Below are positions 1 through 39,090 of a DNA stretch of 39,090 nt, piece after piece. Numbering within the stretch: the stretch's first letter is position 1; the number at the start of each line of letters is the position of its first letter. The DNA is from Bacteroidia bacterium (lineage in GTDB: Bacteria; Bacteroidota; Bacteroidia; 2-12-FULL-35-15). The position numbers were made by a program, and so were the translations under genes. The stretch is taken from contig JAURXZ010000005.1 in assembly GCA_030654175.1 (NCBI GenBank), positions 1 through 39,090 on the forward strand. Reading direction: 5' to 3'. Under the pieces are notes generated by a model that made no database searches, had not been told where the DNA came from, and saw nothing but the letters and a program-made list of their open reading frames with translations.

Positions 1-1
1 G

Positions 2-172
2 GACGAAATAATTGCTTCTATTTCTGAAAGATACATTGAATTATATGAAAAAATAGTTGGAGAAAAATTTGTAAAGGCAGATATGACCAATGTTTTAGAC
101 AGAGTTGAGAAAAATATTAATAATTTTCTGTCGACAAAAAAAGTTAGCCAATTGGGTCCTATTATAAAATAG
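2..172 (+). CDS. purC: Phosphoribosylaminoimidazole-succinocarboxamide synthase, C-terminal fragment
   Basis: This is the last 56 codons of a gene that begins before the window. The reading frame is open from base 2 to the TAG at 170-172. The peptide contains [20 protein letters not shown], which matches the conserved C-terminal helix of PurC (SAICAR synthetase) as found in Bacteroidota. PurC is the cytoplasmic enzyme of purine synthesis that joins aspartate to CAIR using ATP. The active-site parts lie upstream and are not visible, so the call rests on the C-terminal signature alone. The gene converges with the minus-strand lytic transglycosylase, whose stop codon lies only 18 bases beyond the purC stop. 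Confidence 0.8.
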
Positions 173-190
173 GAGAAGAAGCGAACGAAG

Positions 191-1279
191 TTATTTTGTA
201 GATCCGCTCTCAAGTAAAATTGTGTCTTTTTCTATTGGAGGGATGGTAATCAATTTTATGGAATCAGATGCAGTTAAATTATTGCTACCGTCATAGTTTC
301 CGTCATTGTCATAAATTTCAACACCATTTTTCGGAATTTCAATACTATATTTTTTCTTTTCGGTATTAGTTAAGGTGTTGGTCCTTAGCCAGGGATTAAA
401 TAATTTTAAAATTTTATAATTTATTTTTTGCGAGATCGCGAAATCCGCAAGATTATGAATTGAAGAATCAACCGTAATTCTTTTAACCGGAATTGCTGGA
501 TACAGATCTTTTTTTCGTAACATATATCCATAAACCTTTGGTCTGCCAATAATTTCTTTCATTGCCAATATTCGGTATACATAACGGGCTGTTTCTTCAT
601 TTAATAACAGATCGTAATAATTATTTACTTTTTGTCTGTCTAATTGTCCTTTGAGACCACCCATTCCAAAGTTATAGGAAGCGGCCACCAATGTCCAGTT
701 ATTAAATATTTTATATGCATCTTTAAAATATTTACATGCTGTTTCGGTTGATTTAATTACATGATATCTTTCATCCACTTCAGTATTAATTTCCATTCCA
801 TAACTTGTACCTGTACATTCCATAATTTGCCAAAAACCGGTAGCATCTCGTGGTGATACTACGTTTGTTAACTGACTTTCAATAAGGGCGATGTATTTAA
901 AATCTTCGGGGATATTATTCTTTTTAAGAATAGGCTCAATAACGGTAAACCAGCGGTTAGCTCTTTTATGAAGCAATAATGATTGTGATTGCCAGTAGGT
1001 ATTTATTACCAATTCCCGCTCCATTGCCTCACGAACACTGAAATCATTGACAGGAACTTTTTCTCCTGCAAAATTTATATTTTTTGGAATTCTAATACTG
1101 AAGGTCTTATAATTAGCATTAAAATAATCTTCATATGTAGCATCAATAAGGTTATTGGAAAAAGAATAATTAAAGAGTTTTATAATACTTAATAAAACCA
1201 AAGCGCATCCAAAAACAATAAAATATTTTTTTGATGCGATTATAAATTGTAAGATTTTATTAAAATAAGGTTTTAGCAT
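191..1279 (-). CDS. Membrane-anchored lytic transglycosylase (SLT domain, MltD-like)
   Basis: The product (362 aa) should cleave the glycan strands of peptidoglycan between MurNAc and GlcNAc. A hydrophobic segment at about residues 17-35 looks like an uncleaved signal anchor, placing the rest in the periplasm. The transglycosylase domain covers about residues 100-250. It has the catalytic glutamate E134 in ALIES, the GFWQIM motif at 148-153, and the A-S-Y-N-F-G-M-G stretch typical of the SLT fold. MltD proteins often end in LysM repeats, but none is seen here: the C-terminal 100 residues form a short tail of unclear role. The ATG at 1279 is well placed before the anchor. Sure of the family, less sure of the subtype. 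Confidence 0.88.
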   Translation of the reverse strand: MLKPYFNKILQFIIASKKYFIVFGCALVLLSIIKLFNYSFSNNLIDATYEDYFNANYKTFSIRIPKNINFAGEKVPVNDFSVREAMERELVINTYWQSQSLLLHKRANRWFTVIEPILKKNNIPEDFKYIALIESQLTNVVSPRDATGFWQIMECTGTSYGMEINTEVDERYHVIKSTETACKYFKDAYKIFNNWTLVAASYNFGMGGLKGQLDRQKVNNYYDLLLNEETARYVYRILAMKEIIGRPKVYGYMLRKKDLYPAIPVKRITVDSSIHNLADFAISQKINYKILKLFNPWLRTNTLTNTEKKKYSIEIPKNGVEIYDNDGNYDGSNNLTASDSIKLITIPPIEKDTILLESGSTK

Positions 1280-1333
1280 TTTTTAATAATCAGCACTAAT
1301 TAAACACAGAAAAATAAACCCTACAAAAACGAT

Positions 1334-1876
1334 TTAAAAAAGGCTTATAAAGTCTTTGAAAAGTTTACCTAATTTATCTTTTTCAGACAAATTAGGAGAG
1401 TCGATGCCCCACTTAATTGCAATATCTTTATCATTCCATAATATACAATCTTCAGATGCTTTATTGTAATAATTGCTGCATTTGTAAGAAAATATAGTTT
1501 CGTTTTCTAATGTCAAAAAACCATGTGCAAATCCATGGGGGATCCACAACATTGTTTTGTTTTTTTCATTCAGTTCGATTTCAAAATGTTTTCCATAGGT
1601 AGGAGATTGTTTACGTATATCCAGGGCTACATCTAAAATAGCTCCTTTAATAACACGAACTAATTTACCCTGTGCGAAAGGTGGGTTTTGAAAATGTAAG
1701 CCCCGTAATACCCCGGCTTGTGATAAAGACTGGTTGTCTTGCACAAAATCTGTATCAATTCCGTGCTGAAGAAAAAGATTTTTGTTGTAGGATTCGTAAA
1801 AATAACCGCGATCATCTTCGAATACATTTGGTTGAATAATTAACAAATCGGCAATTGGTGTAGTAGTAATTTGCAT
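1334..1876 (-). CDS. rfbC: dTDP-4-dehydrorhamnose 3,5-epimerase
   Basis: RmlC/RfbC converts dTDP-4-keto-6-deoxyglucose to dTDP-4-keto-L-rhamnose, the third step of dTDP-rhamnose synthesis for surface polysaccharides. At 180 aa it is the usual length. The cupin core shows the family motifs: FEDDRGYFYES near residue 20, VLRGLHFQ with catalytic His61, Lys71 in QGKLVRV, WIPHGFAHGF at 111-120, and Tyr131 in the active-site strand. No other rhamnose gene lies beside it here, so it is not in a complete rml cluster in this window. A TACATTTG promoter box sits upstream on the same strand. The following minus-strand gene, the lytic transglycosylase, starts 54 bases downstream and may be co-transcribed. 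Confidence 0.95.
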   Translation of the reverse strand: MQITTTPIADLLIIQPNVFEDDRGYFYESYNKNLFLQHGIDTDFVQDNQSLSQAGVLRGLHFQNPPFAQGKLVRVIKGAILDVALDIRKQSPTYGKHFEIELNEKNKTMLWIPHGFAHGFLTLENETIFSYKCSNYYNKASEDCILWNDKDIAIKWGIDSPNLSEKDKLGKLFKDFISLF

Positions 1877-1931
1877 ATTAATTTTTTATTTACCAGTCGG
1901 CTGGATAAAAGGTTATAATGTTTATACCCTA

Positions 1932-1939
1932 CAAATGTA
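1932..1939 (-). promoter_or_regulatory. Predicted -7 box for rfbC
   Basis: Read on the minus strand this is TACATTTG, a perfect match to the Bacteroidota -7 consensus TAnnTTTG. It lies 55 bases upstream of the rfbC start. No convincing -33 TTG was identified. Confidence 0.5.
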
Positions 1940-2057
1940 AATATTATTGTCAAGAACTTTGTTAATATACAAAGAATGAATGCCCTGATTGATGATTATT
2001 TATTGTTTTTCTTTGTTAGGCTCTGATTTAGGGGCATTAGAAAAAATTGTAAATAAT

Positions 2058-3521
2058 ATGTCTTCGACCCTTATACTTTCCTGTGTTGCCATTTATTCCA
2101 TTTTATTGTTTGGTGTTACATGGTATACTTCTCGTGGTGCAACTAACGAAAGTTTTTTTGTAGGTAACCGTTCATCAAAATGGTATTTAGTGGCTTATGG
2201 AATGATAGGAGCATCACTTTCAGGCGTGACATTTATATCGGTTCCCGGAGCAGTGGGATTAGCGCAGTTTAGCTATTTGCAGGTGATACTGGGCTATATT
2301 TTAGGATACCTTGTAATTGCTTATGTGTTACTGCCTTTATACTATCGTTTAAATCTTACTTCCATTTACTCTTATTTGCTTCAGCGTTTTGGAAATTATT
2401 CTTACAAAACAGGTGCTTTCTTTTTTATTTTATCACGTACAATAGGTGCAGCGTTTCGCTTGTATATTGTTGTTAATGTATTACAGGTGTTTGTTTTTGA
2501 CGCTTTAGGTGTTCCGTTTTTTGTAACAGTAGCCGTGTTCATTGCCTTGATCTTACTTTATACTTATCAGGGTGGGGTAAAAACTATTGTTTATACTGAT
2601 ACGCTGCAGACTACATTCATGCTGCTCTCCGTGGTATTATCCATTGTTTTTATAAGTAAACAACTGAATTTAAACTTTAGTGAATTATACGACAAAGTGG
2701 CGGATAGCCAATATTCACAGGTGATTTTTGGCGATTGGAAACCAAAATCATTTTTTCCTAAACAGTTTTTTGGTGGGATGTTTATCGCCATTGCTATGAC
2801 CGGTCTGGATCAAGAGATGATGCAAAAAAATATTAGCTGTAAAACCCTTGGCGATGCTCAAAAAAATGTTCTTACGTTTACTTTTGTGATGCTTATCGTA
2901 AATATATTATTTCTGATATTAGGGGCTTTGCTTTATATCTATGTGAATGAATCAAATATCACTTTATTAATGGATGCAAATGGGAAAATAATTTCTGACA
3001 ATGTATTTCCAACAATTGCATTAAATTACCTTGGTACTTTTTCGGCCATATTTTTTATCATTGGTTTAATTTCTGCGGCATACCCAAGTGCTGATGGTGC
3101 TTTAACGGCACTTACCAGCGTGTTTTGCATCGATTTTTTAGGTTTAAAAGACAATCAACTAAAATCGGAACAAGAGAAAATTAAAATTCGGCATACCGTT
3201 CATATCACTTTCGCTTTTATATTGTTATTGGTAATTGTAATTTTTAAGTTGGTTAATAATGATGCTGTAATTAATAATTTGTTTACAATAGCAGGATACA
3301 CATACGGACCTTTATTGGGTTTGTATTCTTTTGGATTATTTACAAAGAAAATGCCAAATGATAAACTGGTACCTCTAATTTGTATCCTTTCACCAGCGTT
3401 GTGTTACATGCTGAATGAGTTTTCTCAAGCATGGTTTGGTGGTTACAAATTTGGTTTTGAGTTATTGATTGTAAATGGTTTTATCACATTTGTCGGATTA
3501 TTTATAATTTCAAAAAAATAA
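2058..3521 (+). CDS. Sodium:solute symporter (SSS family)
   Basis: An inner-membrane transporter of about 487 aa with about 13 hydrophobic segments, expected to bring in a small solute with sodium. The N-terminal part carries the SSS signature: a TM helix, then SFFVGNRSSKWYLVAYGMIG and GASLSGVTFISVPG, then further helices with R-T-I-G-A-A-F-R. The frame stays open upstream to a TTG at 1989, but the ATG at 2058 is preferred because the family starts directly with the first helix (M-S-S-T-L-I-L-S). Substrate cannot be told from sequence; relatives include proline, pantothenate, sialic acid and sugar carriers. It stands alone and ends at a bidirectional terminator shared with the convergent lipoprotein gene. 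Confidence 0.9.
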   Translation: MSSTLILSCVAIYSILLFGVTWYTSRGATNESFFVGNRSSKWYLVAYGMIGASLSGVTFISVPGAVGLAQFSYLQVILGYILGYLVIAYVLLPLYYRLNLTSIYSYLLQRFGNYSYKTGAFFFILSRTIGAAFRLYIVVNVLQVFVFDALGVPFFVTVAVFIALILLYTYQGGVKTIVYTDTLQTTFMLLSVVLSIVFISKQLNLNFSELYDKVADSQYSQVIFGDWKPKSFFPKQFFGGMFIAIAMTGLDQEMMQKNISCKTLGDAQKNVLTFTFVMLIVNILFLILGALLYIYVNESNITLLMDANGKIISDNVFPTIALNYLGTFSAIFFIIGLISAAYPSADGALTALTSVFCIDFLGLKDNQLKSEQEKIKIRHTVHITFAFILLLVIVIFKLVNNDAVINNLFTIAGYTYGPLLGLYSFGLFTKKMPNDKLVPLICILSPALCYMLNEFSQAWFGGYKFGFELLIVNGFITFVGLFIISKK

Positions 3522-3889
3522 TCGTAACCCTTCCTGTAGCAGAAATACAAACCATGGAATATGGGTGTTTTACTCATAAAGAACAACAGAATCCAAATGT
3601 GGATGCCTGATTGTTTAAAGAATACCTCATTTGCCGGTATAAACTTAAAAAACAGAGGGTTATTTCTAAGAAGAGATTAATGGAAAGAGGATAGATCCCT
3701 ATTCGCCAAAAAAACAGGGAAACTGAATAGACTTTTGCCTTCCCATTTGAATTTGTTGCTAATTCTTGCTAAGCGCTTATTTGAGTTATAGAACCCCATT
3801 TCTCTTTATAGAATAAAAAAAGCACCAACCCTTTAGGGATGGTGCTTTCATTTATGTAATTCTATAAAAACTTCTAGTCCTTAGTATCG
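3522..3889. other. Gene-free gap with a terminator at its right end
   Basis: The 368 bases between two convergent genes hold no ORF I can support. The only recognisable element is the hairpin at 3819-3848. Confidence 0.5.
3819..3848. terminator. Bidirectional rho-independent terminator
   Basis: AAAGCACCA pairs with TGGTGCTTT. The inner CCCT/AGGG pair is separated from it by one A-A mismatch. An A-run precedes the stem and a T-containing stretch follows, so it can serve both convergent genes; the minus-strand reading has the better T-tract. Confidence 0.8.
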
Positions 3890-4741
3890 TTATTCAACAA
3901 CAATAACTAAATATTTTGATGTGCTCCAAAAATCTTCCGCATTGAGAATAGTAAGCTTTTCAGCTTTCCCATCAGCACCTTCAATTTTGTATGAAGCAGA
4001 AGGATGAGTTGTAATTAGTTTTGCTTTTTTTGCTGCCAGAACAATTGTATTGGTTGTAGAAATATCAACTTGAGTAAAATAATTTTTATTAAAATCATCT
4101 TTCATCTTTTGAATTTTTCCAAGTCCGATAAATCCGCCTTCTTTGGTTAATACGCCATTTTTTATCAGTTCTTTCGAAGTGCCAAAAGAATAAAATGCAG
4201 TGTTTAATTTTTCAGTTTTAACTTCTGATTCCTGGGTTATTTCCTGATAAGTAACATTCAAATTGGTCATTGCAACATTTAATTGTTCCAACTGAGTTTT
4301 TAAATCGCCAATTTGTGCATCTTTCGCTTCAATTTCAGCTGTTAAGCGTGTAATAAATTTTTCAAGCTCTGCATTTTTGTTATTAGACGCCTTCAAATTT
4401 GCTCTCATGGAAGAAAGGCGTTGTTTGTTTTTATTCATAACGTCATAAATCGTCTGAATGTCTGCAACAATCTGCTCCTCTTTTGTTTTACGAGTTTCTG
4501 AATCTTTGCTTGCAGCGGAAACAATTTTCTCTTTTTCCTTAATGATATCAAGATTGTCCTGAATTTCATTAAACCCGCGTATAAAAGATTGAATACTTGA
4601 ATCCTGATCGTGGATACGAACCTGCTGACCTCCGGAAACGGCTTTTAAACTGTCTTCAGCTGATAATATTCCTTCTTGTTTATTTCCATCGCAACCGAAT
4701 GCGAATGGTAAAAATGCAATTAGATAAAATAATTTTTTCAT
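3890..4741 (-). CDS. Coiled-coil lipoprotein, function unknown
   Basis: I do not recognise this family. The 283 aa product starts with a lipoprotein signal: charged MKK, a hydrophobic stretch, and a lipobox ending F-A-F-G-C with the lipidated Cys at position 17. It is therefore expected to be membrane-anchored and periplasmic or surface-facing. Residues about 55-180 are rich in heptad-like E/K/L/I patterns and probably form a long coiled coil. The last 100 residues are a compact, strand-rich domain that includes the phrase F-Y-S-F-G-T-S-K-E-L. No catalytic motif is apparent. A weak promoter-like box (TATCTTCG, minus strand) lies at 4770-4777. A structural or scaffold role is possible but not shown. 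Confidence 0.8.
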   Translation of the reverse strand: MKKLFYLIAFLPFAFGCDGNKQEGILSAEDSLKAVSGGQQVRIHDQDSSIQSFIRGFNEIQDNLDIIKEKEKIVSAASKDSETRKTKEEQIVADIQTIYDVMNKNKQRLSSMRANLKASNNKNAELEKFITRLTAEIEAKDAQIGDLKTQLEQLNVAMTNLNVTYQEITQESEVKTEKLNTAFYSFGTSKELIKNGVLTKEGGFIGLGKIQKMKDDFNKNYFTQVDISTTNTIVLAAKKAKLITTHPSASYKIEGADGKAEKLTILNAEDFWSTSKYLVIVVE

Positions 4742-4830
4742 TTTGTTTGTTTTGTTTTTGAATTTTTGGCGAAGATAGGCTAATTAAGAATTATAACGCC
4801 TCATTATATTCAATTAATGTTGAAAATCAT

Positions 4831-6033
4831 TTATTTTCTGCCAAAAATTTTTATTAGTTTGGAATCACCATTGAGAATAGATAAAATATCTTCAATATGA
4901 TAAATGTTGCTGTTGTATTTGTTGGAAAGCAATATAACAGTGGTTTGATCGCTTAGTCTTCTGTAAAAAAGAGTACTGTATCCATGCCACCAGCCATTGT
5001 GGTAAACAACTTTATTGCCTTTCCCTTCATCTATCAAGCGCCAGCCATATCCATAATTTCGCTTTCCTTTGTGCTCGTTACTATATCCTGTAAATGCTTC
5101 TTCTATCGTTGACCTTTTCAGAATTTTGTCTGAATATAAGGCCTGATCCCATTTAAAGAGATCTTCCACCGTTGAATAGATCCCTTTATCCCCAACCACA
5201 TCGTCAGCATAAGTTTCCTTTTCCATATATCCTGAAGCATTATGACCAATCGTTTTATTCTTAAAAATCGAATCATTATGAGGATTATGAACCCAGGTGT
5301 TATTCATTTCTAATGGTTTGAAAATATTTTGCGCCATAAAATCAGCAAAGCTAAGCCCCGAAACTTTTTCTACAATTGAGGCAAGCAATGCGTAATTGGT
5401 GTTACAGTATTCAAATTTTTTATTGGGAGAGGCATAAGGTTGCGGTTTATCACTCATCATTATTTGGATCACCGAATTATTATCAAATGTTTTTCCGTTA
5501 TAACAGTTGTTGGCATCACAATAAGGTTCACCAAAATAAATGTAATTGCTTAATCCTGAACGGTGAGTAAGAAGGGTTTGCACCGTAATATTGTGATAAG
5601 GGAAATTGGGAATAAAGTGTTGAATATTATCCGACAAATTTAATTTCCCCTGATCTTTAAGAAGCAGAATTGCTGCTGCTGTCAATGTTTTTGACGTGGA
5701 TGCTAATTGAAAAGCTGAATTTATTTTTAGCGAATCTTTTGTTTTTAAATTCGAAAAACCAAACACATTTTTATAAATAATTTGTCCTTTTTGAGCAATT
5801 AAAATACAACCATTGAAGCCTACTGTTTTTACCTTATTTTCGAACAGATCATTTAATTGTTTCGATTTTTCAGAAGCGTGAATATTTTTTAAAATTTTGT
5901 TAATACTATCCTGATTGATAGTAGGTGTTTTTTCGTTTTTTGAAACCGGCTGATTTTCTCCGCAGGACAATAAAAAAAGCGATAAAACAATATAAAAATG
6001 GTAAGGGAATTTAAAATGAAATAGTTGATTCAT
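4831..6033 (-). CDS. Serine beta-lactamase-like lipoprotein (class C / D-Ala-D-Ala carboxypeptidase family)
   Basis: A 400 aa serine hydrolase of the beta-lactamase/penicillin-binding fold. Counting from the ATG at 6033, the N-terminal hydrophobic stretch ends in a lipobox L-L-S-C, so it is a lipoprotein. The three active-site motifs are present: S-T-S-K (S112, K115), Y-C-N (Y209, N211) and H-N-G (H345, G347). The GLSNY and GKRNYGYGW stretches are typical of family members that act as esterases or DD-peptidases. Whether it hydrolyses beta-lactams cannot be told: many Bacteroidota proteins of this class do not. The frame continues three codons upstream to a TTG at 6042, which is less likely as the start. 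Confidence 0.85.
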   Translation of the reverse strand: MNQLFHFKFPYHFYIVLSLFLLSCGENQPVSKNEKTPTINQDSINKILKNIHASEKSKQLNDLFENKVKTVGFNGCILIAQKGQIIYKNVFGFSNLKTKDSLKINSAFQLASTSKTLTAAAILLLKDQGKLNLSDNIQHFIPNFPYHNITVQTLLTHRSGLSNYIYFGEPYCDANNCYNGKTFDNNSVIQIMMSDKPQPYASPNKKFEYCNTNYALLASIVEKVSGLSFADFMAQNIFKPLEMNNTWVHNPHNDSIFKNKTIGHNASGYMEKETYADDVVGDKGIYSTVEDLFKWDQALYSDKILKRSTIEEAFTGYSNEHKGKRNYGYGWRLIDEGKGNKVVYHNGWWHGYSTLFYRRLSDQTTVILLSNKYNSNIYHIEDILSILNGDSKLIKIFGRK

Positions 6034-6177
6034 AAAATACAATTACAATTAGCAATTTGATTAATCATTTACTTTCTTAGCTCAGCACAAGAAAAATATA
6101 GTTTAACGATTTATCATTAATCAATTTAATAACCAATAAACCTTATACTTAATTAGGTGAACATTGGCAATTAGCCA

Positions 6178-6426
6178 TTATCTGCGTCTTTCCTCCGCCT
6201 CCTGTACGATTAACTCCAGTCCTTTTACTAATTTCCCATTTAAGGCTTCAATGGCTTTTTGTCCATCTTCTTTTTTAGCCATTTCAAGAAAACCAAAACC
6301 TTTGGATTCCCATGTAATAGTATCATACACGATTTTAGTAGATAAAACTTCTCCGAATTGCCCAAAAAGTTTTTCTAATTGCATTTCGTTTATATCTTTT
6401 TCGATGTTTTTGATGAATAATTTCAT
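6178..6426 (-). CDS. Small RNA-recognition-motif (RRM) protein
   Basis: The 82 aa product is a single RRM domain, as in the short bacterial RNA-binding proteins of cyanobacteria and Bacteroidota. RNP2 is L-F-I-K-N-I at residues 3-8 and RNP1 is K-G-F-G-F-L-E-M at 42-49, both with the expected aromatic residues. The C-terminus is a charged E-E-R-R-R tail. It probably binds single-stranded RNA in the cytoplasm; targets are unknown, although such proteins are often linked to cold shock or to RNA chaperone activity. The gene is transcribed divergently from the secreted protein at 6602. Confidence 0.92.
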   Translation of the reverse strand: MKLFIKNIEKDINEMQLEKLFGQFGEVLSTKIVYDTITWESKGFGFLEMAKKEDGQKAIEALNGKLVKGLELIVQEAEERRR

Positions 6427-6575
6427 GTTCTGTGCGTTTGAAGATGTAAATTTGGATGATAATAATATTGATGTAAAAACCTTTAGTTTATCACAATTGA
6501 TTTAATAATAAGCTTTCAGTTAATATACCGTTTTTTTATATAATTACAAAAGTATTTCTTTAATTGATTTTTGTT

Positions 6576-6583
6576 TAACTTTG
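6576..6583 (+). promoter_or_regulatory. Predicted -7 box for the 6602 gene
   Basis: TAACTTTG matches the TAnnTTTG consensus. It overlaps a TTG at 6581 that could be mistaken for a start codon, which supports the ATG at 6602 as the true start, with a leader of roughly 12-15 bases. Confidence 0.5.
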
Positions 6584-6601
6584 AAAAACTATTTATTAAG
6601 A

Positions 6602-7255
6602 ATGCGAAAGTTAATAACTCAAATTTTGTTTTTGTATTGTTCATCAGTAATGGTAGCTCAAACTTCTGTTGATGATGATTACGTTGCCAATCCAAAAATC
6701 ATATCGAAAGATAGAGTGTCTACATCCATTATTGCGGGTGCTGGGATCACTTTTTTGAATTCAGCAAAAAGCCCTATATATACTACTTTCATTGCCCCCA
6801 AAATCGGTTACCAGATCACTTCTAAATTTAAATTGAATATTGGGTTGATGCATTATACCGCTTCCGGAAATAATTTTATGCCATTAAATTCCCAAGAATC
6901 TGTTTTAAATTCAGGAAGCAGACCAATTTCAGGGAATCTCATTTTTGTTGGCGGTGATTATCAATTAAATCCAAAATTAATTATGTCGGGTTCTGTGATG
7001 GTTAATGCAAATGATGTAGGAACCAAACAAAATAACTTTAAGACCGCAACATTAGGTTTTGATTATAAAATTTCCGAAAGAAGTTCAATTGGTTTTAAAG
7101 CAAGTGTTTCGCAAGGGAATAACGATTACTTTATAAACTCAAGAACTGGTAATTATAACTACAACCCTAATAATATAAATTCTGCCGGAGCGTTATTGTT
7201 ATCTCCATTAACACAATGGGGAATGGAGAATTCTTTTAATCCTGTGATTAGATAA
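6602..7255 (+). CDS. Secreted, probably outer-membrane beta-barrel-like protein
   Basis: A 217 aa protein that I do not recognise by family. The start is set at the ATG at 6602 because the upstream TTG lies inside the promoter box. A Sec signal peptide is clear (M-R-K, hydrophobic core, then V-M-V-A-Q), with cleavage expected just before or after the Gln, as is common in this phylum. The mature part alternates polar and hydrophobic residues in strands: S-T-S-I-I-A-G-A-G-I, then P-K-I-G-Y-Q-I-T-S-K-F-K-L-N-I-G, and later repeats of L-G-F-D-Y-K-I-S-E-R-S-S-I-G-F. This looks like a small barrel of eight or so strands. The C-terminus (M-E-N-S-F-N-P-V-I-R) is not a classical barrel end. Confidence 0.7.
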   Translation: MRKLITQILFLYCSSVMVAQTSVDDDYVANPKIISKDRVSTSIIAGAGITFLNSAKSPIYTTFIAPKIGYQITSKFKLNIGLMHYTASGNNFMPLNSQESVLNSGSRPISGNLIFVGGDYQLNPKLIMSGSVMVNANDVGTKQNNFKTATLGFDYKISERSSIGFKASVSQGNNDYFINSRTGNYNYNPNNINSAGALLLSPLTQWGMENSFNPVIR

Positions 7256-7284
7256 TATCAAATAAGTTAAAACTTTTAAAGTTG

Positions 7285-7359
7285 AAAGTCAAAAGTTGAA
7301 AAAAATTAACCGAAAAAAATTATCAATTTCAAGATTCTTCACTATTGACTTTTGACTTT
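7285..7359. repeat. Inverted repeat before uvrA
   Basis: AAAGTCAAAAGT (7285-7296) is repeated in inverted form as ACTTTTGACTTT (7348-7359), a 12-bp perfect stem with a 51-base loop. It sits between the secreted-protein gene and uvrA and could act in termination or leader folding. The word is low in complexity. Confidence 0.45.
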
Positions 7360-7379
7360 TCGAATTCTAAATTAAAAAA

Positions 7380-10244
7380 ATGCCCACAGATATAGTAAGT
7401 CAAAGTGATTACCTCGAAGTTATAGGTGCACGTGTACACAACCTTAAAAATATTGATGTTATTATTCCTCGTAACCAACTTGTGGTTATTACCGGATTAA
7501 GCGGAAGTGGTAAATCATCACTTGCCTTTGATACCATTTATGCAGAGGGCCAAAGACGTTATATTGAAAGCTTTTCTGCTTATGCCAGGCAATTTTTGGG
7601 TAATATGGAACGCCCGGATGTTGATAAAATTACAGGTTTGAGTCCGGTAATTTCTATTGAACAAAAAACGGTAAATAAAAATCCGCGTTCAACTGTTGGA
7701 ACAATCACAGAGATCTATGATTTTTTGCGTTTGCTTTTTGCCCGCGCATCCGAAGCGCATTCATATGTAACAGGTGAGAAAATGGTACGTTATTCTGACG
7801 ACCAGATATTAAATCTCATTTTTGAAAAATTCACCGGTAAGAAAATTTTAATGCTTGCACCTGTTGTTAAAGGCAGGAAAGGGCATTATCGTGAACTTTT
7901 TGAACAAATAAAAAAGTGGGGCTATTTACGTGTTCGGATAGATGGTGAGGTAAAGGAATTAACTAAACGTATTGAATTAGATCGTTATAAAGTTCATGAT
8001 ATAGAAATTGTAATTGACAGGTTAGAGGTAAATAATGAATCACGTCAGCGGATTTCTGAATCATTGCAATTAGCAATGAAACAGGGTAAAGGGATCATAA
8101 TGGTTCAGCCCTTCACAATGGGAAGCTTTGAAGAAGAATATGGCAAAGTTGAATTTTTTAGTCGTCATTTAATGTGCCCCACTTCAGGTATTTCTTACGA
8201 TGAGCCACAACCAAATTTATTTTCATTTAATTCGCCTTATGGTGCTTGTCCAAAATGCAATGGTTTAGGAGTTGTTTCAGAAATCGACATTAATAAAATT
8301 ATTCCTGATAAAAAATCATCTATTAGAAAGGGCGCAATTACTCCTATTGGTCCTTATAAAACCACATGGATCTTCAAGCAATTAGAGGCTATTGGCGATA
8401 AATATGGCTTTACTTTAGATACACCTTTGGAAGATATTTCGGATGAAGCCATCAATACTATCCTGTTTGGTTCTGATGAGATATTTAAAATAAAGCAATA
8501 TCCAGATAGTTCTGCAACCAGCTATAGTATTGCATTTGAAGGTATTGCTAATTTTATTGCTAAACAAAATGATGAGCAAAGCTCTCCTTCTACCGAAAAA
8601 TGGGTGCAGGGTTTTATGAATAAAGTGCCTTGTCCGAAGTGCAATGGAACCCGTCTGAAGAAAGAATCTTTACATTTTAAGGTCGATTCCAAAAACATTT
8701 CGGAGTTATCTGAAATGGGAATTATAGAACTGAATGGTTGGTTCAAGGATATTGAAAACCGTTTGAGCTCCAAGCAAAACATTATTGCCAAAGAAGTTCT
8801 GAAAGAAATTCGCACCCGCATTTTATTTTTACTTGATGTAGGTTTGGACTATCTTTCGCTTAACCGCAGTTCCAGAAGCCTTTCAGGTGGAGAAGCACAA
8901 CGGATCCGCCTGGCAACCCAAATTGGTTCACAATTGGTTGGTGTTTTATATATACTTGATGAACCCAGCATTGGCTTGCATCAGCGGGATAATATGCGTT
9001 TGATCAATGCCTTGAAAAACCTTAGAGATATTGGTAATTCGGTAATTGTGGTGGAGCACGATAAAGAAATGATTCTGGCTGCCGACCATGTTATTGACAT
9101 CGGGCCTCATGCCGGAATACATGGTGGACGGGTAATTGCTCAAGGAACTCCAACAGAGATATTGAAATTTAATACATTAACAGCTGAATACATTAATGGT
9201 ATCAAAGGAATTAAAATACCTGCGGAAAGAAGAAAGGGTAATGGTAAATCGTTAATTCTAAAGGGAGCTACAGGTAACAACTTAAAAAACATTTCTGTTG
9301 AATTTCCGTTGGGTAAATTAATTTGTGTAACAGGGGTTTCGGGAAGTGGTAAATCCACGTTGATCAATGAAACCCTTTATCCTATATTGAATAAACATTT
9401 TTATCGTAGCGAAAAAAAGCCTATGCCCCATAAATCCATCACCGGTTTAGAGCATATTGATAAGGTAATTGAGATAGATCAATCCCCGATTGGCCGCACT
9501 CCACGGAGTAATCCGGCCACCTATACTGCTGTTTTTGCTGATATCAGAAATTTATTCGCTGAAATTCCTGAATCAAAAATTCGTGGATATAAGCCGGGAC
9601 GTTTTTCGTTTAACGTAAAAGGCGGACGTTGCGAAACCTGTCAGGGGGCCGGATTACGAACCATTGAAATGAATTTCTTGCCTGATGTATATGTGAATTG
9701 CGAAACCTGCAATGGAAAACGTTATAATAAAGAAACATTAGAAATTCGTTATAAATCAAAATCGATCAGCGATGTGTTAAACATGACCATTGATGTAGCC
9801 GTTGATTTTTTTACAAGCATCCCTTCTATTATTCAAAAAATAAAAACATTGCAGGATGTTGGTTTGGGGTATATCACACTTGGGCAGCAAAGCACCACAT
9901 TATCGGGCGGTGAGGCACAACGGGTGAAATTAGCTACTGAATTATCAAAACGAAATACAGGAAATACATTTTATATTTTAGATGAACCCACAACTGGTTT
10001 GCATTTCGAAGACATTCGTATATTGCTGGAAGTATTAGATAAATTAGTAAATAGTGGAAATACGGTATTAGTGATCGAACACAATATGGACATTATAAAG
10101 GTGGCCGATCATATTATTGATATTGGCATTGAGGGCGGCAATGGTGGAGGTAATGTACTTTGTAAAGGTACACCCGAAGAAATTATTAAAAATAAAATAA
10201 GTTATACCGCAAAATATTTAAGAGAAGAGATGAGCTCAGCCTGA
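7380..10244 (+). CDS. uvrA: Excinuclease ABC subunit A
   Basis: UvrA is the damage-recognition ATPase of nucleotide excision repair, working as a dimer with UvrB in the cytoplasm. The 954 aa length fits. Two ABC ATPase modules are visible: Walker A GLSGSGKS near residue 39 and GVSGSGKS near 652, two signature motifs (L-S-G-G-E-A-Q-R), and Walker B/D-loops ([10 protein letters not shown] and [10 protein letters not shown]). The C-terminal zinc finger has two CxxC pairs (CETC and CETC). The first zinc finger is altered: C266-x-x-S269 replaces the first CxxC pair, while C290-x-x-C293 remains; I recall similar CPT-x-G changes in other Bacteroidota. A third CxxC (CPKC) occurs in the middle insert. 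It appears to be a single-gene unit. Confidence 0.98.
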
Positions 10245-10296
10245 CGGCCTCCTTTCATTGGGATAAACTCTGGCGATAAGATGTGGATTGAATTAT

Positions 10297-10304
10297 TATA
10301 TTTG
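10297..10304 (+). promoter_or_regulatory. Predicted -7 box for the LOG-family gene
   Basis: TATATTTG matches TAnnTTTG. It lies 97 bases before the start codon. The leader ends in a locally GC-rich stretch (about 10374-10400) of unknown role. Confidence 0.45.
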
Positions 10305-10401
10305 TAAAATAGATTATATAGCAAACTGGAATTTAATATTTAATAACCAATAATTTCGCTTCTTTTCCTATCCTTCGGGACGGCCGGGAAGCGCTCCTAC
10401 T

Positions 10402-11115
10402 ATGACAAATCAAGACGAAGATAAAATACGTAAAGCATTTGCCTCCAAAGATTGGAACGATATAAAAGCTGCTGATTCCTGGCAAATTTTTAAGATCATG
10501 AGTGAGTTTGTTGAAGGATTTGAAAAAATGAGCCGCATCGGACCTTGTGTTTCTATTTTTGGTTCGGCACGTACTAAACCTGAAAATCCATACTTTAAAC
10601 TTGCAGAAGAGATCGCTTTTAAACTTACACGTGAAGGTTATGGTGTAATTACCGGTGGTGGACCTGGTATTATGGTAGCGGCTAATAAAGGCGCGAAAGC
10701 GGGTGGTGGAAGATCCGTTGGATTAAATATTGTTTTACCTTTTGAACAAAGCTCCAATCCATTTGTTGACAATGATAAAAATATAAACTTCGATTATTTC
10801 TTTGTTCGGAAAACTATTTTCTTAAAGTATTCACAAGGATTTATAGCCATGCCGGGAGGCTTTGGAACATTGGATGAATTATTCGAATCGATTACACTTA
10901 TACAAACCAATAAAGTGGCTCATTTTCCAATTGTATTAGTTGGAAAAAGATATTGGGAGGGATTGATGAATTGGGTAAAAGAGACCATGCTGCTTGAAGA
11001 ACATAATATCAATGAAAAAGACTTAGACCTTTTTAAAATAGTAGATACTGCAGATGATGCAGTTGCAATTATCAATGAATTTTACTCTAAGTATTTATTG
11101 AAACCCAATTTTTAG
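10402..11115 (+). CDS. LOG-family nucleotide hydrolase (TIGR00730)
   Basis: This family, once labelled lysine decarboxylase, includes cytokinin riboside 5'-monophosphate phosphoribohydrolases and bacterial purine/pyrimidine nucleotide 5'-monophosphate nucleosidases such as PpnN. The product is 237 aa with a Rossmann-like fold. Key motifs are I-T-G-G-G-P-G-I-M at 83-91 and the signature P-G-G-F-G-T-L-D-E at 151-159, whose Gly/Thr/Glu residues form the active site; F-V-R-K at 134-137 is also conserved. The N-terminal 45 residues are an extension also seen in Bacteroidota members. A housekeeping nucleotide-salvage role is more likely than hormone synthesis. A large palindrome lies just downstream. 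Confidence 0.88.
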   Translation: MTNQDEDKIRKAFASKDWNDIKAADSWQIFKIMSEFVEGFEKMSRIGPCVSIFGSARTKPENPYFKLAEEIAFKLTREGYGVITGGGPGIMVAANKGAKAGGGRSVGLNIVLPFEQSSNPFVDNDKNINFDYFFVRKTIFLKYSQGFIAMPGGFGTLDELFESITLIQTNKVAHFPIVLVGKRYWEGLMNWVKETMLLEEHNINEKDLDLFKIVDTADDAVAIINEFYSKYLLKPNF

Positions 11116-11153
11116 AACCAATAAAATCCATCCCTTTCAAAAGAGGGTGAATT

Positions 11154-11220
11154 GACACGAATTACGCAAATTTACGCGAATGAAAACAGTTTTTTTGTGC
11201 AAATTTGGATAATTCGTGTC
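11154..11220. repeat. Long palindromic intergenic repeat
   Basis: GACACGAATTA (11154-11164) pairs with TAATTCGTGTC (11210-11220). After a two-base internal loop, CAAATTT (11167-11173) pairs with AAATTTG (11201-11207). The loop is 27 bases. The 18 paired bases make this one of the strongest structures in the window. The words GACACGAATTACGC and TTTACGCGAA resemble intergenic repeats I recall from other Bacteroidota, from memory only. It may end the LOG transcript or be a non-autonomous repeat unit. Confidence 0.7.
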
Positions 11221-11255
11221 TGATTTTTACCCTTGTTTTTGAGATGATAAAAAAA

Positions 11256-11272
11256 ATCACTAATTTAGTGAT
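11256..11272. promoter_or_regulatory. Perfect palindrome upstream of the barrel cluster
   Basis: ATCACTAATTTAGTGAT reads as an 8-bp inverted repeat around a central T, 36 bases before the first barrel paralogue. Size and position would suit an operator, or a hairpin in the leader. A weak -7-like TACCCTTG precedes it at 11228-11235. Confidence 0.4.
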
Positions 11273-11307
11273 GAAAAATGGGTAAGTCACTGTTAAATTA
11301 AAACGAT

Positions 11308-12612
11308 ATGATGAAGAAAATTTTACTAACCGTTGTTTTATTACTGGCTGTTGTTGGAATATCCAATTCACAAAATGAAAAAAGCAAAAAGCCTAAACAG
11401 CTTCCTTCGTTGGCTCTTGGATTAGGCGTTCTTTCGTTTGATGGAGATATTGGAAATGGGGTAAATTTAACTTCCTTAAGCAGAATAAGAGGAGGATACA
11501 GTTTAACTCTTGATCAACGTATTGGCAAAGCTTTTGGTGTATCAATTAATGGTATATACGGAAAATTGGCCGATAGCGAGATGGGGGCAAAGCGGAATTT
11601 GAATTTTGAATCAAAGGTAATTCAAGCTGATTTGAACTTTGTTATTCATCTTGATAACGATTTTATTCTTAAGCGTACTAGCATTTTTGCACCCTATTTG
11701 TATGCCGGTTTTGGGTATATGAAATTTGATTCTTATGGAGATTTAACTGATAAAAACGGAATAAAATATAATTATTGGACAGATGGAACTATCCGTGATT
11801 TAAAAGACAGCACAAATGGGGCGAAAATTATTCAACGCGATTATACCTATGAAACAAAATTAAATGACAGTGCTAAATATGCTAATAGCACTTTTGCTAT
11901 ACCTGTTGGACTTGGAGTTAACCTGAAGATCGTTGATAATCTTTTTATTAATCTGGGGGCTACCTATTATATGACCATGTCTGACTGGATCGATAATTTA
12001 AAAATAGGAAAGAACGACAGCTATATCTTTGTCAATTTTGCCATTCAGTATAATTTCGGTAAACCTTATGATGACAGTAACCCTGTTTATAGCACCGTTG
12101 ATTTTTCTTCTATAGATAATTTAGATACAGATGAAGATGGTGTTAAGGATGGCGAAGATGTTTGCCCGGGAACTCCTAAAACTGCAAAAGTAACTCCAAA
12201 TGGTTGCCCCGAAGATAGCGATCAGGATGGCGTTTCTGATTATCTGGATAAAGAACCTCTTACAAAAATGGGTGCATTTGTTGATGAAAGTGGTGTAACA
12301 ATTACTGAAAAGATGATCGCTGACCGCCAAACGCAATTTAATGCACAAGCAACTGAGCGTAGCAACTTGTTTAATGAAAATCCTAGTTTAAAATATTTAA
12401 AAGAAGTTGAAGCCAAATCAAAAAGTGCACGTAAAAGTAACCCTAAAGGTAGCAGTAGCATTCCTTTCGCTATAAAATTTGCAGACTTGAACAATGACGG
12501 TTATATTTCAACTGATGAAATAGCCAAAGCCATTGATTCTTTTTTTGAAGGAGATTCGGAATTTACAGTTGAGAAATTAAATGATTTAATTGATTTTTTC
12601 TTTGAACAATAA
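11308..12612 (+). CDS. Outer-membrane beta-barrel protein with TSP3 repeats and C-terminal EF-hand, copy 1
   Basis: The 434 aa product has a Sec signal peptide (M-M-K-K, hydrophobic core, G-I-S-N-S-Q). Residues about 33-250 form a beta-barrel-like domain ending Q-Y-N-F-G. TSP3-type calcium-binding repeats follow at about 272-315 (D-T-D-E-D-G-V-K-D, Cys286, Cys300, D-S-D-Q-D-G-V-S-D). A charged linker leads to a canonical EF-hand loop at 393-404: D393, N395, D397, G398, I400, E404. The last residues are helical and aromatic (L-I-D-F-F-F-E-Q). It is probably an outer-membrane protein whose tail domains bind calcium. TSP3 also occurs as the linker of OmpA-type porins, but no OmpA domain is present. 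First of three tandem paralogues; a second ATG lies at 11311. Confidence 0.85.
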   Translation: MMKKILLTVVLLLAVVGISNSQNEKSKKPKQLPSLALGLGVLSFDGDIGNGVNLTSLSRIRGGYSLTLDQRIGKAFGVSINGIYGKLADSEMGAKRNLNFESKVIQADLNFVIHLDNDFILKRTSIFAPYLYAGFGYMKFDSYGDLTDKNGIKYNYWTDGTIRDLKDSTNGAKIIQRDYTYETKLNDSAKYANSTFAIPVGLGVNLKIVDNLFINLGATYYMTMSDWIDNLKIGKNDSYIFVNFAIQYNFGKPYDDSNPVYSTVDFSSIDNLDTDEDGVKDGEDVCPGTPKTAKVTPNGCPEDSDQDGVSDYLDKEPLTKMGAFVDESGVTITEKMIADRQTQFNAQATERSNLFNENPSLKYLKEVEAKSKSARKSNPKGSSSIPFAIKFADLNNDGYISTDEIAKAIDSFFEGDSEFTVEKLNDLIDFFFEQ

Positions 12613-12680
12613 AAACAACTAATTTTTTCAATATAATTTATTTACATAAAAAGTCCATTCTGCTTTTCAGCTCTATGAAT

Positions 12681-12735
12681 TGTAAAATGGCTTTTAATCG
12701 CCATTACACAGTATAGTTTACATTTTATATACTGT
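12681..12735. repeat. Two adjacent hairpins between barrel copies 1 and 2
   Basis: AATGGC (12686-12691) pairs with GCCATT (12700-12705), extended by TGT/ACA with a small bulge. Directly after it, ACAGTATA (12708-12715) pairs with TATACTGT (12728-12735). Neither is followed by a strong T-run. They may be processing or attenuation structures separating the two paralogues. Confidence 0.45.
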
Positions 12736-12853
12736 TACGCAATACTTAATATTTTAGAAAAAAAATCGAAATAGTCTGTTTTATCAGTAAATTGAAGTTC
12801 TTTTTTTGAGAGTTTACGATTTTAAAAGTCAGCTGTCATTAATTTAAAACAAT

Positions 12854-14140
12854 ATGATAAAAAAAATTTCATCAACCATAGTTTTATTGATGGTTATTGT
12901 TGGAATAATAAGTTCACAAAACAATAACTTAAAACCAAAACTGCTTCCTTCCGTTGCTATTGGAATGGGTGTGCTTTCGTTTGACGGAGATATTGGAGCC
13001 GGTTTAAATTTAACCTCATTGAGCAGAGTTAGAGGAGGATATACTTTAGGTGCCGAACAACGTATTGGTAAAATTATTGGTATAGCCTTTAACGGCCTTT
13101 ATGGGAAATTAGCAGACGGAGAGAGAGGGGCAAGCCGGAATTTAAATTTTGAATCTAAAATTCTTCAAGCTGATTTAAATCTTGTGCTGCATCTTGATAA
13201 TGATCTGGTATTAAAACGCAACAGTACATTTTCACCTTATTTATTTGCGGGATTTGGTTTTTTAAAATTTAATTCTTTTGGAGATCTAAAAAATAAAGAC
13301 GGAATTGCATATAATTATTGGGAAGATGGTTCCATACGCAGTGACAGTGCCACAGGATCAAAAGTTCTTAGACGAGACTATACCTATGAAACAAAATTAA
13401 ATGATGGCAAATATAGTAACAGCGCATTTTCAATACCTGTAGGACTAGGAGTGAACATAAAGATCATTGATAAGTTTTCAATTAATCTTGCTGCCACTTA
13501 TTATTTTACTACTACTGATTGGATCGATAATTTTAAAAATGAGAAAAACGATAGGTTTGTTTTTGCCAACATTGCAATCAGATACAACCTTGGTAGTAAT
13601 TCTTTTGATGATAGTGATCCTGTTTATCAAACTGTTGATTTTGTATCTCTTGATAGTTTAGATTCGGATGGAGATAAAGTAGCCGATGCAATTGATCTTT
13701 GTCCCGGAACACCTAAAGATGCGAATGTAACCGCTGATGGTTGTCCTGAAGATAGTGATTCGGATGGCGTTCCTGATTATATGGATAAGGAAGTACTTAC
13801 TATTGTTGGAAGATATGTGGATGAAAATGGAGAAACGATCACCGAAAAAATGTTTGATGACCGCAACAGACGATTTAATTCAATGGCCACTGAACGTAGT
13901 CAATTGTTTAATGAAAATCCAAGTTTTAAATATTTATTAAAGCTGGAGGCTAAATCAAGAAGCGTTCGAAAAAATAGTAAAGATTCAGCAGTGCTCCCGA
14001 TAGCAATGTTGCCTTACGATTTAGATGATGACGATTATCTTTCTGCTGATGAATTAGTAAAAGCGATAGATTCATTTTTTGACGGTGATTCTGGTGTCGA
14101 AAATTTAAATAGCGTAATTGATTATTTCTTTGAACAGTAA
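12854..14140 (+). CDS. Outer-membrane beta-barrel protein with TSP3 repeats and EF-hand-like C-terminus, copy 2
   Basis: The 428 aa product is collinear with its neighbours: signal peptide ending I-I-S-S-Q, barrel domain about 32-247 with shared phrases such as V-L-S-F-D-G-D-I-G and R-D-Y-T-Y-E-T-K-L-N-D, and TSP3 repeats about 268-312 with two Cys (283, 297). The EF-hand-like loop at 389-400 keeps acidic residues at positions 1, 3, 5 and 12, but position 6 is Asp instead of Gly. It is the most diverged of the three: several short deletions and many substitutions, including the loss of the I-K-Y-N-Y-W-T-D-G form. The spacer upstream has two hairpins and no clear -7 box, so it may be read through from copy 1. 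Confidence 0.84.
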   Translation: MIKKISSTIVLLMVIVGIISSQNNNLKPKLLPSVAIGMGVLSFDGDIGAGLNLTSLSRVRGGYTLGAEQRIGKIIGIAFNGLYGKLADGERGASRNLNFESKILQADLNLVLHLDNDLVLKRNSTFSPYLFAGFGFLKFNSFGDLKNKDGIAYNYWEDGSIRSDSATGSKVLRRDYTYETKLNDGKYSNSAFSIPVGLGVNIKIIDKFSINLAATYYFTTTDWIDNFKNEKNDRFVFANIAIRYNLGSNSFDDSDPVYQTVDFVSLDSLDSDGDKVADAIDLCPGTPKDANVTADGCPEDSDSDGVPDYMDKEVLTIVGRYVDENGETITEKMFDDRNRRFNSMATERSQLFNENPSFKYLLKLEAKSRSVRKNSKDSAVLPIAMLPYDLDDDDYLSADELVKAIDSFFDGDSGVENLNSVIDYFFEQ

Positions 14141-14280
14141 AAAAATAAATAGATTTTAATATTTTAAGTTTAAATCTGATTATTTAACACTCTCATTTTT
14201 AATATTACAAATTTTATTTTTAATGAAATAACACTTGTTCACAATTCTCCTTTCTTAAAACTTATATTTTTTCACATCTT

Positions 14281-14338
14281 AAAACACCCGATTTTAATAG
14301 CCTACAAGGTTATTCAAACATCAGGTGTTTTTTTTTTC
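14281..14338 (+). terminator. Rho-independent terminator after barrel copy 2
   Basis: AAAACACC (14281-14288) pairs with GGTGTTTT, and a GAT/ATC extension follows past one mismatch. Inside lies a second stem, AATAGCC with GGTTATT. A run of about ten T follows. It separates copy 2 from copy 3. The rest of this 357-base gap is AT-rich and has only a promoter box. Confidence 0.8.
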
Positions 14339-14418
14339 TTTTCTCGGATAAACGGTTATTAACAAAACCCTGTTTACAATTACAAATCCAACACCTTAAA
14401 AACAGAAATCAAATAGAA

Positions 14419-14426
14419 TAGTTTTG
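14419..14426 (+). promoter_or_regulatory. Predicted -7 box for barrel copy 3
   Basis: TAGTTTTG fits TAnnTTTG, 71 bases before the start codon and just after the terminator. This suggests copy 3 starts its own transcript, probably extending into the SPOR gene at 15826. Confidence 0.45.
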
Positions 14427-14497
14427 CTCAAGATATTTTAATTGCGCTATATATAATTTTTTTTGAAAAAAAAGTAGCTACTGTTAATTTAAAGAAA

Positions 14498-15790
14498 ATG
14501 ATAAAAAAAAATTCACTTACTATAGTTTTGTTATTGACCATAGTAGGACTAATTAATTCACAAAACGAAAAAGGGAAAAAAGCAAAACAGCTTCCTTCAA
14601 TTGCAATTGGAGCTGGTGTGCTTTCGTTTGACGGAGATATTGGAAATGGTGTGAATTTATCTTCATTAAGCAGAATAAGAGGTGGATATAATTTAACCGT
14701 TGAGCAGCGTATCGGCAAAGTGGTTGGAGTCTCATTTAATGGCATCTACGGGAAATTAGCGGATAGCGAAAGCAGTTTAAAGCGCAACATAAATTTTGAA
14801 GCAAAAATAATTCAGGCCGATTTAAACCTTGTTCTGCATCTTGACAATGATTTTATTTTTAAACGCTCCAGCGTTTTTGCTCCTTACTTATTTGTTGGGT
14901 TTGGGTATATGAAATTTGATTCTTATAGCGATTTAACAGATAAGAACGGCATAAAATATAATTACTGGACAGATGGAACAATCCGTGATTTAAAAGACAG
15001 CACCATTGGGGCAAAAATTATTCAACGCGATTATACTTACGAATCAAAATTAAATGACAGCGCTAAATATGCTAATAGCACATTTGCATTGCCTATTGGT
15101 CTTGGAGTAAATCTGAAGGTTGTCGATAATCTATACATAAACCTGGGTGCTACCTATTATATGACGATGTCGGATTGGATCGATAATTTTAAAAGTGGGA
15201 AGAATGATAGTTACATTTTTGCCAATGTAGCAGTTCAATACAATTTTGGTAAACCTTATGATGATAGCAATCCTGTTTATGAAACCGTAGATTTTTCATC
15301 ACTCGACAATTTAGATTCAGACGAAGACGGGGTGAAGGATGGTAATGATGTTTGCCCGGGAACTCCTAAAGGTGCAAAAATAACACCGAATGGTTGCCCT
15401 GAAGATAGCGATGAGGACGGTGTTTCAGATTACATGGATAAAGAACCGCTTACTAAGAAAGGTGCATTTGTTGATGAAAGCGGTGTTACAATTACTGAAA
15501 AAATGATCGCAGAGCGTCAAACAGTTTATAGTGCATTGGCTACTGAACGCAGTAATCTGTTCAATGAAAATCCAAGTTTAAAATATTTAAAAGAGGTAGA
15601 AGCTAAATCGAAAAAAGGTGCACGTAAAAGCGGGACTATTCCTTTGGCTTTAAAAGTGGCAGACGCTAATAATGACAATTTTATTTCAACAGACGAGATT
15701 TCAAAAGCGATTGATAGCTTTTTTGAAGGAGATTCAGATTTTACAGTCGAAAAATTGAATGACTTAATTGATTTCTTCTTTGACCAATAA
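14498..15790 (+). CDS. Outer-membrane beta-barrel protein with TSP3 repeats and EF-hand-like C-terminus, copy 3
   Basis: The 430 aa product has the same plan: signal peptide ending L-I-N-S-Q, barrel about 33-250, TSP3 about 272-315 (Cys286, Cys300) and a degenerate EF-hand loop at 389-400. In that loop D389, N391, D393 and E400 are kept but Asn replaces the Gly at position 6. It aligns to copy 1 without gaps over about the first 370 residues and is much closer to copy 1 than to the intervening copy 2. Long shared runs, such as Y-N-Y-W-T-D-G-T-I-R-D-L-K-D-S-T, are nearly identical at the DNA level too. The SPOR gene starts 35 bases after its stop, so the two are probably co-transcribed. Confidence 0.85.
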   Translation: MIKKNSLTIVLLLTIVGLINSQNEKGKKAKQLPSIAIGAGVLSFDGDIGNGVNLSSLSRIRGGYNLTVEQRIGKVVGVSFNGIYGKLADSESSLKRNINFEAKIIQADLNLVLHLDNDFIFKRSSVFAPYLFVGFGYMKFDSYSDLTDKNGIKYNYWTDGTIRDLKDSTIGAKIIQRDYTYESKLNDSAKYANSTFALPIGLGVNLKVVDNLYINLGATYYMTMSDWIDNFKSGKNDSYIFANVAVQYNFGKPYDDSNPVYETVDFSSLDNLDSDEDGVKDGNDVCPGTPKGAKITPNGCPEDSDEDGVSDYMDKEPLTKKGAFVDESGVTITEKMIAERQTVYSALATERSNLFNENPSLKYLKEVEAKSKKGARKSGTIPLALKVADANNDNFISTDEISKAIDSFFEGDSDFTVEKLNDLIDFFFDQ

Positions 15791-15825
15791 AACAAACTAA
15801 TAAATAAAATTTAATATTTGAATCT

Positions 15826-17139
15826 ATGTTAAAATTCTCAATTCTTCTATTCAACACTCTTGCACTGTTGATATACCAGTTTTTATTTACTGAAGGAGTT
15901 ACGGTAACGCAAAAACTTCCGGCTTCTGCAAAAGCAGAAAGTGAATTTACTGTAGTATTAACAATTAATAAAGGGACTGCTGCCGGTTTTGCAAAGTTGC
16001 AACAGGATCTTCCTGCTGGATTTACCGCTGTTGAGGATAAGAACAATGGTGCTTCATTTTCATTCAGCAATCAAGCAGTAAAATTTATATGGATGTCACT
16101 ACCAGGTGATGCGGAATTTACGGTTTCATATAAAGTGAAGGTTGATGCAGGGATCAGTGGTGATCAAACTGTTGCAGGTAAATTTTCTTATGTGTCTGAT
16201 AACGCTAAACAAACAATTGAAATAGAACCCGCTACTATTACAATAGGAGAAGAGGGAGCAACAGCAACTGTAACACCTACTGAAACGCCAACTGAAACGC
16301 CAACAGAAACACCTACTGAAACTCCAACGGAAACACCTACTGAAGTTACTAAAACCACAACAGGAGCCGAGGCATCACCTTTTACCTGTGTTCGGAAAGT
16401 TCCAAGCAGCACTTCCGGTGAATTTACAGTTGAGATTACAGTAAACAAAGCGAATTTAAGTGGTTTTGCAAAATTAATGGAGGTATTACCTTATGGATTT
16501 ACTGCCACAGCCTTAGAAACTGCCGGAGCATCATTTTCTTTTGCGGATCAAAAGGCGAGATTCATTTGGGTAACATTGCCTGCTCAACCGGAATTTAAAA
16601 TATCTTATAAAGTAACCGCTGCAGATGTTACGGGCGACCAAATTATTGATGGGGTATTTTCTTATATCGAGAATGATGAAACCAAGAAATTTGTGTTACA
16701 AACAAGTACAATAACTGTGGGTGCAGGAGAACCTACAGATGTTGTTAAAACTACTGAAGAGCCAACGAAAGAACCTACAAAAGAACCAACTAAAGAACCT
16801 ACTAAGGAGCCGACATATGAAGAGTTGGCTGCCAATAACATTCCTGTTCCACAGGGCAATATAACTTATCGTGTTCAAATTTTGGCCTTACGTAAACCTA
16901 AAAGTGCAAGTACAGTAGCTAATATTTATAATATTTCCGAAACTGTTAACACTGAAATGGCCGAAGGGTTTAGAAAATATACTGTTGGTTCACACAATGA
17001 ATATAAACAGGCCCGTGATGCACGCGAAAAGTTTAAACCTAAAGGTGTAATTGCTCCATTCGTTACTGCATATAACAGAGGAAAACGTACTACAGTTCAG
17101 GATGCCTTAATGGTAACTAACCAAAAATGGTACAGGTAA
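15826..17139 (+). CDS. Secreted protein with duplicated beta-sandwich-like domain and C-terminal SPOR domain
   Basis: A 437 aa protein with a hydrophobic N-terminus (residues 4-21), either a signal peptide or an anchor. Two copies of one domain follow, at about 26-140 and 186-298. Both carry the phrases S-G/A-G-F-A-K-L, L-P-x-G-F-T-A, G-A-S-F-S-F, F-I-W-x-x-L-P and F-S-Y-x-x-x-x. The fold looks like an all-beta adhesin or DUF11-like domain, but I do not recognise it. A linker of T-P-T-E repeats (149-173) joins the copies. A second linker of E-P-T-K repeats (312-330) leads to a SPOR domain at about 346-417 (Y-R-V-Q-I-L-A-L, then K-Y-T-V-G-S). SPOR domains bind glycan strands lacking stem peptides, so peptidoglycan contact is likely. 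Its function is unknown. Confidence 0.82.
   Translation: MLKFSILLFNTLALLIYQFLFTEGVTVTQKLPASAKAESEFTVVLTINKGTAAGFAKLQQDLPAGFTAVEDKNNGASFSFSNQAVKFIWMSLPGDAEFTVSYKVKVDAGISGDQTVAGKFSYVSDNAKQTIEIEPATITIGEEGATATVTPTETPTETPTETPTETPTETPTEVTKTTTGAEASPFTCVRKVPSSTSGEFTVEITVNKANLSGFAKLMEVLPYGFTATALETAGASFSFADQKARFIWVTLPAQPEFKISYKVTAADVTGDQIIDGVFSYIENDETKKFVLQTSTITVGAGEPTDVVKTTEEPTKEPTKEPTKEPTKEPTYEELAANNIPVPQGNITYRVQILALRKPKSASTVANIYNISETVNTEMAEGFRKYTVGSHNEYKQARDAREKFKPKGVIAPFVTAYNRGKRTTVQDALMVTNQKWYR
16270..16344 (+). repeat. 12-bp tandem repeats encoding Thr-Pro-Thr-Glu
   Basis: Six imperfect copies of a 12-base unit like ACTGAAACGCCA encode a T-P-T-E linker between the two duplicated domains. Third-position differences between units show it is not a fresh expansion, yet copy number could vary between strains. 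Confidence 0.8.
16759..16815 (+). repeat. 12-bp tandem repeats encoding Glu-Pro-Thr-Lys
   Basis: About five units like GAACCTACAAAA encode E-P-T-K before the SPOR domain. The linker is Pro-rich with alternating charge, so probably extended, and could span part of the periplasm. Confidence 0.8.
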
Positions 17140-17200
17140 TTTGATAATTTTATAATGTGCAAATTTGAAATTTAAAGGAGTTCATTATCAAATTATCAAA

Positions 17201-17233
17201 TTTGCCAATTATCAAATTGATTTATTATATTTG
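17201..17233 (+). promoter_or_regulatory. Predicted promoter (-33 TTTG, -7 TATATTTG) with almost no leader
   Basis: TTTG at 17201-17204 and TATATTTG at 17226-17233 are separated by 21 bases, a full match to the Bacteroidota promoter. Only five bases lie between the -7 box and the ATG at 17239, so the mRNA may be leaderless or nearly so. Confidence 0.65.
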
Positions 17234-17238
17234 CGTTT

Positions 17239-19746
17239 ATGATTCACAAATCAAAGGGCATTTTATTTTTTTTATTGATAACGTGTTTTTCTTACGCGCA
17301 ATCAATAAAATCATCTTCCTATAGCACTCCAAGCGCTACTTCGGGCAAAACTGAAGACGCTGTTGAAAAAGATACAACAAATAAAAATGCTCCTGCCGAA
17401 TTAATTATCACTCCAACCATAGGTTTAGGAACCGGAATGTTCTCTTTTTATGGGGATCTGTACAACAAACACTTTCAGGCACCGATGGTAAGCCGTCTGG
17501 CTTTTGATTTAAGCGTGTCACAACCCATTAAGGACTATTTGCAAATGAACCTTTACGTTTTATTTGGAAAACTTGGCGCAAATGAACGATTTGCGCCCAA
17601 TAATCGTAATCTCAATTTTGAGACCCAAATACGGGCTGGCGGCCTTACCTTAGAATATAATTTCGATAATTTTTTGCCCCAAAAACGTAGTGCAAGCCCC
17701 TATATTTCAATGGGAATTGAGTCTTTTGAGTTTCTTTCCAAAACGGATATGAAAGACAAAAATGGCGATACCTATTTTTACTGGTCAGACGGATCGATCC
17801 GTAATAAAGATGAACTTGCTTCTGACGCAAGTCAATCAGTTGAAATTTTCCGCGATTATACTTATGAATCAGATGTTCGTGAAATGAATCTCGATGGTTT
17901 TGGAAAATATCCTGAACGTTCTTTTGCAATACCTGTTGGAGCTGGGGTAATTCTTAAGATAAATGATTATGTAAACTTTAAAATGGGCGCTACTATGCAC
18001 TTTACTTTTAATGATTACATTGATGGCGTAACTGAAAAAAGTCTTGGAAATCGTCAGGGAAACAGCAGGAATGATAATTTCATGATGACCTCATTTTCCC
18101 TCCATTATAACCTGGGAACAAGCAAAAAGGGAAAGAAAAAGAGAGAAGCTGCAAGAGATAATGAAGAAAACTATAGAAATGTTGACTTCGCATTGCTGGA
18201 TCTGGATGATACTGACAAAGATGGAGTAACGGATTGGGATGATCAATGCCAGGGAACTCCTCCGGGGGTGCCGGTAGATGCAAAGGGTTGTCCGCTTGAT
18301 GGTGATGATGACGGTGTTCCAAATTATAAAGATGATGAATTAAAATCCCCTAAAGGTGCACTTGTAAGTACAAGAGGAGTGCAAATGTCCGATTCTCTGA
18401 TAGCGTATCAATATAATTTTTATATGGATTCAACAGGAAGTTTCGGATTAGTTGATAACCGCGATCCTTTATCAAGTAAATTAGATAAAAAGGAATATAC
18501 AGTTGAATTAGGGACTTTTAAAAAGGGACTTCCTGCAAATCTGATGACTAAATTTTTGAGCATCAGTGATATTTCCAGTGCTGCGAAAAGTGATTCTGCA
18601 ACTATTTATACAGCCGGAAAATTTGATAATCTTAAAGATGCCGAAAAACGTAAGCAACAGCTTATTAGCGAAGGTTTAACTGACGCCAGGGTGGTTTATA
18701 AATTAAATTCAAAGTATTATGATGTGGATGCAATTGCAAGTGCAAAAACGGGTACTGAAACAGCAAAAAAAGATAAAAATTTGAAGGATCTTTTTAAGGG
18801 AACATTTTTAGGTGAAGATAAAACTCCTTTAGCTAATTCAAAAGTTAATTTAGTGAATGAAAAAGGTGAAGTATTACAAAGCACAACAACCGATGGAATG
18901 GGTGCTTTTCACTTTGATTACTTAACACCGGATCAAAATGTATTGTTTGTTCTTGACGAAAATGATACCCAGCTGAAAAAATTGAAAAAAGTGTTTTTAG
19001 CCGATAATAAAGGTGATAAGGTCAGAGAAGTATTTCCAAACAAATCCGTATTTAGCTTACATGACGTTAAGAAAGTGATTACGCCAATAGCAAGTGTAAC
19101 AAAAGATACCAAGGACACTAAAACTACCACCATCAGCTCCGGCAGTGCTTTGAATACTCCCGGTGTTGTGTTAAGGGTTCAACTTGGAGCATACAAGAAA
19201 AAACTCTCAAAAGCTGTATTTAAGGGTATCGATGATTTAATAGAGGTACGCACCGAAGATGGTTTATATAAATACATGACGGGTTCATTTACATCTATGG
19301 ATGCTGCTGCAAAACTTAAAGTGGAGATGCTGTTGAACGGCTATCCTGGTGCATTTATTGCGGCATATAAAGATGGTAAACGAATTACTTTGGAGGAAGC
19401 TGGTGCAACACTTGCTAAAAAAGAAGATGTTATAGCAACTCCTGATAATGGTGAAGTGGGCGGAGTAAACAAAAAGTTAGTGAAATTTAAAGTGCAGGTT
19501 GGTGTATTTAAAAATTCGCCACCCGATAATGTGCTTTCTGTATTTTCAAAATTAAGAGATCTGAATGGAGAAAGAACTTCAAGTGGTTTAACTCGCTATG
19601 TTGTTGGTTCGTTCAATAGCTATAAAGATGCGGAAACTTTTAAAAATGATATTGTTAAAAGATACGGACTCTCTGATGCCTTCGTTGTAGCAACATTTAA
19701 CAACGAATACATTTCAATACCGGAAGCTTTAGAGATATTAAAATAA
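17239..19746 (+). CDS. Multidomain outer-membrane protein: beta-barrel, TSP3, carboxypeptidase-regulatory-like and three SPOR-like domains
   Basis: At 835 aa this is the largest envelope protein of the locus. A signal peptide ends F-S-Y-A-Q. Residues about 55-293 are a barrel related to the three upstream paralogues: shared phrases are R-N-L-N-F-E, F-Y-W-S-D-G-S-I-R, F-R-D-Y-T-Y-E-S and S-F-A-I-P-V-G-A-G-V. TSP3 follows at 320-365 (D-D-T-D-K-D-G-V-T-D, Cys337, Cys351). A SPOR-like domain lies at about 418-488 and a carboxypeptidase-regulatory-like (Ig-type) domain at about 519-580. Two clearer SPOR domains sit at 643-712 (L-R-V-Q-L-G-A-Y) and 748-822 (F-K-V-Q-V-G-V-F). The likely job is joining the outer membrane to peptidoglycan, perhaps at division or curvature sites. 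It has its own promoter. Confidence 0.85.
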   Translation: MIHKSKGILFFLLITCFSYAQSIKSSSYSTPSATSGKTEDAVEKDTTNKNAPAELIITPTIGLGTGMFSFYGDLYNKHFQAPMVSRLAFDLSVSQPIKDYLQMNLYVLFGKLGANERFAPNNRNLNFETQIRAGGLTLEYNFDNFLPQKRSASPYISMGIESFEFLSKTDMKDKNGDTYFYWSDGSIRNKDELASDASQSVEIFRDYTYESDVREMNLDGFGKYPERSFAIPVGAGVILKINDYVNFKMGATMHFTFNDYIDGVTEKSLGNRQGNSRNDNFMMTSFSLHYNLGTSKKGKKKREAARDNEENYRNVDFALLDLDDTDKDGVTDWDDQCQGTPPGVPVDAKGCPLDGDDDGVPNYKDDELKSPKGALVSTRGVQMSDSLIAYQYNFYMDSTGSFGLVDNRDPLSSKLDKKEYTVELGTFKKGLPANLMTKFLSISDISSAAKSDSATIYTAGKFDNLKDAEKRKQQLISEGLTDARVVYKLNSKYYDVDAIASAKTGTETAKKDKNLKDLFKGTFLGEDKTPLANSKVNLVNEKGEVLQSTTTDGMGAFHFDYLTPDQNVLFVLDENDTQLKKLKKVFLADNKGDKVREVFPNKSVFSLHDVKKVITPIASVTKDTKDTKTTTISSGSALNTPGVVLRVQLGAYKKKLSKAVFKGIDDLIEVRTEDGLYKYMTGSFTSMDAAAKLKVEMLLNGYPGAFIAAYKDGKRITLEEAGATLAKKEDVIATPDNGEVGGVNKKLVKFKVQVGVFKNSPPDNVLSVFSKLRDLNGERTSSGLTRYVVGSFNSYKDAETFKNDIVKRYGLSDAFVVATFNNEYISIPEALEILK

Positions 19747-19866
19747 TATAAAGCCCCTTTCTGCTTTCCCCTTCAACAAACGCTAAGGATAAACTCGGGG
19801 AGGAGAAAGTTCCCTGCTCCTTAATAAACTTTCAAAACCGGAGAGATGGAGTATGAAATATTCCCA

Positions 19867-19977
19867 TTACCAAATATATTTTATTCCAATAGGTAAATGG
19901 ATAAGAAGTCTTGCAGGTTAATCTGCTCTTTAAAAGAAAATTATTGGATTTATTTGCTACAAGTGTTAGTGTAAATT
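19867..19977. repeat. Direct repeat, copy 1
   Basis: About 111 bases matched by 20092-20202 at a constant offset of 225. Shared runs include ATATTTTATTCCAATAGGT and TTTAAAAGAAAATTATTGGA. Most differences are substitutions. Confidence 0.75.
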
Positions 19978-20091
19978 GGCCCCCTTTGGAGCCCGGTATT
20001 TACAGACAATCCTTGTGCTATAAACATCTGCCCCTGGAGGGGGCGAATAGCGCCTGCGAGGGGATTTATTACTGTTTGTGATCTAATACCG

Positions 20092-20202
20092 TTACCAAAC
20101 ATATTTTATTCCAATAGGTTAGTGGATAAGAAACCTGTCAGGTTTAATTGCCTTTTAAAAGAAAATTATTGGATTAATTTGTAAGAAGTGTTGGTATAAA
20201 CT
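20092..20202. repeat. Direct repeat, copy 2
   Basis: Partner of 19867-19977. The two copies flank a segment containing the GCCCCTGGAGGGGGC hairpin, so the arrangement could be a composite intergenic unit. Confidence 0.75.
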
Positions 20203-20232
20203 AAAATAATTAACAAGCTATGTCATATACCG

Positions 20233-20261
20233 CCTCTCTCCTTAGGGGAGTGATTAAGAGG
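20233..20261 (-). terminator. Hairpin after the conserved secreted-protein gene
   Basis: CCTCT (20233-20237) pairs with AGAGG (20257-20261), and CTCC (20238-20241) with GGAG (20247-20250), with a six-base bulge. It lies just past the stop codon of the minus-strand gene. No T-run follows, so termination is uncertain. Confidence 0.4.
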
Positions 20262-20265
20262 GGGG

Positions 20266-21534
20266 TTATGTTTTTTGCTTCTTCTTTTTAGCGGCAGGAA
20301 ACAGGATATTATTCAATATTAATCTGTATCCCGGTGAGTTGGGATGTAAATTCAGATCCGTTGGTGGATCTTCAACACGATGTTCGTAATCTTCAGGATC
20401 GTGACCACCATAAAAAGTATAGGTTCCCTTACCGTATTCACCATGAATGTAACGGGCTTCGTTGGCTGCTTTATTTTCCCCTAATATCAATACATTGGGT
20501 TTGATGAAGGATTTATCAAACCCAACTGTTTGTCCCCAGAAACCTTTAATGATCTGTTCGTGGTTTTGACAAAGCATGGTAGGTACAACATCCCATTTTG
20601 CTGAAAATTCGAATAAAGTAAACAAATCATTTTCTCTTTTTACACCATGTTTTTCTTTTCGGGTTCGGTAGGTATCAATGTTAGATTTGGCATATTCAGA
20701 GGGATTGGTGCTGAGTGTGAAATTGGTGAAAGCAAATGTTTTTGAAAAATCGAGTTTTGAATTATAATTAGGGGTTGTTCCGTCTCCATCAAACATATTT
20801 TCACAAATATCCAAACCTTCAGCGGCTAAAGCTATATCATACGAATCGGGAGCCGAACACATGGCAAACAAAAAGCCTCCGCCTGAAGTAAAATCCCGTA
20901 TTTTTTTTGCAACAGCGAGTTTCATTTGAGATACTTTTTCAAAACCCAGCGATTTTGCACTGGCTTCTAAAAATCGTTCCTGCTCCTGATACCAGGCCGC
21001 ATTGCGGTAGTTCGCCCAAAAGCGACCGTATTGTCCTGTAAAATCTTCGTGATGAAGGTGAAGCCAATCATATAATGGGAGTTTTTCTTTCAGGATCTCT
21101 TCATCATAAACTACATCGTAAGGGATTTCTGCATACTTAAGTACCAATGTTACTGCATCATCCCAGGGTTGTTTTGTTTTAGGTGAATATACCGCCACCT
21201 TAGGTGCCTTCTCCAATTTCACATTTTCCATATTTACTTCCGGATTGGAAATTTCAGTAAGTATGGCACTGGAGCGGGAGTCTGCTATCAATTCAAAAGT
21301 TACACCGCGAATGGTACATTCATTTTCAATTTCTTTTGCATCTTTGATCATAAAACTACCACCACGGTAGTTCAATAGCCAGTTTACTTCCACATCCTGC
21401 TTGAGCACCCAATAGGCAACCCCATAGGCTTTCAAATGGTCTTTTTGACTCAGATCCATCGGAATAAGAATATATGCCGCTTGTGATAAAGTGGTTATGA
21501 ATAAAAACGAAAAGAGTATTATTATACGTTTCAT
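20266..21534 (-). CDS. Conserved Bacteroidota secreted protein, often mislabelled asparagine synthetase B
   Basis: The 422 aa product has a signal peptide (M-K-R-I-I-I, hydrophobic core, L-S-Q-A-A). From memory, close relatives across Bacteroidota carry the database name asparagine synthetase B, but I see neither an N-terminal catalytic Cys for a glutaminase nor an ATP pyrophosphatase motif, and the protein is exported. Strongly conserved phrases are Y-I-L-I-P-M-D, L-N-Y-R-G-G-S-F, H-L-H-H-E-D-F-T-G-Q-Y-G, G-G-G-F-L-F-A-M-C-S-A, M-L-C-Q-N-H and Y-G-G-H-D-P-E-D-Y. The clustered His and Asp suggest a metal or ligand site, and the middle part resembles a glutamine-amidotransferase-like fold. Its function is unknown. 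It ends in a lysine-rich tail (K-K-K-K-Q-K-T). Confidence 0.8.
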   Translation of the reverse strand: MKRIIILFSFLFITTLSQAAYILIPMDLSQKDHLKAYGVAYWVLKQDVEVNWLLNYRGGSFMIKDAKEIENECTIRGVTFELIADSRSSAILTEISNPEVNMENVKLEKAPKVAVYSPKTKQPWDDAVTLVLKYAEIPYDVVYDEEILKEKLPLYDWLHLHHEDFTGQYGRFWANYRNAAWYQEQERFLEASAKSLGFEKVSQMKLAVAKKIRDFTSGGGFLFAMCSAPDSYDIALAAEGLDICENMFDGDGTTPNYNSKLDFSKTFAFTNFTLSTNPSEYAKSNIDTYRTRKEKHGVKRENDLFTLFEFSAKWDVVPTMLCQNHEQIIKGFWGQTVGFDKSFIKPNVLILGENKAANEARYIHGEYGKGTYTFYGGHDPEDYEHRVEDPPTDLNLHPNSPGYRLILNNILFPAAKKKKQKT

Positions 21535-21618
21535 GAAAACTAAATATTGAATTATAAACGGTTGAACTTTAAAATTATTTCAACCAATCTGCAATTCTAA
21601 AGATCGGCAATTCTTTTT

Positions 21619-23157
21619 TTAAAAAGGATGATCTTCCTCAATATCATTCATTTTTGACTTACGAATAACTGAGTTAGTGGATTGGCCAAAATCCTGAGAT
21701 GGAGTAAGTCCTGCATCCGGAGAGCCATAATCAATTTTTTGTCCAAAAGTTTCCAAATCCTCAAATTTGGTGAATTGGCCAATGAAGCGGGTTCTTGCAG
21801 AATCAACCGGTCCGCTACGGTGTTTAGCAATAATTAATTCAGCAACACCGGCTGTAGAATTTCCCTCTGCATCCTCGGTAATATTATAATATTCGGGACG
21901 ATGGATGAACATAACCATATCGGCATCCTGCTCAATTGCACCCGATTCACGTAAATCGGAAAGTTGAGGGCGTTTATCGCCTCCACGTGTTTCAACAGCT
22001 CTGCTTAACTGCGAAAGTGCAATAACAGGTATCTCAAGTTCTTTTGCCAATCCTTTTAATGAACGGGATATGGTTGCAATTTCTTGTTCCCGGTTTCCTT
22101 TTCCTTCGCTGCCGGCTGTCATCAGTTGTAAATAGTCAACAATGATCAATTCAATTTTGTGCTGTTCTTTTAATCTTCGTGCTTTTGCTCTTAGCTCAAA
22201 AACTGATAATCCCGGTGTATCATCAATAAACAAAGGTGCAGAGGCAAGTTTTGCTATTTTATCATTCAGTTGCTGAAATTCATAATCTTCGAGCTGGCCT
22301 TTTTTTAACTTTTCAGAAGAAAGTTCAGATTCGCTAGCAATAAGCCTCGTTACCAATTGCAAGGATGACATTTCCAGTGAAAAGATAGCAACAGGTTTAT
22401 TAAATTCAACAGCCGCATTGCGCGCCATAGTAAGTACCAAAGCGGTTTTACCCATTGCAGGTCGTGCTGCGATGATAACAAGGTCTGATTTTTGCCAGCC
22501 GGTGGTTAAAGTATCCAATGCTGTTAAACCGGAGGGAACACCTGTAAAACTTCCTTTATTATTTTTTGCTACTTCAATTTGCTCGATCGCTTTTTTGATG
22601 AGCGAGCTCATTTTATCGTAATTCTTTTTGATATTGCCTTCCATAATGGAAAACAAGCTGGATTCAGCATTATCTAAAAGATCAAATACATCAGAACCTT
22701 CTTCATAGGCATCATTAATTGTTTTCGTAGAAACACGAATTAACTCCCGCTGAATATATTTTTGTGAAATGATACGTGCATGAAACTCAGCATTAGCAGC
22801 CGATGCAACACGATTTGTTAATTGGGTAATATAATAAGCACCTCCAACAATATCCAGTTCACCCGTTTTTTTTAATTCCTGTGTTACAGTTAAAATATCT
22901 ACCGGCTCTGACCGGCTAAATAATTCGTGAATAGCCGAAAAAATTCGTGCGTTAGCATCTTTATAAAAACTATGAGGTTTTAAAATGTCAATAACTTCGG
23001 TAAGAGCATCCTTTTCAAGCATCAAAGCTCCTAAAACTGCTTCTTCCAATTCTACTGCCTGTGGTGGCATTTTGCCATCAACAAGCTGTTGATTTGAAGT
23101 AGGTTTTGTTACTCGTCTGCGGGAATTTATATCGGTTTTTGTTGTGAATTCAGCCAT
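21619..23157 (-). CDS. dnaB: Replicative DNA helicase DnaB
   Basis: DnaB is the hexameric 5'-3' helicase that unwinds the replication fork. The 512 aa product has the N-terminal DnaB domain (about 33-135, starting P-P-Q-A-V-E-L-E-E-A-V-L-G-A) and the RecA-like C-terminal domain. Walker A is A-R-P-A-M-G-K-T at 231-238, followed by I-F-S-L-E-M-S, the Walker B region I-I-V-D-Y-L-Q-L-M, and the E-Q-D-A-D-M-V-M-F-I-H-R motif. No intein is present. A short basic N-terminal extension (about 30 residues) is usual for the phylum. A promoter box ends only four bases before the ATG, so the message may be leaderless. It stands divergent to the rhlE-like gene. Confidence 0.97.
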   Translation of the reverse strand: MAEFTTKTDINSRRRVTKPTSNQQLVDGKMPPQAVELEEAVLGALMLEKDALTEVIDILKPHSFYKDANARIFSAIHELFSRSEPVDILTVTQELKKTGELDIVGGAYYITQLTNRVASAANAEFHARIISQKYIQRELIRVSTKTINDAYEEGSDVFDLLDNAESSLFSIMEGNIKKNYDKMSSLIKKAIEQIEVAKNNKGSFTGVPSGLTALDTLTTGWQKSDLVIIAARPAMGKTALVLTMARNAAVEFNKPVAIFSLEMSSLQLVTRLIASESELSSEKLKKGQLEDYEFQQLNDKIAKLASAPLFIDDTPGLSVFELRAKARRLKEQHKIELIIVDYLQLMTAGSEGKGNREQEIATISRSLKGLAKELEIPVIALSQLSRAVETRGGDKRPQLSDLRESGAIEQDADMVMFIHRPEYYNITEDAEGNSTAGVAELIIAKHRSGPVDSARTRFIGQFTKFEDLETFGQKIDYGSPDAGLTPSQDFGQSTNSVIRKSKMNDIEEDHPF

Positions 23158-23161
23158 AGAG

Positions 23162-23169
23162 CAAACTTA
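23162..23169 (-). promoter_or_regulatory. Predicted -7 box touching the dnaB start
   Basis: On the minus strand this reads TAAGTTTG, matching TAnnTTTG. Only four bases separate it from the ATG at 23157, which predicts a transcript starting at or beside the start codon. Confidence 0.5.
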
Positions 23170-23370
23170 CAAAATTTAACGCTAAGAAAAGTTCGAATTA
23201 TAAACATTCGTCAAACACGATTTCAACATATTAATTATGCTGCTGATTTCTAATGAATACACGCAGTAACAGCCTTTTATGGCGAAAAACTCTTGTAAAT
23301 ATTATGTTTTTTTAACATTTATTAAATATTTGTTAAACATCCCATAATTATGATTAGGAAGGTAATGAAA

Positions 23371-23402
23371 CCGCAGGGGGCTTTAATTAGAGAACTCTGC
23401 GG
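23371..23402. repeat. Hairpin in the dnaB/rhlE divergent region
   Basis: CCGCAG (23371-23376) pairs perfectly with CTGCGG (23397-23402). A wider imperfect pairing exists between AACATCCC near 23335 and GGGATGATGTT just downstream. It lies in a 334-base divergent spacer that otherwise contains only promoter boxes. Confidence 0.35.
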
Positions 23403-23471
23403 GATGATGTTTGAGACGGTTTTTGTAGTTGTCGGAAGGATTAATTATCAGAAACACTGCTAGAAAACCCT

Positions 23472-23479
23472 TACCTTTG
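23472..23479 (+). promoter_or_regulatory. Predicted -7 box for the rhlE-like gene
   Basis: TACCTTTG matches TAnnTTTG. It lies 60 bases before the preferred start at 23540 and 12 before an in-frame ATG at 23492. Confidence 0.55.
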
Positions 23480-23539
23480 TAGAAAATCACAATGGCCTTT
23501 GTTGTTCTCAGGTCTCATATTTATAAATTAAAATCATCT

Positions 23540-24829
23540 ATGCTATTCGAATCATTAAGCCTTATTGAACCAATTTTAAAAGCGTTACAAGAAGAAGGTT
23601 ATACAGTCCCAACACCCATTCAATCACAATCCATACCTCTTGTTTTACAGGGGAACGATCTATTAGGTTGCGCACAAACAGGAACAGGAAAAACAGCTGC
23701 ATTTGCGATACCCATCTTACAATTGTTAAGTGCAAATAAAACCTACGACAAAAAAAAGAAAGTGAGAAGTTTGATCATCACACCAACACGTGAGTTGGCG
23801 GTTCAAATTGGAGAAAGCTTTAGAGCTTATGGACGACATACAGGGTTAACTTGTACAGTAATTTTTGGAGGTGTTAATCAAAACCCTCAAACAGCCGCAT
23901 TACGTGCCGGTGTGGATATTGTTATTGCAACACCGGGCCGGCTTTTAGATCTTATGAATCAGGGACATTTGACTTTGCGTGATGTGGAGATATTTGTACT
24001 GGATGAAGCCGATCGCATGTTGGATATGGGGTTTATTCATGATGTGAAAAAGATGCTGACGGCTCTTCCTAAAAAAAGACAGTCACTTTTCTTTTCTGCA
24101 ACCATGCCACCGGAAATTGTTAAACTTGCAAGTACCATATTACAAAATCCTTCAAAGGTTTCGGTAACGCCTGTTTCATCAACTGTTGATATTATCAAAC
24201 AATGTGTTTATTTTGTAGATAAAGGAAATAAGAATGACCTATTGATCGACATCTTAAAAGATAAAAATATTAAAACGGCCCTGGTATTTACGCGTACCAA
24301 GCATGGTGCTGATAAAGTTGTTAAAGTTTTGCTGAAACATAATATCAAAACAGAGGCTATACATGGTAATAAATCACAAAATGCCAGACAACGTGCTTTG
24401 ACAAATTTCAAAGAACAAACCACCCGCATTTTAGTAGCTACCGATATTGCAGCAAGAGGCATTGATGTTGATGACCTGGAATATGTGATCAATTATGAAA
24501 TGTCCAATATTGCTGAAACATACGTGCATCGCATAGGAAGAACAGGAAGGGCCGGAGCAAAAGGTACTGCCATTTCATTTTGTGATGCAGAAGAAAAAGA
24601 ATACCTGCGTGATGTTGAAAAACTGATCGCAAAAAAAATTCCTGTGATTGAAAATCATGCATTTCCATTAATGGACCATAATCCGGTGAAAGCTCCAAAA
24701 CAACAGCAAGGGAGAAGAAACTTTCGCACAAATGACAGTTCAGCCGGGAGAACAGGGCATCAGGGACCGAAACCTACCGGAAATAATGGTCAAAAAAAGT
24801 GGTTTGGTAAACCAAAAGCATCAAGATAG
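23540..24829 (+). CDS. DEAD-box RNA helicase, RhlE-like
   Basis: An ATP-dependent RNA helicase (429 aa from the ATG at 23540). The start follows family convention, where the Q-motif region begins M-x-F-E-S-L; the in-frame ATG at 23492 would add 16 residues unlike the family. Motifs in order: Q-motif P-T-P-I-Q (about 25-29), Walker A A-Q-T-G-T-G-K-T (45-52), P-T-R-E-L-A, T-P-G-R, D-E-A-D (155-158), S-A-T (186-188), then the C-terminal helicase domain with A-R-G-I-D and H-R-I-G-R-T-G-R. A basic, Gly/Gln-rich tail probably contacts RNA. Such proteins act in ribosome assembly and mRNA turnover, often at low temperature. A strong terminator follows. Confidence 0.95.
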   Translation: MLFESLSLIEPILKALQEEGYTVPTPIQSQSIPLVLQGNDLLGCAQTGTGKTAAFAIPILQLLSANKTYDKKKKVRSLIITPTRELAVQIGESFRAYGRHTGLTCTVIFGGVNQNPQTAALRAGVDIVIATPGRLLDLMNQGHLTLRDVEIFVLDEADRMLDMGFIHDVKKMLTALPKKRQSLFFSATMPPEIVKLASTILQNPSKVSVTPVSSTVDIIKQCVYFVDKGNKNDLLIDILKDKNIKTALVFTRTKHGADKVVKVLLKHNIKTEAIHGNKSQNARQRALTNFKEQTTRILVATDIAARGIDVDDLEYVINYEMSNIAETYVHRIGRTGRAGAKGTAISFCDAEEKEYLRDVEKLIAKKIPVIENHAFPLMDHNPVKAPKQQQGRRNFRTNDSSAGRTGHQGPKPTGNNGQKKWFGKPKASR

Positions 24830-24863
24830 TTTTTTTTCTTAAAAGTGATTTTTGCGCATTCCT

Positions 24864-24906
24864 GAACATCCCTATTTCATTGAAATGGGGATGTTCCTTT
24901 TTTATA
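24864..24906 (+). terminator. Rho-independent terminator after the rhlE-like gene
   Basis: GAACATCCC (24864-24872) pairs with GGGATGTTC (24888-24896); the inner ATTTCA/TGAAAT extends the stem, and a T-rich tail follows. It is one of the clearest terminators in the window. Confidence 0.9.
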
Positions 24907-24928
24907 ATGTTTCGTAAATTTAATATCA

Positions 24929-25116
24929 ATGAAAAATTATCTTCTGCCTATCATTTTTATTTCCATGCTGAAAATTTCTTTTGCGCAGAATAGCGAACTC
25001 CAAGCAAAAATGGCAATCCGGTGAGCTGAATACATTCTATCTGTTCCGTTCAAAATAAAAAAAAGCGATTGGAACATGGAGCAACATTGATTAATGTTGG
25101 ATTAAAGAAAAACTGA
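24929..25116 (+). pseudogene. Probable remnant of a small secreted-protein gene
   Basis: From the ATG at 24929, 31 codons read as a clean signal peptide (M-K-N-Y-L-L-P, hydrophobic, I-S-F-A-Q-N) followed by a few residues and a stop at 25022. Plausible coding then continues in a second frame (W-Q-S-G-E-L-N-T-F-Y-L-F, stop at 25056), and a third frame gives G-A-T-L-I-N-V-G-L-K-K-N before a stop at 25114. A signal peptide followed by pieces in three frames suggests decay by frameshifts and internal deletion. It could instead be a genuine 31-residue peptide. It converges with the porin-like gene, three bases from its stop. Confidence 0.35.
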
Positions 25117-25118
25117 AA

Positions 25119-25811
25119 TTAAAATTTGATAAGCAAGCCCACTCCAATATTCATTCCGCTGGCTTTTAGTTTAAAAACTCGGTCGTTATCATTATTTATA
25201 TTTGAATCGTTTTTATTTGAAAACAATATACTTGGGTAGCTGTACACCATATATCCAGCATTAATAGACAGGCCAATATGTTCACCAAAATAGAAGCGCG
25301 GAACAACTGCAACTCCGTAGTTAAGTCCATCATCTTTTGCAATGCTATTTAAAGAATCTTTACTATCAAGCAGAAAATTTGAGTAGCCTACAGTTATACC
25401 AATTGGCATATCAAAACGATTTGTTTTTATTAAATGCAAATTTAAAGCAAGGCCTGCATCAATACCTCTAACTCCAACCTTTATACCTGATACGGAATCT
25501 TTTTCTGAAAAATATTTGGAATATGCAACGCGTGCCGCCAGGCCAAGCCAATTCTTCAGACCAAACTCAATGTTTAAAGGATAAACCGTAGCTCCGGAAA
25601 CATCACTTGTATCCTTTTTGATACGGGTAGTTGTAAAACTAGTACCATTCCATACCTGGCCATTGTATGCATCTTCAAGATCTGTTTTATAAACAGAAAC
25701 CCCAATACCTAAATCAACAACAACTGCGCCTTTATGAAATGCTTTTTTCTGAGCATTTGAAACAGTAATGAATAAGGAAATTGCAACAAATGTTAATGTA
25801 ACTTTTTTCAT
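25119..25811 (-). CDS. Small outer-membrane beta-barrel (porin-like) protein
   Basis: The 230 aa product has a signal peptide (M-K-K-V-T-L, hydrophobic core, V-S-N-A-Q). The mature part alternates hydrophobic and polar residues in strands broken by short polar turns: V-V-V-D-L-G-I-G-V-S-V-Y, W-L-G-L-A-A-R-V-A-Y-S-K-Y, G-I-T-V-G-Y-S-N-F, Y-G-V-A-V-V-P-R-F-Y-F-G, I-G-L-S-I-N-A-G-Y-M-V-Y. It ends G-V-G-L-L-I-K-F with a terminal Phe, the classical BAM signal of barrel proteins. An eight- to ten-strand barrel is likely, but no ligand or specific family can be named. A structured repeat lies between it and the upstream transporter gene. Confidence 0.78.
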   Translation of the reverse strand: MKKVTLTFVAISLFITVSNAQKKAFHKGAVVVDLGIGVSVYKTDLEDAYNGQVWNGTSFTTTRIKKDTSDVSGATVYPLNIEFGLKNWLGLAARVAYSKYFSEKDSVSGIKVGVRGIDAGLALNLHLIKTNRFDMPIGITVGYSNFLLDSKDSLNSIAKDDGLNYGVAVVPRFYFGEHIGLSINAGYMVYSYPSILFSNKNDSNINNDNDRVFKLKASGMNIGVGLLIKF

Positions 25812-25923
25812 TTTAAAAAATGTTTTTGATTGTACTGCAATAGTATAATTTTTTTTCGAAATAATGAACCCTGCTTTATGTGATAATTTATAAATATACT
25901 CATGCCTGTTGATGGTACCTTCT

Positions 25924-26034
25924 GCGTTAGGGCTCCCTTCGACAGGCTCAGGATAAATTCCACGGAAATCCTTTTCTATATAGAAAAGATTGCAGTGAAA
26001 AGCCCGGTCCTTTCTTTTTTAAGAAAGGGAACGC
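25924..26034. repeat. Folded intergenic repeat, copy A
   Basis: Bounded by GCGTT (25924-25928) and AACGC (26030-26034), which pair. Two internal hairpins are present: AATCCTTTTCTA with TAGAAAAGATT (25967-25991) and CCTTTCTT with AAGAAAGG (26009-26028). This predicts a three-way junction. Conserved boxes shared with copy B at 29711 are GCGTTAGGG, AATCCTTTTCT and AAGCCCG. In this copy an extra segment, including CCCTTCGACAGGCTCAGG (a word I recall as common in other bacterial genomes), sits between the first box and hairpin 1. Confidence 0.75.
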
Positions 26035-26045
26035 CTCAATAAAAT

Positions 26046-27512
26046 TTAAAATAACTGACCTGCGATAATCATAGTAATGGTAATTAAAACAATACCAACA
26101 ATATCCAAAACCAATCCAGCTTTTAACATGTCTTTTACCCGTAAGCGGTTACTGCCAAATACTATTGTATTAGGCGCTGTGGCCACAGGTAGCATAAAAC
26201 CTAATGAAGCAGCTAAGGTGGCCGGTATCATTAATAGGAGGGGGTGTATATCCATTGTTTTTTGTAAAGCCAGGAGTATTGGCAGCATTAACTGAATACA
26301 GGCTACATTAGAAGCAAATTCGCTGATAATGGTTACTAAGATGCACATACCGAAAATGAAAATATAAATATTCGCATGTGATGTGAACTGAAGTTGAGAG
26401 CCCAGCCAGTTACTTAATCCTGACAATTCAAAACCTTTTGCTAATGCAAATCCTCCACCAAATAATAGAATAATATCAAATGGAAGCCGGGTAACATCTT
26501 CCCAGATGATGAGTGCTCTGCCTTTTTCTTTTTTCGAGGGTATAAAAAAAAGCAGCAATGCCATAACGATAGCTACTGTGCTATCCTGGAGATAATCTTT
26601 GTTTGGAAACAAATTACTCCAGCCACTCATTTTAACTACACCAAAATCGATGTCAGCACGTGTAAACCATAAAAGGGCGGTAATAGAAAAGATGGTGGCT
26701 ACTACCTTTTCTTCAAAACTCATCTTCCCCAATTTTTGATAAGCTGTTGCAAAATAGCCTTTATCAAGCAATAGAACAGTGTCTTTTTTTATAAACATTG
26801 TTTTAAGTACACCAAATGCAACCAATAAAATAACAAAAGAAAGAGGGAATGCAATAAGGAACCAGGACAAAAAGTTCATGTCATTATTTAGAGGGAATTT
26901 TTCGGTGTACTCACGAAAAAAGATCATGTTCGTTGGAGTACCAACTAATGTTGCCATTCCGCCAATGGTTGCTGAATATGCCAAGCCGATCAATAAAGCC
27001 GAAGCCATTTTGTGGGAATGGTGTTCCTCTTTAAAATGTTTTTCAATTTGAATGATCACTGCCAATACAGCCGAAAGTAACATCATTACGGTTGCTGTAT
27101 TTGATATCCACATGGAAATTAAATAGGAGGTAAGCATGATTCCTAATAAAATGCGTGATGGGCTTGTACCTACGTTCATTAGTATTTTCAAGGCAATTCG
27201 CTGATGCAAATGCCAGCGTTCAATTGCGAATGCTATAATAAAACCACCGATAAACAAAAATATAATAGGATCCATATATTGATAAGCAGTGGTTTTTGAA
27301 TCTGCAATTCCAAATAATGGAAGTAATATAATTGGTAATAATGCTGTAACCGCTAAATGAACTGCTTCGGTGAGCCACCAGGTAGCCATCCAGATTGCCA
27401 CAGCAGCCATTTTTGTAACCATTGGATTGCCGGGAGATAGATCAACACTTATATAAAGCATAAATGCTAATAAAGGACCGAGGATGAGTTTTAAGTTTTT
27501 TGAATAATTCAT
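26046..27512 (-). CDS. SLC13/DASS family sodium-coupled anion transporter
   Basis: The 488 aa inner-membrane protein has the two-fold repeated SLC13 architecture, with about 11-12 helices and hairpin loops. The first substrate/sodium motif is S-N-T at 137-139 in M-W-I-S-N-T-A-T. Further conserved parts are G-T-P-T-N-M-I-F in the first half, E-F-A-S-N-V-A-C in the second half and T-A-P-N-T-I-V-F-G-S near the end. The family takes up dicarboxylates, citrate or sulfate with sodium; which one applies here is not decidable. It is divergent from the small lipoprotein gene at 27568. Downstream on the same strand lies structured repeat copy A. Confidence 0.93.
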   Translation of the reverse strand: MNYSKNLKLILGPLLAFMLYISVDLSPGNPMVTKMAAVAIWMATWWLTEAVHLAVTALLPIILLPLFGIADSKTTAYQYMDPIIFLFIGGFIIAFAIERWHLHQRIALKILMNVGTSPSRILLGIMLTSYLISMWISNTATVMMLLSAVLAVIIQIEKHFKEEHHSHKMASALLIGLAYSATIGGMATLVGTPTNMIFFREYTEKFPLNNDMNFLSWFLIAFPLSFVILLVAFGVLKTMFIKKDTVLLLDKGYFATAYQKLGKMSFEEKVVATIFSITALLWFTRADIDFGVVKMSGWSNLFPNKDYLQDSTVAIVMALLLFFIPSKKEKGRALIIWEDVTRLPFDIILLFGGGFALAKGFELSGLSNWLGSQLQFTSHANIYIFIFGMCILVTIISEFASNVACIQLMLPILLALQKTMDIHPLLLMIPATLAASLGFMLPVATAPNTIVFGSNRLRVKDMLKAGLVLDIVGIVLITITMIIAGQLF

Positions 27513-27540
27513 TTATTTAAAAATTACAAATAAAATATTT

Positions 27541-27548
27541 TAGTTTTG
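27541..27548 (+). promoter_or_regulatory. Predicted -7 box for the small lipoprotein gene
   Basis: TAGTTTTG fits TAnnTTTG and lies 19 bases before the ATG at 27568. Confidence 0.5.
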
Positions 27549-27567
27549 TAAAATAAAATCAACTTCC

Positions 27568-27960
27568 ATGAAGAACAAACTTAAGAATATTGCTTTACTT
27601 TTTGTTTGTTTAGTTTTTATTTCAATGTTACAGTCTTGTTTTTTATTTCCAGGCGTTAAAAGCACATATACTGCGCCTGATCAGGATACCCATGAACAAA
27701 ACGGTTTTGTAAAAGCAACAATAATAAATTACGCTCTTGATGGTTGTGGCTTTATGCTTCTGTTAGAAGATGGAAAAAAATTGGAACCCGTAAATCTTTC
27801 AGAAGAATTTAAAAAAGATAGTATTAAAGTATGGATAAAATATCAGCATTATAAAGGTAATAGTATATGTATGGCAGGGGAGATGGTAACGGTTACTGCT
27901 ATAGAAAAAGGGATCTCACAGGCAAGCGGGGCGCAGTTTCAGGACAAGAATAAAAAATAA
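27568..27960 (+). CDS. Small lipoprotein of unknown function
   Basis: I do not recognise the family. The 130 aa product has a basic start, a hydrophobic stretch and a lipobox M-L-Q-S-C, so it is predicted to be a lipoprotein. The mature part has two features: L-D-G-C-G-F-M-L-L-L near the middle, and a block with K-V-W-I-K-Y-Q-H-Y followed by S-I-C-M-A-G-E-M-V-T-V. These read like the strands of a small beta-sandwich, with Cys residues that could form a disulfide. The last 15 residues are charged and probably disordered. It lies 77 bases before fmt on the same strand. Confidence 0.75.
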   Translation: MKNKLKNIALLFVCLVFISMLQSCFLFPGVKSTYTAPDQDTHEQNGFVKATIINYALDGCGFMLLLEDGKKLEPVNLSEEFKKDSIKVWIKYQHYKGNSICMAGEMVTVTAIEKGISQASGAQFQDKNKK

Positions 27961-28037
27961 AAAAAATATTAAAAACACTTCTAAGGCTGTTATTTCAAAA
28001 GAATTAATAGAGGAAAGGAGTAAGGGGAGAAGCAAAC

Positions 28038-28994
28038 ATGCGAATAATATTTATGGGAACACCGGAGTTTGCGGTTGAAACTCTGGATTTACTTTTACAA
28101 AATAACTATAACGTGGTTGGTGTAATTACCGTTCCTGACAAGCCTGCCGGGCGAGGACAGCAGTTGCAGCAATCGGCAGTAAAAAAATATGCCCTTGAAA
28201 AAGGATTAAATATTCTTCAACCTGAAAAATTAAAAGACGAAAATTTTCTTGAGCAATTAGATAAGCTAAAAGCCGATTTACAAATTGTGGTTGCTTTTCG
28301 GATGTTGCCCGAAGTAGTTTGGAATATGCCTCCAATAGGGACTATCAACCTGCACGGCTCATTACTGCCCAATTATCGTGGTGCTGCTCCAATTAATTGG
28401 GCAATAATCAATGGCGAAAAAGAAACCGGTGTTTCTACCTTTTTTCTTCAGCAGGAAATCGATACCGGTAAAATTATTTTCCAGGAAAGAACTCCTATTA
28501 GCGAAAATGAGACTGCAGGCGAGATCCACGACAAGTTGATGCATATTGGTGCCCGGTTGGTTTTAAAAACCCTGCATGCCATTGAAAATGGTAATTATCC
28601 ACAAATAGATCAATCAGAATTAATCACAGCAGGGGAGCCTGTTAAAAATGCTCCCAAGATTTTCAAAACCGATTGTCGTATCGATTGGAACAGAACAGTG
28701 GAGGAGATACATAATCAAATCAGGGGTTTAAGTCCATATCCAGCCGCTTTTACGGATTTTGTAGCTCCTGATGGGAAAACCATTCCCGTTAAAATTTTCA
28801 AAAGCCGGAAGGAGCATAGTATGCACGATTTGGTTACAACAACTATCATTACTGATTCGAAAAGTTTCATTAAAATAGCTGTTAAAAAGGGGTATATTCT
28901 CTTAGATGAGATACAAATTGCCGGAAAGAAGAGAATGGCTGTAGATGAGTTTCTGCGCGGCTTTCAGCTAAAAAGCGATTGGAAAGTTAATTGA
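28038..28994 (+). CDS. fmt: Methionyl-tRNA formyltransferase
   Basis: Fmt transfers a formyl group from 10-formyl-THF to initiator Met-tRNA in the cytoplasm. The 318 aa length is normal. The N-terminal formyltransferase domain starts R-I-I-F-M-G-T-P-E-F-A and holds the catalytic triad N104, H106 and D142 in I-N-L-H-G-S-L-L-P-N-Y-R-G-A-A-P and the later I-D-T-G. The C-terminal OB-like domain begins about residue 210 (I-D-W-N, L-S-P-Y-P-A-A-F-T) and ends in a short conserved L-R-G-F motif. No def (peptide deformylase) gene lies beside it, unlike in many bacteria. The ATG at 28038 gives the canonical N-terminus. Confidence 0.96.
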   Translation: MRIIFMGTPEFAVETLDLLLQNNYNVVGVITVPDKPAGRGQQLQQSAVKKYALEKGLNILQPEKLKDENFLEQLDKLKADLQIVVAFRMLPEVVWNMPPIGTINLHGSLLPNYRGAAPINWAIINGEKETGVSTFFLQQEIDTGKIIFQERTPISENETAGEIHDKLMHIGARLVLKTLHAIENGNYPQIDQSELITAGEPVKNAPKIFKTDCRIDWNRTVEEIHNQIRGLSPYPAAFTDFVAPDGKTIPVKIFKSRKEHSMHDLVTTTIITDSKSFIKIAVKKGYILLDEIQIAGKKRMAVDEFLRGFQLKSDWKVN

Positions 28995-29190
28995 TGGAAA
29001 CGGTAAAGCAGCGCCTTGTCTGCAACCTTCTTATACCATAGCTTTCAGCTACACAAAATCCTATGTGCACACATATAATATCCGTTCGGTCTATTTGTTA
29101 CCTGAAACTTAGCTATAAGTCCTGTTGCAGGTCAAGTTATCAACAAAAGGGCGATTTATAAACAAAAATTAAACTTTTATGCTTGGAATG

Positions 29191-29220
29191 TTGCATCGGG
29201 GCTGATTTGTTGTACATTTG
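29191..29220 (+). promoter_or_regulatory. Predicted promoter for the HU gene
   Basis: TTG at 29191-29193, 19 bases, then TACATTTG at 29213-29220: a full match to the Bacteroidota -33/-7 promoter. It lies 44 bases before the HU start, as expected for a highly expressed gene. The preceding part of the spacer (28995-29190) shows nothing else recognisable. Confidence 0.7.
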
Positions 29221-29264
29221 TATTGTAATAATTAATTAATGTTTAACCCTTAAAAAACAACACA

Positions 29265-29540
29265 ATGAACAAAGCAGAATTAGTAGAAGCTATCGCAACA
29301 GAAACAAAATTAACAAAAGCAGATGCTGGAAGAGCATTAGAAGCATTCGTAACAGCTACAACAAAAGCACTTAAAAAAGGTGATAGAGTTGCATTAGTAG
29401 GTTTCGGATCTTTCTCTGTATCTAAAAGAGCTGCAAGAGTTGGTCGCAATCCACAAACTGGAAAAGCTATTAAAATTGCTGCTAAAAAAGTAGCTAAATT
29501 TAAAGCTGGTGCTGACTTAGCAAAAACTGTTAACAAATAG
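29265..29540 (+). CDS. HU-family DNA-binding protein
   Basis: A 91 aa histone-like protein that bends and compacts DNA as a dimer. It has the standard layout: N-terminal helices (M-N-K-A-E-L-V-E-A-I-A), the G-F-G-S-F hinge at about 46-50, the DNA-binding arm with R-N-P-Q-T-G and its conserved proline, and a C-terminal basic helix. Codon use is A-rich and regular, as for an abundant protein. It has a strong promoter and a strong terminator and is therefore a single-gene transcript. Which of the HU paralogues of the phylum it corresponds to cannot be told. Confidence 0.97.
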   Translation: MNKAELVEAIATETKLTKADAGRALEAFVTATTKALKKGDRVALVGFGSFSVSKRAARVGRNPQTGKAIKIAAKKVAKFKAGADLAKTVNK

Positions 29541-29560
29541 TTATCAACTAAGTACATTAA

Positions 29561-29590
29561 AAAAGTCCCGCATTACTGCGGGACTTTTTT
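29561..29590 (+). terminator. Rho-independent terminator of the HU gene
   Basis: AAAAGTCCCGCA (29561-29572) pairs with TGCGGGACTTTT around a TTAC loop, followed by T-residues. GC-rich, perfect stem. Confidence 0.95.
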
Positions 29591-29626
29591 ATTTATAAGC
29601 AATTCATAAATTCATTAAGAAGATAG

Positions 29627-29634
29627 TACCTTTG
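29627..29634 (+). promoter_or_regulatory. Predicted -7 box upstream of the arginase-family gene
   Basis: TACCTTTG fits TAnnTTTG. If used, the transcript would have a leader of about 225 bases containing folded repeat copy B. Confidence 0.45.
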
Positions 29635-29710
29635 CAGACTTAAAATTTAATAACCTATTTCAAGATTAAGTGAAAATATTAACGATCATAGTTCTTTGAA
29701 CGTAAATGCC

Positions 29711-29801
29711 GCGTTAGGGATTGCAGCGTAAATCCTTTTCTGTTTAGAAAAGATTGAAGCGTAAAGCCCGCCCCTTTTCTTTTTTCAAGAAAAGGAAACG
29801 C
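29711..29801. repeat. Folded intergenic repeat, copy B
   Basis: Bounded by GCGTT (29711-29715) and AACGC (29797-29801). Hairpin 1 is AATCCTTTTCT with AGAAAAGATT (29731-29755); hairpin 2 is CCTTTTCTT with AAGAAAAGG (29773-29795). Compared with copy A, hairpin 2 has one more base in each arm, so pairing is kept. It shares GCGTTAGGG, AATCCTTTTCT and AAGCCCG with copy A. Confidence 0.78.
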
Positions 29802-29861
29802 CCCAAAAATGAATTGAAATTATAAATTATAAAAAATAAAAGATACTAAACAACTGCAACA

Positions 29862-30923
29862 ATGAGCAAACAAGACAAAATAAATAACTTCGATCCAAAC
29901 GCATTAGGCGATGCAAACAATAATATATATGGACTTCCTTTTACTACTGATGAAGCAGAAGTAGTGATCATTCCTGTTCCATGGGAAGTAACAGTATCAT
30001 ACAGGTCGGGCGCTGCATTGGGGCCTCAGGCTATATTCGATGCATCTTACCAGGTAGATCTATTTGATCCCAAAATTGCCGATGCATGGAAAATAGGAAT
30101 TGCAATGGAACCCGTTTCTGATGATATTGCAAGTAAAAACGAAAGTTTAAGACGCAAATCGGAAGCATATCTTACTTTGTTGGAAGAAGGTGAATCGATT
30201 GAGACTAACGATAAGATGAAAGATATGCTAACGCTCATCAATGCCGAGAGTGTAAAATTGAACAATTGGGTAAAAACAAAATCACTTACCTATTTGGATA
30301 AAAATAAAATTGTTGCATTACTTGGTGGCGACCACAGCACTCCACTTGGATTAATGCAGGCATTGGCCGAAAAACATGAGTCATTTGCCATTTTACAGAT
30401 TGATGCACATGCTGATTTACGTGATGCTTTCGAAGGTTTTGATTACTCTCATGCCTCTATCATGTATAATGCAATTAAAATCCCGCAAGTATCAAAATTA
30501 GTGCAGGTAGGTATTCGTGATTATTGTGAGTTTGAGTTTGATCTAATTAAAAATTCAAATGGCCGTATCGTAACTTTTTTCGATCGTGATATTAAGAATA
30601 AACAATACGATGGTGCAACATGGACCAGTATCTGCAATGAGATAATCGCACAATTGCCAAAGGATATTTATTTAAGTTTTGATATTGACGGACTTGATCC
30701 AAAGCTATGCCCAAACACAGGGACACCTGTTGCCGGTGGTTTTGAGTTTGAGCAGGTATTAATGTTGATCGAGAAAATTGTTGATTCAGGAAAACGCATT
30801 ATTGCTTTTGATATTAATGAAGTTGCACCGGGTGGTGATGAGTGGGATGCTAATGTTGGTGCACGTTTGCTATATCGTATTTCAAATATGGTTGCAAAAT
30901 CAAACGGTAGAATTTCTAAATAA
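29862..30923 (+). CDS. Arginase/agmatinase/formimidoylglutamase family hydrolase
   Basis: The 353 aa product is a ureohydrolase-fold enzyme with a two-manganese centre. Ligands are visible: H158 in G-G-D-H-S, D181/H183/D185 in I-D-A-H-A-D, and D274/D276 in S-F-D-I-D-G-L-D-P. The C-terminal E-V-A-P-G-G-D-E-W-D replaces the more usual E-V-x-P-x-x-D. An N-terminal extension of about 35 residues and a helical insert at about 85-135 distinguish the Bacteroidota subfamily, often called agmatinase family protein. Substrate (agmatine, arginine, guanidino acids or formimidoylglutamate) is not determined; no polyamine or histidine-degradation genes adjoin. A possible 225-base leader contains folded repeat copy B. 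Confidence 0.9.
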   Translation: MSKQDKINNFDPNALGDANNNIYGLPFTTDEAEVVIIPVPWEVTVSYRSGAALGPQAIFDASYQVDLFDPKIADAWKIGIAMEPVSDDIASKNESLRRKSEAYLTLLEEGESIETNDKMKDMLTLINAESVKLNNWVKTKSLTYLDKNKIVALLGGDHSTPLGLMQALAEKHESFAILQIDAHADLRDAFEGFDYSHASIMYNAIKIPQVSKLVQVGIRDYCEFEFDLIKNSNGRIVTFFDRDIKNKQYDGATWTSICNEIIAQLPKDIYLSFDIDGLDPKLCPNTGTPVAGGFEFEQVLMLIEKIVDSGKRIIAFDINEVAPGGDEWDANVGARLLYRISNMVAKSNGRISK

Positions 30924-30971
30924 GAATGAAAAGGATTGAAATATATCCTATATACAATTGAAACATAAAAC

Positions 30972-31655
30972 TTGGAAACAAAAAATTTAAAAAAAGAACT
31001 TGTAAGTTATTTATCAAATTTAATTTCTGAGAACCGAAGAGCTAAGTTTGATGAAGTTCTGAATTACCGTACCCGACATATCACTATTGTGCTGGAAGAC
31101 CTTTATCAGCCGCACAATGCAAGTGCTGTATTACGTTCTTGTGATATTTTCGGGATCCAGGATATTCATATTGTTGAAAATAAAAATGTTTATACCGTAA
31201 ACCGTGATATTGCATTGGGCTCTCCCAAATGGCTGAACATCCATAAATACAGCAATCAAGAAAATAATACAAAGCATTGTATTGATGAGTTAAAAGGAAA
31301 AGGGTATCAGATAGTGGCCACCAGCCCTCATAAAAATGGTTGTACTATTGAAGATCTTGCAGTTGACAAACCCATTGCATTGATATTTGGAACAGAGTTA
31401 ACAGGTATTTCCGATACTGTGAGGGATAATGCGGATGCCTTTGTTCAGATCCCTATGTTTGGTTTTACTGAAAGTTTTAACATATCTGTTTCTGTTGCTT
31501 TATGTTTGCATACGCTTACAGCAAAACTTCATCAATCCAACGCTGACTGGCAGTTGGATGATGATGAAAAGGATGAATTACTCCTGACCTGGTTACGAAA
31601 TACGATTCGAAAGGTAGAACTGATCGAAAAAGATTTTTTTGAGAAAAGGCAATAG
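30972..31655 (+). CDS. trmH: TrmH-family tRNA/rRNA 2'-O-methyltransferase
   Basis: A SPOUT-fold SAM-dependent enzyme of 227 aa, most like the TrmH group that methylates the ribose of G18 in tRNA. Motifs: D-L-Y-Q-P-H-N-A-S-A-V-L-R-S-C-D near residues 37-52, I-F-G-T-E-L-T-G-I in the knot, and I-P-M-F-G-F-T-E-S-F-N-I-S-V-S near the end. The start must be the TTG at 30972: an in-frame stop lies two codons upstream, no in-frame ATG exists before the motifs, and the resulting N-terminus matches the family. It begins 48 bases after the arginase-family gene and may share its transcript. A substantial hairpin follows. Confidence 0.9.
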   Translation: METKNLKKELVSYLSNLISENRRAKFDEVLNYRTRHITIVLEDLYQPHNASAVLRSCDIFGIQDIHIVENKNVYTVNRDIALGSPKWLNIHKYSNQENNTKHCIDELKGKGYQIVATSPHKNGCTIEDLAVDKPIALIFGTELTGISDTVRDNADAFVQIPMFGFTESFNISVSVALCLHTLTAKLHQSNADWQLDDDEKDELLLTWLRNTIRKVELIEKDFFEKRQ

Positions 31656-31687
31656 GCCTTTTATGAATTAAGAGTTTTTTTTGATTT

Positions 31688-31736
31688 CCTTTCATTTCTC
31701 AATTCTTTGATATGAAATTATTGAGGAATGATAAGG
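31688..31736 (+). terminator. Large hairpin after trmH
   Basis: A stem of about 16 pairs with one bulge: CCTTTCATTTCTCAAT (31688-31703) folds with ATTGAGGAATGATAAGG (31720-31736) around a 16-base loop. A short T-containing stretch follows. Probably the trmH terminator, though the loop is large. Confidence 0.6.
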
Positions 31737-31860
31737 ATTTTGTTTGCGAAACGTGGACAAATTGGATGAAATAGTGACCCCGAAATGAAGTTTTAAACAT
31801 TCATTTTTATACTTTCTTCTGAACCACGTTAAAAAGAGTTTTTTTTTTCTAAAATAGATG

Positions 31861-31868
31861 TACATTTG
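31861..31868 (+). promoter_or_regulatory. Predicted -7 box for the THX gene
   Basis: TACATTTG matches TAnnTTTG and lies 35 bases before the ATG. A long T-run just upstream is an unusual feature of this promoter. Confidence 0.6.
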
Positions 31869-31903
31869 CAATAATAATTAAAATAAAAAATAAAAAACAA
31901 ATT

Positions 31904-32131
31904 ATGGGAAAAGGCGATAAAAAAAGCCGTAAAGGCAAAATTACTATGGGGTCTCATGGGGTTCTTAGACCAAGAAAAAAAGCGAAAGCTAAAGCAGCAT
32001 TAGCAGCTATAAAAGCTGGTACTCCTGTTAAAAAAGTAGCGGCAGTGAAAAAAGCAGCGACAACAGAAAAGGATGCAGCACCAAAAAAAGCAGCAGCACC
32101 AAAAAAAGCAGCAGCTAAAAAAGCGGAATAG
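31904..32131 (+). CDS. 30S ribosomal protein THX with a Lys/Ala-rich tail
   Basis: The N-terminal 26 residues (M-G-K-G-D-K-K-S-R-K-G-K-I, then G-S-H-G-V-L-R-P-R-K-K) match the small THX/S31-type protein of the 30S subunit found in Thermus and Bacteroidota. The rest of the 75 aa is a basic low-complexity tail of A-K-A-A-L-A, P-V-K-K-V-A-A and A-A-P-K-K-A-A units, similar to histone H1-like tails. The core fits a ribosomal role; the tail could contact rRNA or DNA nonspecifically. It has its own promoter and a strong bidirectional terminator shared with pdxH, so it is a single-gene transcript with signs of high expression. Confidence 0.85.
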   Translation: MGKGDKKSRKGKITMGSHGVLRPRKKAKAKAALAAIKAGTPVKKVAAVKKAATTEKDAAPKKAAAPKKAAAKKAE

Positions 32132-32149
32132 ATAACCCGAATCAAAGAA

Positions 32150-32185
32150 AAATCCCTCATTAAAAAAATTAATGAGGGATTTTTG
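32150..32185. terminator. Bidirectional terminator between the THX gene and pdxH
   Basis: AAATCCCTCATTAA pairs perfectly with TTAATGAGGGATTT (right arm 32169-32182), flanked by A-rich and T-rich tracts. It serves both convergent genes. Confidence 0.92.
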
Positions 32186-32205
32186 TTTCTAGCTGTTTTT
32201 GAAGA

Positions 32206-32856
32206 TCATGGAGCCAATCGTTCAATTTTCCAATTATTATTTTCCATTGAATATAAAATGCGGTCGTGTAAACGGTTTGGGCGGCCTTGCCAAAACTCAA
32301 TGGTAGAGGGTTTTAACAGGTAACCTCCCCAATGTGGTGGCCGGGGAACATTTTCATCCGGATATTGTAAAGAAATTTTTTCAAATTCTTTGTTTAATAC
32401 TTCCCGATTTATAATTTTTTTGCTTTGTTCAGAAGTCCACGCGCCTAATTTACTTTCCCTCGGACGACTGTTAAAATATAGATCAGATTCTTCAGAAGAT
32501 TGTTTTTGTACCACGCCTTCAATGCGTATTTGTCGCTCTAATTCCGGCCAGAAAAATAATAAGGCACAATTAGGATTTTCTTCTATTTCTGAACCTTTTC
32601 TGCTGTTATAATTGCTATAATAAACAAAACCGATTTCAGAAAAATTTCGTAACAATACAATTCTGGCAGATGGTTTTCCTTCTTTAGTGGCAGAACATAA
32701 GGTCATTGCGTTAGGGTCAATTACCTGAGCAGCAACAGCCTCTTCAAACCATTTTGCAAATTGAAAAAATGGGTTTTCAATTACATCGTGTTCATCCAAT
32801 GTTTCTTTTGCAAAATCGTGGCGAATTGAATTTAAATAATTTCTAAGATCTTCCAT
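32206..32856 (-). CDS. pdxH: Pyridoxamine 5'-phosphate oxidase
   Basis: PdxH is an FMN enzyme that oxidises pyridoxine/pyridoxamine phosphate to PLP with oxygen. The chosen ATG at 32856 gives 216 aa and the family N-terminus M-E-D-L-R-N-Y-L; the frame is open 16 codons upstream to 32904, but that part is unlike the family. Conserved parts are P-S-A-R-I-V-L-L-R, F-V-Y-Y-S-N-Y-N-S-R-K-G, R-Q-I-R-I-E-G, F-N-S-R-P-R-E-S-K-L-G-A-W-T-S-E-Q-S and the C-terminal W-G-G-Y, P-x-x-I-E-F-W-Q-G-R-x-x-R-L-H-D-R. All FMN and substrate contacts appear intact. It is the last gene of the minus-strand run, following a PLP-dependent class IV aminotransferase. Confidence 0.96.
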   Translation of the reverse strand: MEDLRNYLNSIRHDFAKETLDEHDVIENPFFQFAKWFEEAVAAQVIDPNAMTLCSATKEGKPSARIVLLRNFSEIGFVYYSNYNSRKGSEIEENPNCALLFFWPELERQIRIEGVVQKQSSEESDLYFNSRPRESKLGAWTSEQSKKIINREVLNKEFEKISLQYPDENVPRPPHWGGYLLKPSTIEFWQGRPNRLHDRILYSMENNNWKIERLAP

Positions 32857-32955
32857 GTTTTTTTTATTGGAGATTGGTGATTTGGAGAAGTGAAGAGATT
32901 GCAATGTTCTAAATAAATTCCTTTCCTTTTTTCTTTTCTCTATTTCTCTATTTTC

Positions 32956-33801
32956 TTAATTCCTGATTAATTCATTTAGTTTTTCCAGCAATTTTTTTGA
33001 TGTATCATTAAAATATTTTTTTTGTTTGTAGGCAACCACCCAACGAATACCATTGATGGCATTGGTTAAAAACAATTCATCAGCCCCCAACAATACATTT
33101 TGCATAATTGATAATTCATATACTGCTATACGATTTGCTTTTGCAAGTTCAATGATTTTTTTACGCATCACTCCATCAACACAACCATCTGCAATAGGAG
33201 AAGTATACAATACGCCATTTTTTACAGCAAATATATTGGAACTGATCGCCTCAGTAATAATACCTTTATCATTTACCAGTATACATTCATCCAAAGAGTT
33301 TTGCTTTTTAAAAACACCAGCCATCACGTATACAGCGCAATTCGCTGATTTTATAGAGGATAAAGCGCTTTGCGATTTTTTTAGTTCAGTATAAAGATCC
33401 ACTGAATAACCTTTGGCATTAAGTTCATAACCTACTGTTTCTAATGAATTTATTTCAATTAGGTAGGAGACAGTATTAACATCAGGCGCATAAAAACCGC
33501 CCGGGTTTCTGTAAATAGTAAGCTTTATACGTCCATCAGAAGTGACCCCATTTTTTTTTGCAAGCGCTAAGATTGCATGTTCAAAAAATGCTTCATTAAA
33601 AAGTGGGTTGATCTGCATTTTTAAAACCTCCATCCCAATTGACAAACGTTCCAAATGATCTTTTAAAAATTGTGGAGAATAATTGGTGATACGAATGGTT
33701 TCAAACAACGCATCACCATAGCAAAATGCTCTGTTATTAGCGGTAAACAGAGGTTGGTCAGCAGGTAAGTGAGTTCCGTTGTGATCTATGAATTGTTGCA
33801 T
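32956..33801 (-). CDS. Class IV aminotransferase (PabC/BCAT-like)
   Basis: A PLP fold-type IV enzyme, 281 aa. The N-terminal R-A-F-C-Y-G-D-A-L-F-E-T-I-R is the family start. The PLP lysine is K151 in S-S-I-K-S-A-N, followed by T-E-A-I-S-S-N-I-F (E184) and L-T-N-A-I-N-G-I-R-W-V. The length and the G-D-A-L-F-E-T phrase suit 4-amino-4-deoxychorismate lyase (PabC), which makes p-aminobenzoate for folate, better than branched-chain aminotransferases of about 300-360 aa. No pabAB genes are nearby, so the assignment stays open (PabC, D-amino-acid transaminase or BCAT-like). The gene lies 99 bases upstream of pdxH on the same strand. Confidence 0.85.
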   Translation of the reverse strand: MQQFIDHNGTHLPADQPLFTANNRAFCYGDALFETIRITNYSPQFLKDHLERLSIGMEVLKMQINPLFNEAFFEHAILALAKKNGVTSDGRIKLTIYRNPGGFYAPDVNTVSYLIEINSLETVGYELNAKGYSVDLYTELKKSQSALSSIKSANCAVYVMAGVFKKQNSLDECILVNDKGIITEAISSNIFAVKNGVLYTSPIADGCVDGVMRKKIIELAKANRIAVYELSIMQNVLLGADELFLTNAINGIRWVVAYKQKKYFNDTSKKLLEKLNELIRN

Positions 33802-33893
33802 TGTAATTATTAATAGGCCTATTTATGATCTTTACATGCCCTGGGCTTTAAATAAGTAAACCCATCGGGCCAAATAAATTTGTTTTGTTTTTT

Positions 33894-34379
33894 TTAATGC
33901 ACTATTTGATCCAAAATTGTTTTCAATGAAATATTGGCTTCAATTAAAATGCCTTTCACCCCTGCTTTTTCTGCGGCTTCTACATCGCGTTCTTTGTCAC
34001 CAATAAAATATGATTTTGAAGCATCAATATCAAAACGTGCTAATGCTTTTTCTACAAATAATGAATCGGGTTTACGACATATGCAACGGCCAACATCTGG
34101 ATGATGAACGCAATAATAAATTTCAGAAAGAGCGATATTATTTTTGTTCAATTCTTCCACTAAAAACTTATGCAAAACTTCTACTTCACTTTGTTTATAT
34201 AACTCTTTTGCAATGCCACTTTGATTAGAAACAACAATAAGCAAATATCCCATTTGCCGGAACATTTGCAATACTTCTATCAGATCAGGTAAAATTACAA
34301 AATCCTCTAATTTGTGTGTATAGCCTCGCTCCACATTTATTACTCCATCTCTGTCTAAAAATATTGCTTTATTCTTCAA
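33894..34379 (-). CDS. gmhB: D-glycero-D-manno-heptose 1,7-bisphosphate 7-phosphatase
   Basis: A HAD-superfamily phosphatase of 161 aa. The DxD nucleophile pair is D9 and D11 in F-L-D-R-D-G-V-I-N. Further motifs are V-V-S-N-Q-S-G-I-A and F-I-G-D-K-E-R-D-V-E-A-A. A zinc loop (C90-V-H92 and C99-I-C101) marks it as GmhB rather than a generic histidinol-phosphatase. GmhB makes heptose 1-phosphate for ADP-heptose, used in lipopolysaccharide core. Other heptose genes are not adjacent here. Related proteins include HisB-N, which lacks part of this loop arrangement. The gene is 92 bases upstream of the class IV aminotransferase gene. Confidence 0.9.
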   Translation of the reverse strand: MKNKAIFLDRDGVINVERGYTHKLEDFVILPDLIEVLQMFRQMGYLLIVVSNQSGIAKELYKQSEVEVLHKFLVEELNKNNIALSEIYYCVHHPDVGRCICRKPDSLFVEKALARFDIDASKSYFIGDKERDVEAAEKAGVKGILIEANISLKTILDQIVH

Positions 34380-34397
34380 GGTTATATGAATTACTTA

Positions 34398-34434
34398 TGA
34401 TTCGACAAGCCTCACCAAAGGTTTTAACGAATCA
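34398..34434 (-). terminator. Hairpin between the GNAT gene and gmhB
   Basis: TGATTCG (34398-34404) pairs perfectly with CGAATCA (34428-34434), with inner CCT/AGG pairing. It could end or attenuate the transcript from the GNAT gene towards gmhB. No clear T-run. Confidence 0.4.
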
Positions 34435-34453
34435 CGGATTTATATAAATTAAC

Positions 34454-35005
34454 TTATTGTTTTCGATCTTCGTATTCGCTTTTAAGTAAAGAGAAAACTA
34501 ATGAGTCTTCCATTACAAGGTTTTTATTGTAATGTTCTCTTAGGTGTCCTTCTTGTTTAAAATTTAATTTCTGAATTACTTTTAAGGAAGGTATATTATT
34601 AGGCTCAACATATACCTCTATTCTATTTAAATCCATTTTTTTGAATCCGTATTCAACTATTGACAATATGGCTTCTGTCATTATGCCTTTTTTCTTAAAT
34701 TCCTCGTTCGTCAACGTATAACCAATTTCTGCTCGACTATGGTCGAGATACCATGAATGATAGCCGCACCATCCTATTATGCTTTCAGTTGTTTTGTCTA
34801 TTAGCTGAAAATAAAGAAAGGATCTATTAAATGTTGAAATCCCTTTTTCGTATTTCTCTTTTTCTTTTTTTAATTCCAGGTCAGAATTAATATCAAAAAA
34901 TATTTTTATTTCATCATCCGAAAAATTCTCAAAAACATAAGTGAAAACATCAGGAGTTAATTTCCTCAGTTTTAACCTATCAGTTAGTAATATTTCAAAT
35001 TGCAT
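34454..35005 (-). CDS. GNAT-family N-acetyltransferase (RimJ/RimL-like)
   Basis: The 183 aa product belongs to the acetyl-CoA-dependent GNAT superfamily. Visible parts are the N-terminal T-D-R-L-K-L-R-K-L-T, the strand I-I-G-W-C-G-Y-H-S-W, A-E-I-G-Y-T-L, then the acetyl-CoA loop region F-K-K-K-G-I-M-T-E-A, and N-N-I-P-S-L-K-V-I-Q-K-L-N-F at the end. The last phrase is typical of RimJ/RimL-type N-terminal alanine acetyltransferases of ribosomal proteins and of many of unknown substrate. The pyrophosphate-binding loop is less regular than R-G-x-G-x-A, as in many RimJ-like members. Substrate unknown. Confidence 0.9.
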   Translation of the reverse strand: MQFEILLTDRLKLRKLTPDVFTYVFENFSDDEIKIFFDINSDLELKKEKEKYEKGISTFNRSFLYFQLIDKTTESIIGWCGYHSWYLDHSRAEIGYTLTNEEFKKKGIMTEAILSIVEYGFKKMDLNRIEVYVEPNNIPSLKVIQKLNFKQEGHLREHYNKNLVMEDSLVFSLLKSEYEDRKQ

Positions 35006-35042
35006 ATTTTAATTTTCAAATGTTGGGCCTTTTTTCAATTCA

Positions 35043-35657
35043 TTATCTTGCTATTTGCTCAATAAAGGATTGCAATAAAGTTGGTTTTAAAATCAGGGTA
35101 AATGCGATACCAAACACCGCTCCCCAAAAATGGGCATCATGCCCTATATTGCCTTGTCCGCGTTTTGCTAAATAGTATTCTATTCCAAGAAAAATTAATC
35201 CGAACAGATATGCAGGGATAGGTATTGGTAAAATTAATAACATTAATTTTTGAGTAGGAGCAAGGATTATAAATGCAAAGATCACTGCTGAAACTGCCCC
35301 CGAAGCGCCCAAAGCATTATAGTAAATGTCATTCTTGTGTTTTTCATAGGAATACAATGAGGACATTGCTAAGCCACCAACGTAAAGCAGAACAAAGAAT
35401 AATATCCCTTTTGCCCCGAAGACATCATCGTCTTGATACATTTGCTCAACATTTCCTCCAAACATATATAAAGAGAACATATTAAATGCAAGGTGCATCC
35501 AATCAGCATGTATCAAACCATTCGAAAAAAAGCGATACCACTCTTTTCGTTTATGGATCATATAGGCGTTAAACATCAATTTATTTTTCAACGAATGGTT
35601 ATCCATTGAAATGATAGATACGAGTACTGTAATGGCGATAATGATGATTGTGATCAT
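35043..35657 (-). CDS. Rhomboid family intramembrane serine protease
   Basis: The 204 aa product has six predicted helices, the compact form of rhomboids. The catalytic dyad is Ser119 in G-A-S-G (117-120) and His176 in D-A-H-F-W-G-A. Asn59 in H-A-D-W-M-H-L-A-F-N-M-F is the conserved oxyanion residue, with His55 before it. Substrates are unknown; bacterial rhomboids cleave membrane proteins near the outer face. It is followed 37 bases later by the GNAT gene, so the two probably share a transcript. Confidence 0.94.
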   Translation of the reverse strand: MITIIIIAITVLVSIISMDNHSLKNKLMFNAYMIHKRKEWYRFFSNGLIHADWMHLAFNMFSLYMFGGNVEQMYQDDDVFGAKGILFFVLLYVGGLAMSSLYSYEKHKNDIYYNALGASGAVSAVIFAFIILAPTQKLMLLILPIPIPAYLFGLIFLGIEYYLAKRGQGNIGHDAHFWGAVFGIAFTLILKPTLLQSFIEQIAR

Positions 35658-35751
35658 AGCTGTAAAGATAATAGAATTAGTTCATTAGTTTAAACCGACT
35701 AATTATTTTATAACTATTTCATTTACTGCTATTTTTTTATTTCACTTTTTA

Positions 35752-37572
35752 TTATTTGATCGTTTCCTGATAAAAACCCTTGGAATATTCTTCTGATTTA
35801 TTTTTTGGAATAGATAAGGATTGCCATTCGGTATTTTTAATTTGTTTTGCCAGGTAAACAATTTGTCCAATATGATAAGCGTAATGAGCCGTTTGTCGGT
35901 TCAGCGCCTGGGTTACAGTTAGTTTTTCACCACGTATAGTGATCGTTTTCACTAGATCGTTTTCATTCAGCGTATTAAGTGTATCTAAAAATACTTTCCA
36001 GCCTTTGTCCCAGGATTCCATCAATTGTTCTTTGGTTTGGCTATCTTCCACAAATTCAAAATCTCTGTTTCTGGTCAGTTTTTCACCGTCTGTTGTTAAA
36101 AAATTAGTCCATCTGGAGATCATATTTCCACTCAAATGTTTTATGATCACTGCAATACTATTCGATTCGGTATCCGGCTGATAATGGAAGTCTTCATCAT
36201 TTTTCAGCTGGGAAAAAGTTTTTTCCGCAAGTGTTTTGTAATTTTTAAATACGCCAATTGTATTTTCTAAAAAATGTTTTTCTAAACTCCTTTTACTTTT
36301 ACTTTTTTGTTTAATAATTAATCGCAGGGATTGGTCATAGGTAACATAATTCCAGGCCCAGTTTATAAACACGAACAAACGGTTTTTTATCCCTACAATT
36401 GACATAAGGTGAACAAACATCCAAATTATCCAGGCAAAAAAGCCGGAAAGTTTAAAATAGGGCAGATCAGCGACCGCTTTGTTTCTCCCAACAGTTGCCA
36501 TTGATCCTTTATCCTTATATGTAAATGGTTTCAGTGGTTTGTTCAGTAAAACGTTTTTCAGGTTTTTTGCGAGTAGATTGCCCTGTTGTATCGCCACTTG
36601 CGCCATTTGTGGATGGCCTTTTGGAAACTTTTCTTCTTCCATTAAGGCGATATCACCTACTGCAAAAATATTGGAATAACCTTCTATTTTATTGTACCTG
36701 TCAACTTTTATTCTGTTTGCTTTTGAAATGGAATCAGCCTTTAATCCCTCAATTTTATTTCCTATCACTCCTGCAGCCCATAGTAATGTGTTGGCCCTTA
36801 TCATTGACCCATCTGCTAAATAAACGTTTATTCCATCATAATCTTTTACCTGGGTATTAAGTGAAATTTTTACTCCTAATTTTTTCAAATACTTCTTTGC
36901 TTTATTTGATGCACTTTCCGACATGGTATTGAGTACCCTTGGTGCGCCTTCTAATAAATGTACATGCATCTTTTTAAAATCCAATTCAGGGTACTCTTTT
37001 GGCAAAACATATTTTTTCATTTCGGCCAGGGCACCGGAAACCTCAACTCCTGTTGGCCCCGCACCTACAACCACAATATTCATCAATCCCTTTCTTGCTT
37101 CAATATCTTCTGTTGTTAATGCGTTTTCATAATTTTGCAAAATAGTATTACGTAATGTCAGGGCTTCGGCTACCGATTTCATCGGCATAGCTTTTTCCAT
37201 CAGTTTAGAATTGCCAAAATAGTTAGTATCCGTACCTATTGCAATTACTAGATAATCATAATTGATTACTCCAATATTTGTATTGATTTGATTTTTATCT
37301 GCAATGATTTGGCTCACTTCGGCAATGCGGATGTGGATATTTTTTGTTTTCTGAAAAATTTTTCGCAGTGGAAATGAAATTGCGCTGGGTTCCAGACCTG
37401 ATGTGGCCACCTGATAAAGCAAAGGTTGAAATTGATGGTAATTGTTTTTATCAATTAATACAATTTGATAATCAGTTTTGGAAAGTTCACGAGCCAGTTT
37501 GAATCCGCCAAAGCCACCACCGATAATTACAATTCGCTTTTGGCTGGTTTTAGTTAAGTTGGCGTTCATCAT
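35752..37572 (-). CDS. Type II NADH dehydrogenase fused to a DinB/DUF1572 domain
   Basis: The 606 aa protein has two parts in one frame. Residues 1-425 are an NDH-2-like FAD oxidoreductase: G-G-G-F-G-G (18-23), G-A-G-P-T-G-V-E (170-177), L-L-W-A-A-G-V, F-A-V-G-D (303-307), and a hydrophobic C-terminal anchor at about 376-405. It would oxidise NADH and reduce quinone at the inner membrane without pumping protons. Residues about 433-602 match a complete DinB-fold DUF1572 domain: F-L-E-N-T-I near its start, I-I-K-H-L-S-G-N-M (His479) and H-Y-A-Y-H (His563, His567), which could form the metal site, ending L-S-I-P-K. Each domain is normally a separate protein. A minus-strand -7-like box (TAATTTCG) lies about 20 bases upstream. 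Confidence 0.88.
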   Translation of the reverse strand: MMNANLTKTSQKRIVIIGGGFGGFKLARELSKTDYQIVLIDKNNYHQFQPLLYQVATSGLEPSAISFPLRKIFQKTKNIHIRIAEVSQIIADKNQINTNIGVINYDYLVIAIGTDTNYFGNSKLMEKAMPMKSVAEALTLRNTILQNYENALTTEDIEARKGLMNIVVVGAGPTGVEVSGALAEMKKYVLPKEYPELDFKKMHVHLLEGAPRVLNTMSESASNKAKKYLKKLGVKISLNTQVKDYDGINVYLADGSMIRANTLLWAAGVIGNKIEGLKADSISKANRIKVDRYNKIEGYSNIFAVGDIALMEEEKFPKGHPQMAQVAIQQGNLLAKNLKNVLLNKPLKPFTYKDKGSMATVGRNKAVADLPYFKLSGFFAWIIWMFVHLMSIVGIKNRLFVFINWAWNYVTYDQSLRLIIKQKSKSKRSLEKHFLENTIGVFKNYKTLAEKTFSQLKNDEDFHYQPDTESNSIAVIIKHLSGNMISRWTNFLTTDGEKLTRNRDFEFVEDSQTKEQLMESWDKGWKVFLDTLNTLNENDLVKTITIRGEKLTVTQALNRQTAHYAYHIGQIVYLAKQIKNTEWQSLSIPKNKSEEYSKGFYQETIK

Positions 37573-37732
37573 TGTTGAGTTTTTTGTATCGAAATTAACG
37601 ATAATATTGTTTTATAAATCAAATATTGAGATGGATATTTTTATTCTATTGCACCAATATGTTACCATAACTTGATAAGTATTAAAAATGTTGATGTTCT
37701 ATCAATTGTCCGGAATATTCGTTAAAAAATTA

Positions 37733-37758
37733 CGTACTTACCCCTATAAAGGATTTTT
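37733..37758 (+). repeat. Left terminal inverted repeat of the IS
   Basis: Begins CGTACTTACCCC and continues TATAAAGGATTTTT. It matches the reverse complement of 39065-39090 at 25 of 26 positions. The exact outer boundary may extend a base or two further. Confidence 0.9.
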
Positions 37759-37792
37759 ATTATATTTAACTTATTAGTAATCAGCAAATAGA

Positions 37793-38764
37793 ATGAATAT
37801 TTTAGAAATAAGCAAAAATTACAATACTCAAGCCAAATGTATTGCTAAACTTGAAAAATTGCGATGGGGGAAATCTGTAATGTGTCCTTATTGCGATTCA
37901 AAACGCAATAGAGCTGTTAAAAGCGAAGCAGGTCGCCATTCTTGTAAAAGTTGTAAAAGGTCGTTTACCGTGTTAATTGATACCATTTTTGAAAGTTCTC
38001 GTTTACCGTTACCACAATGGTTTATGATTATAGGGCTTGTTTTAAATGCTAAAAGTGGACTTGCTGCAAAGGAGATTCAACGAAATATCGGCTGTACTTA
38101 TAAGACTGCATATTACGTTGCTATGCGTATTAGGATAGGGATGTTGATGCCAAATACAAAACTACATGGCATTATTGAAATGGATGAAAGTTATTTTGGA
38201 GGGAAAGCACGAAAGGCTCACAAAATATCCGATAGTGATACGAGCATCGGTGGCGAAACGATAACTTTAAAAAGAGGTAGAGGAACTAATAAAATTTCGG
38301 TCGCAGGAATGGTTCAGCGTAAAGGAATGGTAAAAACGCAAGTAATGGAAAAACTTACTAAGCGTAATTTATTAGCAATGCTTAAACACTATGCGAGTAA
38401 GGATAATTCAATACTTGTAACCGATGGTTTTAAATCATATAAGGAACTTGAAACATATATTGATAGACTTGAAATAAACCACTCAAAGTCTTTTAGCAAA
38501 GGGATTGTGCACGTAAACACAATTGAAAATTTTTGGGGTTCGATTAAAAATGGTGTCAAAGGAAGTTATAGAGCAATAAGCAAAAAGTATTTACCATTCT
38601 ATTTAGTAGAGTTTGAATGGAAATTTAACCATAGAAACTTTAGAGGTAATCAATTAGATGAATACCTTAAAAAAGCGGTAACTCATCAAAAGGAATTAGA
38701 ATATTGGAAAGCTGAATCAACTGAACAAGTGAAGGATATAGCTTATGAAAAACAAAAAGAATAG
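37793..38764 (+). CDS. IS1595-family (ISXO2-like) transposase
   Basis: A 323 aa DDE-type transposase. The N-terminus carries a zinc ribbon (C-P-Y-C, then C-K-S-C), typical of the family, followed by a helix-turn-helix-like region (A-A-K-E-I-Q-R-N-I-G). The catalytic core shows E-M-D-E-S-Y-F-G-G-K for the first Asp, V-T-D-G-F-K-S-Y for the second, and H-V-N-T-I-E-N-F-W-G-S-I-K for the third acidic position. The C-terminal part (F-E-W-K-F-N-H-R-N) is also standard. The gene is intact, with no frameshift, and the inverted repeats are well matched, so the element may be active. Confidence 0.95.
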   Translation: MNILEISKNYNTQAKCIAKLEKLRWGKSVMCPYCDSKRNRAVKSEAGRHSCKSCKRSFTVLIDTIFESSRLPLPQWFMIIGLVLNAKSGLAAKEIQRNIGCTYKTAYYVAMRIRIGMLMPNTKLHGIIEMDESYFGGKARKAHKISDSDTSIGGETITLKRGRGTNKISVAGMVQRKGMVKTQVMEKLTKRNLLAMLKHYASKDNSILVTDGFKSYKELETYIDRLEINHSKSFSKGIVHVNTIENFWGSIKNGVKGSYRAISKKYLPFYLVEFEWKFNHRNFRGNQLDEYLKKAVTHQKELEYWKAESTEQVKDIAYEKQKE

Positions 38765-38777
38765 TTCTTTAAATTTA

Positions 38778-38806
38778 AAAGGCATACTCTGTTAAAGTAT
38801 GCCTTT
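38778..38806 (+). terminator. Terminator of the transposase gene
   Basis: AAAGGCATACT (38778-38788) pairs perfectly with AGTATGCCTTT (38796-38806) around a seven-base loop. It lies 13 bases after the stop codon. Confidence 0.85.
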
Positions 38807-38899
38807 ATAAAGGGTGACGAAATTGTGTGTATCACGAACGGTAAATTATTGTTGAGAATAATTCTACGTTCTTTCGTTCCTTTTCTGTGGCTTATGGGC

Positions 38900-39013
38900 T
38901 TATGCCTTACATTGGCATCTGCAAATAGCGGAGATAATTATAGCAATCGCAATACTATATGCTATTATTTTACCTTCGCTACCATTAGCTCGGATGTTAT
39001 TAAAATTTAACAT
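38900..39013 (-). CDS. Possible 37-residue membrane peptide inside the IS
   Basis: A minus-strand ORF starts at ATG 39013 and ends TAA at 38902-38900. A perfect -7 box (TATATTTG, 39025-39018) lies four bases before the ATG. The product has a polar start (M-L-N-F-N-N-I-R-A-N-G), a hydrophobic stretch (I-I-A-Y-S-I-A-I-A-I-I-I-S-A) and a Cys-rich tail (I-C-R-C-Q-C-K-A). It could be a small membrane peptide or chance. No family is recognised. An overlapping plus-strand ORF starting GTG at 38825 is judged less likely. Confidence 0.3.
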   Translation of the reverse strand: MLNFNNIRANGSEGKIIAYSIAIAIIISAICRCQCKA

Positions 39014-39017
39014 AGGA

Positions 39018-39025
39018 CAAATATA
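39018..39025 (-). promoter_or_regulatory. Predicted -7 box inside the IS, reading inward
   Basis: On the minus strand TATATTTG, a full consensus match, directed into the element and towards the 37-residue ORF. A transcript from here could also run antisense to the transposase gene. Confidence 0.4.
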
Positions 39026-39064
39026 ATGACTATTACGAATAAATAAACCGTTATAGATATAAAC

Positions 39065-39090
39065 AAAAATCCTTTATAGGGATAAGTACG
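39065..39090 (-). repeat. Right terminal inverted repeat of the IS
   Basis: Ends CCTTTATAGGGATAAGTACG. The window stops at the outer end of this repeat. Confidence 0.9.

Follow-up and report, generated by a model that had tools for sequence, protein, structure and literature searches.

A conserved gene set of Bacteroidia, represented by five open reading frames in the window (the whole stretch of DNA analysed, 39,090 nucleotides), probably acts as a tether between outer membrane and cell wall. The five frames lie on one strand (+) in the order B1-B2-B3-S-BIG (Table 1), as the earlier note had described, with spacers of 241, 357, 35 and 99 bp in gene order. Because sequence and gene order are both conserved, comparison with relatives indicates that a chance arrangement is excluded. 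The parts named in that note (a barrel, TSP3, an EF-hand-type loop and SPOR domains) are all present according to models, profiles, HHalign comparisons and residue conservation. On balance we favour the reading that the cassette links the two layers through a peptidoglycan-bound scaffold of S and BIG, on which EF-tailed outer-membrane proteins would dock.

Table 1. Genes and domains of the cassette, in window coordinates
Feature	Position	Strand	Content or basis
B1	11308-12612	+	Signal peptide with Q-rule motif; 8-strand barrel, residues 34-249; TSP3 271-317; EF-hand C-terminal tail ~325-434
EF-hand loop of B1, residues 393-404	12484-12519	+	Residue conservation, 61 aligned B proteins
B2	12854-14140	+	B1 paralogue, 65% identity to B1; EF tail match 13814-14137
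B3	14498-15790	+	B1 paralogue, 83% identity to B1; EF tail match 15470-15787
S	15826-17139	+	N-terminal hydrophobic helix, residues 2-21, without Q-rule motif; Ig-like 1, 26-141; Ig-like 2, 187-300; Pro/Thr-rich linkers; SPOR 346-437
S N-terminal helix, probable uncleaved membrane anchor	15829-15888	+	No Q-rule motif; conservation
S SPOR domain	16861-17136	+	Q351 and K384 conservation; HHalign to BIG SPORs
BIG	17239-19746	+	Signal peptide with Q-rule motif; PorG-like barrel ~57-295; TSP3 ~322-368; SPOR1 ~415-500, degenerate; carboxypeptidase-regulatory/MG3-like domain ~521-578; SPOR2 ~644-721; SPOR3 749-832
BIG SPOR2	19168-19401	+	Q648 59/59; K or R678 58/59
BIG SPOR3	19483-19734	+	Pfam SPOR (PF05036) 38.7 bits, cut-off 21; Q753 54/59; R or K786 53/59

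Barrels, calcium loops and SPOR domains

AlphaFold2 models B1 (mean pLDDT 79.8, pTM 0.53) with eight strands within residues 34-249, and the model aligns with OmpA at Z 18.6 (rmsd 2.9, 168 residues), so that structure prediction, which the earlier note had proposed as a check, returned the barrel. HHalign shows the B and BIG barrels to be homologues (probability 100, E 1.3e-56), and on model and homology both would insert in the outer membrane as eight-stranded barrels; since the number of strands is even, both tails would be periplasmic. B1 and B3 exceed the Pfam TSP_3 cut-off of 25 (PF02412; 29.2 and 30.0 bits) and B2 falls below it (18.4). No TSP_3 match is listed for BIG in Pfam; its TSP3 region matches that of B by HHalign (E 2.7e-33). 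Nine Asp and two Cys columns of the stretch are invariant among 61 aligned B proteins, the latter being Cys286 and Cys300 (61/61), both inside the TSP3 motif.

The EF-hand profile PF00036 scores 17.3 bits on B1, under its cut-off of 25.4, and matches 48 of the 61 B family members at E ≤ 1; the Pfam search lists no EF-hand match for B2 at E 0.1. Positions 1, 3, 5 and 12 of the 12-residue loop are D393 (61/61), N or D395 (60/61), D397 (61/61) and E404 (60/61), and it is from such residue conservation that the calcium sites of B are predicted. The C-terminal OmpA domain PF00691 has no match in the five window proteins and one among the 61 B members at E ≤ 1. With dS of 1.1-1.3 and dN of 0.10-0.24, B1-B3 are diverged copies under constraint, and a fresh duplication is rejected. 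The tandem triplet of B genes is present here as a local feature: most named loci have one B beside S, copy number varies between loci, and B is single or missing in some.

The two Ig-like repeats of S are homologous (HHalign E 2.2e-45), in agreement with the duplicated domain recognised earlier. The SPOR domain of S lies under the PF05036 cut-off of 21 (13.4 bits; 47 of 70 S members match at E ≤ 1), is absent from the Pfam hits listed for the five window proteins, and matches the BIG SPORs by HHalign (E 2.6e-24 and 1.7e-21). Its key residues Q351 and K384 are each found in 70/70 proteins; the Gln, equated by motif with Q270 of RlpA, is described in an RlpA study as the sole conserved glycan contact (PMC6895207). 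SPOR3 of BIG passes the Pfam profile. SPOR1 of BIG is recognisable against the other SPORs (HHalign E 3.1e-11 to 7.2e-16) and retains the key Gln in 16 of 59 homologues; by sequence it is degenerate. The three SPOR-like domains proposed for BIG can all be recognised, the first in decayed form. BIG relatives in other families carry 5 to 7 SPOR-like stretches, which fits a role in gripping the wall. Judged by their conserved residues, SPOR2 and SPOR3 of BIG and the SPOR domain of S would hold peptidoglycan. The wall anchoring suggested in the earlier note accords with the conservation of Gln and Lys/Arg in these domains and has good inferential support. We found no description of SPOR domains fused to an outer-membrane barrel in the open-licence literature. 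Ahead of BIG, at 17202, stands the one complete TTG-TAnnTTTG pair, a motif-level candidate for a sigma-type promoter.

S may differ from B and BIG in how its N-terminus is handled. The Q-rule motif is present in 52/61 B and 49/59 BIG proteins and in 0/70 S proteins ([AGSCT]Q at residues 14-27); a widened window with Thr allowed makes 27/70 S proteins positive, owing to a T-Q at residues 28-29, which lies in the first strand of the model. Mean pairwise identity is 0.40 in the S helix versus 0.27 in the signal peptides of B and 0.27 in those of BIG. This motif count suggests that S may stay in the inner membrane through an uncleaved N-terminal helix, in which case the wall would be gripped by S on one side and by BIG on the other. 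Anchoring would not extend to the whole family, since there are single-Ig relatives of S that have a Q-rule signal peptide. The interdomain arrangement is not reliable in the models of B1 (pTM 0.53) and S (pTM 0.43).

Conservation and distribution of the cassette

In 79 named S-bearing loci, the immediate upstream neighbour of S is B in 63 and the immediate downstream neighbour is BIG in 70; the B-S-BIG triple is complete in 61, which provides the neighbourhood conservation that the earlier note had set as a check. These counts may be too low, as longer overlapping ORFs can mask S in ORF calls; an apparent BIG without S at locus L140 was rejected, S lying at G026:C129:28940-30331, adjoining BIG, under such an ORF. 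The sample comprised 80 of 464 confirmed loci, one of which (L106) has no S by ORF calling. Length filters were 400-560 aa for S, 400-470 for B and 660-900 for BIG, and alignments A2, A3 and A4 hold 58/63, 69/78 and 58/69 of the listed proteins, plus the window's own.

An S profile match occurs in 36/36 genomes of the order, 33 of them at E ≤ 1e-89 (the three weaker ones are 76, 85 and 83% complete), and in 145 of 295 Bacteroidia genomes. Near-full-length BIG is found in at least 74 of the 295 (hand count), and 73 of those 74 listed also have S. Full-length S occurs in 2 of 296 genomes of the phylum draw, all at least 90% complete; this near-absence may explain the lack of earlier notice. The earlier note knew of no described system with this set of parts, and none was found in the open-licence literature, which is part of the whole literature.

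The same data bear on the possibility that the cassette is no single system but a set of independent OmpA-like structural porins and wall binders whose common chromosomal position reflects descent. Every part is a common domain type, B is missing or single in places and its copies vary, and S and barrel profiles, which overlap in 137 genomes, occur apart in 12 of 295 (the barrel alone in 4, S alone in 8). The overlap is itself looser than it appears, because the BIG profile at E 1e-40 also matches B-type barrels. We nevertheless consider this explanation quite unlikely: the gene order is tight although the genes flanking B-S-BIG differ between loci, and pairwise distances across 20 loci correlate at 0.88-0.94 among B, S and BIG versus 0.67-0.90 with LOG and UvrA, though the correlation between LOG and UvrA themselves is 0.95.

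Relation to known systems

The barrels of B and BIG are PorG relatives by sequence that score under the curated cut-off of the PorG model (NF052316, DUF6089; 130 bits), with 52.8 bits for B1, 46.0 for B2, 50.2 for B3 and 76.4 for BIG. They share with PorG an eight-stranded barrel, a periplasmic tail and detectable sequence similarity; the genome's own PorG, in contrast, is short-tailed (281 aa), lies away from the locus and scores 195.2 bits, above the cut-off. The barrels could serve the machinery of type 9 secretion or gliding as PorG-type accessories that couple to its GldK/PorK ring or track, S and BIG being the stators on the wall side. Besides the profile matches, SprA is present in 26/26 near-complete relatives searched, EF-tailed PorE-like proteins adjoin PorP/SprF in one genome (G350), and PorG has been described as an eight-stranded outer-membrane protein disulfide-bonded via its tail to GldK (PMC12635249). 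We regard this explanation as unlikely, given the sub-threshold scores and the separate PorG. Genomes G019 and G028 have SprA but no S or barrel matches, which argues that the machinery does not need the cassette; wall-gripping SPORs would also be expected to impede track movement. Cys pairs are usual within TSP3 motifs, which is where the conserved pair of B sits. Type 9 secretion as the sole context was rejected: SprA is found in 29 of 31 relatives, including the two cassette-free genomes, and so does not discriminate.

S resembles FtsN and RlpA in its C-terminal SPOR domain with the conserved Gln and in its N-terminal hydrophobic helix and low-complexity linkers; the order membrane helix, linker, C-terminal SPOR is given as typical of SPOR proteins in the RlpA study (PMC6895207). 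S differs in its two Ig-like domains, and BIG in joining SPORs to an outer-membrane barrel. Could S be a lineage-specific FtsN-like division protein, with the cassette tying the invaginating outer membrane to the septum, a task that falls to Tol-Pal elsewhere? The layout, the invariant SPOR Gln and Lys and the presence of S throughout the order would suit such a role, which we nonetheless find quite unlikely, as no division genes recur among the commonest cassette neighbours, the cytoplasmic part of S has nothing beyond about three residues and 150 of the 295 related genomes are without S. Under the linkage reading that we favour, the affinity of SPOR domains for denuded glycans would favour division sites, as a prediction only.

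OmpA-type TSP3 proteins such as PDB 5wtl, to which B1 and BIG are similar in sequence across the TSP3 region, likewise have a TSP3 stretch with wall binding behind it, but their C-terminal OmpA domain is replaced by SPOR domains in BIG and by the EF-hand tail in B. GspB/OutB of Dickeya is also described as connecting the inner membrane and peptidoglycan with a component of the outer membrane; it is, however, a type 2 secretion scaffold, and the likeness is one of description (PMC9239104).

Portable EF-hand tails and a possible docking platform

The EF tail of B also forms the C-terminus of OmpA-domain proteins, among them the PorE-like proteins of G350. It is found in 90 of 295 Bacteroidia genomes, 89 of which also have an S match; these are raw counts, and shared descent alone could give both the co-occurrence and this nesting within S-bearing genomes. 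Among the BIG matches listed, 31 of 73 genomes with near-full-length BIG and S have no EF-tail match, which fits a scheme in which S and BIG are the core and EF-tailed proteins the clients. The interpretation in the earlier note is partly supported, through its domains, neighbourhood and barrel; it had missed the PorG relationship of the barrels, the probable membrane anchor of S, the degeneracy of BIG's first SPOR domain and the portability of the EF tail to other proteins.

In the mechanism we envisage, the TSP3 and EF-hand loops of B would bind calcium and its EF tail would dock on the scaffold, most likely at the Ig-like domains of S, with other EF-tailed outer-membrane and wall-binding proteins docking likewise. 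The likeness to cohesin-dockerin pairs lies in the Ig-like sandwich domains of S and in a C-terminal calcium-loop tail common to B and several other proteins. Foldseek gave matches of S to a cohesin dyad, and VIA-align placed S on cohesin 2w1n at Z 12.9 (rmsd 16.7, 205 residues). S, however, fits many Ig-like folds equally (CLIPPER 9ifr Z 13.9, BcpA Z 13.6), and the dockerin profile PF00404 matches 2 of 61 B members, at best with E 0.25; both results weaken the case for cohesin-dockerin membership, and the comparison is kept as an analogy. A fuller version, which we put forward tentatively and hold to be rather unlikely, is a calcium-dependent plug-in platform in the periplasm of Bacteroidia, in which Ig-like domains of a wall-bound S-BIG scaffold would receive portable EF-hand tails in cohesin-dockerin fashion. 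Outer-membrane barrels, and the PorE-like proteins that partner type 9 carriers of the PorP/SprF kind, would so be clipped to the wall at defined, possibly septal, places.

To our knowledge, the fastening of the outer membrane to the wall in Bacteroidota is poorly understood beyond OmpA-type proteins. The cassette is an ordered, conserved gene set whose domains follow a clear logic. Its S protein is common in the class draw (145/295) and nearly absent from the phylum draw (2/296), and the portable EF tail predicts that many outer-membrane proteins, possible type 9 carrier partners among them, share one receptor.

Folds and conserved residues of the five-gene locus

As the earlier note had claimed, the window sequence holds five open reading frames on one strand, the forward one. 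They encode three OmpA-like barrels with a TSP3 stretch and an EF-hand tail (B1, B2 and B3), a protein with two Ig-like domains and SPOR (S), and a barrel-TSP3 protein with three SPOR-like domains (BIG). In Pfam searches the B proteins matched OMP_b-brl, DUF6089 and TSP_3, with weak EF-hand matches in B1 and B3; S matched the PT repeat, and BIG matched SPOR, DUF6089 and carboxypeptidase-regulatory or MG3-like domains. Profile comparison united the B barrel with the BIG barrel, repeat 1 of S with repeat 2, and every SPOR-like domain of S or BIG with the others.

Models of B1 (61 sequences, mean pLDDT 79.8, pTM 0.53) and S (70 sequences, mean pLDDT 84.9, pTM 0.43) were used for their domain folds alone, the arrangement of the domains being unreliable. 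In B1, eight barrel strands lead through TSP3 to a helical tail, and the top Foldseek match is OmpA (E 4.3e-8; VIA-align Z 18.6, rmsd 2.9, 168 residues). Nine Asp and two Cys of the TSP3 stretch are invariant among the 61 B proteins; their EF loop retains D393 (61/61), Asn or Asp at 395 (60/61), D397 (61/61) and E404 (60/61), and a conserved LIDFFFEQ-like motif closes the tail. The S model has a helix at its N-terminus, besides two beta-sandwich domains and a SPOR-like domain with disordered linkers. VIA-align gives matches of about equal quality between the sandwiches and a CLIPPER adhesin domain (Z 13.9, rmsd 2.6, 118 residues), as well as BcpA pilin (Z 13.6, rmsd 2.0, 121 residues) and a pair of cohesin and FN3 domains (Z 12.9, rmsd 16.7, 205 residues). 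The first Ig-like domain of S also keeps E40 (64/70), K49 (70/70) and N126 (65/70), a set that we take to be similar to that of pilin domains which form isopeptide bonds; a BcpA pilin domain is among the top structural matches.

A crystal study of RlpA describes one highly conserved SPOR contact, Q270, together with a basic patch (PMC6895207). By motif, Q351 of S corresponds to Q270, and both Q351 and K384 are present in 70/70 sequences. The equivalent Gln is found in 59/59 BIG sequences for SPOR2 (Lys or Arg in 58/59) and in 54/59 for SPOR3 (Arg or Lys in 53/59), and in only 16/59 for SPOR1. At five further loci (L143-L147), relatives of BIG that are 1111-1835 aa long have five to seven SPOR-like stretches, in line with a wall-gripping role.

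The N-terminus of S differs from those of its partners. A Q-rule has been described for signal peptides of Bacteroidetes (PMC10653852). A small residue followed by Gln occurs at residues 14-27 in 52/61 B and 49/59 BIG sequences and in 0/70 S sequences; widening the window to 14-32 gives 56/61, 50/59 and 27/70, the S cases stemming from a T-Q inside the first strand of the model. For [AGSC]Q at residues 13-45 the counts are 60/61, 53/59 and 13/70. Since this motif is rare in S compared with B and BIG, and the S N-terminus is more conserved (0.40, against 0.27 for both B and BIG), we infer that the N-terminal helix of S is probably an uncleaved anchor. S relatives with a single Ig-like domain and a Q-rule peptide do exist. 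Members of a second S-like family in the order are about 285-310 aa long, combine one Ig-like domain with SPOR and have a small residue followed by Gln after the signal peptide.

Gene order and distribution

A contig scan retrieved 464 relatives of S, of which the best 80 loci were used; S was labelled by the ORF caller in 79. The gene immediately upstream of S is B in 63 of these 79, the one immediately downstream is BIG in 70, and 61 have both neighbours. Upstream neighbours are often UvrA and LOG genes, and many loci are flanked by other genes. Named holders of these loci include metagenome-assembled genomes of Flavobacteriales, Bacteroidales and Sphingobacteriaceae, some of whose names are doubtful, and the cultured Perlabentimonas gracilis, in which S adjoins B.

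The S profile matched 36/36 genomes of the order, 33 of them at E <= 1e-89. In a phylum draw (genomes >= 90% complete) it matched 21/296 at E <= 1e-10, and the full profile was covered only in the window's own genome and G075, the rest matching the SPOR part. In contrast, 145/295 genomes of a class draw matched at E <= 1e-25; given this strong difference between the draws, we suspect that well-studied families are over-represented in the phylum draw. The BIG profile matched 141/295 class genomes at E <= 1e-40, where B-type barrels pass as well. Counted by hand, near-full-length BIG (a match from position <= 50 to >= 699 of 720) occurs in at least 74 class-draw genomes among the matches listed, and 73 of these 74 also match S. 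At the looser BIG threshold of E <= 1e-40, the 295 class genomes divide into 137 with S and a barrel, 4 with a barrel alone, 8 with S alone and 146 with neither. All occurrence and co-occurrence counts are raw genome counts, uncorrected for phylogeny.

A portable EF tail

A profile built from the last 110 residues of B matched 90/295 class genomes, 89 of which also match S; tail genomes match the barrel profile too, as expected because B carries both. The window's own genome has six matches: three are the B genes, and three are further proteins. Two of the latter (724 aa each) have OmpA domains ahead of the tail, and the third, a 1361-aa frame with an OmpA match, is interrupted by a contig end. 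Genome G350 encodes two EF-tailed proteins that combine TPR, PD40 and OmpA and adjoin PorP/SprF genes (Pfam E 2.7e-35 and 5.8e-36). In G344, an EF-tailed protein next to a TPR gene has a carboxypeptidase-regulatory domain in addition to these three; we call this layout "PorE-like". The EF tail of B is thus a portable domain, also found at the end of OmpA-domain proteins. Among the matches listed, the tail profile (E <= 1e-6) is unmatched in 31 of the 73 genomes that pair near-full-length BIG with S, which suggests that S and BIG form a core and the EF-tailed proteins are clients.

SPOR-bearing long frames of about 1750-2350 aa recur across the order, including a protein of the window's own genome that matches TPR and PD40 and has three SPOR-like stretches in its C-terminal part. 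The ORF downstream of the cassette gave no Pfam match at E 0.1 and no NCBIfam match at E 1e-5.

Coordinates of the features discussed
Feature	Location	Coordinates	Strand	Remark
B1	window	11308-12612	+
B2	window	12854-14140	+
B3	window	14498-15790	+
S	window	15826-17139	+
BIG	window	17239-19746	+
ORF downstream of cassette	window	20266-21534	-	422 aa
IS1595 family transposase	window	37793-38764	+	174.2 bits, cut-off 75
Second S-like family	L120	5052-5981
Second S-like family	L121	5031-5885
Second S-like family	L122	4601-5473
Second S-like family	L124	5576-6451
Second S-like family	L125	4479-5348
EF-tailed OmpA-domain protein	L153	1487-3661		own genome
EF-tailed OmpA-domain protein	L154	5029-7203		own genome
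EF-tailed OmpA-domain protein	L156	3142-5436
EF-tailed OmpA-domain protein	L157	2869-5418
EF-tailed OmpA-domain protein	L159	1698-3950
TPR-PD40-SPOR protein	C34, L118	7248-13415		own genome, 2055 aa

A candidate tether between outer membrane and cell wall

The main rival reading links the cassette to type 9 secretion through kinship with PorG. B and BIG are PorG relatives by profile, with the PorG model of NCBIfam below cut-off in all four barrels, and a 2025 paper reports PorG as an 8-stranded outer-membrane protein whose tail is disulfide-linked to GldK (PMC12635249). However, the window's own genome carries a separate PorG (195.2 bits), and SprA is present in genomes without the cassette.

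The cassette is best read as a tether from the outer membrane to the cell wall, a reading based on the fold, conservation and gene order observed here. BIG and B would lie in the outer membrane and S probably in the inner membrane, while the SPOR domains would hold the wall and the EF tails would dock; we infer the topology and glycan binding of these putative tether proteins, and hypothesize that the EF tails may dock and that calcium may be required. A septal location is predicted from other SPOR proteins. The single domains are known, and a search of open-licence literature yielded no description of such a cassette. Its PorG-like barrels, SPOR arrays, Ig-SPOR partner and portable EF tail appear to be a new combination among wall-anchored outer-membrane systems.
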